A stretch of DNA of 64,000 nucleotides from Nostoc linckia FACHB-104. Lineage in GTDB: Bacteria; Cyanobacteriota; Cyanobacteriia; Cyanobacteriales; Nostocaceae. The notes below the pieces were generated by a model. The model ran no database searches. It was not told the DNA's origin and saw only the letters and a program-made list of their open reading frames with translations. The DNA is taken from NCBI RefSeq assembly GCF_014696615.1, contig NZ_JACJQJ010000015.1:62001-126000 (forward strand). The letters run 5' to 3'. This document shows positions 1 through 64,000 of the stretch, one piece after another. The position numbers and the translations under genes are program-made. How positions within the stretch are numbered: position 1 is the stretch's first letter; each line of letters begins with the position of its first letter.

Positions 1-372
1 TATCAAGCACAAAAGTTTGTTGGCAGTATCGATGCGGTAATTATACCAGCGATCCATAATGCCCCAACCCCAGAAGAAGCTGCGGCTTTAGGGCGATGTA
101 GTAGTCGCCAACTCCGTTCAGACTGGGATATTGTTAAAACTCAGGTAATGCGAGAAGCTGTATTGAAAAAGTTTCTCACTCATGCTGAGATTCGAGACAT
201 ACTGTTAAACACCGGGAATGAAATCATAGTAGAGGATTCACCTAACGATTACTTTTGGGGCTGTGGTAAAAATAAAACTGGTCAAAATCAGCTTGGTAAA
301 GTTCTCATGAGCGTACGTGAAGAAATCCGCAAGCTAGTCTCTGTGACCGCACTTAGTGAAAAATACTTGTAA
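1..372 (+). CDS. NADAR (YbiA-like) family protein, 5' partial
   Basis: The frame is open from base 1 and ends with TAA at 370-372, so the start lies outside the window. The translation carries the C-terminal half of the NADAR/DUF1768 fold: WDIVKTQVMREAV, a KFLTHAEIRDILLNTG segment, VEDSPNDYFWGCG, then NQLGKVLMSVREEIR. In the YbiA family, known members hydrolyse the N-glycosidic bond of early riboflavin intermediates or act on ADP-ribose-like substrates. The substrate here cannot be told from this fragment. An internal ATG at 148 would remove conserved residues and is not the true start. A hairpin follows the stop. Confidence 0.8.
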   Translation, partial: YQAQKFVGSIDAVIIPAIHNAPTPEEAAALGRCSSRQLRSDWDIVKTQVMREAVLKKFLTHAEIRDILLNTGNEIIVEDSPNDYFWGCGKNKTGQNQLGKVLMSVREEIRKLVSVTALSEKYL

Positions 373-401
373 CTTGAATTACAAAAAATACTAAAATCTC
401 T

Positions 402-434
402 ATTTAAGGGGAATTTACTGATTTCCCCTTAAAT
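402..434 (+). terminator. Hairpin downstream of NADAR gene
   Basis: Perfect 12-bp inverted repeat, ATTTAAGGGGAA at 402-413 and its complement at 423-434, with a 9-base loop. It lies 30 bases past the stop codon. The following bases are only moderately T-rich, so this is a probable rather than classical intrinsic terminator. Confidence 0.5.
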
Positions 435-865
435 TGTCTTGAAATTACTATTTTTAGTAGTCAGAAATTCTTTTTTATCTCAAAATAGATTTTAATATTT
501 GTATTTTTTTATACTTAAAATTGACAATAAATTAACATTTTATAATTTGCATAATATTACCGTATGCATCTATAAGAGCAAAGATATAAAATAAATTACT
601 TAATAATTAACTTTTTCTTAATCTTTCACCCTCAATACTTCTGATTTCTCAAGAGAAATCAAAGTAACCGTGAGTTAGCTAGACCTTTTTGATACCGCTT
701 CTCTCTGCTTCTATAAAGTGTGGTAAGCCTCCTCAAACCAGGTCTAAAAATTTCTTCTTTGCTATGGAAGCAATTCCATAAAATTTTCAATCAAATTCTG
801 CTAACCAAATTTAATTCATATCAGGGTTTAAGAGTTTTATACAATTCTTTGCGTGTATATAACTA
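435..865. other. AT-rich intergenic region before the phytochrome kinase
   Basis: Very AT-rich, no credible ORF. It probably holds the promoter and leader of the downstream kinase, but I could not define a convincing -35/-10 pair or operator. Confidence 0.4.
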
Positions 866-3667
866 ATGGTATTTACTAATAAAACTGGTGGGTTGCAGCA
901 AACTTTTGATCCAGAAAGTTTACTACACCGAATGACTAATCAGATTAGGCGATCGCTTGAACTTCCAGAAATATTAACAGCTACCGTTGCTGAGGTACGG
1001 TCATTTTTAGGTACAGACCGGGTGATGGTATATCGGTTTGATGCGGATGAGAGTGGTGAAGTGATTGCTGAAGCTATCCACGAACAGCGTTTACCATCTT
1101 TGTTGGGGTTACACTTCCCCGCCAATGATATCCCACGGTATGCCAGAGAGATGTTTATAGCCGTGCGGCAACGGGCTATTGTGGATGTATCTACAGGACA
1201 AGTCGGCTTATCGCCCCTATATTTATCAACCAGCGACCCATTTCTACAAACAGAGGATATCTACTATCGACAGGTAGACCCATGCCATATTCAATACTTA
1301 ACTGCTATGGGCGTACAGGCTTCGCTGGTAGTGCCAATATTACATCGCAATCTCACAGAGAAATCAGCAAAGCCAGAACTATGGGGATTGTTGGTATCGC
1401 ACAACAGCCAACCACGTAGTATTTCCGAGTGGGAATTGAAAGTATTACAACAGGTTACCGATCAGGTAGAAATTGCGATCGCTCAAAGTAATCTACTTAG
1501 CGAAACCCGTTTTCAACGACAACAAGAAGGGATTATTAATCAAATCAGTATCCTGTTGCATCAACTACCAACAATTCAATTGCAACAGGCTCTCAAGGCA
1601 ACTATTAATGCTTTTGGTGGTATCGGTGGTAGGCTTTACATTGAACCGAGTGGAGAACTTTACACCTGGGGCGAACAACCAAAATTACCTTACGAGTTAG
1701 AAAATAGTTTCATTGAGCAGCATCCTGTATGGCAAAACTGGATGGCTGAGTCTAAACCCAGTCAGATTTGGGCAATTTCCGACCTTTATCAAGAACCCCA
1801 TTTCCGAGTTTTAGCCTTAGCTTTCAAAGCCACTCCCATTCGGGGATTATTGGTAATTCCCTTACATTACCGCCAAAATTTTATTGGTGTTTTAACCATT
1901 TTTCGCCCAGAATTTGACACCGAAATCTTGTGGGCGGGACGCTGCGAGCAAAATCAGCGACAACAACTACCCCAGCTTTCCTTTGAGGTTTGGCGAGAAG
2001 AAAGAAAGGGACAAGCACCCCAATGGAAGCCAGAAGATATCTTTCTCGGACAAGCCTTGTCTTATCATTTCTCTATGGCAATTCAGCAGCAGCAAATGTA
2101 CCAAGAGGTGCAAGGCCTCAATAATAACTTAGAACAACGGGTACAAGAACAAACTGCTGAAATCGAGAAATCACTGCATTTTACCAAAATCATTAAGCAA
2201 ATCACCGAGCAAATACGCAGTTCATTAGATTTAAATATCACCCTCCAAACCATTGTCAGGGAAGTGCGATCGCTGCTCAACTCCGATCGGGCGTTAATTT
2301 ACAAAATATTCAGCGAATCTGATGGTTATGTGATTGTAGAAGAGATTCACGGTAAGTATTCATCAGCTTTGGGAACCACAGCCCCACAAGAATGTTTTCC
2401 TGATGAGTATGCTCGTCTTTACAATCAAGGAAGAGTACGGGCAATTAATGATGTTTCTAGTGCTGGCTTGAGTGATTGTCATCGGGAGTTTTTGGAGAAT
2501 CTGCAAGTACAAGCCAACTTAATTATTCCCATCAAAATGGGTACGCAACTATGGGGTTTACTCATTGCTCATCAATGTAATGCACCCCGAACTTGGCAAG
2601 ATGCAGAAATTCAGTTAATGCTACAACTAGCAGATCAAGCTGCGATCGCAATTCAGCAAGCACAACTTTATGAACAAAGTCATGCTGCTGAAAATCAGGC
2701 TAAAGCTAAAGCAGAACAGTTAGAGCGGACTCTACAAGAACTGCAACATACACAAACACAATTGATTCAAACCGAAAAAATGTCCAGTTTGGGACAGTTA
2801 GTTGCAGGGGTAGCACATGAAATTAACAACCCTGTTAATTTTATTTACGGTAACCTGACTTACGCCAATGACTACACCCAACAATTACTACAGCTTTTAC
2901 AACTCTATCAATCACATTATCCTGAACCAGATAGTGAAATTCGTTTAGCAGAAAAAACAATTGATGTCGGGTTTGTCGCAGAGGATTTGCCCAAAATTAT
3001 CTCCTCTATGCAAGTAGGAGCTGAGAGAATCTACTCCATAGTGCTGTCTTTACGAAATTTCTCTCGTTTAGATGAAGCGGAATTTAAGCCTGTAGACTTA
3101 CACGAAGGAATTGACAACACTTTATTAATTTTGCAACATCGCCTTAAATCTAATACCAATTTCCCTGGAGTGAAGTTGATGAAAGACTATGGCGATTTAC
3201 CATTAGTGAAATGTTACGCCGGACAAATGAATCAGGTATTCATGAATCTTGTTACTAATGCTATTGATGCTTTAGAAACACAAATTAAACACGATCAATC
3301 TCTCATACCCTCAATTTGTATTTCCACTAGAGTTTCCGCAGATAAATCCTTTATCTTGATCCGTATTGCCGATAATGGTACAGGCATGACAGAAGAAGTG
3401 AAAAAGCGGATTTTTGACCCATTTTTCACAACTAAGCCGGTGGGCAAAGGTACAGGTTTAGGACTTGCTATCAGCTACCAAATTATTGTAGAAAAGCATG
3501 GTGGCATTATCGAATGTGTGTCAGAAGCAGGTCAAGGTACAGAGTTGTGGATAGAGTTACCTCTTAATCCCCTATGCAAAGTTAACAATCATTGCGCCAA
3601 TTCTATAAAACTCAACTCTGAAAGATGGGAAATTAAACCTGTTTTTTATAACTTAAACAATTCATGA
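866..3667 (+). CDS. Knotless phytochrome-like histidine kinase (GAF-PHY-GAF-HisKA-HATPase)
   Basis: A 933-residue photoreceptor kinase with no N-terminal PAS domain. GAF1 (about 20-210) has the phytochrome signature [13 protein letters not shown] and the chromophore motif PCHIQYL, with Cys140 at the bilin-attachment position. Residues about 215-410 look like a PHY domain: the tongue motifs FRPE (346-349) and PxxSFxxW (369-376) are present. A coiled coil (about 415-435) leads to a second bilin-type GAF (about 440-605) with [17 protein letters not shown], Cys538. The kinase core follows: H-box [11 protein letters not shown] (His651), N-box [22 protein letters not shown], and [11 protein letters not shown]. 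No response regulator gene is adjacent. Group II (Cph2-like) phytochromes share the PAS-less GAF-PHY start. Two bilin sites and kinase output are read from motifs; colour sensitivity cannot be judged. Confidence 0.85.
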
Positions 3668-4283
3668 GTTATTACTCATTCAGCTAAAACAATCAAGACT
3701 TTAAATATTAGCAGTTTCACCAGAATTCTTAATATTTCGTCAATGTCTATGAATAGTAGAAGTAAACTTTAATGACCAAAAATTATCTAGTATTGTTCAG
3801 GTGCTAATCTAATAAATGAAGCTAATAAGCTTCCCTGGCAGATATAACAGCTGCATTTGAAGTTAAATTAAGAGGTAAAAACGCTGTTTAACTTACATCT
3901 GTCTCGTCAACAAAGCAGCAACACCCAACACGAAACCTGATATTTCCTCAAATACTTAAATTCAGGGGGCGCTGTCACTGGTTATCATTGCTTTTTCAGT
4001 AAAGTGATGAAATCGTAGTACATCCCTGGCTATGTTACATAATTAGAGGAAAGTGTTCAGTGATTAGGGGCTTGGGTGTTGTTGTTTTTCAAGGAATGTT
4101 TCCTGTATTTCCAGCTAGCTCATCACCTTAAAATCTCTCTTCTCTATCCCCTAGCTGAAACGTCGCTATTTTCAAGCTAGTGGATCGCATCTTTTCAAGT
4201 TTTGTAATCATTTGCGATCGCTTCCGAATTATTAAGCTTACACTTTGGATTCTAGATATGAAGTCATTGAGAGGCCACTAAAG
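3668..4283. other. Intergenic region, no gene seen
   Basis: About 600 bases without a credible ORF on either strand between the kinase and the hydrolase. A GCGATCGC site lies at 4215-4222. The last 15 bases carry a GAGAGG ribosome-binding-like sequence for the hydrolase start at 4284. Confidence 0.4.
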
Positions 4284-5213
4284 ATGCCTACCGATTATAT
4301 TCTCTTTGTCCACGGTGTAAAAACTCATGAGAGACAAGGATTTGAGAGCTTATGCAATATTTTGTTGAATCGCATTCAAAATTCTATCAGCGATAAGTCT
4401 AGAGTTGTGAAGCCGATTTATTTTTTCTGGGGAGATCTGAATTTGGCTGCACAAAAAGAATTAGCCGCTGGATTAGAAGCTTCTCCTAAATGGAACGATT
4501 TTTGGTTTAGAGATTTTCGCAAAGAACAGATTCTTGAGTTTGTAGGTGATGCTGCTCTTTACTTAAGCCGCCATGTTGGTACACAGGTAGTCAAAAGATT
4601 CAAGTCTGAGGCTTTCAGTGTACTAAAAGGTGGTGACACTGGCGATCGCCTCCATGTAATCACTCATAGTTGGGGTACAGTGATTTTATTTGACATTCTC
4701 TTCGCGCGTCGCTGGGAAGATCCCATACTTGATGCTGATGTTCGCCAAATTGTTCAAGAACTGCGTAATATTCTCTTTGGCTTAGATCCCAATCCTCAAT
4801 CTGGAATCCCTCTAGCTAGTATCCACACAATGGGTTCACCACTGGCGCTGTTCAGCCTTTTGAATATTAGCGGTAATGTTAATGGAGTCAGCACCCATGA
4901 TTTAACACCTCAACTCAGTACTTTTTTAGAAAAGCTCTATAATTTGCGTCAAAAGCCTGTTCCTTGGCGTAATTACGCTCACCCAGGCGATCCAATAGCC
5001 TACCCCTTAGAAGGCATAATACCAATGCTTTTAGGTACCAACACCCGTTATGTCAATACCCAAGATGTAATTACAGACAAAGGTAATATTTTTAACCGTC
5101 CTTTTAGCCAAAGATTAATCCCATTATTTTGGGGTGGCGAAGCGCATGGAAGCTATTGGGATAATCAATTAGTTGGTAAAACTATTAGTGAAGTTATTCA
5201 AACAGCAATTTAA
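4284..5213 (+). CDS. Alpha/beta hydrolase, lipase-like
   Basis: The protein begins MPTDYILFVHGV, a typical first beta strand plus oxyanion HG motif of alpha/beta hydrolases. THSWGT matches the nucleophile elbow (Ser in HSWG), and GEAHGSYW near the C-terminus holds a candidate catalytic His. MGSPLALFSLL resembles the post-nucleophile strand of lipase-type members. I chose ATG 4284 over the upstream in-frame TTG at 4245 because GAGAGG sits about 9 bases before it; this gives 309 residues. There is no signal peptide, so it is probably cytosolic. Substrate is unknown. It stands alone, with large gaps on both sides. Confidence 0.7.
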   Translation: MPTDYILFVHGVKTHERQGFESLCNILLNRIQNSISDKSRVVKPIYFFWGDLNLAAQKELAAGLEASPKWNDFWFRDFRKEQILEFVGDAALYLSRHVGTQVVKRFKSEAFSVLKGGDTGDRLHVITHSWGTVILFDILFARRWEDPILDADVRQIVQELRNILFGLDPNPQSGIPLASIHTMGSPLALFSLLNISGNVNGVSTHDLTPQLSTFLEKLYNLRQKPVPWRNYAHPGDPIAYPLEGIIPMLLGTNTRYVNTQDVITDKGNIFNRPFSQRLIPLFWGGEAHGSYWDNQLVGKTISEVIQTAI

Positions 5214-5309
5214 GTCTAGCAAACAGAGTGAGGGAACAGGAAAGACGACAGGATAAGCTGTACCTTGCTTTGCAAAAATCAATTAAGAGTTCTAAAAATT
5301 GATACAAAC

Positions 5310-5351
5310 AGAGGGGGATATCAAGAATTTTCTACGCTCCCTCTTCTTTTT
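5310..5351 (+). terminator. Possible terminator after the hydrolase
   Basis: AGAGGG at 5310-5315 can pair with CCCTCT at 5339-5344, followed by TCTTTTTTT. The stem is short and the loop long (23 bases), so support is moderate. Confidence 0.35.
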
Positions 5352-5503
5352 TTGCATATGTGTTTAGCAAGTATAGAAAAGCGTTACATAATCTACAGAA
5401 TTAAGCTTAATTTTCTCCATCACCTCTAAATAGATTTATTTTTACTTTTATAGGTAACGACATTTACAGTCTTTATCTAGCTAAATCGCATATTAGTAAA
5501 TTA

Positions 5504-5637
5504 ATACCATTTTGAAAAAAGAAGGCGACAGATGAGTAGGGGCACAGCAACAGTCATATAATTGAATATCCTAAAAGATTGTGGATGTCTTTACCCTACA
5601 AAGCATTTATCTATCGCAAAAAACATTTGAATGGTAT
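5504..5637. repeat. Possible degenerate inverted-repeat element
   Basis: ATACCATT at 5504-5511 and AATGGTAT at 5630-5637 are inverted ends 134 bp apart. They resemble the ends of the clearer element at 5936-6035. The rest of the ends does not match well and no target duplication is visible. Confidence 0.3.
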
Positions 5638-5669
5638 AAGTCGGCATTTAAAGCGATTAGGAAAATCCT

Positions 5670-5864
5670 TTGAATAAGAACTTAATAGCTTTTGTAGCTA
5701 GTTTGATTTTTAGTATTGGAGCAGCAATTCTTCTTGAAGCTATAGTTAAATCTTTTAAGATACCTAAATTTACGACTTTAACTATAGCTATTGTAGGCAG
5801 TTATATTTTGATGATGTTGAGTATAATACACAATTGCCTTGCTCAATCTAAGAAGAATAAATGA
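5670..5864 (+). CDS. Hypothetical small membrane protein
   Basis: 64 residues from a TTG start, with AGGAAAA upstream as a possible ribosome-binding site. Two hydrophobic stretches, about residues 5-25 and 36-57, suggest two membrane helices, and the end is basic (QSKKNK). I recognise no family. The gene sits between two short inverted-repeat elements in a region without other genes, so chance remains possible. Confidence 0.35.
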   Translation: MNKNLIAFVASLIFSIGAAILLEAIVKSFKIPKFTTLTIAIVGSYILMMLSIIHNCLAQSKKNK

Positions 5865-5935
5865 GCTTTTGAGTATTTTTTATTGAAAGCTACGGTAAAC
5901 TCCCTCTCCTTGTGGTTGAAGTTTTCATCATACTC

Positions 5936-6035
5936 ATACCAATTTAAATAGTGTTTGCGGCACATCAATATATTCTAGAGGGCATGGCAATGCCATGCCC
6001 CTAGCATCTCTCACATTCTTTTTTTAAATTGGTAT
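5936..6035. repeat. MITE-like 100-bp element with 13-bp terminal inverted repeats
   Basis: Perfect ends ATACCAATTTAAA (5936-5948) and its complement (6023-6035). Inside, GGGCATGGC and GCCATGCCC (5980-6000) form a 9-bp hairpin with a 3-base loop. The element has no coding capacity. I see no clear target-site duplication. Confidence 0.6.
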
Positions 6036-6277
6036 CATTTGCAGAAAGTTATAGAATGCTATTTATTAATAAAAATTAATCAAATAAAAATGCCACCCCA
6101 AGGAGTGTTTGGAGTGACCTCAAGCCCTAAGATGATGTATTACACACAAAATTATTATGTGGCAACTACTAGTGTGATTTACTCTACCAAAAGAAAGTTA
6201 GTTCAAAGATGTATATCTATCGTAGGTATTAAAGCTTTTTGAGTAGTCTGCCTAAGCAAAAATGGTAATGAGATCTA

Positions 6278-6309
6278 GGGAAAGGGATAAAAAACCTTTT
6301 CCCTTTCCC
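6278..6309. terminator. Hairpin between SPFH gene and upstream gap
   Basis: GGGAAAGGG (6278-6286) pairs with CCCTTTCCC (6301-6309). It lies just past the 3' end of the SPFH gene on the minus strand. On that strand the T-run is inside the loop rather than after the stem, so it may be a repeat rather than a terminator. Confidence 0.35.
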
Positions 6310-6367
6310 CCTTAACCTTTACCCTGTCAAGTTCCCTTGGCGAACCACTAATTGTTAGCTTCTAGCT

Positions 6368-8491
6368 TTACTTATCCCCGGCAAAATCAACAACTATTGG
6401 TGGAATATTGCTTTGTCCGTTTGTGGTTGTTTGGGGTTTGACTATTGGTTGTGGATGCAATGGGGTTGGTAATGCCTCACCTGGCTTGGCAGTTTGATTC
6501 CACAAAATCATTGATAGTAGACCATCAACTAAACCGTTGGTGCTGCCATTACTACCACCAACCAGGATATCTGGAATCAAGCGGACATTGCGATCGCCAA
6601 TAATTTGCATCAGCTGCATGGCTGTATAACCTTGTGGCCCCAAGGCTTCCACACCAGAGCGGTAGGTTTCGGCTTTCGCATTACCTGTAGCGCGGATACC
6701 TTCAGCTTCAGCCATTGCGCGGAGTTTTGTACCCTCAGCTTCACCATTAGCTTGCTTAATTTGCGCTTGCGCTTTCAAGTCAGCGATGTGGACACTCTGC
6801 TCTGATTTCACCATTTCTTGCTGAATATCAGCCAGTGCTGTTTCCCGGACGAGTTGTTGTCTTTGAGTTTGTGCTGCTTGTTGCACTTCGTAAGTCTTGC
6901 GCTGTTCTTCAGCAATTTTCCGGTCTGTCTGAGTTTGCATGAGAGTTGCTGGTGGCTGAATATCACCAATTAAGGTGTCTATTGCCTGTACGTCATAAGC
7001 GCGAATTGCGACTTTAATATATTCGGCTGCTTCGGCTTGACGTTCACTTCTCGCAGTCAGAAAGTCAAGGACTGTACAGTTTTGGGCAGAGTTACGGAAA
7101 TAGTTACCGATAGTTGGTTCTAATACATGGTCTACGAGATTTTGCATGGAACCAACACGGGAAATTACCTTGGGAGCATCTAAAGCACCAACGTGGATAA
7201 TTTGCGCTACTTCTAAATCGAAGGCGAACCCATCACGCGATCGCACAGTCAGCGAGGCTAGTTTCGCATCATAGCTATGGCGTTCGGTGCGACCTGACCA
7301 GTTTAAAACTATATTGGTCGTGGGCACCAATTCAATCTTCATAATGCGGGAATTGAGGGGGTGCTTACCAGGATAAAGTGGTTCAACCCACACACCTTTA
7401 TGTCCCTGATTGACTAAGTTCCCGTGGGTGAAGGCTGCACCACTCACGTCTTCTTGAGCTTTACCTACAAAAGAAATTACCACGCCCACATAGCCGATGG
7501 GAATTTCTGTCATTGGCACTTGCTCAACTTGAACAAACCAAGGATTTAAGTTCCAAGAACCAGATAGGAGAATCTGCTCTTGCAAGCCTCTGCGTCCACC
7601 TGCATCAATGAATTTTTGCCCATTCTGGAAGTTGTCGTGTCCCGCAATTGTCGGCCCTGCTATTTCTCCACCAGCAATTGGTAAACCATCTAGGGTAGTT
7701 ACGATGCCAACTTTATCAGATGACACACTGTACACCCGTAAATGTTCTGGATTCATGCCATGAGCAGAAGCGTTCGATGCCATGATCACTTTAAACAAAG
7801 CGGTGTTGATGCGGTAAGTACCTGCCGTCAAAAAGCCCATTTGACGACCTTTTTCGCCACCGTGGGTAAGGAATTTCCGCGCATCTTGGAAATTATCGCA
7901 ATCGACGATTTTACCTAAGATACGTTCTGGTGGGTTAGATGCACCATCTGCCGCTACAATTAAGGCGATTTCACCTTGAGGTACAACTACCACTTGTTCT
8001 TTACGAACAGAATATTGCCAAGGCCATTTGCGCCAATGCCAGCCAGGAGCTAGAGTATCTGCTTGCAAACCTGCCTCACCATTGAGTGCAATCAATCTTC
8101 CAGCAGGAAGCTGACGACCGGAGATGTCAAATTTTTTGACGACAATGCCAACTTCCCGTTCGCCAATTACCACCAAGCCACCAAAGAACAAGGGGACAAA
8201 TACAAACACACTTCCCAAAAGAATAATTGGAATGAGTCCCCCTGGTACCATTTGCATTGCTTGGTATTGAGTATTATTACTCGGTAACTGGGCAATGATA
8301 GGTTGTTGCTGTGTAGGTTTGACTGAAACTGAGGCGATATCGTTTGTTGTAAATGTTTTTGTGGGTGTTGCCTTAGCAATATTGGCATAATTCACGCTGC
8401 CAGCGATCGCTAATGATGCGACAACAGATCCAGCAAAACGAGCTAATTTATTTTGTTTCCGCTTACCAAAAGAAGATTGAAAGCTGTTCAT
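6368..8491 (-). CDS. SPFH/band-7 (flotillin-like) membrane protein
   Basis: About 707 residues. I chose ATG 8491 because AGAAGG lies 9 bases upstream; a TTG at 8512 would translate the binding site itself. An N-terminal hydrophobic segment (near residues 18-33) is followed by a strong helix near 85-110 (IPIILLGSVFVFVPLFFGG), then ERE VGIVVKKF, the usual band-7 entry. The SPFH region includes RSRDGFAFDLEVAQIIHV and TIGNYFRNSAQ. It ends in a long Gln/Glu/Ala-rich coiled coil (QTDRKIAEEQRKTYEVQQ onward) typical of flotillins, which scaffold membrane microdomains. The repeated IxGGE/GRR and IVDCDNFQDARKFLTHGG-type segments before the SPFH part make it longer than ordinary flotillins. It is monocistronic and converges on no neighbour. 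Confidence 0.8.
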   Translation of the reverse strand: MNSFQSSFGKRKQNKLARFAGSVVASLAIAGSVNYANIAKATPTKTFTTNDIASVSVKPTQQQPIIAQLPSNNTQYQAMQMVPGGLIPIILLGSVFVFVPLFFGGLVVIGEREVGIVVKKFDISGRQLPAGRLIALNGEAGLQADTLAPGWHWRKWPWQYSVRKEQVVVVPQGEIALIVAADGASNPPERILGKIVDCDNFQDARKFLTHGGEKGRQMGFLTAGTYRINTALFKVIMASNASAHGMNPEHLRVYSVSSDKVGIVTTLDGLPIAGGEIAGPTIAGHDNFQNGQKFIDAGGRRGLQEQILLSGSWNLNPWFVQVEQVPMTEIPIGYVGVVISFVGKAQEDVSGAAFTHGNLVNQGHKGVWVEPLYPGKHPLNSRIMKIELVPTTNIVLNWSGRTERHSYDAKLASLTVRSRDGFAFDLEVAQIIHVGALDAPKVISRVGSMQNLVDHVLEPTIGNYFRNSAQNCTVLDFLTARSERQAEAAEYIKVAIRAYDVQAIDTLIGDIQPPATLMQTQTDRKIAEEQRKTYEVQQAAQTQRQQLVRETALADIQQEMVKSEQSVHIADLKAQAQIKQANGEAEGTKLRAMAEAEGIRATGNAKAETYRSGVEALGPQGYTAMQLMQIIGDRNVRLIPDILVGGSNGSTNGLVDGLLSMILWNQTAKPGEALPTPLHPQPIVKPQTTTNGQSNIPPIVVDFAGDK

Positions 8492-8737
8492 AATGTGTGC
8501 CCTTCTGGGCAACTAATTATCTAACGTATCACTTCACTGGGGCGGGGCGAAATTTCTTAAACTTGGTGTAATTTTTTTAGCAAAATAAATATACATTTGA
8601 TGAGTTTGTTTTTAGCACTAAACTCAAAAATATATGTCGAGTAAGCACTATTTCTCAGTGGCTCAAATTTTGATTTTCCCTTGTATAGTGCTTAACCTAG
8701 GCTGAATTAGAATGTTGCCAGTTGTGAAGATACAGTG

Positions 8738-8762
8738 AAGGGTGGACTAATAGCCCACCCTT
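8738..8762 (-). terminator. Hairpin after atpC
   Basis: AAGGGTGG (8738-8745) pairs with CCACCCTT (8755-8762), 28 bases beyond the atpC stop. There is no T-run on the minus strand, so it may protect the 3' end rather than terminate. Confidence 0.45.
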
Positions 8763-8790
8763 AATTGTTGCTAAATTGCTGAGTAAAATT

Positions 8791-9204
8791 TTAGACCAAG
8801 CCGCCTGCCGCTTGAAACCGAGCGCGGGCGCGTTTAAAGGCTTGGGTTGCTTGAATTTGAGCTTGGCGATCGCCTGCTGTTACCTGATTCAGCTTTGTTT
8901 GTGCTTGATTATAAGCAGTCCGGGCTTCTTCTAGGTCAATAGCGTTGCCACGTTCAGCACCATTTACCAAAATGGTGACTTCATTTTCTTCCACTTCGGC
9001 AAAGCCACCCAAAAGAGCGATCGCTTGCCAATTTTGATTTTTGCCTGCACGTACTCGCATCACACCTGTATCCAGGGCGGTCAAAAGCGGTGCGTGTCCT
9101 GTCAATATACCTAGCTGACCAGTGGTGCTGGGCAGAACTACTTCTTCAGCTTCGGCATCCCACACAGTTTTATCTGGAGAAATTACACGAACGGTTAATG
9201 TCAT
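8791..9204 (-). CDS. atpC: F-type ATP synthase epsilon subunit
   Basis: 137 residues, full length for cyanobacterial epsilon (plastid name atpE). The N-terminal beta-sandwich motifs [44 protein letters not shown] are clear, followed by [15 protein letters not shown] and a C-terminal two-helix region. Epsilon is part of the F1 central stalk and inhibits ATP hydrolysis. It lies 136 bases after the beta subunit gene on the same strand. That gap is filled with TTTGTCC/AATGACA heptamer-type repeats, the usual beta-epsilon pair organisation of cyanobacteria. Confidence 0.96.
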
Positions 9205-9340
9205 TTGTCCTTTGTCCTTTGTCTCCTCTTACACAGTTCTGATCGGAGGAAACCTCCGCTCAGACTTTGCGCTTTGTCTTTCGTAATTTGCCACTAGTCA
9301 CTAGGACTGATGCTAATGACTAATGACAAATGACCAATGA

Positions 9341-11191
<1,851 letters not shown>

Positions 11192-12010
11192 ATGAATTTC
11201 TCGTCAGCGCGACAATATTTTTACCAGGAGATTCAGCAGCCTGACGAGCATATCGACCTGGTAAAGGCAGCTTTATATATTGCCCAGGAAGAATATCCTC
11301 AGCTTGACCTAGAAGAATACCTCAATGCCTTTGAGACGATGGCCTTGGAGTTACAAGAACGCTTACCTGATTCACCCTACCCGCTGCGGATTATTCAAAG
11401 TATTAATCAATATCTCTACAATGATTTAGGATTTGCGGGCAATAAAGCAGACTACTACGATCCGCGCAACAGCTTTTTAAATGACGTGATTGAGCGGCGG
11501 CTAGGGATACCTATCACCTTGGCATTGGTTTATATGGAAGTGTCCCGCCGGATTGATTTCCCCATGATGGGTGTAGGAATGCCTGGACATTTCCTCATCC
11601 GCCCAAATATTGCAGAGATGGAGGTTTTTGTCGATGCATTCAATGGTGGTGAAGTTTTATTTGCCCAAGATTGCCAGGATAGGCTGTCTCAGATGTTTCA
11701 GCAACCTGTAGAGCTAAAGCCAGAATATTTAGCTACCGTGAGTCATCGGCAGTTATTGGCTCGCATACTCACAAATCTCAAGTTTATTTACCTCAAAAAG
11801 CAAGACTTAGAAAAAAGCCTCGCCGCAGTAGAGCGCATTTTACTATTATTTCCCGGCATAAGTTTAGAATTACGCGATCGCGGTTTAATTTACTATCAAC
11901 TCGGTTACTATCCCCAAGCGGCTGACGATTTACAAACTTATCTGGCAAAAGTTCCTGATGCTGAAGATTCTGGAGCCATTCGCCGCTTACTTGCCGAATT
12001 GGGTAGATAA
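11192..12010 (+). CDS. SirB1 family (transglutaminase-like plus TPR) protein
   Basis: About 272 residues from ATG 11192 (a TTG two codons earlier is possible). The middle matches the SirB1/transglutaminase-like family: YYDPRNSFLNDVIERRLGIPITLALVYMEVSRR and GVGMPGHFLIRP. In this group the usual catalytic Cys of true transglutaminases is not obvious, and none is seen here. The C-terminal quarter contains TPR-like helices (LERDRGLIYYQLGYYPQAADDL region). Function is not established for the family. It is divergent from atpD and monocistronic. Confidence 0.75.
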   Translation: MNFSSARQYFYQEIQQPDEHIDLVKAALYIAQEEYPQLDLEEYLNAFETMALELQERLPDSPYPLRIIQSINQYLYNDLGFAGNKADYYDPRNSFLNDVIERRLGIPITLALVYMEVSRRIDFPMMGVGMPGHFLIRPNIAEMEVFVDAFNGGEVLFAQDCQDRLSQMFQQPVELKPEYLATVSHRQLLARILTNLKFIYLKKQDLEKSLAAVERILLLFPGISLELRDRGLIYYQLGYYPQAADDLQTYLAKVPDAEDSGAIRRLLAELGR

Positions 12011-12839
12011 ATCTTGGCAATCAATCGGGATTGAAAGAGAGCAGAGGAAGCTGTCCCAATACAAGAAGTTGCACAGGCATTGCATAAAATTGAGACTGGG
12101 ATTTTTACTCAGCACTCAGCAAGTTCAAGCTCGGCCAATCAAGATAAAAGCTCTTTTCTCCAGCCCCTAAGCCCTATTTTCAAAACAGAGTAGGAAAGAG
12201 CAACGAGAAAATTAACTAGAAAATTCTTCTATGCTCCCTCTTCAAAAACGCCACGTCTAAATTGGAATACAGATTTGTCGGGTTTTATACCATATAGGAA
12301 AATTTTATCTCATTGGTATTTGTAAGCTTTTATTATTTATATCCCAATCACAAATCGAGATAAACCCGTATGGTTCAATATTTCCGGAAGAGTCTATATC
12401 TCAAGACCTTTACTACCAAATAAAAGCCCAGGATTTTTATTCAATCTCGTAGAGTACTAGGAAAAATAGGTCTTTAAAGGATTGTTAAACTTTTATTAAC
12501 AAAAATAAATATTAATTTAATATTAAGTTTATAAGATTAAAAAAACAGAGATTTAATATAAAAGATTCACTAAATGTAAATTTCTATAATAGTTAATTTC
12601 TGACACAACTATGCAATTGGCGGAGAATCATATAATATTTGATTATTCACAAATATATACTGTTTACAGTATATTTTCTATTGTGATTAACTATGCAGTA
12701 GAGCATTCAAAATGTCTAAATTAGATATAATCATCAATATTTAAGTGTTGTTTTATATGTCAAGTTTAGGCTCAAATGTCTGTTAATTAATATTCCAATA
12801 ATTCGCTGGAATGTTTTTTCATAATTATTAATATCTATC
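12011..12839. other. AT-rich intergenic region
   Basis: No credible gene. At 12288-12319 ATACCA and TGGTAT form short inverted ends around 20 bp, similar to the ends of the 5936-6035 element. The rest is AT-rich sequence with no recognised signal. Confidence 0.35.
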
Positions 12840-12994
12840 CTGACTTTTCACGGGAAGTCCTCAAGTCTCCAAAAAGCGTAGCTTTTTCCACAGCCTCATT
12901 CTCAATAACTCTAGGTTAATGAAAATAGCTAACGGAGAAATCAGAGCTTGGGAAACCATCAAAATTACCTTTTCCACATGCCGTGAAAAGTCAG
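12840..12994. mobile_element. MITE, 155 bp, 14-bp inverted ends and 9-bp target duplication
   Basis: Ends are CTGACTTTTCACGG (12840-12853) and its exact complement (12981-12994). ATATCTATC occurs immediately outside both ends (12831-12839 and 12995-13003), a perfect 9-bp target-site duplication. There is no ORF. An internal hairpin AAAAAGC/GCTTTTT lies near 12873-12889. This is a non-autonomous element that must have been moved by a transposase encoded elsewhere. Confidence 0.85.
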
Positions 12995-13201
12995 ATATCT
13001 ATCAAGCTAACTTGAGAAATATTTTTATAAATATCTCTCAAGTTAAGAAACTATGACTTACAACTAACAATATTGGTAATTGCATAAAATCAAAATGTCA
13101 CAGCAAGCCCTAAGTAAGTAAAATATCAAATAAAAATAAATTAAAATACTTAGATAGAAAAATCATGCTGATTAGTTATATATTAAATCAGGTTATTGAT
13201 T

Positions 13202-15877
13202 ATGCAAATTTCCAGGATATTACTACAAGCTAAAAATACACCATCTACCATAACAGAATCTACTATGCTTATCTTGATGGTTGGTTTATGCATCTACTTA
13301 GGAGGCAGAATAATTGCCTTATATTTGTCCAATTGCCGTTCACAAAAAGTTGAAAATATCAGAAAAACTTCTTCTGGGAAAGTCTTAGGAACCAATACCC
13401 AAGAAATCATATTAACTAATGAGAAAAACCCTAATTTATTCTTAATGAATAAGCAATTTCCGGCATCAGAAAATGGTAAAGCCCATCAATTGAGCCAGTC
13501 TGTAAAAGAATTAGCTTCTAATTGTGGCACTTATTATCTAGAAGCGCTTGCTTCCATTGAACAGTCGTTGCTGAATTTTGATAAACGACTCAGGTGTTAT
13601 ACAGAAATTCTACAAATATTGGGACAAGCTTGTCAGGTTAGTCGTGTATACATATTTGAAAATTATCTTGATGATGATGGCGACTTAATCATGCATATGC
13701 AATCTGAATGGTGCGCTGAAGGTATATCATCCAAAATTGAAAACCACCTTTGGCACAAGCTATCTTATACAAAATTCTGCCCACGCTGGTTAAAGTTATT
13801 AGCACGTGGTGATATCGTTGCTGAGACAATTACAGAATTGAGCGAAACAGAAAGTCAGGCTTTAGGACTACAGGATGTTTTGACAATATTGATTTTACCA
13901 ATCATTGCCAAAGGTAATTTTGTTGGTTTTATTGGATTTGATAACTGCAAAGAAGCACAGATTTGGGAAGCCAAAGAAACAGCATTTTTGCAAGCCGTAG
14001 CAGGTGTACTTTCTCTAGTACATGAGCGTTTATTAGCAGATAATGCTCTCAAGACAGTAATTCTAGAAACCCAAGATTCTGCTTATCAGTTAGAAAATGT
14101 AGTACAAGAACGCACAGCTGAATTGCACAGAGAAATTGCGGAGCGCAAGCGGATACAAAAAGAACTAGAGAAATCACTGTCTTTGCAATGGGCGACTTTA
14201 GAATCTACTGCTGATGGCATCTTAGTAGTAGATAATCAAGGTAAGATTGCAGGCTTTAATCAAAAGTTTCTGCAAATGTGGCGTATTCCGGAGTCATTAA
14301 TCACTTCCGGAAATTACAAAGAAGTACTGAGATTGGCGATGAAACAGCTAGAAGCGCCAAAACAGTATTTTGCTACTATTAGAGAATTATACTTTAACCC
14401 AGACACACAGCTTTATGATGCGATCGCCTTTAAAGATGGCAGAGTCTTAGAGCGCTACTCCCAACCTCAGCGCATTAACGGCAAAATTGTCGGTAGAGTC
14501 TGGAGTTTTCGTGATGTCACAGCACATAAATTAGCAGAAGCCAAAATCCGTCATCAAGCTTTACACGATCTGTTAACGGATTTACCTAACCGAGTACTGT
14601 TTAATGAGCGCCTGTCACAAGCATTAGCACAAGCGCAGAAAAATCTTAGCAAACTAGCGGTGTGTTTTTTAGACTTAGATCGCTTCAAAATTATTAACGA
14701 TACACTAAGTCATGCAGTAGGCGATCAATTATTGCAAATTGTAGCTCAACGTCTGATAGACTGTCTGCGGGATATTGATACTATAGCGCGCTGGGGAGGC
14801 GATGAATTCACCCTAATTTTGCCAGAAATTAACGATACTCAAGAAGTTACCAAGATTCTAGAACGCATTTTGGCAGCTTTTAAACCAGTATTTGAAATCG
14901 AAAACTACCAGTTGCATATTAGCGTCAGTATTGGTATTGCACTTTATCCTATACATGGTCAAGATGCCGAAACTTTGATTAAACATGCTGACATAGCACT
15001 ATATCGTGTCAAGTCTCAAGGACGTAATCATTACCAGTTCTATAACTCAGCCATCAATTCTGGTTCTTCAGAATTGTTAACTTTAGAAAATAGCTTGCAC
15101 TCTGCCTTAGAACGCCAAGAATTTGAAGTTTACTATCAACCACAGGTAAATATTACCACAGGTGAAATTACCAAAATAGAAGCATTACTACGTTGGCGAC
15201 ACTTAGAATTAGGCTTAATCCCACCCGCAAAGTTTATTCCCCTAGCTGAAGAAACTGGATTAATTATCCCCATTGGGGAATGGGTGTTAAGAACTGCTTG
15301 TGCTCAAAATAAAGCTTGGCAAGATGCACTCAATCTGCACTCACTTTCTGTAGCTGTGAACCTTTCTGCACGACAATTTCAGCAACCAAACTTAGTAAAT
15401 ATGGTGCAGCAAATATTGTCAGAAACTCAATTAAGCCATAAATGTTTGGAGCTAGAAATTACCGAAAGTATTGCCATGAAGAATGTTGAGTTCACTAAAA
15501 GAATTTTAAGTGAATTAAACGCTTTAGGTGTTTCTATATCTATAGACGATTTTGGCACCGGATATTGTTCTCTCAGTTATCTGAAAAATTTTCCTATTCA
15601 TTGCTTAAAAATTGACAGATCTTTTGTGAGAGATTTGTCTGATGATAATCATGATGCTGCCATCACAACTGCAATTATTGCTTTAGCACATGGATTAAAG
15701 CTTGCAGTTGTGGCTGAAGGTGTAGAAACAGAAGAGCAACGCAACTTATTACGACTTCTAGATTGCGAACTCATGCAAGGCTATTTATTTAGTCGTCCTC
15801 TATCAGCTGAAGACACTACAAGACTACTACAAAAATCTAAATCCCGTCGTATTAATCCTTCTTTTTTAGTAGCTTAA
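13202..15877 (+). CDS. Membrane-anchored GAF-PAS-GGDEF-EAL protein (c-di-GMP turnover)
   Basis: 891 residues from ATG 13202 (a TTG lies two codons upstream). A membrane helix occupies about residues 20-42. A GAF-like domain (about 125-275) precedes a coiled coil ending ERTAELHREIAERKRIQKEL. A PAS domain spans about 330-440. The GGDEF domain has RWGGDEF (about 532-536), with RDID exactly five residues upstream, the product-inhibition I-site. The EAL domain starts with IEALLRWRH and has LEITESIAM, DDFGTGYCSLSYL and KIDRSFV. Both catalytic signatures look intact, so it could make or break c-di-GMP. The signal sensed is unknown. Confidence 0.88.
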   Translation: MQISRILLQAKNTPSTITESTMLILMVGLCIYLGGRIIALYLSNCRSQKVENIRKTSSGKVLGTNTQEIILTNEKNPNLFLMNKQFPASENGKAHQLSQSVKELASNCGTYYLEALASIEQSLLNFDKRLRCYTEILQILGQACQVSRVYIFENYLDDDGDLIMHMQSEWCAEGISSKIENHLWHKLSYTKFCPRWLKLLARGDIVAETITELSETESQALGLQDVLTILILPIIAKGNFVGFIGFDNCKEAQIWEAKETAFLQAVAGVLSLVHERLLADNALKTVILETQDSAYQLENVVQERTAELHREIAERKRIQKELEKSLSLQWATLESTADGILVVDNQGKIAGFNQKFLQMWRIPESLITSGNYKEVLRLAMKQLEAPKQYFATIRELYFNPDTQLYDAIAFKDGRVLERYSQPQRINGKIVGRVWSFRDVTAHKLAEAKIRHQALHDLLTDLPNRVLFNERLSQALAQAQKNLSKLAVCFLDLDRFKIINDTLSHAVGDQLLQIVAQRLIDCLRDIDTIARWGGDEFTLILPEINDTQEVTKILERILAAFKPVFEIENYQLHISVSIGIALYPIHGQDAETLIKHADIALYRVKSQGRNHYQFYNSAINSGSSELLTLENSLHSALERQEFEVYYQPQVNITTGEITKIEALLRWRHLELGLIPPAKFIPLAEETGLIIPIGEWVLRTACAQNKAWQDALNLHSLSVAVNLSARQFQQPNLVNMVQQILSETQLSHKCLELEITESIAMKNVEFTKRILSELNALGVSISIDDFGTGYCSLSYLKNFPIHCLKIDRSFVRDLSDDNHDAAITTAIIALAHGLKLAVVAEGVETEEQRNLLRLLDCELMQGYLFSRPLSAEDTTRLLQKSKSRRINPSFLVA

Positions 15878-15953
15878 ATTAAGTTGTCATTGGTCATTTG
15901 TCATTGGATTATTCACTCATCCAATTTTTATGTTGACCTTTGACCCCTGACTA

Positions 15954-17480
15954 TTAAAAATAGTCTACCCTAGCATCCAAACCATACGAGCGTAAAAGTT
16001 TAGATAAATTCTCGGCTTCTGTTCTACTGCCAAATCTGCCTGCATTTACATAATCTCCTAAGCCTGATTTCTCTACAACCGGATTAGCTATATACTGTCT
16101 GACTTTGTTGAGAGTATCGGCATTATGAATCGGAACAATAACTACATACCGATTCTGATTGTTATTAGCGCTAGTATCTACAGGAGATGTATTTAAACCT
16201 AATGCTTGCCAAGTTTGTGCATCAACATTTCCCGTGGGATTGATTCTAGAATATTGCTGGAATGCGTACACATAAGACCTAGTATTTTCACCATAATAAC
16301 CATCAGGATTTGTATTAAAAAATCCTAATTGCAATAAACGCTGTTGCACGGCTCTCACATTATCGCCACTATCCCCAACTGTGAGATAATTTCTGGTTTG
16401 TGAGGGAGCTTGATCAGCTTGTCTATTCTGCACAACGCCACGTACTGCTTGCAAAGCTTGTGTATCAGCTACTCCATCAACAGCTAATTGGTAATCTCGC
16501 TGGAATCGCAGCAGTGCATCCCTAGTCAGAGGTCCAAAATTGCCTGTAGGATTAGCTTGCAAGTATCCTAACTGTCGTAAACCTTCTTGTAGTTCTCTAA
16601 TTTGTTGCGGTGCAAGACTAGTTGTGTTTGGTATGGCTGGATTAGAAGGACTACTAGTAGGAGCCAGCAGTCTGTTCCAAGTTTGTCGATTTGTAATTCC
16701 ATCAGCAGGTAAACCAGCATTGCGCTGAAATGCAATTACAGCATCTTTGGTAATCGGGCCAAATTTACCAGTAGGATTAGCCTGAAAATAACCCAGTTGT
16801 TGTAACCGCTGTTGTAACCTAGTTACTGCCGGGCCTTGGCTACCTTCCAACAAAATTGGATATTCCCCTCCGGCGCTGGGGATGTTAGAGGGTGCTTGTC
16901 GAGGTCTCGTAGAGTTGCGCGAAGCTTGCTGAGAGCGAGTTAATGCTTCCTGAGTTTGCGGGCCAAAATAGCCTGTTATTGGCCCTTGGAAATAGCCTTG
17001 GCGTTGCAAACGCTGTTGCAACTTCACAACTTCTGGGCCTCTGCTACCTAGCCGCAGATTACCGCTGCTACTATTACTAGCGATTCTACCTCGGCAGGCT
17101 TGTTGGAGCGATCGCGCAGTGCTATCACCTACAACTCCATCAGCAGGTAGTTTATTCGCCTGCTGAAATGCAATCACTGCTTGCTGAGTGATAGAACCAA
17201 ACTTACCGCTAACTGGGCCACGAAAGAAACCTAGCTTCTGCAAGCACTGCTGAATGTTTGTGACTTCAGCGCCATTACTTCCTACTTTCTGTACTGCTAA
17301 AGTTTGCCCAGCGATACTGAGAAGTGACAAGGTTAATGCTACAGATAAAAAACGCATCGCCAAGGTGCTAGAAAGCTTTGTCCAATTCCAGAATCTCAAA
17401 TTAGCTGGGACAGGGACAATATCTAAGCTCTCGGATGCTTCGTAAACTGCGGCGCTATGTAGATCACCAATGACTTCCAT
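15954..17480 (-). CDS. Exported protein with multiple peptidoglycan-binding domains
   Basis: About 508 residues from ATG 17480. The open frame continues upstream to 17594, but those 38 codons are translated GGGTATT-type repeat, so I reject them. A hydrophobic segment (FLSVALTLSLLSIAGQTLA) serves as signal or anchor. Five PG_binding_1 units follow, each with the pattern xxVxxLQQxLQxLGyF...G.fG..T..Av..FQ, separated by Ser/Pro/Asn-rich linkers. The C-terminal 80 residues (YVVIVPIHNADTLNKVRQYI...GRFGSRTEAENLSKLLRSYG) resemble a SPOR-type domain. The role is probably cell wall binding in the periplasm or septum. No catalytic domain is visible. Confidence 0.8.
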   Translation of the reverse strand: MEVIGDLHSAAVYEASESLDIVPVPANLRFWNWTKLSSTLAMRFLSVALTLSLLSIAGQTLAVQKVGSNGAEVTNIQQCLQKLGFFRGPVSGKFGSITQQAVIAFQQANKLPADGVVGDSTARSLQQACRGRIASNSSSGNLRLGSRGPEVVKLQQRLQRQGYFQGPITGYFGPQTQEALTRSQQASRNSTRPRQAPSNIPSAGGEYPILLEGSQGPAVTRLQQRLQQLGYFQANPTGKFGPITKDAVIAFQRNAGLPADGITNRQTWNRLLAPTSSPSNPAIPNTTSLAPQQIRELQEGLRQLGYLQANPTGNFGPLTRDALLRFQRDYQLAVDGVADTQALQAVRGVVQNRQADQAPSQTRNYLTVGDSGDNVRAVQQRLLQLGFFNTNPDGYYGENTRSYVYAFQQYSRINPTGNVDAQTWQALGLNTSPVDTSANNNQNRYVVIVPIHNADTLNKVRQYIANPVVEKSGLGDYVNAGRFGSRTEAENLSKLLRSYGLDARVDYF

Positions 17481-17490
17481 AAAATCGAGG

Positions 17491-17590
17491 GTTTGGTATT
17501 GGGTATTGGGTGTTGGGTATTCGCGACTGGGTATTGGGGGCTGGGTATTGGGTATTGGGGACAAAGACCAAATACCAAACCTCAAATGCC
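17491..17590. repeat. GGGTATT-type tandem heptamers
   Basis: Irregular tandem copies of GGGTATT/GGGTGTT, typical of heterocystous cyanobacterial short tandem repeats. They lie just upstream of the peptidoglycan-binding protein gene and create a false N-terminal extension. Confidence 0.7.
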
Positions 17591-17859
17591 TCATTTTTAA
17601 GTCAGTCCATTACTTTTAGTTTGGGGATAACCTGGAATTAAAATCTCTTTTCTCTAGCTCTAGTCCCTGTCTGTGAGAAATTTTGGCTACCAGTATACTA
17701 TAGGATAACTACGACTGGAAACTAATTAATACATCATCAACAAAAGAAACCTGGCAAAGAAAACTTCACCAGGTTAATCGATAGAACAAATATTTAATTT
17801 TGATTGCGATAGATTAATTTCAGTTACGATACAGAAATTTAGCAGCCTGTTTTGCGTGT

Positions 17860-18402
17860 TTATTGGTCTTGTTGGGGTTTTTCTGGCTGTTGTACTTCTG
17901 CGTTATCTTCTAATTTTTCAGTATTACCTGCTTTCACCCAGCCTTCTTGATTGGTATCTTCCTGGCGGATTTTTTGCCACAATTTATCGTCGCTTTCCTC
18001 TAAAACGATGATTTTTTGATTAAAACCAACCCCACCCACACGTTCCGCATCTTGTTTTGGTTCGGCTCGCAAACTCAAGCCTTGAGCCCAAGTAACTTTT
18101 CCTTGGTAAGCTCCTGGTGGTAATGGTTTTGGTGATTCTTCCGCTTTGGGTGTTTCTGTAGGAGTAGGAGTAGGAGTAGGAGTTGAGGTGCTTGCTGGTT
18201 TAGCCTCAGTTTTAGTAGCTGCTGCTTCAGTTGCTTTGGGAGATTGGGTTCGCTGTGAAGGATGATCGTTGGCAAAAATTGGTTTGGTAGGTGGGATAGC
18301 AGTTCTATTCATGAAATAGAGTGCAGTAGCAACACCAGTACCTACTAAGATAGCCATCGCCAACAGAAACCCGAGTATAAATTTAAGTAAGTTAGAAAAC
18401 AT
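17860..18402 (-). CDS. Membrane-anchored SH3-like domain protein
   Basis: 180 residues. An N-terminal helix (FILGFLLAMAILVGTGVATALYF) anchors it. A Thr/Pro/Lys/Ala-rich linker (about 45-95) includes a TPTPTPT run encoded by a GGAGTA hexamer repeat. The C-terminal domain GKVTWAQGLSLRAEPKQDAERVGGV...WQKIRQ...GWVKAGNTEKL is a bacterial SH3 (SH3_3-like) fold, usually a cell wall or peptide binder. Together with the preceding gene it suggests envelope functions. The two are about 265 bases apart and may be separately transcribed. Confidence 0.75.
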   Translation of the reverse strand: MFSNLLKFILGFLLAMAILVGTGVATALYFMNRTAIPPTKPIFANDHPSQRTQSPKATEAAATKTEAKPASTSTPTPTPTPTETPKAEESPKPLPPGAYQGKVTWAQGLSLRAEPKQDAERVGGVGFNQKIIVLEESDDKLWQKIRQEDTNQEGWVKAGNTEKLEDNAEVQQPEKPQQDQ

Positions 18403-18479
18403 ATTTTATAACCTCATTACCAATCGTCAATTGTCCAGAGTCAAGGGTCAACGGTCAAGGGTGAATGAATCTAGACTCT

Positions 18480-18690
18480 GGACAATGCAAATTTTAGATT
18501 TTAGATTGCCGATTTTAGATTTTTTGGGTGATCCTGCAAACTAGTAGCTTAGATACCCTGCCAAGTTAGGGCGGAACCAATGCGGAGATCTCAAATTTAA
18601 AATCCTTGAGCCAAGTACTAAACGTTGTCGGGGTCAATCTAAAATCCAAAATCTAAAATCCAAAATCTAAAATCGATTGACTAACCTATT
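18480..18690. repeat. AATCTAAAATCC-type short repeats
   Basis: Two clusters of TTTTAGATT/AATCTAAAATCC units (about 18488-18522 and 18640-18676), in opposite orientations, between the SH3 and Ycf46-like genes. The same unit recurs at 26712-26780 and 47835-47865. Confidence 0.55.
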
Positions 18691-18707
18691 ATTGCAGCGG
18701 GCATTAG

Positions 18708-20219
18708 CTAGCGTAGCTTACCGAAGGTATCGCTTAACGGCGTTTGTTTTGATGCTAACCGCGCTCGTCCAGCCGCAGCCCATTCTTGTAGTTGTTGAAT
18801 TTGCTCTACAGCGGTTCTTGCCAGGGGTATGATTTGACTGGCAGCTTCTAAAATATCGTCGTTGGTAAAGTCGCGATTTTGACTAAATCCAATATGCATC
18901 GCTTCAATTAAAGTTTGCTCAATTTCTGCTCCAGAAAAATCGGGTGTTTCATATGCTAGCCTGTCGATGTCATAACTTTTCAAGTTATGGGGGCGTAGTC
19001 GGGATAAATGGACATTAAAAATTGCTTTTCTCTCTTCTTGGGTTGGTAAACCAACAAAGAATATTTCATCAAATCGCCCTTTCCGTAGCATTTCTGGTGG
19101 TAAGGCTTGGATATCGTTAGCGGTGGCGACAACAAATACAGGTGAAGTTTTTTCTGCTAACCAGGTAATAAATGTACCAAATACTCGGCTTGTAGTTCCT
19201 GCATCACCTTTACTACCAAGTCCTGAAAAGGCTTTATCTATTTCATCAATCCACAAAATACAAGGTGCTAAAGCTTCTGCTACTTGGATCATTTGGCGAG
19301 TACGGGATTCTGATTCTCCCACCAAACCACCAAACAACCGCCCAACATCTAAGCGTAATAAAGGTAAATGCCAATGATGAGCGATCGCTTTTGCTGTTAA
19401 GGATTTTCCAGTACCTTGAATTCCCACCAACATTAAACCACGGGGATGTGGTAATCCATACTGTCGCGCTCGTTCGGTAAATGAGCCACCTCGCCGCAAC
19501 AGCCAATCTTTGAGGTTATCGAGTCCGCCGATATCAGAAATTTGCTCGGTGGCGGGGTAAAAGTCTAAAATTTGGGTTTGGCGAATAGTTTGGCGCTTTT
19601 CTTCCAAAACCAAATCCACATCTTCTGGTTGCAATTCACCGTGAGTGGCGATCGCTTTTGCCAAAACCCGGCGAATCCTCTCCATAGATAGCCCTTGACA
19701 AGAGCGTACCAAATCATCTGCTACTTTTCCAGAAAGCGAGTTACCAGTTGTTTGTAGCAAGCGTTCCACCTCTTTTTGAATTTCGCTGGCGGCTGGTAAC
19801 GGAAATTCCACAACTGTCAGTACTTCGCTTAAGTCTTCAGGAATCGCAATCCGGGGCGACAAAATCACAATATTTTTCGGTTGCGATTTGAGAAGTTTGG
19901 CCAGGTTGCGAAGTTTGCGCGCGATCGCCACATCTTCTAAAAAGCGATGATAATCCCGCAGAATCATTACCCCTGGTGCTGAAGCTGGTAACTTTTCGAT
20001 AAATTCCAACGCTTGCAGTGGGTTGCGTCGCCCAAAACCCTCATCATTCGGGTTTCCCTGGTAGCCATCCACAAAATCCCAAGTATATACAGGACGATTA
20101 CCTTGGTTGGCTGCTTCTTCTCGAATCGCAGTTTCTACCCGTTCCTCTTCATAAGTGGGAATATAAATCAAAGGATAGCGGGCGCGTAGCAGCAGTTTAA
20201 ACTCTTCACGAAAGCTCAT
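18708..20219 (-). CDS. ycf46: AAA+ ATPase, Ycf46-like
   Basis: 503 residues, the length of Ycf46 proteins (plastid and cyanobacterial). The N-terminal region (MSFREEFKLLLRARYPLIYIPTYEE) is the family-specific domain. The AAA module has Walker A GIQGTGKS (266-273), Walker B ILWIDEID (321-328), sensor VVATANDI, and arginine-finger-type RKGRFDE. Ycf46 has been linked to inorganic carbon use in Synechocystis; that is family knowledge, not visible here. The last nine codons are formed by a dispersed repeat (18706-18732), so the natural C-terminus may have been altered. Confidence 0.85.
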   Translation of the reverse strand: MSFREEFKLLLRARYPLIYIPTYEEERVETAIREEAANQGNRPVYTWDFVDGYQGNPNDEGFGRRNPLQALEFIEKLPASAPGVMILRDYHRFLEDVAIARKLRNLAKLLKSQPKNIVILSPRIAIPEDLSEVLTVVEFPLPAASEIQKEVERLLQTTGNSLSGKVADDLVRSCQGLSMERIRRVLAKAIATHGELQPEDVDLVLEEKRQTIRQTQILDFYPATEQISDIGGLDNLKDWLLRRGGSFTERARQYGLPHPRGLMLVGIQGTGKSLTAKAIAHHWHLPLLRLDVGRLFGGLVGESESRTRQMIQVAEALAPCILWIDEIDKAFSGLGSKGDAGTTSRVFGTFITWLAEKTSPVFVVATANDIQALPPEMLRKGRFDEIFFVGLPTQEERKAIFNVHLSRLRPHNLKSYDIDRLAYETPDFSGAEIEQTLIEAMHIGFSQNRDFTNDDILEAASQIIPLARTAVEQIQQLQEWAAAGRARLASKQTPLSDTFGKLR

Positions 20220-20424
20220 AAGTAGCTGTTAGTGTTATTAGTTCTTATCCCATTGTTAAAGGTTGTATTGTCTCTCACAACTAATAACTAAAAACAACAA
20301 CCGCCAGAAACTTAGCAAATCTTCTGCTGCAATGCGTAATAGCTTATTTTTGCTGGTTAAAATATTTTTACTGAGCGCTGAGGCGCTCAAATTCAACACA
20401 AAAGTCCTAACTACCAATTCCAGC

Positions 20425-20931
20425 CTATCCCGGAAGTTGCTTTTTCAAAGCCTCTAAACTAGCCCAACGGCTATCAATTGATTTTTGTGAACTCTCAGCT
20501 GCAGTACTCAAAATACCAGGGCAATTCAGGTCACATAGCTGGCGCTGAGGGAATTCTAAACACATCTGCTCATACAACCATTCAGCAGGATAAAAATAGC
20601 TATCAGGCGGTAGAGTTTCAACCAAATCTTCAACTGCTACTTCTCGTTCTAATGGCAAGTCGTTGATTTGATTAGCTGTTACGTCTAACCAAATAACTTC
20701 CTGAGTATTAACTACCAAACGCTGATTGTATTGCTGTAAACAGCGGTTACAAGTACAAGTAATAATTGCTTCTGCATGAGCGGATATTTCTAAGTAATTA
20801 CCTTGATGCTGTACGCGAATCACACCACGAACAGGAGTCAAAGTGTCCAAACCAGGCAGAAAATCCTGAACTTGAATTTCCTCTGTCCGCTCCGGGGCTT
20901 TGGTGAGCTGCGGAATAAAAATTGCGTCCAT
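20425..20931 (-). CDS. DUF177/YceD family protein
   Basis: 168 residues. It contains VRGVIRVQHQGNYLEISAHAEAIITCTCNRCLQQYN and a late CDLNCPGI, the metal-binding-like Cys pairs of DUF177. YceD members are linked to ribosomal or rRNA processing in bacteria and plastids, and often neighbour rpmF. Here the gene ends the rpmH-rnpA-PH-yidC-KH/R3H block, on the same strand, 192 bases after the KH/R3H gene. Confidence 0.8.
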   Translation of the reverse strand: MDAIFIPQLTKAPERTEEIQVQDFLPGLDTLTPVRGVIRVQHQGNYLEISAHAEAIITCTCNRCLQQYNQRLVVNTQEVIWLDVTANQINDLPLEREVAVEDLVETLPPDSYFYPAEWLYEQMCLEFPQRQLCDLNCPGILSTAAESSQKSIDSRWASLEALKKQLPG

Positions 20932-21078
20932 AGGATTTGTGAGATATCCTCACGAAACGAAACTTAGTTTAACTACCAGCAAAATTGCTGAGATTTAGAT
21001 CATTATTTTAGCTTTTAGCGAGGGTGGTCAAGAGTCAAGGGTCAAAGGTCAAAAGTTAAGAGTGATTGATTATTTTTC

Positions 21079-21119
21079 TTCTGCTTCCTCTGCTTCCTCT
21101 GCTTCCTCTGCTCCTCTGC
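21079..21119. repeat. CTTCCTCTG 9-bp tandem repeat
   Basis: About four and a half copies of CTTCCTCTG lie directly after the KH/R3H stop codon. The same unit occurs near 35768-35795, where it is translated as part of a neighbouring protein. Confidence 0.7.
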
Positions 21120-21123
21120 TTAC

Positions 21124-21639
21124 CTAAGGCTCGATCGCCGGACGAACTACAAGATGACGATGTGGTTCTTTGCCGCGGCTAAAGGTTTCTAAATCAGCAA
21201 ATTCTTTTAAAAATGTGTGAATTTGCCGCCTCTCCGCCGAACTTAGGGATTTTATTTCTACTTCTCTGCCTGTCGTTCGCACTTCCTCAGAAGCTGCTTC
21301 TGCCAATGCGCGAATTTCTGCTTGTCTTTTGACGCGGTAGCCATTCAGCTCAATGGTATAAGAAGCTTGCTCTTCTTGTGGTTGGTTGATGTTCAAGACT
21401 GAATTAGCCAGATACTGAATTGCATCTAGCACAGAACCATCACTACCAATTAAAGTTCTGATTTGTTCGGGTTTGAGGTTCGTTTCATCAATTGTTAACC
21501 AGTAGTTATCTGGTTCATCGGAGTCGCCGCCCTGAGGTTGAGCAGGTTCTAAATTCCCCTCAACCTCAGCAGATACCCCAGTAAGTAGCAGCAATGTTTT
21601 TAACCATTGCTGCCCTCGCTGCATGGGACTGTTGCTCAT
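21124..21639 (-). CDS. KH-R3H RNA-binding protein (KhpB/Jag-like)
   Basis: 171 residues from ATG 21639, just 2 bases after the yidC stop, so probably translationally coupled. A KH-like segment has LIGSDGSVLDAIQYLANSVLN, and the R3H domain has SSAERRQIHTFLKEFADLETFSRGKEPHRHLVV. The Jag_N domain of firmicute homologues is absent, as is usual in cyanobacteria. These proteins bind RNA and associate with the membrane insertase locus. The name jag/khpB is often used but the cyanobacterial role is unproven. Confidence 0.85.
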   Translation of the reverse strand: MSNSPMQRGQQWLKTLLLLTGVSAEVEGNLEPAQPQGGDSDEPDNYWLTIDETNLKPEQIRTLIGSDGSVLDAIQYLANSVLNINQPQEEQASYTIELNGYRVKRQAEIRALAEAASEEVRTTGREVEIKSLSSAERRQIHTFLKEFADLETFSRGKEPHRHLVVRPAIEP

Positions 21640-21641
21640 GA

Positions 21642-22787
21642 TCAATTTGTAGCCTTTTTCTTAGAACTTTTGGGCTCAAATGGCAATGCTTTTTGCTCTG
21701 CCACTGCTGCTTCTTTTTCTTGGGTTGCTACGATTTTTTGCAATTCTTCCGGTAATGGTTCGCGGGAAAGAATAAAGGTTTGCAGAGTTTGGAAAATATT
21801 CCCAATTACCATATACATCAAAACCCCAGCTGGTAGTGGGAAGAACAAAAACATCCCCGAAAAGATCACAGGGGTGATTTTGTTGACCGTATCCTGCTGT
21901 GGGTTACCACCGCTAGAATTTTGCCCGGAAAGAATTTGGCTGACGTAGAGACTGATCCCAAAGAAAATCACCATTGCCACAATATCCCAATGGATTGTGC
22001 CGTCAGGATCGGTTGCGCCGACTCTACCTAAAGCATCAATGAACAGAAATCCTTTATCTGCTGCTAGTCCGGGGATGGTACCTTGAATGGTGACATCTCC
22101 AGGCTCTAAGGCTTCTATATTGCCTTCAGCGTCAATTTTAATTCTGTCTTCGCCTTTGATAACTTTCCATTCAGGAGTTAATTTGTTTTCTGGGTGTTCT
22201 GCTAAAAGCACCTGAAATGGTTTGCCTTCGAGAGTCTGATATTGTATCTTAGTTTTTTCCCCAACCGCTAATTTATTGCCTCCAGGAAGGATAGCCGTAA
22301 TACGGCTGTGTTCCCCATCAGCAATGTAGATGTTTTGGGGGGGAGTAGCAAAGGCTTGGGGTTGAATTCGTTCGATTTGTTCAGAGGGAAAAACTTGCAG
22401 GTTAACGCTGTAGTTGACCCCGGCAAAGGGTGAACCCCGCAAAGTGGCAAACAACGCCAACAATACTGGCATTTGCAACAGCAGAGGTAAACAGCCAGCC
22501 AGAGGGTTACCAAATTCTTTCTGAACGTTAACCATTTCCTCTTGCTGCTTTTGCGGATCGTCTTTATAACGCTCCTTGATTTCTGCCATCCGCTTTTGCA
22601 TCAGAGGCTGAACAATCCGCATCCGCCGCATATTCCGGATGGAACCAGCACTCAGGGGATAGAGCGCAAAGCGGATTATCAATGTTAAAGCAACGATCGC
22701 CAATCCATAGCTAGGCACAATACCATAGAAAAAATCTATGATTGGCAGCATCACGTTGTTCGAGAGAAACCCGATACCAAAATCCAT
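21642..22787 (-). CDS. yidC: Membrane protein insertase YidC/Oxa1
   Basis: 381 residues. It has the Oxa1 core: [23 protein letters not shown], the coiled cytoplasmic loop ([30 protein letters not shown]), and [19 protein letters not shown]. An insert of about 130 residues (roughly 135-265) follows the second helix; it is predicted on the lumenal/periplasmic side and typical of cyanobacteria. Helices [17 protein letters not shown] and [28 protein letters not shown] complete the core, and a basic tail (SSKKKATN) suits ribosome contact. It inserts thylakoid and plasma membrane proteins, alone or with SecYEG. Confidence 0.95.
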
Positions 22788-23055
22788 TATTCTGAATTCA
22801 ACCTGAGGTACTGTAAACTAACTGAATCTAATTTATCTAAATCAAGATCGGTCTGCGACTATCATCCACTACGGATAGCCGCACATGATATTAACAATTG
22901 AATGTTAAAGTCAACGAGCTTTTGTGAGTGCTGAGTAAGGAAGATGATAAAGACTGAACGAGCTGAGTGATTAATTTTATCCTTAATTTCTCCGATTCTA
23001 GGCTTTTTGCGGCGTTGAACTAAGAAATTCAGACTCAGCACTATGAGTTAATTAA

Positions 23056-23445
23056 CTACTTAGCAGCCGCGCTATATTCGGGATTTTTAGCAACAACTCT
23101 TTCGTTAATATATTCATAAACTTCCCGGAAATTAGGAATAGCCCGCATTTCTAGACGGCTACCATTTCTGAGGGTTAGCACCATATCTCCCCACAAGCCA
23201 ATAGCACGGGGAACTTTGACGATTTTGACAATTTCTGCATAAATTACGTCAGTGCGATCGCGTCCCATCCAACCCCCAGTCACAGTTACTCGGCGATCGG
23301 TGATGCGGTAGCGTAGCCACAAAGCTCTGACAATTGCCCCCACTGTCAATGGAATCCCGATGACAGTTAGCCCAAACAGCAGGTTAAGAATTAAATCCCC
23401 AACGTGAGGGCCACCTTCATAATAAATTTCTTCACGAATGCCCAT
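23056..23445 (-). CDS. PH-like domain membrane protein between rnpA and yidC
   Basis: 129 residues. GDLILNLLFGLTVIGIPLTVGAIVRALWLRYRITDRRVTVTGGWMGRDRTDVIYAEIVKIV is the bacterial PH (YdbT/bPH-2-like) pattern: a membrane helix pair then a beta-rich domain. It overlaps the end of rnpA by 14 bases. The order rpmH-rnpA-PH-yidC-KH/R3H is widely conserved in cyanobacteria, which suggests a part in insertion or assembly. Its biochemical role is unknown. Confidence 0.8.
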   Translation of the reverse strand: MGIREEIYYEGGPHVGDLILNLLFGLTVIGIPLTVGAIVRALWLRYRITDRRVTVTGGWMGRDRTDVIYAEIVKIVKVPRAIGLWGDMVLTLRNGSRLEMRAIPNFREVYEYINERVVAKNPEYSAAAK

Positions 23446-23860
23446 TGAGTACCTCGGCTTGTGCTAACAACTGCTCTAATTCTTGCAGAAATTGTTGGCT
23501 TACGCACTCTCGTTCTGCTGCCGTTGGTTTCACAACTACCACTAACCGCCATCCAGGTGACAATTTGGGCAACAACTGATGCAAAGCTACTGTTATTTGC
23601 CGCTTAATCCGATTGCGGACTACTGCACGCTTACTAACTTTTGTGCTAACGGAAATACCAAATTTTGTACTATCCAGATGCTTTGGATCAGCATCAGTTA
23701 GTTGTGTAGTCTCAGGGGCAGTATCCAAAGGAGACTTTTTGGAAGCCGACGGTTTCAAGGCCCTTAATGTGAAATAAGCACCATGTCGCCGAATTCCTTC
23801 TCGGAAAACTGCCTGGAAATCTTTTCGGGATTTTAGCCGATTCGCCTTGGGCAAAGCCAC
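23432..23860 (-). CDS. rnpA: Ribonuclease P protein component
   Basis: 142 residues from GTG 23860. The signature KRAVVRNRIKRQI (RNR motif) and the N-terminal ALPKANRLKSRKDFQAVFREGIR are clear. It binds RNase P RNA and aids tRNA 5' maturation. A Lys/Ser/Pro-rich insert (residues about 35-65) precedes KFGISVSTKVSKRAV. It sits just after rpmH, as in nearly all bacteria. Confidence 0.95.
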   Translation of the reverse strand: MALPKANRLKSRKDFQAVFREGIRRHGAYFTLRALKPSASKKSPLDTAPETTQLTDADPKHLDSTKFGISVSTKVSKRAVVRNRIKRQITVALHQLLPKLSPGWRLVVVVKPTAAERECVSQQFLQELEQLLAQAEVLNGHS

Positions 23861-23885
23861 AGATGCTATTTTCGCCTAATGTGCC

Positions 23886-24020
23886 CTAAACGCTCAAACG
23901 ATGACGGCCTTTTTGTCTTCTAGCGCGGATGACATTTCTGCCATCTGGTGTCCGCATTCTAGCGCGAAACCCAGAAGTCCTTTTCCTCTTACGGTTAGTA
24001 CCGCCTAGCGTTCTCTGCAT
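23886..24020 (-). CDS. rpmH: 50S ribosomal protein L34
   Basis: 44 codons plus TAG, translated by hand: [34 protein letters not shown] and [10 protein letters not shown]. This is the full L34. A strong AAGGAGG lies 6 bases before the ATG at 24020. It heads the rpmH-rnpA block and is 25 bases upstream of the rnpA start. Confidence 0.97.
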
Positions 24021-24168
24021 ACAGTCCTCCTTTTAGGGAATTCTTTTAAAAAGTCACAATCTCTAATTTTATCACTATTACAGGTAAAAGGTAGAGACTC
24101 CGGTAAAATAGTCAAGGGTCAAGGGTCATTAGTTATTTTTTGCAGTCCCCAATGCCCAATGCCCCAAA

Positions 24169-24681
24169 TTAATTGATACTCAACACCCACGATCCTAAGT
24201 AACGCAACATGGGGACATCGCCAGGAGAGAGAACTTGGCAGTTGAAATAGTACACTCCACCAAAGGTTGGGTTTTTCACGTTAGATAATATAACTTCCAC
24301 CTTACTGCCTGCGGGTACTGGCTCTACAGGGAAAATTTCTATTACGCGTCCTTCCTTATCCCACTTCACCTCAGAAAGGGGAACAGCTTTGCCTTTAACC
24401 TTCACCTCAACCTGTTTGGGATCAAAATTTCCTTTGTAATAATCAGGATAAGTAATGGCAAATTGAGCCACGGCTAATTTCATTTTCAGAGATGGAATTC
24501 TTAAGATATAGCGATCCCAGCCATCAGATTGTCCACCAAAGTCTAAACGGTAGGGCAGTTGATTTTCGGATTTAATACCGCTAAATAATGTCAATCCTGG
24601 TAAACCCTGTGCCCAGCTGACAGCTTGGAAACCTGTCAACAAGCAGCCAGTCACCGCTAAAGTAGAAAGTAAACGTCGCAT
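24169..24681 (-). CDS. Secreted DUF2808 protein
   Basis: 170 residues with a clear signal peptide (MRRLLSTLAVTGCLLTGFQAVSWA, cleavage after WA). Family features include YRLDFGGQSDGWDRYILRIPSLKMKLAVAQFAITYPDYY, IFPVEPVPAGSKVEVILSNVKNPTFGGVYYF. DUF2808 is cyanobacteria-enriched and unassigned. The beta-rich, secreted nature suggests a periplasmic or envelope role. It is divergent from pntAA. Confidence 0.8.
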   Translation of the reverse strand: MRRLLSTLAVTGCLLTGFQAVSWAQGLPGLTLFSGIKSENQLPYRLDFGGQSDGWDRYILRIPSLKMKLAVAQFAITYPDYYKGNFDPKQVEVKVKGKAVPLSEVKWDKEGRVIEIFPVEPVPAGSKVEVILSNVKNPTFGGVYYFNCQVLSPGDVPMLRYLGSWVLSIN

Positions 24682-25532
24682 AATTAAGGCTCCTCACTAT
24701 CAACTAGTAAGCTTAGTTATCTAAATAACTAAAAATTTAGTATTCGTAACTAAACTTTACTACTGAATTTCTAAAAATAGACGTTAAAAGACAATAAAAA
24801 GTGTCACAAGGTTTTGGGGTATGGGGTATTGGGGATTGGGTAAGCTAATACACGTCTAAATTGCATAACTACTAATAAGGGCTGTTGACCGTTAACCGTT
24901 GACAGTCAACAGCCCTCACAATGGATTGTGCCACTTAAAAGCCGAATAGCTTAATTGGTAATTGGTAATTAGTTATTTCTCCCAAGTCCCGAGATCCCAA
25001 TCCCCAGTCCCCAATCCCTCATCGGGGATCGGAATTATATTGCTGAATATGTATAAATGTATCTGAATTGTAAGACCTTTGTTATAAAAATTGAGAGATA
25101 CAAACAGCGATCGCCTGTTAAGTTGGGCTAGATTGATAAAAACACGCGTGAATCCAAGTACTTGCCATCAAAATTTACTTTTGGCAAAATCAAGTTTTTT
25201 CTAAGTGGATGCATATTGCAATATGTCATAGAGGAATACAAAATTTTTCAATCCCTAAAATAAGCTGAAGAGACAGATGCACAATTTGGGAATCAACATA
25301 GGATGTGCAGTATGTAAGCCTATCTTAATTATCTAAAATTGTTGGCATCTGTTGAGTAGCAAGCTGAGTCTTGGCCGAGGAAGTGATGAGTAAAATAACA
25401 AAAGGTCAAGATGCAATCCATAAAGCAATGTAACGGCTGAAATGACCAGTCTAAGAGGCATGAGAGCGGGGAATCATTCAGCAAAAAATTACAAAATTTG
25501 CAGATATTAGGTATTTATCTCCAGGAGATTTC
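24682..25532. other. Divergent intergenic region upstream of pntAA
   Basis: 850 bases without a credible gene. GGGCTGTTGAC (24879-24889) pairs with GTCAACAGCCC (24905-24915) to give an 11-bp hairpin, part of the TTGACNG repeat family. Several AATTGGTA/CCCCAATCC repeats lie near 24955-25020. The pntAA ribosome-binding site AGGAG is near 25522. Confidence 0.45.
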
Positions 25533-26696
25533 ATGAGAATAGCAGTAGCTAAAGAGATAGAAGTTGGTGAGCGTCGTGTAGCTTTAATTCCGGATGTTGT
25601 TGCCAAATTGGTAAAACAAGGTTTAGAAGTTTGGGTGGAAACAGGCGCGGGAGAGCGCTCATTTTTTAGCGATTCTGCATATGAAGCAGCAGGAGCTAAA
25701 ATTATTGGCGATCCCGCTACTTTATGGGGCGAAACAGATATTTTATTGAAAGTTAGTCCACCACAAGAAAGAGAAGACGGACGTTCAGAAATTGATTTTC
25801 TCAAAGCAGGATCTGTCTTAATTAGCTTCTTAAATCCTTTAGGAAATCCAGCGGTGGTAGAGAAACTGGCCAATCGCCAAGTTACAGCTTTAAGTATGGA
25901 ATTGATCCCCCGTACTACCAGGGCGCAAAGCATGGATGCATTGTCCTCGCAAGCATCTCTAGCTGGGTACAAATCTGTATTAATAGCTGCTGCTGCATTA
26001 CCGAAATACTTCCCCATGCTCACCACAGCCGCAGGCACGATCGCCCCAGCGAAAATATTTATCATGGGGGCAGGTGTCGCCGGGTTGCAAGCGATCGCCA
26101 CCGCTAGACGCTTGGGAGCAGTGGTAGAAGCCTTTGATATCCGTCCTGCCGTTAAGGAAGAAGTGCAAAGCTTAGGGGCAAAATTCGTCGAAGTTAAGCT
26201 CGAAGAAGAAACCGTAGCGGCTGGTGGCTACGCCAAAGAAATTTCCGAAGCTAGCAAACAACGCACTCAAGAAGTTGTTACCGAACACGTCAAAAATGCC
26301 GATGTGGTAATTACTACAGCCCAAGTACCAGGGAAGAAAGCCCCACTGTTAGTCACCGAAGAAATGGTGAGACAGATGAAGCCAGGTTCAGTGATTGTAG
26401 ACTTAGCCGCCGAACAAGGTGGTAACTGTTCCTGCACCGATCCCGGCAAAGATATTGTGTGGAACGGGATCACCATCATCGGGCCGATCAATTTACCATC
26501 ATCCATGCCCGTTCACGCCAGCCAACTGTATGCCAAAAACCTGACATCGTTGATGCAATTGCTGATTAGTAAAGAAAAAGCTTTGCAAGTAGACTTTGCC
26601 GATGACATCGTTGACGCAGCTTGCGTTACCCATGCAGGCGAGATTCGCAATCAACGAGTAAGTGAAGAATTAGCAGCGTTGAAAGTTAGAGGCTAG
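25533..26696 (+). CDS. pntAA: NAD(P) transhydrogenase alpha subunit, part 1 (NAD-binding)
   Basis: 387 residues. It begins MRIAVAKEIEVGERRVALIPD, the alanine dehydrogenase/PntA N-terminal domain, and holds the NAD-binding GAGVAGLQAIATARRLGAVVEAFDIRP. Family motifs ALSMELIPRTTRAQSMDALSSQA and VDLAAEQGGNC are present. As in many bacteria, the alpha chain is split, with the membrane part in the next gene. Proton-translocating transhydrogenase links the proton gradient to NADH/NADP+ exchange. The start has AGGAG 6 bases upstream. Confidence 0.95.
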   Translation: MRIAVAKEIEVGERRVALIPDVVAKLVKQGLEVWVETGAGERSFFSDSAYEAAGAKIIGDPATLWGETDILLKVSPPQEREDGRSEIDFLKAGSVLISFLNPLGNPAVVEKLANRQVTALSMELIPRTTRAQSMDALSSQASLAGYKSVLIAAAALPKYFPMLTTAAGTIAPAKIFIMGAGVAGLQAIATARRLGAVVEAFDIRPAVKEEVQSLGAKFVEVKLEEETVAAGGYAKEISEASKQRTQEVVTEHVKNADVVITTAQVPGKKAPLLVTEEMVRQMKPGSVIVDLAAEQGGNCSCTDPGKDIVWNGITIIGPINLPSSMPVHASQLYAKNLTSLMQLLISKEKALQVDFADDIVDAACVTHAGEIRNQRVSEELAALKVRG

Positions 26697-26822
26697 GGAC
26701 TGGGGACTGGGAATTTTAGATTTTAGATTTTGGATTTTGGATTTAAACCTAATCCAAAATCGTAAATCCAAAATCCAAAATTGAATTGCCCCATGCCCAT
26801 TTACACAAGGAGTTTTTATTTC

Positions 26823-27116
26823 ATGTCAGAGGCATTACTTGCTGCTTTGTTTGTATTTGTTTTGGCATCTTTTATCGGCTTTGAAGTCATCAACAAAGTG
26901 CCACCTACTTTACACACTCCCTTGATGTCGGGATCAAACGCGATTTCTGGAATTGCAGTACTGGGGGCAATTGTGGCTTCTGGTGCGAGAGAAACAAGTG
27001 TATCAGTGATTCTCGGTTTAATTGCCGTAGTACTAGCGACAGTCAACGTTGTGGGTGGCTTCCTAGTGACAGACAGAATGTTGCAAATGTTTAAGAAAAA
27101 GGAGATTAAGGCGTGA
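26823..27116 (+). CDS. pntAB: NAD(P) transhydrogenase alpha subunit, part 2 (membrane)
   Basis: 97 residues from ATG 26823 with AAGGAG upstream; an earlier ATG at 26781 is in repeat-derived sequence. It has three to four membrane helices and the conserved GFEVINKVPPTLHTPLMSGSNAISGI. It follows pntAA after 126 bases of AATCCAAAAT repeats and overlaps the pntB start by 4 bases. Confidence 0.93.
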   Translation: MSEALLAALFVFVLASFIGFEVINKVPPTLHTPLMSGSNAISGIAVLGAIVASGARETSVSVILGLIAVVLATVNVVGGFLVTDRMLQMFKKKEIKA

Positions 27117-28516
27117 GCGATTTTCTACCAACTGGGATTCAGTTAACGTATTTAGTCGCTGCATCCTTATTTATTCTCGGTTTAAAAAAGCTAGGTTCAC
27201 CTGCAACAGCTAGGAACGGTAATGTTGTCGCCGCCGTAGGGATGTTGTTGGCGATTGTCGCCACAATGTTGGATCAACACGTGTTGAACTACGAGATGAT
27301 TTTGTTAGGCTTGGCGATTGGATCGGGTTTAGGTGCGATCGCAGCTTACAAAGTGCAAATGACGGAAATGCCCCAAATGGTGGGTTTACTCAACGGTTTG
27401 GGTGGTGCGGCTTCTGCATTAGTCGCCGTTGCCGAATTCTGGCGGTTATTGGATTCTGGCTCATCCATACCCCTGGATGTGAACATTTCCATGCTGTTGG
27501 ATGTGTTAATCGGTGGTGTTACCTTTACAGGTAGTTTTCTCGCCTTTGCCAAATTGCAAGGTTTAATTAGTGGTTCTCCGATTACATTTCCTTTCCAGCA
27601 ACCATTTAACCTTTTACTGCTGGGTGCTTATATAGTCGGTAGTGCCTACTTAATCGTTACACCAGATAGCCTACCTATATTCTTAGCAGTAGTTGCGGTT
27701 TCTCTAGTACTGGGTGTTATGTTCGTCATCCCGATTGGTGGTGGCGATATGCCGGTGGTAATTTCGCTGTTGAACTCCTTATCCGGTGTAGCAGCATCCG
27801 CCGCAGGTTTCGTCGTGATGAACAATATGTTAATCATCGCTGGGGCGTTGGTGGGAGCATCAGGGCTAATCCTCACCGAGATTATGTGTAAAGCTATGAA
27901 CCGTTCCCTGTTCAGCGTGCTGTTCAGCGCTTTTGGTACAGGTGGTGCGGCTGGTGGTGCGGCGGCTGGTGGTGCAATTGATCAAACTGTTCGCAGCATT
28001 GATCCTGAAGAAGGGGCAATGATGTTGGGTTATGCCCGTTCTGTGGTAATTGTGCCTGGTTATGGGATGGCGGTTGCTCAAGCACAACATAGCGTCCGCG
28101 AGTTGGCAGATCAACTAGAACGCATGGGTGTTGATGTTAAGTATGCCATTCACCCTGTAGCTGGGAGAATGCCAGGACACATGAACGTGTTGCTGGCTGA
28201 GGCGAATGTGGCTTACACCCAGTTGTATGACATGGATGATATTAATCCCCAATTTGAACAAGCAGATGTAGCTTTAGTAATTGGGGCTAATGATGTAGTC
28301 AATCCGGCGGCGCGTACTGATGTTAATAGCCCAATTTATGGAATGCCAATTTTGGAAGTAGATCGAGCGAAGCAGACAATTGTGATTAAGCGCGGGATGA
28401 GTACAGGTTTTGCTGGTGTAGATAATGAGTTGTTCTACAAAGATAAAACCACGATGCTTTTTGGTAGCGCGAAGGATATGGTGTCGAAGTTGGTTTCGGA
28501 AGTGAAGCAGCTTTAA
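27113..28516 (+). CDS. pntB: NAD(P) transhydrogenase beta subunit
   Basis: 467 residues from a GTG at 27113 overlapping the pntAB TGA, consistent with translational coupling. The N-terminal half has about nine membrane helices. The C-terminal NADP-binding domain includes VIVPGYGMAVAQAQHSVRELADQL, GRMPGHMNVLLAEA, DMDDINPQFEQADVALVIGANDVVNPAA and KRGMSTGFAGVDNELF. Full length. It completes the three-gene transhydrogenase operon. Confidence 0.95.
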   Translation: MSDFLPTGIQLTYLVAASLFILGLKKLGSPATARNGNVVAAVGMLLAIVATMLDQHVLNYEMILLGLAIGSGLGAIAAYKVQMTEMPQMVGLLNGLGGAASALVAVAEFWRLLDSGSSIPLDVNISMLLDVLIGGVTFTGSFLAFAKLQGLISGSPITFPFQQPFNLLLLGAYIVGSAYLIVTPDSLPIFLAVVAVSLVLGVMFVIPIGGGDMPVVISLLNSLSGVAASAAGFVVMNNMLIIAGALVGASGLILTEIMCKAMNRSLFSVLFSAFGTGGAAGGAAAGGAIDQTVRSIDPEEGAMMLGYARSVVIVPGYGMAVAQAQHSVRELADQLERMGVDVKYAIHPVAGRMPGHMNVLLAEANVAYTQLYDMDDINPQFEQADVALVIGANDVVNPAARTDVNSPIYGMPILEVDRAKQTIVIKRGMSTGFAGVDNELFYKDKTTMLFGSAKDMVSKLVSEVKQL

Positions 28517-28560
28517 CGAACCGCAAAGGGCGCGAAGTAAATCAATAATTAGAGAGTTGA

Positions 28561-28599
28561 CTTGCCTTGAGGGTGTAATCTTTTTGAGGCAAGTTTTTT
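28561..28599 (+). terminator. Intrinsic terminator after pntB
   Basis: CTTGCCT (28561-28567) pairs with AGGCAAG (28587-28593), followed by TTTTTT. It lies 45 bases past the pntB stop and is adjacent to the convergent alkB-like gene. Confidence 0.7.
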
Positions 28600-28607
28600 G
28601 TGTTAAC

Positions 28608-29240
28608 CTACTTAATTTCTCTAAAAGTAAGATTTATTCTTGATTTTGTAAATTTATTTGCTTTGGGTATTTGATGTTGCCAAAAGTGCTGTGTACTTCC
28701 CTTCATCATCAGTAAACTTCCATTAGTAAGGAAAATTTCGTATTTTAACTCTTTTTGTATTTTATGTCTAAACATAAAACGACGAGTAGCACCGAAACTT
28801 ACAGAAGCAATTACAGGGTTTTCTCCAAGCTCTGGTTCATCGTCGCTATGCCAAGATACGCTGTCTTTCCCATCACGATATAGATTGAGTAATACACTAT
28901 TGAATTTAATTTTAGATAAAGATTCAATTTTAGATTTAATATTGATTAATACAGGTGTCCATACAAAAGGTTGCATTGTGATTTTAGAGTAACAATAAGA
29001 TTTACCCTGATCTCCATACCAAGCTGTAAGTCTAGGTAACTTAACTTGTTTACCAAAGAGTATTGTAGATTCTTGATTCCAAGAAGTAGTTTCATACAAT
29101 TCAAGGAATAATTGGTTGCTCTCGTTTTCATCAAATAAATTTTTGTAATAGAGTACTTCAGCATTTTGCATGGATAACTTTTCACCTTGATGCCTACTCT
29201 TATCACTTCCATCTCCCCAGATTGATAGTTGATTAAACAT
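28608..29240 (-). CDS. AlkB-like 2-oxoglutarate/Fe(II) dioxygenase
   Basis: 210 residues. Family motifs: SVLLNLYRDGKDSVSWHSDDEPELGENPVIASVSFGATRRFMFRHK, where the HxD iron ligands lie in WHSDDE, then GSLLMMKGSTQHFWQHQIPK with the distal His, and SRINLTFR with the Arg pair that binds 2-oxoglutarate. Members oxidatively demethylate DNA or RNA alkyl lesions. The coding sequence is AT-rich compared with neighbours. It converges on pntB and diverges from the methyltransferase-like gene. Confidence 0.85.
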   Translation of the reverse strand: MFNQLSIWGDGSDKSRHQGEKLSMQNAEVLYYKNLFDENESNQLFLELYETTSWNQESTILFGKQVKLPRLTAWYGDQGKSYCYSKITMQPFVWTPVLINIKSKIESLSKIKFNSVLLNLYRDGKDSVSWHSDDEPELGENPVIASVSFGATRRFMFRHKIQKELKYEIFLTNGSLLMMKGSTQHFWQHQIPKANKFTKSRINLTFREIK

Positions 29241-29547
29241 AAAATCATTTCAATTAATATCTATAATTTGTTTATCAGTGTATGGTCAATGCTCTCATAA
29301 GTCATAACATTAAATAGTAATTTTAAATGAGTAATGGACAAGACACATTTTTATGAAAGTTAGAAATATCAAAAATATAACAGCATTGCCTGCTATTAAA
29401 ATTGTAGTACTTAAATACTAATATTCTGAAATTAAATTAGAATTGCTATAAAAATTAAAATAATATTAAAAATATTACTGAGTATTAAATTTTTCAAAAA
29501 ACTATTTTATATTAGTTGTGATCACTTAATAACGCTTGCGTATTCTT

Positions 29548-30387
29548 ATGAATTGTTTTCAAATTATTAAGTCTGTCCTAGATGAAGCGTACAGTCAAAT
29601 ACCTGGAGATGAAGTAAATAAAGATAATGATATTAAAGAAGCAATAAAATACTTGCGAAAAGAATATACGAGTTTGTTAACTGTAAACAATATTACTTAT
29701 AGTGACCCTATCACTAGATTTGCTTATATTTATACCTATGTAACATCTCATGCTAACTTAGTCTGTAGTCTTATCGAACAAGATGATAATTTAGGCAACC
29801 TATTTAACAATTTAAAAGTCAATGTAGCTTGTATCGGAGGAGGCCCAGGAAGTGACTTTTTAGGAATATTGAAGTATCTTATGATTCATCAAAAGGCACC
29901 TACAGTTAATTTCCAACTTTGTGATAAAGAGAAAGCATGGGCAGATTCTTGGTCTGATGTACATAATAAAATTGATCCTATTTTTCGCATATCAACTTTT
30001 TATTTACCATTAGATGTAACTCAGCCAGATGATTGGCAAGTACATACTAAATATTTTCAATCAGACATTTTTACAATGATTTATTTCATGTCAGAAGTAT
30101 ACACATTACAATCTATTGCAAATCAATATTTTACTAAATTATTTAGTCAAGCTAAATCTGGAGCCTTATTCTTATTTGTTGATAATAACAACCCCAATTT
30201 TTACGATTGGTTTGATAAACTGGCTAAAGAAAATAGTATTAATATTATCAGCAATAAAACTGGTAAAATGTTTTTACCTTCTCATGAAGATAAAAATGAC
30301 TTAGAAATATATTTTGAAAAGTTTCAAAATATTGGTAATCCAAAAATAACTGCTGATGTTGCGTATCGTGTTGGACGTAAAGAGTAG
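29548..30387 (+). CDS. Uncharacterised SAM-dependent methyltransferase-like protein
   Basis: About 279 residues from ATG 29548 (a TTG at 29536 is possible). VACIGGGPGSDFLGILKYL resembles the glycine-rich motif I of Rossmann methyltransferases; QLCDKEKAWADSW would be the acidic strand 2 region, and IFTMIYFMSEVYTLQ and ALFLFVDNNNPNFYDWF later strands. I cannot name the family or substrate. The sequence is strongly AT-rich (Lys, Asn and Ile heavy), unlike most of the window, which suggests horizontal transfer. It diverges from the AlkB-like gene. Confidence 0.6.
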   Translation: MNCFQIIKSVLDEAYSQIPGDEVNKDNDIKEAIKYLRKEYTSLLTVNNITYSDPITRFAYIYTYVTSHANLVCSLIEQDDNLGNLFNNLKVNVACIGGGPGSDFLGILKYLMIHQKAPTVNFQLCDKEKAWADSWSDVHNKIDPIFRISTFYLPLDVTQPDDWQVHTKYFQSDIFTMIYFMSEVYTLQSIANQYFTKLFSQAKSGALFLFVDNNNPNFYDWFDKLAKENSINIISNKTGKMFLPSHEDKNDLEIYFEKFQNIGNPKITADVAYRVGRKE

Positions 30388-30483
30388 TAAACTAAGTTGA
30401 CAATTAATTAACCTCAGTCATTTATCTGCATCTATCTGATTCGTTAAAAAAGCGATCGCCTTTCACGCGCCAAAATGCGATCG

Positions 30484-30537
30484 CTCTCTTCTTCCTTTGC
30501 ACCTCTGCGTCTCTGCATGAGACAAAAAAGCGATCGC
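30484..30537. repeat. 54-bp direct repeat, left copy flanking the toxin-antitoxin pair
   Basis: Begins CTCTCTTCTTCCTTTGCACC and ends GACAAAAAAGCGATCGC. It matches 31391-31444 at 49 of 54 positions in the same orientation. The toxin-antitoxin genes lie exactly between the copies. Confidence 0.75.
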
Positions 30538-30549
30538 TCATTTAATCTG

Positions 30550-30999
30550 CTAAATTTCTTGCCATTCTCTAGCATCAATAAACATAGATAAATGTTTTTT
30601 ATTACTTGTAGTGATAATCACGTCATGTCCATAATTAGCTACTAAAAGCGATTGAGATGCCAAAATAACATCACCATCTAAAGCTTTGTTATCTGCTGTA
30701 GATTTACCTTGATTTCTTGCTTTAGCCCATAACTCTGCTGCTTTTAACATGACTTCCGTTGTAATCGGAAGATATATAATTTGTGACTTTAGTTGATCAA
30801 GTTTTCTAATTCCAGATAATTTATTTGCTCTCAACAATTCTCGTCTAATTTCATAATCTATAATTTCCGGTAAAATTACTTCATATCCTCTTTCAAAGAG
30901 ATTATAAAACCATTCTTGGCATTGTAAAGCTAGAGGCGTGGCTTGAGGATTAGTAATTAATCCTACAGGTGCAGAATCTAAAATAATAACCTGAGCCAT
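30550..30999 (-). CDS. PIN-domain (VapC-like) toxin
   Basis: 149 residues. It opens AQVIILDSAPVGLIT, with the first PIN acidic residue, and has ILPEIIDYEIRRELLR (second acidic cluster) and DGDVILASQS with the third. PIN toxins are Mg-dependent ribonucleases. The 106-residue companion lies 6 bases upstream on the same strand, giving a typical antitoxin-toxin operon. Confidence 0.75.
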   Translation of the reverse strand: MAQVIILDSAPVGLITNPQATPLALQCQEWFYNLFERGYEVILPEIIDYEIRRELLRANKLSGIRKLDQLKSQIIYLPITTEVMLKAAELWAKARNQGKSTADNKALDGDVILASQSLLVANYGHDVIITTSNKKHLSMFIDAREWQEI

Positions 31000-31005
31000 C
31001 TTCTT

Positions 31006-31329
31006 TTAAATAGAAATACCTTTCATAGATTCAATAATCTTTAATGTGTCTTGTTGTTCTTGGTGTTCATCTAAACTCTTCCATGAATCAAATAGAATTT
31101 TAATATTGGCTACCCTGTCTTGCTTTTTAGTATCATTGCTATGATTCAGTTCATTCATGGCTTTTTCCCAATCATTTAAAGCAACCTGTTTCATAACTAC
31201 ACTTTGCCGAAATAAACGGACAAATTGTAGTAATTCTGGTATATATTGTTCTGGTGTTTGTTCAATTTCTAATAACAAATCATTACGGGGGTTGGTTGAT
31301 GATGTGGGTATTGGTTGATTGTTGCTCAT
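31006..31329 (-). CDS. Putative antitoxin of the PIN toxin pair
   Basis: 107 residues from ATG 31329; the frame upstream of that runs into repeat. No AbrB, RHH or Phd-type domain is obvious. It is helical and polar (EQTPEQYIPELLQFVRLFRQ..., IESMKGISI) and ends in a residue run that could wrap the toxin. It ends 6 bases before the toxin start, so antitoxin function is inferred from position only. Confidence 0.55.
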   Translation of the reverse strand: MSNNQPIPTSSTNPRNDLLLEIEQTPEQYIPELLQFVRLFRQSVVMKQVALNDWEKAMNELNHSNDTKKQDRVANIKILFDSWKSLDEHQEQQDTLKIIESMKGISI

Positions 31330-31390
31330 AAATCTATCGCTGATATTAATAAAATTATACTGCTGACAGTATAGGTTAGTGCGGTTATTG

Positions 31391-31444
31391 CTCTCTTCTT
31401 CCTCTGAGCCTCCGCGTCTCTGCGTGAGACAAAAAAGCGATCGC
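31391..31444. repeat. 54-bp direct repeat, right copy flanking the toxin-antitoxin pair
   Basis: Same-orientation partner of 30484-30537 (49/54 identities). It contains the CTCTGCGTCTCTGCGTGAG-type core that also occurs near 49697-49726 in reverse. Confidence 0.75.
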
Positions 31445-31485
31445 CTTTTTGTGAAATCACAATAACAAAAATTTGTCACTTATAG

Positions 31486-31547
31486 GAAAAGACCGTGAAA
31501 CATAAAGTTCCACGGCTGTAAGTGTAGTGTGAGGAGCTTAACTACAG
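31486..31547 (-). ncRNA. Candidate Yfr1-like small RNA
   Basis: On the minus strand, a stretch of about 62 nt starts CTGTAGTTAAG, contains GCTCCTCACAC (31537-31527) and ends in a strong hairpin with T-run. Known Yfr1 RNAs of cyanobacteria are about 54-70 nt with an unpaired ACTCCTCACAC core followed by a terminator hairpin; this differs at the first core base. CTGTA (5') can also pair with TACAG after the core. There is no coding ORF here. A TATGAT lies about 5 bases upstream of the proposed 5' end. RNA detection would be needed to prove it; the location next to guaB/trxA known in some species is not present. Confidence 0.5.
31493..31515 (-). terminator. Terminator hairpin of the small RNA candidate
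   Basis: On the minus strand CCGTGGAAC (31515-31507) pairs with GTTTCACGG (31501-31493), one G-U pair included, loop of 5, followed by TCTTTTCC. Confidence 0.6.
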
Positions 31548-31782
31548 ATCATCATAAATTAGGCGATCGCTAATAATACGCTCGTAACAGTTTTGGTAAC
31601 AGAATTTTTACTGATGACCAATTTTTACCCTAGGAAGTTGTCATAAATTGAAGAGATAGCTTTATGTAAATCCTGTGTTAAGCAAAAGTGAAGAACTTAT
31701 AAAGAAAATTACAAATTAGCTGTATCCGAGAAAACATAATTAATAGATTTAAGCAAATTTTCTCTTAGCTTAAGGAGGCCTG

Positions 31783-33252
31783 ATGGTTACAACAACGGTA
31801 CCAGCACAACAGGTCAAAATCGGCCCAACCCAACTGCTGATAAATAATGAGTGGGTGGAAAGTGTCAGCGGTCGCCGATTTGAAACTATTAATCCTGCTA
31901 CAGGTGAAACTATCTGTACAGTAGCAGAAGCAGATGCGCCAGATGTGGATAAGGCTGTACAAGCAGCACGCGCGGCTTTTAAGGGTGGAGACTGGCCTAA
32001 GATGTCTGCCACTAAGCGCGGTGAATTGCTTTATAAGCTAGCTGATTTAATTGAACAGAATATTGATGAGTTAGCACGGCTGGAAACGCTAGATAATGGC
32101 AAGCCTGTACATGATTCTTTGGGTGATTTAGGGTTAGTAATTGGTTGTTACCGCTACTATGCAGGTTGGGCGGATAAGGTTCAAGGCAAAACAATTCCGA
32201 TTAATGGCCCTTATTTTTGCTACACACGCCATGAGCCTGTAGGTGTGGTAGGCCAAATTATCCCTTGGAATTTCCCGTTATTAATGCAAGCTTGGAAGCT
32301 AGCACCAGCTTTGGCTACAGGTAACACTGTGGTGATGAAAACAGCAGAACAAACACCTTTATCAGCACTGCGAGTAGGTGAGTTAATTATTGAGGCTGGG
32401 TTCCCGCCTGGTGTGGTGAATATTCTCTCAGGATACGGCCCGACGGCTGGGGCGGCAATTTCTCGTCACATGGATGTGGACAAAGTAGCGTTTACTGGCT
32501 CCACTGAAGTGGGACATTTGATTATGGAAGCTGCTGCCAAGAGTAACCTGAAGCGGGTAACTTTGGAATTAGGCGGTAAGAGTCCTAACATCGTCTTTGC
32601 TGATGCTGATATGGACTTAGCAATTGAAGGTGTCCACCAAGCTATATTCTTTAACCAAGGTCAGTGCTGCTGTGCAGGTTCACGGCTGTTTGTAGAAGAA
32701 AAATGCTACGACGAGTTTGTGGCTAAGGCTGTAGCTAGAGCTAAACAGCGGACTGTGGGTAACCCCTTTGATGCTCAGACAGAACAAGGGCCACAGGTAG
32801 ATAAAGAGCAATTCGACAAGGTGATGGGTTACATCGAGTCGGGGATGCGCGAAGGCGCTCAAATGCTCTGTGGTGGTACTCAAGTTGGCGATCGCGGTTT
32901 CTTTATTGCACCGACAGTCTTTGCGGATGTCCGCGATGATATGAAGATTGCTCAAGAAGAAATCTTTGGCCCGGTGATGAGCATTATCAAATTTAAGGAT
33001 ATTGATGAGGTAATTCAACGGGCAAATAACACCATGTATGGACTTGCCGCTGCTGTGTGGACTCAGGATATTAGCAAAGCCCATGCGATCGCCAATAATG
33101 TTCGTGCTGGTACTGTGTGGGTAAACTGCTACGACGTATTTGACGCTGCTGCACCTTTTGGTGGCTTTAAGCAGTCGGGTATTGGTCGAGAATTAGGCGA
33201 GTACGGTTTACAACAATACACCGAAGTTAAAACGGTGACTATCAAGTTGTAA
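31783..33252 (+). CDS. Aldehyde dehydrogenase, NAD(P)-dependent
   Basis: 489 residues, full length. It has [59 protein letters not shown] (general-base Glu) and [16 protein letters not shown] with the catalytic Cys. PWNFP and [17 protein letters not shown] are also typical. The overall match is to ALDH1/2-type proteins that oxidise small or aromatic aldehydes, including retinal in some cyanobacterial homologues; substrate is not decidable here. A strong AAGGAGG lies 6 bases before ATG. It appears monocistronic, with a hairpin element and a terminator after it. Confidence 0.9.
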
Positions 33253-33264
33253 ATTGCTACACTT

Positions 33265-33392
33265 CCAATACTTGTCGGTTAAGGGCAAAAGGGGAAGGGG
33301 AAAAGGGGTAAGAAAAAACCTTTAACCCTTACCCTTTCACCTTTTCCCCAAACCAAATTCCGAGTTGAAAATCCTTAACCGAGCAGTTTTGG
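33265..33392. mobile_element. MITE copy A, 128 bp with 8-9 bp target duplication
   Basis: Left end CCAATACTTGTCGGTTAAGG (33265-33284), right end complementary at 17 of 20 positions (33373-33392). CTACACTT stands just outside both ends (33257-33264 and 33393-33400), an 8-bp target duplication (9 if the shared G counts). The interior is polypurine/polypyrimidine (GGGGAAGGGGAAAAGGGG and complement). Related to 53308-53447 and 44167-44207. Confidence 0.85.
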
Positions 33393-33415
33393 CTACACTT
33401 CTGACGCTACAAGAA

Positions 33416-33446
33416 CAAAGCCTGTATCCCCAGGCTTTGTTTATTA
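33416..33446 (+). terminator. Intrinsic terminator, probably for the aldehyde dehydrogenase
   Basis: CAAAGCCTG (33416-33424) pairs with CAGGCTTTG (33431-33439), loop TATCCC, then TTTATT. The MITE lies between it and the gene. Confidence 0.6.
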
Positions 33447-33527
33447 GTAATAATTTTTACCAATATTTTGAATTAATAATTCATTATCCATCATTCAGTG
33501 ATATTCCCTTGTAAGTGGGAATGATAA

Positions 33528-34775
33528 ATGGGTATGGAATATCACCTAAAGAAAATTTCAATGATAAATGCGATCGCACCGTTTGCTTATTTTTACAGAC
33601 TTTACAGTAAGAACAAAAGCAAGCATTCCCCAAAACGCCATCTGTGGCTAGTATTAGTTGGTGGAATTTTAGCGCTGTTGGTGGTGCTAACCGGCGTTCA
33701 CCCAGGACTAGCGCAAAACCCAGAACCATCACCAACAGCAGAAATAGCGCCAAAACCAGAAGAAGCGTCAACAAATTCATTTGTAGTTGCGACAAGGGTG
33801 ATAGCACCCTTTGTATTTGCGGAGAAAGGTGAGCTATCGGGCTTTAGTGTTGATTTATGGCGCAGTATTACAACTAAATTAGGTATCAACTCGAAATTTG
33901 TTGAATATCCCAATGTTCAGGATTTGCTTTCTGCTGTTAAGGATGGCAAAGCAAATGCTGGAATAGCAGCTATTTCAATTACAGCTGAACGTCAGCAAAA
34001 TTTTGATTTCTCTTTACCAATGTTTGCTGCTGGGTTGCAGATAATGGTAAGACCTCCGGAGACAAATGGTGGTGCTTTGTCTAATATTTTGCAATTGGTT
34101 TTTTCTGCGTCACTTTTGCAAGTAGTTGGCATTGCACTGCTGCTGATTGTAGTAGCAGCTCATGTTATTTGGCTGTCCGAACGCAATCACAAAGAAGGCA
34201 TGATTGATAAATCATACTTCCCTGGTATTTTTAAAGCCTGTTGGTGGGCTGCAGCTACATTAGCAACCCAAGCTGATGAAATGCCTAAAGGAGTAGTAGG
34301 ACGTTTTATCGCCATTATTTGGATGTTTATCGGTGTGTTGTTTGTTGCTTACTTCACAGCCGCAGCTACTACATCGCTAACTGTACAGCAGCTTCAAGGA
34401 GATATCAGGAGTATAGATGATTTACCTGGTAGGCTAGTAGCAACAACAGCTGGAAGTACAGCCGCCAAATATCTCAAAGAGCATAATATTTCTACCCTAG
34501 AAGTTCCGAAAATTGAGGAAGCTTACAATGCTCTGCAAAATAAAAAAGCTGATGCTGTAGTATTTGATGCTCCCGTACTCCTGTTTTATGCGGCTCATGA
34601 GGGTCAAGGTAAAGTAGAGGTTGTTGGTAGTGTGTTCCGTGAAGAAAACTACGGTATTGTCTTGCCAAATAACAGTCCCTACCGCAAACAAATTAATAGT
34701 GCATTGTTAAGTCTCAGAGAAGATGGCACTTATCAATCGCTTTATGATAAGTGGTTTGATGTTAAAAAATCTTAA
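33528..34775 (+). CDS. GluR0-like ionotropic receptor / ligand-gated channel
   Basis: 415 residues with a signal-like hydrophobic segment (LWLVLVGGILALLVVLTG, about 39-60). The substrate-binding halves are S1 (about 85-180: APFVFAEKGELSGFSVDLWRSI) and S2 (about 290-410). Between them are M1 (LLQVVGIALLLIVVAAHVIWLSE), a re-entrant P-loop near WWAAATLATQADEMP, and M2 (FIAIIWMFIGVLFVAYFTAAATTSLTV). AYFTAAATTSL resembles the SYTANLAAF gate of eukaryotic iGluRs. GluR0 in Synechocystis is a glutamate-gated K channel with TVGYG; that motif is absent here. ATG 33528 or a start a few codons later is possible. Confidence 0.8.
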   Translation: MGMEYHLKKISMINAIAPFAYFYRLYSKNKSKHSPKRHLWLVLVGGILALLVVLTGVHPGLAQNPEPSPTAEIAPKPEEASTNSFVVATRVIAPFVFAEKGELSGFSVDLWRSITTKLGINSKFVEYPNVQDLLSAVKDGKANAGIAAISITAERQQNFDFSLPMFAAGLQIMVRPPETNGGALSNILQLVFSASLLQVVGIALLLIVVAAHVIWLSERNHKEGMIDKSYFPGIFKACWWAAATLATQADEMPKGVVGRFIAIIWMFIGVLFVAYFTAAATTSLTVQQLQGDIRSIDDLPGRLVATTAGSTAAKYLKEHNISTLEVPKIEEAYNALQNKKADAVVFDAPVLLFYAAHEGQGKVEVVGSVFREENYGIVLPNNSPYRKQINSALLSLREDGTYQSLYDKWFDVKKS

Positions 34776-34845
34776 GTTCTGCCAAACAATCACCCTTTGC
34801 AGTGATGAATAAATGGAAGGCAATAATATCGCATCTACTTCTGTA

Positions 34846-34873
34846 ATTACGAATTACGAATTACGAATTACGA
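34846..34873. repeat. ATTACGA tandem heptamer, four copies
   Basis: Four perfect ATTACGA units between the receptor gene and mazG, ending just before the mazG stop codon. Confidence 0.85.
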
Positions 34874-34877
34874 ATTG

Positions 34878-35687
34878 TTATGTGCCTTCCTGTGCAATTT
34901 GAGCTTTTGCTTGTTGCCACAAACTTTCCAACTCTTGTAAGCTGTAATCCGAAAGGGGGCGGTCAACAACTGCCTCCATTTTTTGTAACCTTTGGATAAA
35001 TCGCTGATTTGTACCTTGCAATCCAGCACTAGGATCGAGATTATGCCAACGGGCTAGCTGAATAATTGCAAACAGTAAATCGCCTAATTCTGCTTGTTGT
35101 GCTTCTTTTGTTTCTGCAGCTAAAGCCTGTTGGAATTCTCCTAACTCTTCATGAAATTTTTCCCATACTCCTTCAATATTTTCCCATTCAAACCCTACAG
35201 CCGCAGCTTTTTGGGAAATTTTCATCGCCGCTGTTAATGGGGGAAGGCTACGCCCATAGCGACTGAGTTTAGTACTAAGTTTTTGATTTTCTGGGGATGG
35301 TTCGCCCTTTTCTGCAGCTTTAATTTCTTCCCAATTTTGCCGCACCTCATCAACACTTGCCACTGTCACATCACCAAATACATGGGGGTGACGGCGAATC
35401 AACTTTTGAGATATCCCTTCAGCAATTTCTTTAAGAGAGAATTGCCCAGCTTCACTAGCAATTTGAGCTTGCAAGACTACTTGTAAGAGTAAATCTCCTA
35501 ATTCCTCTGCGATCGCATTTTGATCGCCACTCTTAATTGCATCCACCACCTCATAAGCTTCCTCAATTACATAAGGTGTCAAACTTTCCGGCGTTTGTGC
35601 CAAATCCCAAGGACAACCACCATCAGGCGATCGCAATTTTGCCACCACATCAATTAATTCTTGTAATGCTGCTAAATTTTCGTTCAT
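34878..35687 (-). CDS. mazG: Nucleoside triphosphate pyrophosphohydrolase
   Basis: 269 residues from ATG 35687; the frame is open upstream but that is translated repeat. Two MazG domains. In the first, CPWDLAQTPESLTPYVIEEAYEVVDAI and AEELGDLLLQVVLQAQIA give the EExxE...ExxD metal ligands. RRHPHVFGDV and NWEEIKAAEKG are typical. The second (GVEWENIEG-like, FHEELGEFQQAL, ELGDLLFAIIQLARW) is the partner repeat. It hydrolyses non-canonical NTPs to NMP and pyrophosphate in housecleaning or stress control. Confidence 0.93.
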   Translation of the reverse strand: MNENLAALQELIDVVAKLRSPDGGCPWDLAQTPESLTPYVIEEAYEVVDAIKSGDQNAIAEELGDLLLQVVLQAQIASEAGQFSLKEIAEGISQKLIRRHPHVFGDVTVASVDEVRQNWEEIKAAEKGEPSPENQKLSTKLSRYGRSLPPLTAAMKISQKAAAVGFEWENIEGVWEKFHEELGEFQQALAAETKEAQQAELGDLLFAIIQLARWHNLDPSAGLQGTNQRFIQRLQKMEAVVDRPLSDYSLQELESLWQQAKAQIAQEGT

Positions 35688-35727
35688 GGTTGTTTGGTGT
35701 TTGGTGTTTGGTGTTTGGCGTTTGGTA

Positions 35728-36384
35728 TTAGTTATTTCCCCTTGTCCCCTTTCCTCTCTGCCCCCTGCTCCCCCTGCTTCCTCTGCTTCCTCTACTCCCC
35801 CTACCCCCTGCACCCTGCCCCCCTGCCCGATAGGGTTTACGTTTCTTAATTTTGCCACTAGGAAGCAATGCCCGAACGCCTTGTTTTTTGACTCGCTTGT
35901 ATGTGGAATTGCTCCAATCGCTGAGTGTATGGCTCATAGCACCGAGTTCTAAGCCTAAGAATAGGGCGAGGAATTCAGTACCGTAACTTGTGAGCGATCG
36001 CTCGACTTTACCACCGACGTTTTGCCAAATAGAGGCGATATTCAAGAGCTTTTCGGCAATGGCTACGAAAACTATTGTGGCGATCGCTAGCAAGCAACAG
36101 AGATAAACTACCCGTAGCGTCGTGCCAATAATCGGCCCGTGGGATAAAAAAGAGCGATGGCGTAAACTTTTTTGATAAGGTAGCCAAATCCAGCGCAAGA
36201 AGCCCCAGCGTTGGTATTGGATAGAGTAAATATCCAAATCTGGGCCGAACATCAGCCCACCAAACAGAAACCCGCCGGAAACGAATAAAGTCACATTGCT
36301 ACTGCCAGTCTGCCAGAAAGTCACACCCGCAACAATCGGCAGAGCATACAGCGTAATGCTATCGTGGGTTCGACCAGAGGGCAT
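35728..36384 (-). CDS. DUF2227 putative metal-binding membrane protein
   Basis: 218 residues. The N-terminal MPSGRTHDSITLYALPIVAGV and FGPDLDIYSIQYQRWGFLRWIWLPYQKSLRHRSFLSHGP, plus LGLELGAMSHTLSDW, are the His/Asp-rich and helical features of DUF2227. Several membrane helices occur between. The C-terminal 35 residues (GGQGAGGRGSRGSRGSRG and so on) are translated intergenic 9-bp repeat, so the natural C-terminus probably ends near KIKKRKPY. Function is not known. Confidence 0.75.
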   Translation of the reverse strand: MPSGRTHDSITLYALPIVAGVTFWQTGSSNVTLFVSGGFLFGGLMFGPDLDIYSIQYQRWGFLRWIWLPYQKSLRHRSFLSHGPIIGTTLRVVYLCCLLAIATIVFVAIAEKLLNIASIWQNVGGKVERSLTSYGTEFLALFLGLELGAMSHTLSDWSNSTYKRVKKQGVRALLPSGKIKKRKPYRAGGQGAGGRGSRGSRGSRGSRGQRGKGTRGNN

Positions 36385-36472
36385 TTAAAAAGTTCTCAAA
36401 AATTTTTTCTCAAAAATACTAGCGCGATTCAAAATCTTTTGCTATATTCTATAAATGTGAGTGAAAACGAGC

Positions 36473-36545
<73 letters not shown>

Positions 36546-36552
36546 TCACTTT

Positions 36553-36595
36553 AAAAAGACTAGAAGTAACCTAAAACCTACTTCTAGTCTTTTTT
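36553..36595 (+). terminator. Intrinsic terminator of tRNA-Val
   Basis: Perfect 16-bp stem, AAAAAGACTAGAAGTA (36553-36568) with its complement (36579-36594), loop of 10, ending in a T-run. Confidence 0.85.
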
Positions 36596-36689
36596 ATTTA
36601 AGAGAAGATTTGCACAAGGTATGTAATTCTCATGACTACAGATAGACGTTATAACTTTGGTTAAGAAAATACAAGTTTTCGTGATGAAA

Positions 36690-37020
36690 ACTTCCGCTTT
36701 GTTGACCAAGACATAAGTGTTGGTGACGAAACAACAAAGGTTGGTCACGAAACAACAAACGTTGGTGACGAAAACAATTGTTTAATAAGTAAAACTTTTG
36801 TTTTGTTGACCAAGACATAAGCATTGGTCACAAAACAACAAACGTTGGTAACGAAAACAATTGTTTGATAAGTAAAACTTTTGTGTTGGTGACCAAGACA
36901 TAAGTGTTGGTCACGAAACAACAAAGGTTGGTGACGAAAACAATTGTTTGATAAGTAAAACTTTTGTGTTGGTGACCAAGACATAAGCCTTGGTCACGAA
37001 ACAACAAAGGTTGGTGATGA
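36690..37020. repeat. 83-bp tandem repeat array, about four copies
   Basis: CAATTGTTTGATAAG-type landmarks recur at 36775, 36858 and 36941 (83-bp spacing). GACCAAGACATAAG recurs at 36704, 36808, 36891 and 36974; the first interval is 104 because a 21-bp TTGGTCACGAAACAACAAA unit is duplicated there. Within each unit are variants of TTGGTGACGAAA and TTGGTCACGAAACAACAAA and the palindromes TTGGTGACCAA and AACAATTGTT. 83 is not a multiple of three, and both strands lack a credible gene. Confidence 0.85.
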
Positions 37021-37255
37021 AAACTTTTTTAAGCTCATCCTATACGTAAAAGGGAGTGAGATTTTGTGGGCATGGGGCATGAGAAAGGCATCCAACCTTC
37101 GCTGCTACATTCAAATTTCTGTAAAGAGTATTTTCATCTTCATATTTGCTCTAATTTGGTATTATTTATGGCAACAATTTTTACTGAAAAGCAACGAATA
37201 GTTAATGAAGCCTAATTTGCGATCGCTCTAAATTAATTCTCTCCCAGCCCCTTGC

Positions 37256-40200
37256 CTATCCTCTCCCCGCTAAAGAAGCAACAAGTAACACCAACTGCCT
37301 CGTTTCAACGGGTTTGGCGATGTGCATTTGAAATCCAGCGGCTAGGGCTTCTGTGCGTTCTGCATCTCCAGCATAGGCGCTGAGGGCGGCGGCGGGAATT
37401 TGTCCGCCAGCTTCAGCAGCTAAGGCTCTTACTTGACGAATTAAATCGTAACCGTCTTGTTCTGGTAAACCAATGTCGGATAATAAAACATCATAGCCGT
37501 TGGGATTAGCTATTAAGGTGAATAGGGCTTCATGGGCTGATGCAACGGCTGTTACTTCTACTCCGTACTGCTGTAGGGTAATGGTAAATAACTGGCGAAT
37601 ATCTGCTTCGTCATCGACAACCAAAACCCGCACACCCGCCAAGGATGTAATATTCTCAAGAGGAATTTCTGGCTCGTTTGGTAAAGGGGCTAGCTGTGTA
37701 GCCACTGGCTGAGAAATTTCTGGGGACTGAGTCTGCAAAGGTAGCCTGACTGTAAAAGTTGCTCCTTGATTTTCACCAGGGCTTTCTGCCTCAACAGTAC
37801 CACCGTGGAGTTCTACTAAGTGCCGTACTATGGAAAGCCCCAACCCTAAACCAGGGTTTAAGCGATTTTTGCTACTATCAGCTTGACGAAAGCGCTCAAA
37901 AATATATGGGAGAAAATCGGCTTGAATACCTCTACCTGTATCGCTAATTTGAATTTCAGCGTGGGAATCTGTGTAATTTAGGGTGATATCTATTCTGCCT
38001 CCATCTGGGGTAAATTTAATTGCGTTAGAAAGCAAATTCCACATTACCTGCTGTAAGCGATGGGGATCACCGTTGATGATTCTAGCTGTAGAATCGAGCT
38101 GCAATTCAATTTGGATATTTTTGGCTTCGGCTGAGAGGCTAACTACTTCAATAGCGGCTGTAATTATGGGTAAAAGCTGCATTGGCTCAGGATCAAGGCG
38201 CAGCCTCCCGGCGCTGATGCGTGATATGTCTAACAAATCTCCAATTAGCTGGGCTTGAGCAGTGGCGCTACGCTCAATTGCTTCTAGCCCTTGATTAATC
38301 ATGCCTTGCTCGAGATTTGGCCGTTGGAGTAGCTGTGCCCATCCTAGTAAGGAATTGAGGGGATTACGCAGTTCGTGGGAAAGAATCGATAAAAACTCAT
38401 CTTTGGCGCGGTTGGCTGTTTCCGCCGTCGCTCGGGCTGATTGTTCTTGAGTGAGTAGCTGAGTGCGTTCTGCTTCTAGTTGGTTTTGTTGGGTAATATC
38501 TTCAATTACCAACAAAATCAATTGCATATTCTCGATTTCCGGCATTCTGCGGGCATTCAGCCGCATAATTTTATGCCCAATCGACTCAAACTCATGCTCA
38601 ACTTCCAAATCTTGAAATAGGGCATTGCTGGGAATCACATCTTCTAAGAGCGATCGCAATCGCGGTATATTCCACTGTCCATTCCCGAGTTCAAAAATTA
38701 AGCGCTGTTCTGTTTCTGCGGGTAACACTTGGAAAGTTTCGTAGAAAAAGCGATTGGCTCTCATCACTCGTAAGTCTAAATCCAGCACCAAAATCGATTC
38801 CCGCACGGTATCTACAATTGCTTCAGCGTAATCTCTGGATGCTCTTAGCTGTTCAGTGCTGCGTTTGAGTTCGTCAATGTCAACTAATACAACCACCGCA
38901 CCGTCAATTTTATGATCTATTGTGCGATAAGGCCTGATTCGCAAATCATACCAGTGTCCTTCACAGTCTTGCACTTCCTGGGCTTTAAAGTTGAGATTAC
39001 CAATAACTTCTAAAATTTGTTCCTCTAAATCAGAAATATTTAAGTTGTGATTAATATCACTAATTGGTCGTCCAATATCCGTAGAAATCAGGTTGAAAAT
39101 TGTACCAGCCACCGGAGTAAAACGCCGAATCCGCAAATCACCCCCTAACATCAGAATGGGAATATTAATATTGCTGAGTAAATTCTGCAAATCGTTGGTG
39201 ACTTGAGTTGACTCAAGATTTCGGCGTTGCAGTTCGTCGTTAATGGTGTTGAGTTCTTCGTTAGTTGCTTGAATTTCTTCTTTAGCAGTTTCTAATTCCT
39301 CATTTGTACTTTGCAATTCCTCATTGCTAGAAAGAATTTCTTCATTAGCTGCTCTCAGATTTTGATTAGTACCTTGCTGTTCTTCAATAATTGATTGCAG
39401 ATATTCTTTAGTAGTTGCTAGTTCCTGCTTGAGTGCGTTAATCTCATTCTCAGCCACAGCTTGTTTGCCCCGCCGAGATTTACTGCGATCGCTTGCTGAT
39501 TCAGAGATAGTAATTGTTGGCAATGGCAGATCGGCAAACAATACTAAATAGTAGTTTTCTTGCTTATGAGGTGATTTAAACGGTATGATATCAACCGTTA
39601 CCAGCCTAACTTGGCCGTTCTCAGTAATTTGAATGCCTTCTTTTCGCACTGAGGTTTGTCGCTGTTTTGCTTGGTGAATGACAGTGCGTAACTCTAGCCG
39701 CAGTTCTTGTTTAGCCATCTTCAACAAATTAAAGCTGGGCCTACCTGATGGCGGTTGCAGATAAGAACTAGTCTGTCCGCGAAATTGCAAAATCTCTAAA
39801 TCGTTGTTAATCACTACGCCCACCGGAGCATAGTGATTGAGTACAATTCGGTCAGCAGATGTCTGCATTTCCAGATCATTGTAAATAGTCTCGCTTACTG
39901 ATGACTGCCGGGTATTTAATTCTTTAGGATAGGTGCCAGTAATTAGATCCATACCCAACCGCACAGGTGCCATTTTGCGACTATAAATCTTCGACTTTCT
40001 ATCCACTAACGAAAACAAGTCAGAAAATTCTCCCACTGTCTCTGAGATGCCTAACATCAAAAAGCCTGTTGGCTTGAGACCATAATGAAAGATGGGTAGA
40101 AGTTTCTTCTGGACACGACTGCCCAAATAAATTAGCACATTGCGACAGGTAATTAAATCCAAGTGCGAAAAAGGCGGATCGGCAATTAAGTTTTGCCGAG

Positions 40201-41464
40201 CGAAGATACACAATTCCCGCACTGGCTTGCTGATCTGGTAACCACCTTCTACCTGAACAAAAAAGCGCTGTAGACGTTCTGGTGAAACTTCTCTTACTTG
40301 GCTAGGCTTGTAGAAGCCCATTCTAGCTGTTTGAATGACCGCTTCATTGACATCTGTAGCAAAAATTTGGATTGTTGTATTAATTACCTGATCGCTCAAA
40401 AACTCTAGCAAAGAAATCGCTAGTGAGTAAGCTTCTTGGCCAGTGGAACATCCCGCTACCCAAATGCGAATGGGTGTATCTGGCGTGCGATTGTGGGCAA
40501 TAACAGGAAATACTTTTGTCTTTAAGGCTTCAAAAGATTCCGCATCCCGGAAAAAACTGGTGACAGTAATCAGCACATCTTGATGCAAGGCCATGACTTC
40601 TGCCGGATTTTCCAAAAGATAGGCGACATAATCTTCTAATCTTTGCAGCTTGTACAAAATCATCCGCCGTAAAATGCGCCGCTTGAGAGTATTTTGCTTG
40701 TATTGGTGAAAGTCAACCCCTGTAGCAGACCGTAGCAAGCTAAAGATTGTCGAGATAGCATCGTCGCTTTCTGGCAGCACTTCAGCCTTTGAAGCTTGCT
40801 GCTGGCGCACATAAGGATGACGGCTAAACTTTGCTAGTTCCTCAGCTATCTCTCGAGGGCTAATAACAAAATCTACATTACCTGAAGCCACAGCAGTGTT
40901 AGGCATACTACCAAATTTTGCTGAGTCTTGGCACTGGGCAAAGGTAATCCCACCAGCCTCTTTGATAAATTCTAGCCCCCTTGCCCCATCGCCATCACTC
41001 CCCGACAGTACTACGCCAATTGCTTTACTTCCCCGCTCCTCAGCTAAAGAAATCAAGAAAGCATCCACTGACATAAACAACCCATAGGTTTTTCCCCGCG
41101 GAGCTAGTTGCAGCACTCCCTGAGAAATGGTCATCTTGGTATTAGGCGGAATCACATACACATGATTCGGTTCCACAACCATGCCATTCTGCACTTCCAC
41201 TACAGGCATTTGGGTTGAGCGTGAAAGAATCTCGCTTAACAAACTTTTTTGATTAGGACTCAAGTGCTGTATTATCACAAACGCCATCCCGGTATCATTG
41301 GGCAAATGGCTCAGTAATTCCGTGAAAGCTTCCAATCCACCCGCCGAAGCACCCATCCCCACAATCGGAAATAATTCATCCTGATTATTCTCTTGCTCAT
41401 TATTTAAAGATTGAGCAGCTGGAGTATTAGCTTGAGATTTTTTAGCAGACCGCTTAGAGTTCAT
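37256..41464 (-). CDS. CheB-CheR-PAS-histidine kinase-receiver hybrid protein
   Basis: About 1402 residues from ATG 41464. Residues about 30-225 form a CheB methylesterase domain: GMGASAGG (Ser), IIQHLSP (His), VLSGSDGDGARG (Asp). About 245-510 is CheR: TLKRRILRRM, TSFFRD, RIWVAGCSTGQEAYSLA, FATDVNEAVIQTARMG. A long coiled coil (NLRAANEEILSSNEEL) and PAS domains follow. The kinase has FLSILSHELRNPLNSLLG and GLGLGLSIVRHLVELHGG, and the tail is a receiver (VLVVDDEADIRQL, LLSDIGLPEQDG, HIAKPVE). No CheA/CheW or receptor gene is near, so it likely works as a stand-alone sensory protein. Confidence 0.92.
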   Translation of the reverse strand: MNSKRSAKKSQANTPAAQSLNNEQENNQDELFPIVGMGASAGGLEAFTELLSHLPNDTGMAFVIIQHLSPNQKSLLSEILSRSTQMPVVEVQNGMVVEPNHVYVIPPNTKMTISQGVLQLAPRGKTYGLFMSVDAFLISLAEERGSKAIGVVLSGSDGDGARGLEFIKEAGGITFAQCQDSAKFGSMPNTAVASGNVDFVISPREIAEELAKFSRHPYVRQQQASKAEVLPESDDAISTIFSLLRSATGVDFHQYKQNTLKRRILRRMILYKLQRLEDYVAYLLENPAEVMALHQDVLITVTSFFRDAESFEALKTKVFPVIAHNRTPDTPIRIWVAGCSTGQEAYSLAISLLEFLSDQVINTTIQIFATDVNEAVIQTARMGFYKPSQVREVSPERLQRFFVQVEGGYQISKPVRELCIFARQNLIADPPFSHLDLITCRNVLIYLGSRVQKKLLPIFHYGLKPTGFLMLGISETVGEFSDLFSLVDRKSKIYSRKMAPVRLGMDLITGTYPKELNTRQSSVSETIYNDLEMQTSADRIVLNHYAPVGVVINNDLEILQFRGQTSSYLQPPSGRPSFNLLKMAKQELRLELRTVIHQAKQRQTSVRKEGIQITENGQVRLVTVDIIPFKSPHKQENYYLVLFADLPLPTITISESASDRSKSRRGKQAVAENEINALKQELATTKEYLQSIIEEQQGTNQNLRAANEEILSSNEELQSTNEELETAKEEIQATNEELNTINDELQRRNLESTQVTNDLQNLLSNINIPILMLGGDLRIRRFTPVAGTIFNLISTDIGRPISDINHNLNISDLEEQILEVIGNLNFKAQEVQDCEGHWYDLRIRPYRTIDHKIDGAVVVLVDIDELKRSTEQLRASRDYAEAIVDTVRESILVLDLDLRVMRANRFFYETFQVLPAETEQRLIFELGNGQWNIPRLRSLLEDVIPSNALFQDLEVEHEFESIGHKIMRLNARRMPEIENMQLILLVIEDITQQNQLEAERTQLLTQEQSARATAETANRAKDEFLSILSHELRNPLNSLLGWAQLLQRPNLEQGMINQGLEAIERSATAQAQLIGDLLDISRISAGRLRLDPEPMQLLPIITAAIEVVSLSAEAKNIQIELQLDSTARIINGDPHRLQQVMWNLLSNAIKFTPDGGRIDITLNYTDSHAEIQISDTGRGIQADFLPYIFERFRQADSSKNRLNPGLGLGLSIVRHLVELHGGTVEAESPGENQGATFTVRLPLQTQSPEISQPVATQLAPLPNEPEIPLENITSLAGVRVLVVDDEADIRQLFTITLQQYGVEVTAVASAHEALFTLIANPNGYDVLLSDIGLPEQDGYDLIRQVRALAAEAGGQIPAAALSAYAGDAERTEALAAGFQMHIAKPVETRQLVLLVASLAGRG

Positions 41465-41765
41465 TATGTGAGCAGTGTCCGTTGGGATGTTACATAAAAT
41501 CAGCCTTTGATAATCCACTTCTATCACAGGTGGAATGATTTTCAGTCTTGAGCAATCACAAGAACAAATATTATTGGCACTTTATTAGAGATAAGTCCGA
41601 TCAACTAGAGAGTCAGAATTTGAGATAACAAGTAATAATCGAGCAATTCGATTTAATTTCTCAAATTATTGGCCTAAGCAGGTAAATTTTAATAGGGAAC
41701 AGCAAATAAATAATCAAACTCTACTGTTTTTTTGAGACATCAAATATGAGTTAGATATATATAAA
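41465..41765. other. Intergenic region upstream of the CheB-CheR hybrid gene
   Basis: AT-rich, no gene seen. It should contain the promoter of the minus-strand hybrid kinase. Confidence 0.35.
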
Positions 41766-41992
41766 AGGACTTACGCAACTGGCACAGTGATCCTCTGGCA
41801 TAAGAGTCAAGAGGAGCCACTGCGGTCTTGGGGTTTCCCCAAGTAGAGCAAGTGGCGTTCAAGGGTCAAAAATTTAAGTTTTTTGGACTCTTGACATTTG
41901 AACGCCAGTTCACTCAACGGAGGGAACCTCCGCACGTGACTGGCTTCCCTGGACAAACCTAAACGAAAAAATATGACACTTGCGTAAGTCCT
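41766..41992. mobile_element. MITE, 227 bp, AGGACTTACGCAA inverted ends
   Basis: 13-bp perfect ends AGGACTTACGCAA (41766-41778) and its complement (41980-41992). The bases outside are ATATAAA and ATACAAA, a possible 7-bp duplication with one mismatch. Inside, TGGCGTTCAA and TTGAACGCCA form a stem around GGGTCAAAAATTTAAG, and GGTTTCCCCAAG plus GGAGGGAACCTCCG are further stems. GGACTTACGCA ends are common in heterocystous cyanobacteria (general knowledge, not checked). Confidence 0.8.
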
Positions 41993-42400
41993 ATACAAAT
42001 ACAGTTCAGTTAAGAACAGTAATTGATAACAAAACCAAAAAACTAGTTACTCAACAAAAAATAGAACAATAATTTTGGAGGGGGTTTGGGGGACGCAACC
42101 GTCACCCAATCGGGGGTTTGGGGGATTCTCCCCCAATTCTTCTGGCTTTTTTAATAAGTGACAAATCAATCGCTAATGAGCTTAATCCAAACGTATTGAG
42201 ATATATATAAATTTATTTATGTCGATTTAATAGATATTACTTGAATCCATAAATTAATTGATTCCCCCATTAGGCATAAATTTGCAGCCAACTGAGTTGC
42301 AACAGATGTGATTAAGAGACGCAATTAATCGCGTCTGTACAAGAATTTTTAGTCAGGAATTAAAAGTTATTACCCTTGTCCCCTTCCTCTGCTCCCTCTG
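41993..42400. other. Intergenic region with G-rich and palindromic repeats
   Basis: No gene seen. G-tracts of five at 42080-42084, 42088-42092, 42112-42116 and 42120-42124 give two GGGGGTTTGGGGG units 32 bp apart, capable of G-quadruplex-like folding. The rest is AT-rich. Confidence 0.5.
42317..42336. repeat. AGACGCAATTAATCGCGTCT palindromic repeat
   Basis: 20-bp near-perfect palindrome (one mismatch). Two more copies are at 63315-63334 and 63350-63369. Confidence 0.7.
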
Positions 42401-43687
42401 CTAAGTTCTTCCCTGATGCTCAGTTTTAATCCAACACGATCGCGGTTTTTGGAAACATAACTTGCAGGTGGTGACAATCATCGCTGGAATCCAATGCACC
42501 ATGTAAATTGAACCTTGGATAGTAGCCCAAAGCAAAGACCATCTGCGTAAATTTTGATATTGGTAAATGCCAGCGATGAAAGCAACTGTCAGAATAATGC
42601 TGAGTAGGGTTTGTAGTGGTAGCAAAACTGGGCGATCGCTTTTTAAAATTGTCCACAATAAATCAGGTATCAGCCCAATGGGAAGTAAAAATTGCAAGAG
42701 AAAAAATAATAGTAAATCGATGACTTTAGCCCAGCCCAAAGTGAGAAGTTGGGGAAAATAATCAAGGTAACGCTGATAGCCACCTTCCGCCCAACGACAA
42801 TGTTGCGGCCATAAGTTTTTCCAGTTTGTCACCGCTTCTTCTTGAATTGTCGCAAAGCTGACAAACTCAATTTCTGTACCTGCTAAATACAGCTTAAAAC
42901 AGAGATCCAAATCATCGGTAACAGTGTCTTCACTCCAACCTTGACACCTTTCGAGTAATTCTCGCCGCACTAACATTCCATTTCCCCGCAGTTCCGACAT
43001 TCCCCCAATAGCAATGCGATGAGTTTGCAAAAAGCTATCACAATTCATCTCCATTTGCTGACAGCGAGTTAAGAAATTAGTCTCTGCATTGATAATTGCT
43101 TTTCGCACTTGTACAGCACCAATATTTGCTTTCTCAAATAGAGGTACAGTTGCCATGAGAAAATTAGCAGGAAGCACCGCATCAGCATCGCAAACTAAGA
43201 TAATTTCTCCTCGCGTCAAAGGAAAAACCGCATTTAGCGCACCCGATTTACCACCTTTTGATTCCCGTTGATGAACTTGTAGCGAGGGAAATTCAGCTTG
43301 TAATTGCTGCAAAATCTGGGGTGTAGCGTCCGTACTACCGTCATCAATCACCCAAATATCCAGGCGATCGCGCGGATAATTTAATTGATATAAGCTGTAA
43401 ACTAAATCAGCTAATACAGCACTTTCATTTTTCGCTGGAACTAAAATTGATACTTGCGGTAAATCAGCATCACTTGCAATTACCAAAGGCGCAGGTTTTG
43501 CTATCAGCATTCGCAGAGTTTGCACAGCCAGGATTGCTGTTAAACCTACCATCAGCCATTGTGCTGCAGGTAGCCAATGCAACAAACTCACAAACCCCCA
43601 CACCAGTAAAAATACTAAAGTCGCTGGCAAACGGCGATCGCGATGAGTGCTAATATCTTTCCTGGGCTGATAGATGCTTCTTCCCAC
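42401..43687 (-). CDS. Processive-type family 2 glycosyltransferase
   Basis: 428 residues with two N-terminal helices (TLVFLLVWGFVSLLHWL, LMVGLTAILAVQTL). The GT2 core has VSILVPAKNESAVL, VIDDGSTDATP, LVCDADAVLP, the acceptor DDLDLCFKL and QHCRW (the QxxRW motif). Three or four C-terminal helices follow. This layout is that of BcsA/HAS/NodC-like synthases that polymerise and export polysaccharide. The sugar is unknown, and no partner export gene is adjacent. Likely role is exopolysaccharide or sheath synthesis. Confidence 0.85.
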   Translation of the reverse strand: MGRSIYQPRKDISTHRDRRLPATLVFLLVWGFVSLLHWLPAAQWLMVGLTAILAVQTLRMLIAKPAPLVIASDADLPQVSILVPAKNESAVLADLVYSLYQLNYPRDRLDIWVIDDGSTDATPQILQQLQAEFPSLQVHQRESKGGKSGALNAVFPLTRGEIILVCDADAVLPANFLMATVPLFEKANIGAVQVRKAIINAETNFLTRCQQMEMNCDSFLQTHRIAIGGMSELRGNGMLVRRELLERCQGWSEDTVTDDLDLCFKLYLAGTEIEFVSFATIQEEAVTNWKNLWPQHCRWAEGGYQRYLDYFPQLLTLGWAKVIDLLLFFLLQFLLPIGLIPDLLWTILKSDRPVLLPLQTLLSIILTVAFIAGIYQYQNLRRWSLLWATIQGSIYMVHWIPAMIVTTCKLCFQKPRSCWIKTEHQGRT

Positions 43688-44003
43688 TTGCTAGCAATTC
43701 TCTTCAGTTTGGATACTATGTTATACCAATTCACACTTCAAAATACCCTGTGGGAAGGCTGAAAGCGGAAAATCTTTTCCTCTGTGGTAGAAAACCGCAG
43801 AGGACACAGAGGATAGAATGGCAATTAAAAGTAAAACGCTTGTTGAGTAAGCTTTTCTTCCTCCCCCTGCCTTTTAATTCTGTAATATCGCAGAATTATG
43901 TTGTGCTACTTGAGATGATTGAGGGGTATGGCGATTTTGTATCAGAACTAAAGCTGCAATTGTTAAGAGAAAGTAGCCAATAGATGCCCAACAATCCAAA
44001 GGA
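43688..44003. other. Intergenic region with CTCTG-type repeats and a possible ORF tail
   Basis: Holds AAACCGCAGAGGACACAGAGG (43784-43804) and a TTATACCAATTCACACTTC end-like sequence near 43724. On the minus strand a frame ending TAA near 43877 reads YDPLDCWASIGYFLLTIAAL then VLIQNRH, with one hydrophobic segment, but has no clear start. I leave it unassigned. Confidence 0.35.
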
Positions 44004-44164
44004 TCATAAACTACTCCGCTGGTTATACGGTAGTTTCGCCAGCATCATCCCCAAAATACAAGTGTCTGTTATCCCCGAATAGATTAACCCTGCTCCCATT
44101 ACGCCACTGAGAAGTAGGAACCAGGGAGAAACAAATGCTCCTAGTACTGTGCCGAGTAATACTG
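44004..44164 (-). pseudogene. DUF2892 membrane protein remnant, 5' truncated
   Basis: The minus-strand frame ending TGA at 44006-44004 reads VLLGTVLGAFVSPWFLLLS, then GVMGAGLIYSGITDTCILG and MMLAKLPYN. This matches the DUF2892 (YgaP-type inner membrane) core, where SPyWLLltafvGlnl...G.CPm..iLrklG is typical. Only the first 13-15 residues are missing: the sequence directly upstream is a truncated MITE (44167-44207), and no ATG, GTG or TTG is in frame before the conserved part. DUF2892 proteins commonly accompany rhodaneses and sulfide enzymes, which fits the cluster just upstream. It could still be expressed from an unusual start. Confidence 0.5.
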
Positions 44165-44166
44165 AC

Positions 44167-44207
44167 TTTTCCCCTTCCCCTTTTACCCTTAACCGACAAG
44201 TATTGCC
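44167..44207 (-). repeat. Truncated MITE copy C
   Basis: On the minus strand GCAATACTTGTCGGTTAAGG followed by GTAAAAGGGGAAGGGGAAAA is the left end and interior of copy A (33265-33392). The right end is absent; the sequence runs straight into the DUF2892 remnant. Confidence 0.75.
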
Positions 44208-44214
44208 CCGCCCC

Positions 44215-44445
44215 CTAGTCTACATCCTGACAGGAACGCCGACGGCAGTAATACCGTAATCCCCACAAAGAAGTCAGCAAAACCAAGATTTTTAAGACCA
44301 AAGGACTTAACACAAAACTAATAAACAGACTGATAACAGCAATAGTGCTGGACAACACGACTACAATCTCCTCGTTGCGAAAGTAGAATCTGACAAAAAT
44401 TGCGATTAGTGCAACGCTAAATGCTAAGAGCAAGGATGTATACAT
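44215..44445 (-). CDS. Small membrane protein next to the sulfide cluster
   Basis: 76 residues with helices TSLLLAFSVALIAIFVRFYF and VVVLSSTIAVISLFISFVLSPLVLKILVLLTSLWGL, and a Cys-containing basic tail RYYCRRRSCQDVD. I recognise no family. It is divergent from the sqr-like gene. The region between them (44446-44739) carries an operator-like palindrome, so it may share control with the sulfide cluster. Confidence 0.45.
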   Translation of the reverse strand: MYTSLLLAFSVALIAIFVRFYFRNEEIVVVLSSTIAVISLFISFVLSPLVLKILVLLTSLWGLRYYCRRRSCQDVD

Positions 44446-44583
44446 AACAATGCACCGTGAAGAGTCGAAGAGGAATTGGGAAAGGGGGACAAGGGGACAG
44501 GAAAATTACAATTACCAATTACCAATTACCCAATCCCTAGTAAAGATTTTTATCATTTAAATTTACCAAGGGCTTGTATTACT

Positions 44584-44600
44584 ATATGGTTATATCATAT
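44584..44600. promoter_or_regulatory. Candidate ArsR-type operator
   Basis: ATATG (44584-44588) and CATAT (44596-44600) are inverted around GTTATAT. A 17-bp AT-rich dyad of this kind is common for ArsR regulators. It lies about 140 bases upstream of the sqr start, in the divergent promoter region. Function is inferred. Confidence 0.35.
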
Positions 44601-44739
44601 AATGGTAGTTATAAGGTAAAACTGCTGTAGGATGTCAGTTGCAAACCGCCTCATGGTGGGATCAGTAGGTAAACCTTGTAACTAGTATGAGGAGCTGGTT
44701 GACTCTAGCTGTATTAAATAGTTACTGGGGGGGAATTTT

Positions 44740-46044
44740 ATGGCTCGAATTGTAGTGATTGGTGCTGGAATCGGGGGATTACCCATTACCTACGAACTGC
44801 GACGACTACTGCCAAAAGAGCATCAAATTATACTGATTTCCAATACCCCTAAGTTTACTTTTATTCCTTCCTTACCTTGGGTAGGGTTGAATATTAAAGA
44901 ACTTGAGAGTATTCAATTAGATGTAGAAAATCTGTTAGTAAATCGAGGAATAGATTGGATATTAGGAGGAGTTAGCCAAATTCAGCCAGAATTACAGCAA
45001 CTCGTTGTCAACGATACTGTCATTTCTTATGATTATGTGGTGATTGCCACAGGTGCAGAGTTAGCACTAGACGCAATTCCCGGATTGGATCAAGGATATG
45101 TGGAGTCGGTGTGTAATCCAGCTCATGCACTCAAAGCTGCGGAATGCTGGAAAAAGTTTCTCAAAAAACCAGGGCCGATAGTAGTAGGTGCTGTACCCGG
45201 CGCTAGCTGTTTTGGCCCAGCTTACGAATTTGCATTACTTACAGATTGGCTGTTGCGGCGATATGGAATACGCGATCGCGCCCCCATTACCTTTGTGACA
45301 CCAGAACCATATATTGGACATTTGGGAATTGGTGGGATGGCAAATTCTGCGGAATTGGTGACAAAATTACTCAAACAAAAAGAAATTACAGTACTTGCAA
45401 ACACCGCTATTAGCCAGATTGGGCCAGAGACAATTTACTTAGCAGATGGGCGTTCTCTACCTTTTGCTTTTAGTATGCTGCTACCGCCATTTCGCGGGCC
45501 GCGTTTTTTAAGAGAAGCACCTGCTTTAACCGATCCTAAGGGATTTGTACCAGTATTACCCACTTATCAACATCCTAAATTTCCTTCAATATATAGCGTT
45601 GGGGTAATTACGCAACTTAAACCACCCGAACAAACTCCCATTCCCATCGGTGTACCCAAGACAGGCCAAATGACCGAAGCAATGGGAGTAGCTGTAGCTC
45701 ATAACATTGCTGTGCAACTAAAGGTAATTTCTGCACCTTTGGTAACTCCTACCTTAGAAGCACTTTGTTTAGCCGATTTTGGCGACACAGGAATTGCATT
45801 TTTAGCAGACCAAGTTTTACCAGATCCAATTACTAAACAAAGGCGAAGAGCCATAGCTAAAGAAGGACTTTGGGTAAGTTGGGCTAAGACTGCTTTTGAG
45901 AAATTTTTCTTAGCTAAAATGCGTTGGGGTTTAGCAGTTCCTTGGTTCGAGCATTGGGGATTAAATATGATGGGTTTAGACCTAGTAAAACCCGTTCAAA
46001 ACTTAGAAGTCTCACAAGATCCTCAAGCTCTTGTAATTAAATAG
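44740..46044 (+). CDS. sqr: Sulfide:quinone oxidoreductase
   Basis: 434 residues. FAD-binding IVVIGAGIGGLPITYELRR and IATGAE frame the flavin domains. All three cysteines of type I SQR seem present: Cys125 (SVCNPAHA), Cys157 (GASCFGPAYEF) and Cys343 (ALCLADFGDTG), at the spacing of the Aquifex enzyme (124, 156, 347). KTGQMTEAMGVAVAHNI and the C-terminal amphipathic FEKFFLAKMRWGLAVPWFEHW (membrane contact) also fit. It would oxidise sulfide to polysulfide and reduce the quinone pool. It heads a run of eight same-strand genes. A GGGGGG tract precedes the ATG. Confidence 0.85.
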   Translation: MARIVVIGAGIGGLPITYELRRLLPKEHQIILISNTPKFTFIPSLPWVGLNIKELESIQLDVENLLVNRGIDWILGGVSQIQPELQQLVVNDTVISYDYVVIATGAELALDAIPGLDQGYVESVCNPAHALKAAECWKKFLKKPGPIVVGAVPGASCFGPAYEFALLTDWLLRRYGIRDRAPITFVTPEPYIGHLGIGGMANSAELVTKLLKQKEITVLANTAISQIGPETIYLADGRSLPFAFSMLLPPFRGPRFLREAPALTDPKGFVPVLPTYQHPKFPSIYSVGVITQLKPPEQTPIPIGVPKTGQMTEAMGVAVAHNIAVQLKVISAPLVTPTLEALCLADFGDTGIAFLADQVLPDPITKQRRRAIAKEGLWVSWAKTAFEKFFLAKMRWGLAVPWFEHWGLNMMGLDLVKPVQNLEVSQDPQALVIK

Positions 46045-46174
46045 TTAGGGAATATATTGTGCGTTGTACTGGGCAACAACACACCACCAATAATTGTAGA
46101 TTTCTGCCCAAAATTTTCTCTGCTAAATCTGGATATTTGCCAAAAATAATTAACCAGAAAAAGGAGAAATTAAT

Positions 46175-46627
46175 ATGAAAAGGATAATCCCAACAATCGC
46201 CACGATTTCGATTTTGAGTTTACTTCCATTACCAGTTGTACTAGCTCAATTAGATACAGGAGGATGCCCTTCTAAGGCTACTTCTTCCCCAGGAATGTAT
46301 GACCCAAAAACAGTAGAAACCTTAACTGGTCAAGTAATTGCCATAGACAACAATGCTTCTCCTAGAGGGATGTCTGGTGGTTTACATTTAAAAGTCAAAA
46401 CTTCAACAGAAGTAATTCCAGTACATTTGGGGCCAGTATGGTACATTAACCAACAAAATATCCAAATTAAACTGCAAGACAATATTGAAGTTAAAGGCTC
46501 AAGAATTACCTTTGCTGGACAACCGACAATCATTGCTGCCCAAATTCAAAAAGAAAACCAAATTCTCAAGTTACGTTCTGATGATGGTACACCAATTTGG
46601 GCTGGATGGAGAAGACACCAGAGGTAA
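46175..46627 (+). CDS. Exported OB-fold-like protein
   Basis: 150 residues with a signal peptide (MKRIIPTIATISILSLLPLPVVLA). The mature part begins QLDTGGCPSKAT and has LTGQVIAIDNNA, GLHLKVKTSTEVIPVHLGPVWYI, IEVKGSRITFAGQPTIIAAQIQ and LRSDDGTPIWAGWRRHQR. That layout resembles the BOF/OB-fold-like periplasmic proteins often next to cytochromes or DUF4405. AAGGAG lies about 8 bases before ATG. It sits 4 bases before the next gene. Role is unknown; periplasmic partner of the membrane protein is a guess. Confidence 0.55.
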   Translation: MKRIIPTIATISILSLLPLPVVLAQLDTGGCPSKATSSPGMYDPKTVETLTGQVIAIDNNASPRGMSGGLHLKVKTSTEVIPVHLGPVWYINQQNIQIKLQDNIEVKGSRITFAGQPTIIAAQIQKENQILKLRSDDGTPIWAGWRRHQR

Positions 46628-46631
46628 GCTG

Positions 46632-46922
46632 ATGAACAGCGATGAACGCAATATTAGGCTAGAAACTTACTTTCACTTAGTAGATGTTTTAGCATTAATT
46701 ACTTGCTGGAGTTTGGCATTATTGACAGGTTTTATATTGTGGTTTGCCCCTACAACAAAAAGTGTAGGTAGTGTTAATTGGTTTCTCAGCTTATTGCAAT
46801 TTGAATGGGGCAAACTTCATTTATTCATGGGTGTAATTGCTTTGTGTATTACAACGGTTCATCTGGTAATTTCTCGAAGAGTTTTACAAAGTTTGAATCA
46901 TCGTCCCAATTTATGGGAATAA
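46632..46922 (+). CDS. DUF4405-like membrane protein
   Basis: 96 residues from ATG 46632; earlier in-frame starts overlap the previous gene. GAGGT lies 6-10 bases upstream. Helices VDVLALITCWSLALLTGFILWFA and WGKLHLFMGVIALCITTVHLVISRRVL, with His in HLVDV, LHLFMG and TVHLV, match DUF4405, whose members resemble b-type cytochromes. Heme binding is inferred. Possible electron partner for the quinone chemistry in this cluster. Confidence 0.6.
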   Translation: MNSDERNIRLETYFHLVDVLALITCWSLALLTGFILWFAPTTKSVGSVNWFLSLLQFEWGKLHLFMGVIALCITTVHLVISRRVLQSLNHRPNLWE

Positions 46923-46938
46923 TCTTTATTAAAGATGT

Positions 46939-47232
46939 ATGGAAATTGCACTCAACCCCAATGAATTAGAACTCCTAGCACGCCGCTTTAAAGTTCTTGC
47001 AGAACCCACAAGATTGCAGATTTTAGGGGCATTATGCAATCAAGAGCAGACCGTACAGGAAATATGCGATCGCACTGGTCTTAAACAAGGAAACGTCTCT
47101 AGACACTTACAACTGATGAAAGATGCAGGAGTGTTAACTTGTCGCCGCGAGGGTTCATGGCGCTACTACCGTGTGATCGATACCGAACTTTTAGCCATGT
47201 GCAAACAAGTTTTCCGCAACGTTATGAGGTGA
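46939..47232 (+). CDS. ArsR/SmtB family regulator
   Basis: 97 residues: MEIALNPNELELLARRFKVLAEPTRLQILGAL, then DRTGLKQGNVSRHLQLMKDAGVLTCRREGSWRYYRV, a winged helix-turn-helix. Cysteines are at 33, 43, 68 and 88. The CxC alpha3 metal motif of ArsR/SmtB is absent. BigR/SqrR persulfide sensors use a Cys in alpha2 and a later Cys; here position matches are not exact, so sensing of persulfide is possible but unproven. Within the cluster it probably controls the genes around it. Confidence 0.8.
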   Translation: MEIALNPNELELLARRFKVLAEPTRLQILGALCNQEQTVQEICDRTGLKQGNVSRHLQLMKDAGVLTCRREGSWRYYRVIDTELLAMCKQVFRNVMR

Positions 47233-47234
47233 AT

Positions 47235-47269
47235 TGTCATTTGTCATTTGTCATTTGTCATTTGTCATT
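47235..47269. repeat. TGTCATT tandem heptamer, five copies
   Basis: Five perfect TGTCATT units directly after the ArsR stop, inside the sulfide cluster. Followed by TTTGGTG and GTCCCCAGTC-type repeats up to the next gene. Confidence 0.85.
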
Positions 47270-47337
47270 TGGTGTTTGGTGTTTGTCCCAGTCCCCAGTC
47301 CCCAGTCCCCAATCCCTAATCCCTTGGAGTTAAAAAC

Positions 47338-47733
47338 ATGACAGAATTATTTTCCCCAGAATGGATGCAAGCTTACGCAGAGAAATGGAATCAAGAACCT
47401 GAGTTAGCAGATGCGCTCAAACAAATTCATTTCAATTCTGTAATTGGTTATGGCTTTGAAAATGAGTCAGAACCTAGAGGTGTACTCACCATTGTGGATG
47501 GAAAAGCTATTGAAGCAAGTGCTTACAATGGGCAAAAACTTAACTGGGATCTGCGTGCTGACAAGGATAATTGGCAACAGTGGGTAGCTAAGGGCTTAAA
47601 CATGATGGGTTTGAGCATGGCTTATATGTCGCGCAAGCTGCAATTCCGTGTAGGAGATTATCTCGCCATGATTAAAGACCCCCGTATGGCAGGGCCATTT
47701 ATTAAGTCTTTCTCGGTTATGGGTAGGGTTTGA
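47338..47733 (+). CDS. SCP2 sterol-binding-like protein
   Basis: 131 residues. EWMQAYAEKWNQEPELADALKQIHFNSVIGYGFENESEPRGVLTIVDGKAIEASAY and DLRADKDNWQQWVAKGL, AYMSRKLQFRVGDYLAMIKDP match small SCP2-fold proteins. SCP2 binds lipids or other hydrophobic ligands. Similar genes occur beside rhodanese and ArsR genes in bacteria. Here it probably handles a hydrophobic or sulfur-carrying ligand, but that is inference. Confidence 0.7.
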   Translation: MTELFSPEWMQAYAEKWNQEPELADALKQIHFNSVIGYGFENESEPRGVLTIVDGKAIEASAYNGQKLNWDLRADKDNWQQWVAKGLNMMGLSMAYMSRKLQFRVGDYLAMIKDPRMAGPFIKSFSVMGRV

Positions 47734-47868
47734 GTTATTAACCGCCGATAAACGCAGATAAACGCCGATTTGATGAGATATATTTTATTCTCTCTGCGTC
47801 TGTGCATAAAACAGCTGCAAAAGAATTACTCCCAATCCAAAATCCAAAATCTAAAATCCAAAATTCCA

Positions 47869-48216
47869 ATGAAACGTACTCTCAAAGAAAACGAACAAAA
47901 TCAAACTCAACCTTTCAGCTTAAGCGCTAGACAACTGCAATCTCGACAAGCACAATTCACAATCATTGATGCGCGCAGCTGGATGGAGTACGTTCTTGGG
48001 CATATTTCCGGAGCACGTTACCTCAGTCAAAGCAGTATCCTAAAGGAAATTCCTAAAGACCAACTAATAGTAGTCACTTGCCTGTCAGGACACCGCAGTT
48101 TAGCTACAGCAAATTGGTTAATAGAGCAAGGCTACAGTAAGGTTTACAACTTACAAGGCGGCATCATGACATGGCAACAGTTAGGCTATCCTCTGCAACG
48201 AGGAAACAATCCCTAG
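47869..48216 (+). CDS. Rhodanese-type sulfurtransferase
   Basis: 115 residues from ATG 47869; upstream in-frame codons are repeat. A single rhodanese domain: FTIIDARSWMEYVLGHISGARYLSQS, then VVTCLSGHRSLATANWL with the active-site Cys71 in CLSGHRS, and VYNLQGGIMTWQQLGYPL. It transfers sulfane sulfur, suitable as the step after SQR. It is 41 bases upstream of the adaptor gene. Confidence 0.88.
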   Translation: MKRTLKENEQNQTQPFSLSARQLQSRQAQFTIIDARSWMEYVLGHISGARYLSQSSILKEIPKDQLIVVTCLSGHRSLATANWLIEQGYSKVYNLQGGIMTWQQLGYPLQRGNNP

Positions 48217-48256
48217 CTATTTGATGCTGAATTAATGGGAGAGCAAAATCAATCTT

Positions 48257-49690
48257 ATGTTTAACGATCAATCGTCCGTCAACTTGGAACCAACTCATAC
48301 AGACATTACCGCAGAACCAGCCCCAGAACTACAACCCAAAAAACCCAAGCGGCTGCGGATGATTGCCTTGATTAGTGTTTTTGCAATCGCATTTGGGGGT
48401 GTGGCATGGTTCTGGTTATTTCGTCATGCGTCTGAATCAACGGAAGTGACAACGGCTAATCTCCAACCTCTAGAGGTGGAAACTACAACGGCTGCCCAAG
48501 AATCTGTAGCGGGTGACAGCAGTCTCACTGGTACTATCGAATCTGTGGAAACTGTTACTACTACTAGCCGTATTCAAGGACAAATTAAAAGTCTCCCAGT
48601 GGCAGAAGGTGATAGAGTCAAAGCTGGTCAAGTGCTGGCTATTATCGATGTTAAAGATATCCAAGCCCAAGGGAATCAGGCATTAGCAGCCATCGCCCAA
48701 GCACAAGCTGGTGTCACAGTGGCGGCGGCGGCGCAAACGCAAGCAATGGCTAGTAAAACCCAGGCGGAAGCACAGTTAAATCAAGCCGAGGCGGGACAAC
48801 AACAAGCCGAAGCCCAATTACAAGAAGCCCAAGCACAATTAGCTGATGCCCAATTAAATCAACGCCGTATGGCAATGCTGCAAAAAGATGGTGCAGTTAG
48901 TCAGTCACAGTTGGATCAGGCAAATACACAAGTTGCATTAATTCAAGCGCGGATTAAACAAGCCAAGGCGGGTATTGATCAAGCTAAACGGGGAATTGAT
49001 CGCGCCAAAGCTGGCGTACAACAAGCTAGTTCCCAAGTACAGCAAGCCCAAGGCGGGGTAGAACAAGCACGTTCCCAAGTCCAACAAGCCAAAGCTGGAC
49101 AACAGCAAACCCTGGCTAACTTAAACTATGGCACTGTCACCGCACCCTTTGCAGGCGTAATTACCAAAAAACATACAGAAGTCGGTGCGATCGCAGGGCC
49201 AGGACAGCCGATAGTTACATTAGAAAGCACCAATCGACTACGTTTAAGTGTCGCAGTGCCAGAATCCTTAATTACCTTAGTCAGACTGGGAGACGAAGTG
49301 ACAGTACAGCTAGATACTGTTAACCGTTCCGTCACTGGTCACGTGCGGCAAATTGTACCTTCCGCTAACTTAAATTCCCGTAGTTTTACTGTGAAAGTCG
49401 CTCTAGATAATTCCTATAAATTAATGCCAGGAATGTTCGGCCGCTTAGAACTACCGCGAGAAACTCGCACAGTCATGATGATTCCGCAAAATGCTGTATT
49501 TAAGCGGGGTCAATTAGCAGGAGTTTATGTAATTGCTGCTAATAATACTGCTCAATTACGCTGGGTGAAAACCGGGAAAGCGCAAGATAACAAACTAGAA
49601 ATTGTCTCCGGGTTAGAAACAGGCGATCGCATCATTACTAGCAATGTTGAAGAACTGCGTGATGGACAGCAAGTTGTCGCTAATAAATAA
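48257..49690 (+). CDS. RND efflux periplasmic adaptor (membrane fusion protein)
   Basis: 477 residues. One N-terminal helix (RLRMIALISVFAIAFGGVAWFWLF). A barrel-sandwich half (SVAGDSSLTGTIESVETVTTTSRIQGQIKSLPVAEGDRVKAGQVLAIID) is followed by a very long Ala/Gln-rich hairpin (residues about 140-295, many QAxxxLxxAQAQ units) and the second half (NYGTVTAPFAGVITKKHTEVG). The beta-barrel ends around GLETGDRIITSNVEELRDGQQV. It bridges the inner membrane pump to an outer membrane duct; no TolC-like gene is adjacent. Confidence 0.88.
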   Translation: MFNDQSSVNLEPTHTDITAEPAPELQPKKPKRLRMIALISVFAIAFGGVAWFWLFRHASESTEVTTANLQPLEVETTTAAQESVAGDSSLTGTIESVETVTTTSRIQGQIKSLPVAEGDRVKAGQVLAIIDVKDIQAQGNQALAAIAQAQAGVTVAAAAQTQAMASKTQAEAQLNQAEAGQQQAEAQLQEAQAQLADAQLNQRRMAMLQKDGAVSQSQLDQANTQVALIQARIKQAKAGIDQAKRGIDRAKAGVQQASSQVQQAQGGVEQARSQVQQAKAGQQQTLANLNYGTVTAPFAGVITKKHTEVGAIAGPGQPIVTLESTNRLRLSVAVPESLITLVRLGDEVTVQLDTVNRSVTGHVRQIVPSANLNSRSFTVKVALDNSYKLMPGMFGRLELPRETRTVMMIPQNAVFKRGQLAGVYVIAANNTAQLRWVKTGKAQDNKLEIVSGLETGDRIITSNVEELRDGQQVVANK

Positions 49691-49695
49691 AGAGT

Positions 49696-49810
49696 TTTGT
49701 CTCACGCAGAGACGCAGAGGCGCAAAGAATTTTTCTTATTAAATAACTCTCTTCCAACTTCTTCCTTAGTGTTCTTCGCGTCTTCTCTGCGAGACGCTAC
49801 GCGAACGTGG
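49696..49810. repeat. CTCTGCG-type and GACGCTACGCGAACG-type repeats
   Basis: GTCTCACGCAGAGACGCAGA (49697-49716) and GCGAGACGCTACGCGAACG (49788-49806) occupy the gap between adaptor and pump genes. The first is the reverse of the core in the 30484/31391 repeats. Confidence 0.7.
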
Positions 49811-49850
49811 TTCGTTTATCTCTTCCCAATCTCACAAAACTGCATATCTT

Positions 49851-52800
49851 ATGAACGGTAAAAGTTCAGAATCTAAACTTGGTTTTGTTGGCAAACTAGC
49901 CAAAAAATTTATTGACTCTAAATTAACTCCCCTAATTATTTTAGTTTCATTATTATTAGGCATTGGGGCAACGATAATTCTACCTCGCGAAGAAGAACCG
50001 CAAATTACAGTCCCAATGGCAGATGTATTCGTGCAAATGCCTGGTGCAACTGCCAAGGAGGTAGAACAGCGGGTTACCTTCCCAATGGAGAAGTTAATTA
50101 AAGAATTACCCGGTGTCGAGTATGTTTATTCAACTTCTATCCCTGGTTCATCTGTCGCCATTGTCCGGTTTTATGTAGGGCAAAAAACCGAAGATGCTAT
50201 TGTTCAACTTTATAACAAGCTATACGCTAACTTCGATAAAATTCCGGCTGGCGTTTCTCAGCCATTAATTAAATCTCGCGCCATTGACGATGTACCGATT
50301 CTGACGCTAACTTTGTGGAGTAATCAAGCCAACGCTACCGATTTACGGCAAATTGCTGCTCAATTAGATGAGCAAATTAAGCAGGTGCCAGATGTTTCGG
50401 AAACTACAATTATTGGTGGTCAAAAACGACAGTTACGTATTGAAGTTGACCCAGTCAGGTTGAATGCTTTCGGCTTAACGCCCTTAGATATTTCCCAAGC
50501 ATTACAGTCACAAAATACAGAACTAGCCAGTGGTGCTTTAAGCCAAAATAATCAATCATTCTTAATTAGAACTCAAAGCTTTATTCGCTCTGCGGAAGAT
50601 GCACAAAATTTAGTTGTGAGTGTGGCGAATAATCAACCTGTATATTTACGGGATGTAGCTACTGTTAGCGATGGTGCAGAAGAACCCACTAGTTATGTAT
50701 TTTTCGGACAAGGAAAGACAGAGGGTAAACATGGTACAGAGAAAGCAGCGACTGGTGAAGCCGATGCAGTGACAATTGCGATCGCTAAACGTCCAGGTGC
50801 AAATGCGATTCAAGTTTCCCATCATGTATTGCACAAGTTAAAGGAAATTCAGCATAATTACATCCCCAACTATGTACAGCTAACAGTCACGCGGGATTAT
50901 GGCGAAACCGCCGCCGAACGTTCTAACGAGTTGCTAGTCCACATGGGGATTGCGGTAATTTCCGTTACTGTATTAATGTGGTTTGCACTGGGTACAAAAG
51001 AGGCGATGGTGGTGGCAGTTTCCATCCCTGTTACCTTGGCGCTAACTCTCGCCAGCTTTGTCTTTTACGGCTTCACCCTTAACCGTGTAACATTTTTTGC
51101 GTTAATTTTCTCCATTGGGATTTTAGTTGATGATGCGATCGTGGTTGTAGAAAACGTTGGTCGCCATTTGCAACTTCCCGAAAACAAAACCCGACTGCAG
51201 TTATCGCGCAATCGCCAAAAGACACTGCAAAAAATTGTTCTCGAAGCTGTAGACGAGGTAGGAAATCCGACAATTTTGGCGACTTTAACCGTCATTGCGG
51301 CGATTTTACCAATGGCATTCGTTGGTGGCTTGATGGGCCCTTATATGCGTCCAATTCCTTTAGGTGCTTCCGCCGCAATGATTTTCTCGGCTTTAGTTGC
51401 GTTTATTGTTGTCCCTTGGGCAACGATGCGATTTTTTAGAAATTACAATAGTCATAATCACGGACATAAACAGGAAGACTTTCTCAGTCAGCTTTATCGC
51501 CGCTTCATGGGGCCGTTAATTGCGCGTCGTCAATGGGGAAACGCCTTTATTGCAGGCACACTGGCCTTATTAATAGCAGCGTTGGGATTAGCCGGATTTC
51601 GCTTGGTAATCATGAAAATGTTACCCTATGACAACAAAAGCGAATTGCAGATTGTCCTCAATATGTCAGAAGGGACAACCCTAGAACAGACGGCTAGGGT
51701 AACGCAAGAAATGGGGCGATACCTAACCACAGTACCAGAAGTCACGAACTATCAAAGTTATATCGGCACTGCTTCACCTTACAACTTCAATGGCTTGGTG
51801 CGACATTACTTTTTGCGTTCTGGTGCGAATATTGCAGATATGCAGGTGAACTTTTTACCAAAAGGCGTTCGCCCTGGGCGTTGGCGAAGCCATCGCCATC
51901 GGCAAAGCCATGATATTGCAAAAGCTATCCGTCCTAAGTTAAAGCAAATTGCTGATCAGTATAACGCCCGTGTGCAGGTGGCGGAAATACCCCCAGGGCC
52001 ACCAGTCTTACAAACTTTGGTAACTGAGGTATACGGTGCAGATTATGAAAAGCAAATTGATCTAGCTCGACAAATCCGCCAAATTTATAAAAATACCTCT
52101 GATATTGTGGATGTGGATTGGTACATGGAATCACCACAAACAGAATATCATTTCGTAATTGACCGAGAAAAAGCTGCCCTAAATGGTATTAGTCCAGCGC
52201 AAATTTCGCAAGTTTTGCAAATCGCTCTTTCTGGTCAAAATGTGGGTTTAATGCATGATGCTAATTCCCGGGAAGATGTAGCAATTAACTTGCGCTTAAA
52301 TCAAGCAAATCGTACCAGTTTAGCAGACCTTAAATCCTTAAAAATGAAGGGGGTAAGTGGTAATTTAGTCTCTGTAAGTGACTTAATTCAAACTGAAACT
52401 ACCACAGCAGATCACAGTATTTATCACAAAAACTTACAACCTGTTGTTTATGTAACTGCTGATGTTGCTGGGAAGGTTGAGAGTGCAGTTTATGCCATGC
52501 TCAATGTGCAATCTCAAATTGATAAACTATCACGTACTAAAGGCTATAACATTGCTACCTACTTTACCGAACAACCCCCAACTACAGAAAAATTTGGTAT
52601 TAAATGGGATGGTGAATGGCACGTTACCTTTGAAGTATTCAGAGATTTAGGAATTGCTTTTGCTGTAGTTTTAGTATTAATTTATGCCCTTGTAGTTGGC
52701 TGGTTCCAATCCTTTGTAACTCCCTTAGTAATTATGGCAGCAATTCCCTTTTCTCTAGTAGGAATTATGCCAGCCCACTGGCTAATGGGAGCATTTTTCA

Positions 52801-53159
52801 GCGCTACCTCCATGATTGGCTTTATTGCGGGAGCTGGAATTGTGGTGCGAAACTCAATTATTTTAGTAGATTTTATTGAATTGCGGCTGAAAGAAGGAAT
52901 CCCCTTAGAAGAGGCAGTAATTGATGCAGGTGCAGTGCGATTTCGCCCGATGTTACTCACAGCCGCAGCAGTGATAGTTGGTTCAGCAATTATTTTAACT
53001 GACCCAATTTTCCAAGGACTAGCAATTTCTTTAATGGCTGGGGAAGTTGCATCTTTGTTATTATCACGTTCAGCCGTACCAATTTTATATTACAAAGTCT
53101 GGCGAGGTAAAAAATCAAAACTAAAAGCCGCGCCTCTTCCATCTGCAATTGTCAATTAA
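49851..53159 (+). CDS. RND efflux pump (HAE1/AcrB-like)
   Basis: 1102 residues with the RND layout. The first helix is [18 protein letters not shown]; porter domains are [26 protein letters not shown] and [20 protein letters not shown]. Helix 4 has [16 protein letters not shown], and the second half has [26 protein letters not shown] and [22 protein letters not shown]. The proton-relay acids are in [11 protein letters not shown]. Motifs are of the drug/hydrophobe (HAE) type, not CzcA. It carries an in-frame insertion of a dispersed repeat near residues 670-685. Together with the adaptor it forms the last two genes of the sulfide cluster. Confidence 0.9.
51862..51902. repeat. Dispersed palindromic repeat inserted in the RND gene
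   Basis: GGCGTTCGCCCTGGGCGTTG, then GCGAAGCCATCGCCATCGGC, where TTCGCC and GGCGAA form a stem. It encodes [12 protein letters not shown] in place of the short KGxxxxSH link found in relatives, and keeps the frame. Confidence 0.65.
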
Positions 53160-53307
53160 ATAGTACTTGGATTTGATTGTTGAAATAATACAGGGTGCGT
53201 TACGGCAGCGTAACGTATCTTTTTTAGCTGATATAAAATCACAGTCAGCCTTAGTACCTGAAAATTAATGAGATTGCTTCCCTTCACTGTGTTACAGTCG
53301 CAATGTG

Positions 53308-53447
53308 TCAATACTTGTCAGTTAAGGGCAAAAGGGGCAAGAAAAAACCTTTAGCCCTTACCCTTTCACCTTTCTGCTGACGCTCACGGCTAAGCCTTTT
53401 CCCCAAACTAAATTCCGATTTGAAAATCCTTAACCGAGCAGTATTGG
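53308..53447. mobile_element. MITE copy B, 140 bp
   Basis: Left end TCAATACTTGTCAGTTAAGG (53308-53327), right end CCTTAACCGAGCAGTATTGG (53428-53447). The interior matches copy A closely but carries about 24 extra bases (TCTGCTGACGCTCACGGCTA and following), a different repeat unit. The flanks show no clear target duplication. Confidence 0.75.
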
Positions 53448-53609
53448 ATACTATGTTTGATTACATCTGTATAAGCATTATTAGGCAAGATATGTTTAAA
53501 AAAATAAAATTACTTCATCAAAAATTTATAGTGAAAATACTTATACACTTTAATAATGCAAAGTATATTATTTAATAAATGTGATTAGTCGTCGATTAAA
53601 CATTGAGTA

Positions 53610-53849
53610 ATGCTGAGAGAGCGGAATCTTCTTACAAGTACAGAACAACAAGAAACAGAAGTATGGATAAATTTAATGCGTAAAAAGCTTAAATATTTAC
53701 CTAATAAATGTTTGGCTTCAGAAATTGAGAATTATTTGCAAATAATTGAAAACAATTTGCATAATGACAGACTGATTGATAATTGTCTCTACAACATTCA
53801 AATGTTACGCCTCAAAAGTCAACATCAAACCTGGACAAAGTTGAATTAG
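53610..53849 (+). CDS. Hypothetical protein
   Basis: 79 residues from ATG, rich in Leu, Asn and Glu, probably alpha-helical (EVWINLMRKKLKYL, EIENYLQIIENNLHN). I recognise no family. It is preceded by an AT-rich gap and copy B of the MITE. It may be a chance ORF. Confidence 0.3.
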   Translation: MLRERNLLTSTEQQETEVWINLMRKKLKYLPNKCLASEIENYLQIIENNLHNDRLIDNCLYNIQMLRLKSQHQTWTKLN

Positions 53850-54342
53850 TCATGACCGAACAATTTTATGTTTTAGATTTTGAATTAAACTGAAAATCTG
53901 AAATCTAAAATAAAGGTTTTTAAGCATCTCCATTTCTCCATTCATAGATAAAAATTTTGTAGTTCAATCCTCTTTTTTAAAGAAGACGCTTTCTCCAAAA
54001 TCGAGTAACTGAGCATTTTAATAATCTGCTGTAATTTCTGAAATTATTTGCATAGCAAGGGAAAAGAGAACTGAGTAGAATAAATACAAATATATTTAGG
54101 TTTTTTAAATCAAAATATAAGTCTGATACCATGTTTATTATGTCTTGAATTATTAGATATAAAAAAATCCGAATACAGTTGGTTGATAAAATATAAATAT
54201 AAGATTTGTAAGGGCACAACATTGTTGTGCCCTTACCCGTATATGTCACTAATTCAATACTTGCTATGGTTGAATATGGTTCAACCTGGGAATTAAATCA
54301 AGAAGGTTTTACTGCTCACAGGACAACTATTTAAATCACAGA
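53850..54342. other. Intergenic region between hypothetical gene and coxC
   Basis: No credible gene. It contains a perfect palindrome at 54208-54236 (14-bp arms beginning GTAAGGGCACAACA, one central base). This palindrome is downstream of the minus-strand cox operon and may act as a terminator or a dispersed repeat. Confidence 0.45.
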
Positions 54343-54945
54343 TTACTGCCAAATGTAAATCAGAATAAACAACACAATCCAGATCACATCGACAAAGTGC
54401 CAGAATAATGAAGTCGCATTCACACCAAAGTGACCAGTATCATAATTGCCTGGATTAAAAGAGCGTACCAGAATAATCAACTGCAAGATAATTCCGGTTA
54501 GCACGTGTAAACCGTGAAAGCCTGTGAGCAAATAGAACATCCCACCAAAAACGCCAGAAGTAAAACCAAAGGCGAGGCTGTTCCATTCAAGCGCCTGTCC
54601 TAATAAAAAGTAGCTACCCATAGCCATTGTAGCTCCCAGAAACAGACGAAACTTCATTAAGTCGTGACGTTGCAGAGCGCGTTCTGCTAGGTAAATCACA
54701 AAACTACTAGACACCAGAATCACTGTATTGATAGCAGGGTCTTTAATTTCTAACCCAGAAACACCAGCGGGTAACCAGTTAGGAGTAGTTATTTTGTAAA
54801 CAATATATCCAGCAAAAAAGCTCAAGAAAATAACACTTTCTGATAGCAAGAAGACGATGAAGCCAAACATCTTATTGCCTTCTTCGTCATGGGTATGCTC
54901 ACCACTTGCGTGATGCGGCTCCTCCGAAGTGAGATAACTGTCCAT
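54343..54945 (-). CDS. coxC: Cytochrome c oxidase-type subunit III
   Basis: 200 residues, about five helices, with subunit III motifs: FGFIVFLLSESVIFLSFFAGYIVYK, VILVSSSFVIYLAERAL and GFHGLHVLTGIILQLIILVRSF, ending FVDVIWIVLFILIYIW. It is the third gene of the minus-strand oxidase operon, 187 bases after coxA. It supports the CuA-less, quinol-type oxidase reading from the adjacent subunit II. Confidence 0.9.
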   Translation of the reverse strand: MDSYLTSEEPHHASGEHTHDEEGNKMFGFIVFLLSESVIFLSFFAGYIVYKITTPNWLPAGVSGLEIKDPAINTVILVSSSFVIYLAERALQRHDLMKFRLFLGATMAMGSYFLLGQALEWNSLAFGFTSGVFGGMFYLLTGFHGLHVLTGIILQLIILVRSFNPGNYDTGHFGVNATSLFWHFVDVIWIVLFILIYIWQ

Positions 54946-55132
54946 TGTGGAAATTCTCCTTAACCAAATTCAGTAATGAGTAATGAGTGCCGAGTTTTAA
55001 GTGTTGAGTGAAGACCAAGCAAGTAGTCAGCACCCTGAAGGGGAATAAAGGAACCGCAGAGGACGCGGAGGACTCAGAGAATAGAGGCTCTGCGTGACTC
55101 AGCGATAACTCTGCGTTTAGAAATTACTGTTC

Positions 55133-56821
55133 TCAGGAATGTGGCTTGTAGGGATGCGACTGATTTTGAATGTTAGCAGTCAAAGGTTCAGACTTACCGT
55201 AGCCATAGGGTTCGCTGATGACGATGGGGATTTCTTCAAAATTTTCTACTGGTGGTGGTGAAGAAACCAACCATTCCAACCCAATAGCGCGCCAAGGATT
55301 AGCAGGTGCTTTTTGACCATGCATCCAGGAAACTACCATATTGAAAATGAAGGGCAAGGTAGACATACCTAAGAGGAATGAGCCAAGACTAGCAATGATG
55401 TTCCAGAATTCATACTCTGGTGCGTAGGAAGAAATCCGGCGTAACATCCCTTGCAATCCTAATGGGTGCATGGGTAAGAAGTTGAGGTTAGTACCAATGA
55501 ATGTTAACCAGAAGTGCAATTTACCCCAGCCTTCGTAGTACATCCTTCCGGTCATTTTGGGGAACCAGTGGTAGATGGCTGCATACAAGCCCATTGTCAC
55601 TGTTCCAAACAGAACATAGTGGAAGTGACCAACTACGAAATAGGTGTTGTTAACGTGAACATCCACAGGTACGGAGGAAAGCATAATGCCAACGATACCT
55701 GCGAAGACAAACATGATCAATGCACCTAAGGCAAATAGCATGGGTGTAGTTAAGCGTATCTTTCCACCCCAAATTGTTGCTACCCAAGCAAACACCTTGA
55801 TACCAGTCGGTACAGATACCAACATCGTGGTGACCATGAACAGCATCCGCATCCAGGCTGGTGTACCACTGACATACAAATGGTGTACCCAAACAATGGC
55901 GCTAACTACTGCAATTAAGAGAGAGGAAATTGCAACTACTTTGTAACCAAATAAAGGTTTACGGCTATAAACAGGGAATATTTCCGAGAAGATGCCGAAG
56001 ATAGGCAGAATGATCACATAAACGGCAGGGTGGGAGTAGAACCAGAAGTAGTGCTGGAACATAACTGGGTTCCCACCTTTGCTGGGGTCAAAAAAGGCTG
56101 TGCCAGCAGTGAGGTCTAGTAACAACATGACTGCACCAGCTGTCAAAGCAGGTAGACCAAAAAGTTGGATGATTTGGGCGCTAAACACTGCCCAAACGAA
56201 GAGGGGCATTTTAAAGAAGCCCATACCTGGTGCCCGCATCTTGACGATGGTGGTAACAAAGTTAACTGCCCCCATAATCGAGGAGACACCAGATATTGCT
56301 ACTGCCAACAACCAGACAACTTGACCATTAATTAGGTGACCTGTGGGGTTTTGCAAGCTAACTGGGGGATAAGCCCACCAACCAGCTTGGGCTGGCCCAC
56401 CTGGGACAAAGAAGCTGGCCATCAAAAGAATCCCGACTACTGGCACCATCCAAAAAGCGACGGCGTTGAGGCGGGGAAATGCCATGTCTCGTGCCCCAAT
56501 CATCAAGGGCACTAAATAGTTAGCAAAACCAACTAAGGAGGGGAATGTCCACAAAAACAGCATCACAGTGCCGTGCATGGTGAACATACCGTTATAAAAA
56601 GTGCGGTCTACTAGGTCTGATTCGGGTGTAATCAGTTCTCCCCGAATCACCATTGCAAAGATACCGCCGACTAAAAAGAAGATGAATGCTGTAACGAGGT
56701 ATTGGATACCAATGACCTTGTGGTCAGTGCTGAAGCTGAAGTATTCTTTCCAATTCCCTGGGGATTCGTGGTGAGGTTCCTCACTAGGGAGATTAACGTT
56801 TTTAACAGAGATGTTTGTCAT
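55133..56821 (-). CDS. coxA: Heme-copper oxidase subunit I
   Basis: About 562 residues from ATG 56821; a TTG at 56839 is in the ribosome-binding region (AAAGGAAAC). Ligands: TMHGTVMLFLW (low-spin heme His), FYSHPAVYVIILPIFG with the cross-linked His-Tyr, WVHHLYVSGTPAW (CuB His pair), and VVGHFHYVLFGT (high-spin and low-spin His). The K- and D-channel regions look usual but I did not check every residue. Catalytic O2-reducing subunit in thylakoid or plasma membrane. Confidence 0.95.
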   Translation of the reverse strand: MTNISVKNVNLPSEEPHHESPGNWKEYFSFSTDHKVIGIQYLVTAFIFFLVGGIFAMVIRGELITPESDLVDRTFYNGMFTMHGTVMLFLWTFPSLVGFANYLVPLMIGARDMAFPRLNAVAFWMVPVVGILLMASFFVPGGPAQAGWWAYPPVSLQNPTGHLINGQVVWLLAVAISGVSSIMGAVNFVTTIVKMRAPGMGFFKMPLFVWAVFSAQIIQLFGLPALTAGAVMLLLDLTAGTAFFDPSKGGNPVMFQHYFWFYSHPAVYVIILPIFGIFSEIFPVYSRKPLFGYKVVAISSLLIAVVSAIVWVHHLYVSGTPAWMRMLFMVTTMLVSVPTGIKVFAWVATIWGGKIRLTTPMLFALGALIMFVFAGIVGIMLSSVPVDVHVNNTYFVVGHFHYVLFGTVTMGLYAAIYHWFPKMTGRMYYEGWGKLHFWLTFIGTNLNFLPMHPLGLQGMLRRISSYAPEYEFWNIIASLGSFLLGMSTLPFIFNMVVSWMHGQKAPANPWRAIGLEWLVSSPPPVENFEEIPIVISEPYGYGKSEPLTANIQNQSHPYKPHS

Positions 56822-56835
56822 CGGTGAGTTTCCTT

Positions 56836-57765
56836 TCAACCAGGATAATTGACGAGAGGTGCTGGCTCAGGCGCGACTGTAGCCCATCCAGCGGGTTTAC
56901 CTGACTGACTGGTTGCTTGGGCATACTCAGAAGCTGCTTGATTATGTGCGGGAGTTGGTGTTTGGGTTGCAGCTTGGGCAAGCCATTGGTGGTAAGCTTC
57001 GGGAGATTCAACCACTACATTGGCGTGCATTGTGGCAAAGTATGTACCGCTATATTGAGAGTCGGTCAGTTGGTATTTGCCTGGACGAATGGGGGTGAAC
57101 TCAAAGTCAATATTGTGGTTGGGAATGATGTCTTGCTTCAGTCGGAATGCAGGGATATAGAAGCCATGTAGTACATCTTCGGATTTTAGTGCCAACCGGA
57201 CGCGGCGATCGCTTGGTAGATGTAGTTCGGTACTAGTAACATCTCTTTCGGGGTAATGAAATACCCAAGCCCATTGTTTGGCTATGACATCAATGTTTTC
57301 TACTGGTTCAGCTAAAGCCGCAACTGGTTCATCTTTTGGTGCTGCATAAGCCGATTCCATTCCCATCGGATTATGCAGGTGTACTAATTCCATAGGGCCT
57401 TGAATGCCCATTTTTTCGTAAATTTGGTAGCTGTAAGCTGCAATCCAAAAGACTAACAAAATGGGGATGGCTGTCCACACAACTTCTAGGGTGATATTTC
57501 CCTCAATTGCTGGGCCATCACTATAATCATTCTTGCCAGCACGATGGAAGAGAACAGAATACAACAAAGTGCCAGTAACGCCTAGAAAGATAAACGCACC
57601 CAGGGTTACTAAGAAGCTAATCAGATCATCAATGAGTAGGGATTCAGCCGCCGCCTGTGGAGGAAGCCAAGAATAGGACTGTTTACCTATCCAGAGACTC
57701 ATAACAGTCACGGCGATCGCACTGATTATCAGTGCCACAATATTAAAAATCTTCTGGATTGCCAT
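56836..57765 (-). CDS. coxB: Oxidase subunit II without CuA ligands (ARTO-type)
   Basis: 309 residues, two N-terminal helices (IFNIVALIISAIAVTVMSLWI and LISFLVTLGAFIFLGVTGTLLYSVLF) and a cupredoxin domain. The usual CuA loop CxExxCGxxHxxM is replaced by D235-S-Q-Y-S239-G-T-Y-F243-A-T-M246. Both Cys, the Glu and the second His are lost; only His200 (DVLHGFY) and Met246 remain. It therefore cannot bind the CuA centre and should not accept electrons from cytochrome c. Cyanobacterial ARTO and bacterial quinol oxidases share this loss. First of the cox genes. Confidence 0.9.
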   Translation of the reverse strand: MAIQKIFNIVALIISAIAVTVMSLWIGKQSYSWLPPQAAAESLLIDDLISFLVTLGAFIFLGVTGTLLYSVLFHRAGKNDYSDGPAIEGNITLEVVWTAIPILLVFWIAAYSYQIYEKMGIQGPMELVHLHNPMGMESAYAAPKDEPVAALAEPVENIDVIAKQWAWVFHYPERDVTSTELHLPSDRRVRLALKSEDVLHGFYIPAFRLKQDIIPNHNIDFEFTPIRPGKYQLTDSQYSGTYFATMHANVVVESPEAYHQWLAQAATQTPTPAHNQAASEYAQATSQSGKPAGWATVAPEPAPLVNYPG

Positions 57766-57857
57766 AGTCAGTGGTAATTGTTGGGCATGGGGGATTGGTA
57801 TCAGTCATGAGTCATTGCACAAATGACAAGGGACAAATGACAAATGACTAATACTGA

Positions 57858-58463
57858 TTAATTGAACATAGTGTTGAGGTCTTTGCCCAATCGCAGCAAA
57901 CTATCTGCAGTGTTATGGACACCAAATTCAGCAGCTAATTGTGCGCCTAACGTGCCGTGGAGGTACATGATAAACATGACTGCTACGCCTGCGAATAAAT
58001 AGCGCCATTGCACTTGTTTTTCTTCATCGCGGCGAGTAACAAAGCGCTGATATCCTCTCCAGACAGTCATGCCGATGATGATGGTTAATAACAGCACTCC
58101 ACCAACACCATGCCAAATCATCGTATCCATTGCTTGGAATCCCCAAGCACTTTTGACATCGGCTGGTGGTTGTGCCAACAGCATCTCATAAAAGCCAGCG
58201 GCAACTGTAAAACAGGTAATTACTGAAGAACCTACCATGTTGTACCAGCCAACATCAAATAAGTTCTCACGTTCCACAGAAATTGCGAAAAATTTGAACA
58301 CCCATTTTTGGAAGGGGAACAACGCCCCAACAATATCAAAGGTAATGCCAATGATGAATAGTCCTAGGGTGAGATGGACTAAGTTAGGGTGAAGAGGAAT
58401 GCTGTAAGGTAAGCCGTTTGGGCCTAGCTGGTCGCTTAATTGGTTAATTAGTTCTGCGTTCAT
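57858..58463 (-). CDS. DUF2231 membrane protein (second of pair)
   Basis: 201 residues, four helices. It begins with a hydrophilic N-terminus, then SIPLHPNLVHLTLGLFIIGITFDIVGALF, a DUF2231 start. GWYNMVGSSVITCFTVAAGFYEML, HGVGGVLLLTIIIGMTVWRG and YLFAGVAVMFIMYLHGTLGAQL follow. It overlaps the upstream DUF2231 gene by 4 bases and precedes coxB by 92 bases. Conserved His in LHPNLVHL, WHGVGG and LHGTLG could bind heme; inference. Confidence 0.75.
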   Translation of the reverse strand: MNAELINQLSDQLGPNGLPYSIPLHPNLVHLTLGLFIIGITFDIVGALFPFQKWVFKFFAISVERENLFDVGWYNMVGSSVITCFTVAAGFYEMLLAQPPADVKSAWGFQAMDTMIWHGVGGVLLLTIIIGMTVWRGYQRFVTRRDEEKQVQWRYLFAGVAVMFIMYLHGTLGAQLAAEFGVHNTADSLLRLGKDLNTMFN

Positions 58464-58960
58464 GGCAAGATACCATCCTTGAGTGCTTCAACAACTGGTA
58501 CTGTGTGCAATCCATATACCCAAACCAGTTCATCACCTAGGTATACTTGCAAGCCAACTATTACTGTCAAAATTAGCCCGGCTCCCAGATAATAAAAAGT
58601 AATTCTCTGGGGGTCACGGGCTCGAATTACATAACGCCAAGCAGTAATTGCTGCAATAATTCCTGATAGTGACCAGCCAATGAGTGTATGTACATTCAAC
58701 ACAGATCTAGCTACTTCGTAAGGTTTTGCTAAACCTGCTTCAAATTGACCAAAAATGATAGCGACAAAGATGGAAATTGTTGCAATGAGCATATTCCACC
58801 AGCTTACCTCAAATAGCCGAAAGTTGCGGGTAAAATAGCCAATTACGTCACAGCAAAAGGCAAACAACACCATTGCAATTACGAAGTGAACAACAATGGG
58901 ATGAATTGTATCTGGATAGGGTAGATTGTGGTCGTTCAAATTTGTGAGATAATCAAACAC
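58460..58960 (-). CDS. DUF2231 membrane protein (first of pair)
   Basis: 166 residues from GTG 58960 with GGAGA upstream. Helices TIHPIVVHFVIAMVLFAFCCDVIGYFT, WWNMLIATISIFVAIIFGQFEAGL and VHTLIGWSLSGIIAAITAW are typical DUF2231, and YYLGAGLILTVIVGLQVYLGDELVWVYG closes it. It heads the five-gene minus-strand operon with the oxidase. The pair beside cox genes suggests a quinone- or heme-handling role. Confidence 0.75.
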   Translation of the reverse strand: MFDYLTNLNDHNLPYPDTIHPIVVHFVIAMVLFAFCCDVIGYFTRNFRLFEVSWWNMLIATISIFVAIIFGQFEAGLAKPYEVARSVLNVHTLIGWSLSGIIAAITAWRYVIRARDPQRITFYYLGAGLILTVIVGLQVYLGDELVWVYGLHTVPVVEALKDGILP

Positions 58961-59534
58961 GGTATTCTCCTAGGCATATAGGCTTTACCTCAAACAAACT
59001 TCTTTAATTGACACCCAAGAAATTTCACCAAACATTATCTACCCATTACCGGAATATAGAATTACATATAATTGGGGCGATATCCGGTTGTTTAAATATC
59101 AAGGTTGTGGTAGACAATTTAAGCGATTTGGGTGCAATTACAAGTTCAGAAGTTTAGTTTTTGCTCATTGATTCATCATGGCATCTTGAGATAACGGCTC
59201 TTAATGGTTTACAAAAAAATCGCCGTTTGCTCTTTGCTTTCTTAAACCTATCTTTTAGCTTAAGGATTTTTTTAGTAGTTGTCAAAAGAGTCAAAATAAA
59301 AAAGTTCGGAGTAGTTTTTTTAGCAAAAAACTGTTTTTTGAAAGGTAACTAATTTAGCAGCTTAAAAAAACGTAAATGTAACAAACATGTTTTTGGTTAT
59401 TTAACTGACAATTTCCTAATATTAATTTGTGATTTTAACTACTAACTATTATTTATTCAGTTATTTATTTAAATTAATTCGCTGCAGTTAATAAAAAATA
59501 TATGCTCAATATCACTATAGTAAAATCTATCCAA

Positions 59535-59720
59535 TTACTGATTATTTTGGTGTGAATACCGTGAATACAAGGCTGATCCAAAAAAGCTGCTAATTTCTTC
59601 AGCAATCTGTAGAGGCATAATATATCCTGCAATAGGATTATTTAGCAATAAATCCTGAAAATAAGGAGTGATACAAAAGTGCGATCGCACTTGATGCAAA
59701 AACGGTATAGCAATACTATT
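59535..59720 (-). pseudogene. Possible gene remnant
   Basis: A 61-codon frame ending TAA at 59535 reads FLHQVRSHFCITPYFQDLLL then NNPIAGYIMPLQIAEEISSFF. Only a TTG could start it. Amino acid composition looks coding, but I cannot name a family; it may be a decayed gene fragment. Confidence 0.25.
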
Positions 59721-59743
59721 TCATCTGTTCGGTTTTGGTTGTG

Positions 59744-59785
59744 GACTGTTGACTGTTGACTGTTGACTGCTGACTGTTGACTGTC
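59744..59785. repeat. GACTGTT tandem heptamer, six copies
   Basis: Six GACTGTT units, the fourth GACTGCT and the sixth GACTGTC. Typical short tandem repeat of heterocystous cyanobacteria. Confidence 0.85.
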
Positions 59786-60543
59786 AATAGTCCCTACGAG
59801 TAATTGTGCAAGTTAGATGAGCTTACCCTGAGTAATATGCTGAGATTGATTAAGCTAGCTGCGTTACGCTTACACTTACCCCTCAAGGGGATTAAGAAAA
59901 TTATTCACCCATACACTCAGGTTTGAAAAGAGTAAGACCTTTTCCTGAAGGTTGATTATTTTTGGCATCACAAATTTAGCCAACTAGACTACCGCAATGC
60001 AATTGGGCAAAGTTTACGACTAATTGTGAATTGCAAGGATAAATTTTACACTAAAACGTCAAAAAAACTAATTTATCTCTAAGTAACAAATAATTTCTCT
60101 GCTACGCAGAAAAATACTCACCATAATTTTGAACGAGTATTTTACAATCTGTAATATTTTGCTAATTACCTTAAAAATAAACAATTTCAGCAATTACAGA
60201 CTGCGTAAAAACCCAATTTTTGCTTTACAAAACTCAACAATTGTAGAGTTAATAACTAATTACGAATTATGTTGAAATTGATCCCCCTTTATTTTTAATT
60301 CAATTTCCAATGGCTGGAATTCACATAGATATCAATACCACAAGAGATAGCATTTTAAACTCAGAATTTGGTTAACGGATAATGGTGAACAGCTAAGGTA
60401 TCTAAGCTTTTTCTTACCCATTACCTATTCCCCCTTCCCCAAAGCCGCGAGTCCCCAGACATCGCCCCATTATTTGATTTTTATCTCCCATAGGGGATTA
60501 AACCACAGTAAAATATTCCACATTATTTGCATACCAAGCAGCG

Positions 60544-61686
60544 ATGGCAAGAGCAGCAATATCTACCACTCGCAAAGCCAAGTCCAAATCTGTGTCTACG
60601 TCCTCTCTTCCTATGTGGGCTGATGATACAGAATTGTTAGGATTGGTGTTTGACCTTGAGGCTATTAGTTCTACTTCCCTATATTCGCAGTACACCATTG
60701 GACTTCATGCCTGGTTCCTAGACCAAGTACGACAATTCAATCCAGAACTTTCGGCTTATCTCCATGATGGAGAATCAGAAAAGCCTTTTAATATATCGGC
60801 GCTGGAAGGTCAACTCGTTCCTAGTGGTAGACAACTGCAACTAGAAGCAAAGCAGATTTATCACTGGCACGTTAATGCCTTATCTCCCAGAGTGGCGCAA
60901 TTTCTGCGTGAATGGTTAACCCAACTGCCACAAACTTTAGCTTTAAGAGATGCACCCTTGCAAATCAAACAGGTGAGTATTGCCCATCCACCCACAACCT
61001 ATGCACGATTGTTGCAGTCATCTGTAGAGAAACAAACTAACGTCAGTCTCAGCTTTGTTTCACCTACCAGTTTCCGCCGCAAAGGTCATCATTTCCCGCT
61101 TCCTGTGCCTGTAAATCTCTTCCACAGCTATTTGCGACGTTGGAATGACTTTTCAGGGATTCCCATAGAAACAGAAGCTTTCCTTGATTGGATAGATGAA
61201 GGAGTGATTATCCACCAGCATCGCTTAGAATCAGTAAAAGTGGCAGCTGGTAAACGCGGTTCTGTGACTGGCTTCACAGGGGCTATTTCCTGCGGGTTGA
61301 GTAAAGCTGCTTTAGCTAATACAGAATTTACTCGCTTATTTTATGCCTTAGTCCGACTTGCGCCTTACTGCGGTACAGGACACAAAACCACCTTTGGACT
61401 TGGACAAACGCGCTTAGATTGGTTAGAACCGGAACCAGCTACACCTACGCAGTTACTTACAAATCTCTTGGGGGAAAGGATTACAGAATTGACAGAGATA
61501 TTCACTGCCCAACGAAAACGCACAGGAGGCGATCGCACTGATAAAATTGCTGCAACCTGGGCGACAATCCTGGCAAGGCGCGAAATGGGAGAATCTTTGC
61601 AAGTGATAGCGGAAGATTTAGAAATGCCCTATACTACCGTGAAAACTTATGTCAAATTGGCGCGCAGGGCGTTGAAGCAGGAGTAG
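60544..61686 (+). CDS. cas6: Cas6-family endoribonuclease with C-terminal helix-turn-helix
   Basis: 380 residues. Cas6 features: VSLSFVSPTSFRRKGHHFPLPVPVNLF, then RWNDF, GSVTGFTGAISCGLSKA and the glycine-rich APYCGTGHKTTFGLGQTRLDWL. Cas6 cuts CRISPR transcripts within repeats. Residues about 330-380 (IAATWATILARREMGESLQVIAEDLEMPYTTVKTYVKLARRAL) form a sigma-region-4-like helix-turn-helix that is not part of Cas6 itself. No other cas gene or array is in the window. The function may be CRISPR processing in trans, or a separate regulatory role. A plain Cas6 length would be about 300 residues. Confidence 0.8.
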   Translation: MARAAISTTRKAKSKSVSTSSLPMWADDTELLGLVFDLEAISSTSLYSQYTIGLHAWFLDQVRQFNPELSAYLHDGESEKPFNISALEGQLVPSGRQLQLEAKQIYHWHVNALSPRVAQFLREWLTQLPQTLALRDAPLQIKQVSIAHPPTTYARLLQSSVEKQTNVSLSFVSPTSFRRKGHHFPLPVPVNLFHSYLRRWNDFSGIPIETEAFLDWIDEGVIIHQHRLESVKVAAGKRGSVTGFTGAISCGLSKAALANTEFTRLFYALVRLAPYCGTGHKTTFGLGQTRLDWLEPEPATPTQLLTNLLGERITELTEIFTAQRKRTGGDRTDKIAATWATILARREMGESLQVIAEDLEMPYTTVKTYVKLARRALKQE

Positions 61687-61918
61687 GGGTTGGGGATTGG
61701 GGACTGGGGATTGGGATGATGGTGGAGTGAAATTTAATTTTTAAATAAGTATAAATACTAAATTTAACTGTATATTCAGCGACATTTTTAGTTGCAAAAC
61801 TTTAACATTAAAAAAGTAAATATTGGCTAAAAGTCTACAATCTAGATGGTAGCTTCCTCAAAAGATATGTGTAACACTAAGGAGCTACTTCAAGCTAATT
61901 TTAAACGGAGGTCAGGCA

Positions 61919-63283
61919 ATGGCTATCGCCACCATTAATCCTGCCACTGGGGAGACACTCAAGACTTTTGAGTCGCTAAATGATCAAGAAATTGCTGCGA
62001 AGCTAGATTTAGCTGGTCAGGCTTTTGAGCATTACCGCAAAACTAGTTTTAACGAGCGATCGCAATGGCTTATTAAAGCTGCAGAGATTTTAGAGCAAGA
62101 GAAGGCAGAATTTGCCAAGTTAATGACCCTGGAAATGGGTAAGCCTTTAAAAGCTGCGATCGCAGAAGCGGAAAAATGTGCGGCTGTCTGTCGCTACTAT
62201 GCAGAAACCGCTGCTGATTTCTTGGCTGATGTTTCTGTAAAAACCGATGCCAGTCAGAGTTTTGTGCGTTACCAGCCATTAGGTGTGATTCTCGCAGTCA
62301 TGCCGTGGAATTTCCCTTTCTGGCAAGTATTTCGCTTTGCTGCGCCAGCACTGATGGCGGGTAATGTCGGTTTACTTAAACACGCGTCTAATGTACCGCA
62401 ATGCGCCTTAGCAATTGAAGATATTATTCGCCGTGCTGGGTTTCCTGAAGGTGCTTTTCAAACACTATTAATCGGTGCAGCGAAAGTAGCCGATTTAATG
62501 TCCGATGAGCGAGTCAAAGCTGCTACCTTAACCGGAAGTGAACCTGCTGGTGCATCCTTAGCAGCGGCGGCGGGCAAACAAATTAAAAAAACAGTCCTAG
62601 AATTGGGTGGCAGCGATCCATTCATCGTGTTAGAGAGTGCTGATATAGAGACAGCAGTTGTCACAGCTACTACAGCACGAATGTTGAATAGCGGGCAATC
62701 ATGTATAGCAGCGAAACGTTTCATTGTTGCAGAAGCGATCGCTGACAAATTTGAAAAACTGTTGTTAGATAAATTTCTGGCTTTAAAAGTTGGCGATCCC
62801 ATGCAACTAGACACCGACTTAGGCCCATTGGCAACTCCTGATATTCTCCAGGAATTAGACCAACAAGTCCAAACTGCTGTTCAAAGCGGCGGTAAAGTTC
62901 TCACAGGTGGAAGTCGTTATCGTTGTCCTGGTAACTTTTATCCCCCTACCATCATCACAGACATTCCCCAAGATAGTGCGATCGCCCAAGAAGAATTTTT
63001 TGGGCCAGTAGCCTTATTATTCCGTGTTCCCGATATTGACGCAGCCATTCAACTAGCTAACGCCACACCCTTTGGCTTAGGCGCAAGCGCTTGGACAACC
63101 AACGACCAAGAACGCGATCGCTTAGTTACAGAAATTGAAGCTGGTGCAGTATTTATTAACGGAATGGTGAAATCCGACCCCCGTCTACCTTTCGGCGGTA
63201 TCAAACGTTCTGGGTATGGCAGAGAATTGAGCATTCAGGGAATACATGAGTTTGTCAATGTTAAAACTGTGTGGGTTAAATAA
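61919..63283 (+). CDS. gabD: Succinate-semialdehyde dehydrogenase
   Basis: 454 residues, a little shorter than standard ALDH, as in cyanobacterial SSADH. Motifs: AVMPWNFPFWQVFRFAAPALMAGNVGLLKHASNVPQCA, TGSEPAG, LELGGSDPFIVL and NSGQSCIAAKRFIV with the catalytic Cys. LPFGGIKRSGYGREL ends it. GGAGGT lies about 8 bases before ATG. The next gene is the ThDP-dependent decarboxylase: together they turn 2-oxoglutarate to succinate, the cyanobacterial bypass. NADP preference is usual but not shown. Confidence 0.88.
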   Translation: MAIATINPATGETLKTFESLNDQEIAAKLDLAGQAFEHYRKTSFNERSQWLIKAAEILEQEKAEFAKLMTLEMGKPLKAAIAEAEKCAAVCRYYAETAADFLADVSVKTDASQSFVRYQPLGVILAVMPWNFPFWQVFRFAAPALMAGNVGLLKHASNVPQCALAIEDIIRRAGFPEGAFQTLLIGAAKVADLMSDERVKAATLTGSEPAGASLAAAAGKQIKKTVLELGGSDPFIVLESADIETAVVTATTARMLNSGQSCIAAKRFIVAEAIADKFEKLLLDKFLALKVGDPMQLDTDLGPLATPDILQELDQQVQTAVQSGGKVLTGGSRYRCPGNFYPPTIITDIPQDSAIAQEEFFGPVALLFRVPDIDAAIQLANATPFGLGASAWTTNDQERDRLVTEIEAGAVFINGMVKSDPRLPFGGIKRSGYGRELSIQGIHEFVNVKTVWVK

Positions 63284-63314
63284 AGAGTCAAGAGTCAAGG
63301 GTCAAGGGTTGGAG

Positions 63315-63369
63315 AGACGCGATTAATCGCGTCTGTACAAAATTTGGAGAGACACGATTAATCGCATCT
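63315..63369. repeat. Two AGACGCGATTAATCGCGTCT palindromic repeats
   Basis: A perfect 20-bp palindrome at 63315-63334 and a near copy (AGACACGATTAATCGCATCT) at 63350-63369. Third copy at 42317-42336. They separate the two bypass genes. Confidence 0.8.
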
Positions 63370-63473
63370 GTACTCAAAAGTCTAGGGTCAAGGGTGACAA
63401 ATTATTTCCCTTTACCCCTTCCCCCTTCCCCTTTCCCCAGTCCCCAATCCCTAATCCCTAATGAGGCAACAAA

Positions 63474-64000
63474 ATGAATACAGCAGAGTTATTAGTAAAG
63501 TGTTTAGAAAATGAAGGTGTAGAATATCTTTTTGGTCTTCCTGGTGAAGAAAATCTCCATGTTTTAGAGGCGTTAAAAACATCTTCAATTAAATTTATTA
63601 CAACCCGTCACGAACAGGGTGCAGCATTCATGGCGGATGTCTATGGACGCTTGACTGGGAAAGCTGGGGTTTGTCTTTCTACTCTGGGCCCTGGGGCGAC
63701 AAACTTAATGACTGGGGTAGCTGATGCTAACCTTGATGGTGCGCCACTAGTAGCAATTACCGGGCAAGTGGGAACAGATAGAATGCATATCGAATCCCAT
63801 CAATATTTAGATTTGGTGGCAATGTTTGCCCCAGTTACTAAGTGGAATAAGCAAATTGTTCGCCCCAGTATTACACCCGAAGTTGTGCGGAAAGCCTTTA
63901 AGCGATCGCAATCGGAAAAACCAGGCGCAGTACATATCGATTTACCAGAAAATATTGCTGCTATGCCTGTAGAAGGCAAGCCCTTACGTAAAGATAAAAT
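63474..64000 (+). CDS. ThDP-dependent 2-oxoglutarate decarboxylase-like protein, 3' partial
   Basis: The frame is open from ATG 63474 to the window edge (175 codons). GAGG lies about 8 bases upstream. The translation MNTAELLVKCLENEGVEYLFGLPGEENLHVLEAL, TTRHEQGAAFMADVYGRLTGKAGVCLSTLGPGATNLMTGVADAN and VAITGQVGTDRMHIESHQYL is the N-terminal pyrimidine-binding domain of the acetolactate synthase-like family, with the GLPGEEN and catalytic-type Glu (RHEQGAAF). Acetolactate synthase itself is possible, but adjacency to SSADH matches the cyanobacterial 2-oxoglutarate decarboxylase/SSADH pair. Confidence 0.85.
   Translation, partial: MNTAELLVKCLENEGVEYLFGLPGEENLHVLEALKTSSIKFITTRHEQGAAFMADVYGRLTGKAGVCLSTLGPGATNLMTGVADANLDGAPLVAITGQVGTDRMHIESHQYLDLVAMFAPVTKWNKQIVRPSITPEVVRKAFKRSQSEKPGAVHIDLPENIAAMPVEGKPLRKDK

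Follow-up and report, generated by a model that had tools for sequence, protein, structure and literature searches.

A 155-bp MITE of Nostoc linckia FACHB-104 and its probable mobilisation by a Tn5-like IS4-family transposase

We describe a 155-bp MITE in a 64-kb window of Nostoc linckia FACHB-104 (the whole stretch of 64,000 nucleotides analysed here, positions 62,001 to 126,000 of NZ_JACJQJ010000015.1). The element has inverted ends, its site is empty in relatives, further copies of it exist, and an IS with matching outer ends is present alongside it. Taken together, these features make it highly probable that the element is non-autonomous and is moved in trans by an IS4-family (IS50/Tn5-like) transposase from a full-length IS. 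It belongs to a MITE family that is widespread in one family of cyanobacteria and that is linked here to Tn5-like IS, whose transposase type has solved structures; the link could be used to test how non-autonomous elements make use of such an enzyme.

Results

Structure of the element and its insertion site

The features of the element and of the gene downstream are listed in Table 1. The perfect 14-bp ends and the 9-bp target duplication reported in the earlier note are both exact in the sequence. The interval given there, 12831-13003, is correct as a span that takes in both target copies, but the element proper is confined to 12840-12994. Its inverted arms (12840-12858 and 12976-12994) can be followed over 19 nt at 89% identity, the outer 14 being perfect.

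Table 1. Coordinates, in the window, of the MITE, its parts, and the downstream gene
Feature	Position	Strand	Remarks
MITE	12840..12994	+	155 bp; inverted ends, target duplication, other copies
Target site duplication, left copy ATATCTATC	12831..12839	.	Exact, 9 bp
Target site duplication, right copy ATATCTATC	12995..13003	.	Exact, 9 bp
Left terminal inverted repeat CTGACTTTTCACGG	12840..12853	+	Perfect, 14 bp
Right terminal inverted repeat	12981..12994	-	Perfect, 14 bp
Left subterminal box AAGTCCTCAA	12855..12864	+	Conserved among MITE copies
Internal TTTTCCACA box	12884..12892 (element 45-53)	+	Repeats the right-end box in the same orientation; (near-)invariant in 43 copies
Right subterminal box TTTTCCACA	12970..12978	+	Common to both candidate partner IS ends
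GAF-PAS-GGDEF-EAL gene	13202..15877	+	Domain matches; ORF listed from TTG 13196

Within the 64-kb window, the exact end 14-mer occurs only at the two ends of the element, and one further match, at 61145, carries two mismatches. Shuffled sequences gave on average 0.39 matches with up to two mismatches, and 3 of 100 shuffles gave three or more; because shuffles reach the observed count, that count alone is weak evidence. The strong evidence for the element is the empty site in relatives together with the other copies.

A comparison with the empty site in relatives, which the earlier note had proposed, was run by searching 3 kb around the site against eight genomes of the genus, that of N. linckia FACHB-104 included. 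In all four genomes in which the site could be aligned (G002, G003, G005, and G007), it is empty and holds a single target copy, which is exactly ATATCTATC in the first three and agrees at 8 of 9 bases in G007, and the alignment breaks precisely at the boundaries of the element. The long match in G001, G004, and G006 covers the upstream gene only; the site is not alignable there, and these genomes are outside the four. Since the site is empty in the alignable relatives, the insertion is specific to the lineage of N. linckia FACHB-104 among the genomes tested, and the element entered an AT-rich intergenic region after the split from the sequenced sister species.

The insertion had been called young. 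This holds for the site, with its four empty counterparts and exact duplication, but in sequence the copy is not the youngest one. The same genome contains two other, mutually identical copies, each with 8 differences from it over 155 positions. G002 likewise has a pair of identical copies, which show only four differences from that first pair. For the host, this is an ordinary insertion among others, and a fairly recent one.

Copies in the genome and a partner IS

The genome (G000, 9.4 Mb; the window lies within contig C57) holds three full copies of the MITE, the window copy included, and the two others are 95% identical to the latter; the lack of other copies that the earlier note had named as an argument against its reading is therefore not what the search gave. 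Eight additional matches cover an end only, among them the ends of the IS on contigs C121, C29, and C153 and single ends on C97 and C169. The MITE had also been held to be unrelated to the other elements of the window. Neither a second copy nor a match to the partner transposase described below is present on contig C57, which supports that reading as far as MITE copies and this transposase are concerned.

The search for a matching IS yielded a 2.1-kb element of the same genome whose outer ends match those of the MITE. The copy on C121 is complete (2097 bp), is flanked by the 10-bp duplication GATCATACAA, and contains ORFs for a 475-residue IS4-family transposase and for a second product of 159 residues. 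The copy on C29 is likewise complete (2099 bp) and 93% identical to the C121 copy; its flanks do not match, and it has a transposase ORF of 483 residues and an ORF of 81 residues in place of the second one. Contig C153 has an outermost piece of such an IS at each of its two ends (101 and 77 bases), with the 10-bp duplication GCGCTAGTTT, and the middle of this copy is not assembled.

The partner transposase matches the NCBIfam IS4 model (1.1e-97), the Pfam Tn5-type DNA-binding domain (5.3e-10), and Tn5 transposase structures (1.3e-43). The DNA-binding and DDE models score above the Pfam cut-offs and the Tn5 dimerisation match below its cut-off. The YREK motif, as defined in a passage of PMC2266710, is present in the translation.

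Over the first 30 bases, the right end of the MITE has 28 and 26 in common with the two ends of the C121 IS, and the left end has 21, with only the outer 16 unbroken. Similarity between the two interiors beyond the ends amounts to matches of 8-10 bases only. Because only the outermost 16 bases of the left end are shared, simple internal deletion of the IS copies found here does not account for the MITE. Judged by its sequence, the MITE has ends in common with an autonomous IS of its own genome and is, in that sense, of type I as described in a passage of PMC3542288. The identification of the element as a MITE is thus borne out: it has terminal inverted repeats and a target duplication with an empty site, is short and devoid of coding capacity, is multicopy (at low number), and has an IS with matching outer ends.

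Proposed mobilisation of the MITE

In the proposed mechanism, a full-length IS would supply the IS4-family (IS50/Tn5-like) transposase to the MITE in trans. By analogy with Tn5, the enzyme would bind the ends of the MITE, excise the element, and paste it elsewhere with a target duplication of 9-10 bp; the right end of the MITE is of the type carried by the IS of its own genome. Target duplications were scored in 90 MITE matches, related subfamilies included, that were retained after 7 of 97 had been dropped (length outside 120-160 or too few shared words). In favour of the proposal, they are exact in 60 (10 bp in 30, 9 in 24, 8 in 5, and 11 in 1) and carry one mismatch in 11; they are unrecognisable in the remaining 19, which counts against the proposal.

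The partner and the MITE coincide poorly. Sixty genomes of the family were searched for the transposase at E 1e-100, fragments being uncounted, and 15 of these bear the MITE (1e-20) among the matches listed. A full-length transposase of at least 75% identity is found in only one of the 15, that of N. linckia FACHB-104 itself, and three of the MITE-bearing genomes (G077, G082, and G087) have transposase relatives of 52-53%. Two genomes, G065 and G017, have a close transposase and no MITE match at 1e-20 among the matches listed. The partner may be easily lost, or distant relatives may serve, or another IS may be the true partner.

The same 60 genomes provided 26 loci with the left end of the MITE. 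Neither the transposase nor its second ORF was found within the 1.5-kb flanks at any of them, and an autonomous element with this left end was therefore rejected for these loci. A partner end lies 127-155 bp away at 20 loci and 245 and 347 bp away at two, and is lacking at four; among these six loci, L160, L161, L163, and L166 match the MITE well beyond the end, and L174 and L177 match at ends only.

A different Tn5-like IS, either unsampled or extinct and with a AAGTCCTCAA end, could have been the source and main mover of the MITE, which would make the 2.1-kb IS a mere relative. We regard this as a possibility to be kept in mind, if a rather doubtful one. It would account for a left end that differs from that of the 2.1-kb IS, for interiors that are alike only in the short matches described above, and for the close partner in only 1 of 15 MITE-bearing sampled genomes, and a second Tn5-like IS clade in the family does have AAGTC equally far from its ends. 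However, the right end has only 17 and 18 of 30 bases in common with that second clade, compared with 28 and 26 for the 2.1-kb IS, and the 26 left-end loci from the 60 genomes gave no transposase within their 1.5-kb flanks. Mobilisation in trans by a Tn5-like transposase from a full-length IS remains our preferred explanation.

The downstream GGDEF-EAL gene

The distance of about 200 bases to a GGDEF-EAL gene given in the earlier note is as stated, and the GGDEF and EAL domains were found. From the sequence, the ATG at 13202 is a likelier start than the listed TTG at 13196, which places the end of the MITE approximately 200 bp upstream of the gene. It is unlikely that the insertion alters the expression of this gene: the position would suit such an effect, as some 200 bp separate the MITE from the gene and the intergenic sequence to either side of the insertion aligns in relatives, but a promoter scan gave no gene-directed promoter-like site inside the MITE. 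The scan placed three weak sites between MITE and gene and one opposite-strand site that overlaps the left end and is directed away; with 12 sites in total versus 6.7 expected, it is weak evidence either way.

Two other repeats were observed in this region. Just to the right of the insertion, window positions 13008-13045 form an inverted repeat of 17 nt (94%) with a 4-nt loop, which is largely kept in the relatives that lack the MITE and was not scored as a terminator. The stretch at about 12040-12130 of the window (approximately 855-944 of the 3-kb query) has many matches in the same genome and in others of the genus, at about 70-95% identity; it is probably a further dispersed repeat in the interval that separates the two genes.

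Distribution of the MITE family

At E 1e-20 or better, the MITE matches at least 70 of 217 genomes of the same family (that of N. linckia FACHB-104 included) and at least 22 of 56 genera. At most three candidates were scored per genome in this survey, which entails that copy numbers are lower bounds and that some genomes may be missed. Among the 129 matches listed, 94 run end to end (query 1-155), with a length of exactly 155 bp in 71 of them (range, 150-162); the 35 partial matches were left out of this length count.

Among 58 genomes near that of the window, which is itself included, 17 match at E 0.001, several of them through an end alone; all 17 belong to the same family, and none of 24 genomes from other families of the order matches at this threshold. 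When 291 genomes were drawn from the order, with at most two candidates scored per genome, at least five matched at 1e-10, two of which are in other families and match weakly. Scanning genome contigs with a pattern that could detect lengths of 127 to 155 bases only gave 76 stretches, the titles of which are those of filamentous cyanobacteria such as Nostoc, Calothrix, Scytonema, Fischerella, and Tolypothrix. Matches on plasmids come from seven records, all cyanobacterial by name. Phages gave no match to the MITE, and neither did Escherichia coli genomes, as expected for a negative control. At L026:1501-1646 lies a related element of 146 bp, which is flanked by a 9-bp duplication; its end sequence matches 14 places in G031.

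Conservation of the interior

Leaving aside L060 (43% identity), the 44 distinct sequences of 155 bp gave a gap-free alignment of 43 copies, with a mean column identity of 89% and invariant interior columns. Among the conserved blocks are AAGTCCTCAA, next to the left end, and TTTTCCACA, which occupies positions 45-53. We read the conserved interior as sequence that is kept through transposition and, to judge from the sequence, perhaps bound by the transposase; descent from recent source copies could explain part of the conservation.

The interior was also considered as a coding remnant and as an RNA or hairpin, and both candidates were rejected. None of the 43 copies is stop-free in any frame, and a three-base periodicity is not clear. 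The alignment predicts 14 terminal pairs only and shows no covariation. Single-strand folds are better than those of shuffled sequences, with z values of -4.1 to -5.1, and shuffling also destroys the inverted ends; compared with 60 column-shuffled cores per strand, the aligned cores showed no gain (z = 0.07 and 1.60). At its gathering threshold, Rfam gave no match to the interval 12000-13400.

One speculation, in which we have little confidence, is that the MITE is chimeric and asymmetric and under selection for mobilisation. An IS-type end, a MITE-specific end, and the extra TTTTCCACA box would then make it a better substrate than the IS, with interior and length kept as a transposition substrate in at least 22 genera.

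That the host has recruited the 155-bp unit for a function of its own (as a regulatory RNA, attenuator, or protein-binding site), and that the unit is not merely kept by transposition, is very improbable: the length of exactly 155 bp in 71 of the 94 listed end-to-end matches, the gap-free alignment with its 89% identity and invariant interior columns, and the folding advantage over shuffles would fit such a role, but the pairing is limited to the 14 terminal pairs, with neither covariation nor a gain over column-shuffled cores, no frame is open in the 43 copies and no periodicity clear, the Rfam match is absent, and relatives do without the element at this site.

Comparison with known systems

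Passages of the open literature contain no description of this 155-bp element that we could find; the 13-base end occurs in two plant papers on SSR markers, which was taken as chance. Going by such passages, the family is a further MITE of known kind, possibly already in print, which we set beside Nezha by description only. Nezha (Zhou et al. 2008) is a cyanobacterial MITE for which, in the passage available from PMC3049150, ISNpu3-like elements are the proposed mobiliser, in the context of inverted-repeat similarity; its likeness to the present element, as described there, is that of one cyanobacterial MITE to another. The MITEs of Anabaena sp. 90, as described in a passage of PMC3542288, range from 77 to 541 bp and were assigned to type II as no IS there shared their ends. 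Compared by that description, they resemble the present MITE in their overlapping size and in belonging to the Nostocales, whereas the present MITE has an IS with matching outer ends.

The partner IS resembles IS50 (Tn5) of the IS4 family, as far as the source passages describe it, in its transposase models, its YREK motif, its ends starting with CT, and a duplication of about one helical turn. For the IS50 subgroup, a table in PMC2266710 gives a size of 1350-1550 bp and direct repeats of 8-9 bp. In contrast to these tabulated values, the partner IS is 2.1 kb long (2097 and 2099 bp), carries on C121 an additional ORF of 159 aa, and has a 10-bp duplication (C121 and C153). It agrees with the terminal pattern of the subgroup at five of the seven positions listed in that source, with GG rather than CA at positions 13-14. 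Since size and repeats are off the subgroup values, we file the partner IS in the IS4 family as Tn5-like and not firmly in the subgroup.

Observations on Tn5-like IS

The product of the 159-aa second ORF passed no Pfam or NCBIfam cut-off and has relatives in 41 plasmid records, for example at L033:2566-3045 (+), L153:2971-3360, L192:1971-2360, L151:3004-3444, and L190:2064-2444. In the records that were opened, some of these relatives lie beside IS4 transposases and some have no annotated transposase adjoining. Others are found 42 bp downstream of a transposase annotated as ISKra4, in different surroundings. The product is apparently an accessory protein common to two IS families.

The second Tn5-like IS clade (L183, L184, L185, L186, and L187) is about 1.5 kb long, with ends CTGACTTTTCCCGTTAAGTC in most members. 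The N-terminal DNA-binding part is off-frame from the catalytic part in four of the five relatives, the junction being close to a YEF motif that is conserved. In L187, there is an in-frame TGA at that place, followed by a later frame change. The absence of frameshifts is given as a hallmark of the IS4 family in a passage of PMC2266710, and NCBIfam includes a model named IS4_FS_Nterm.
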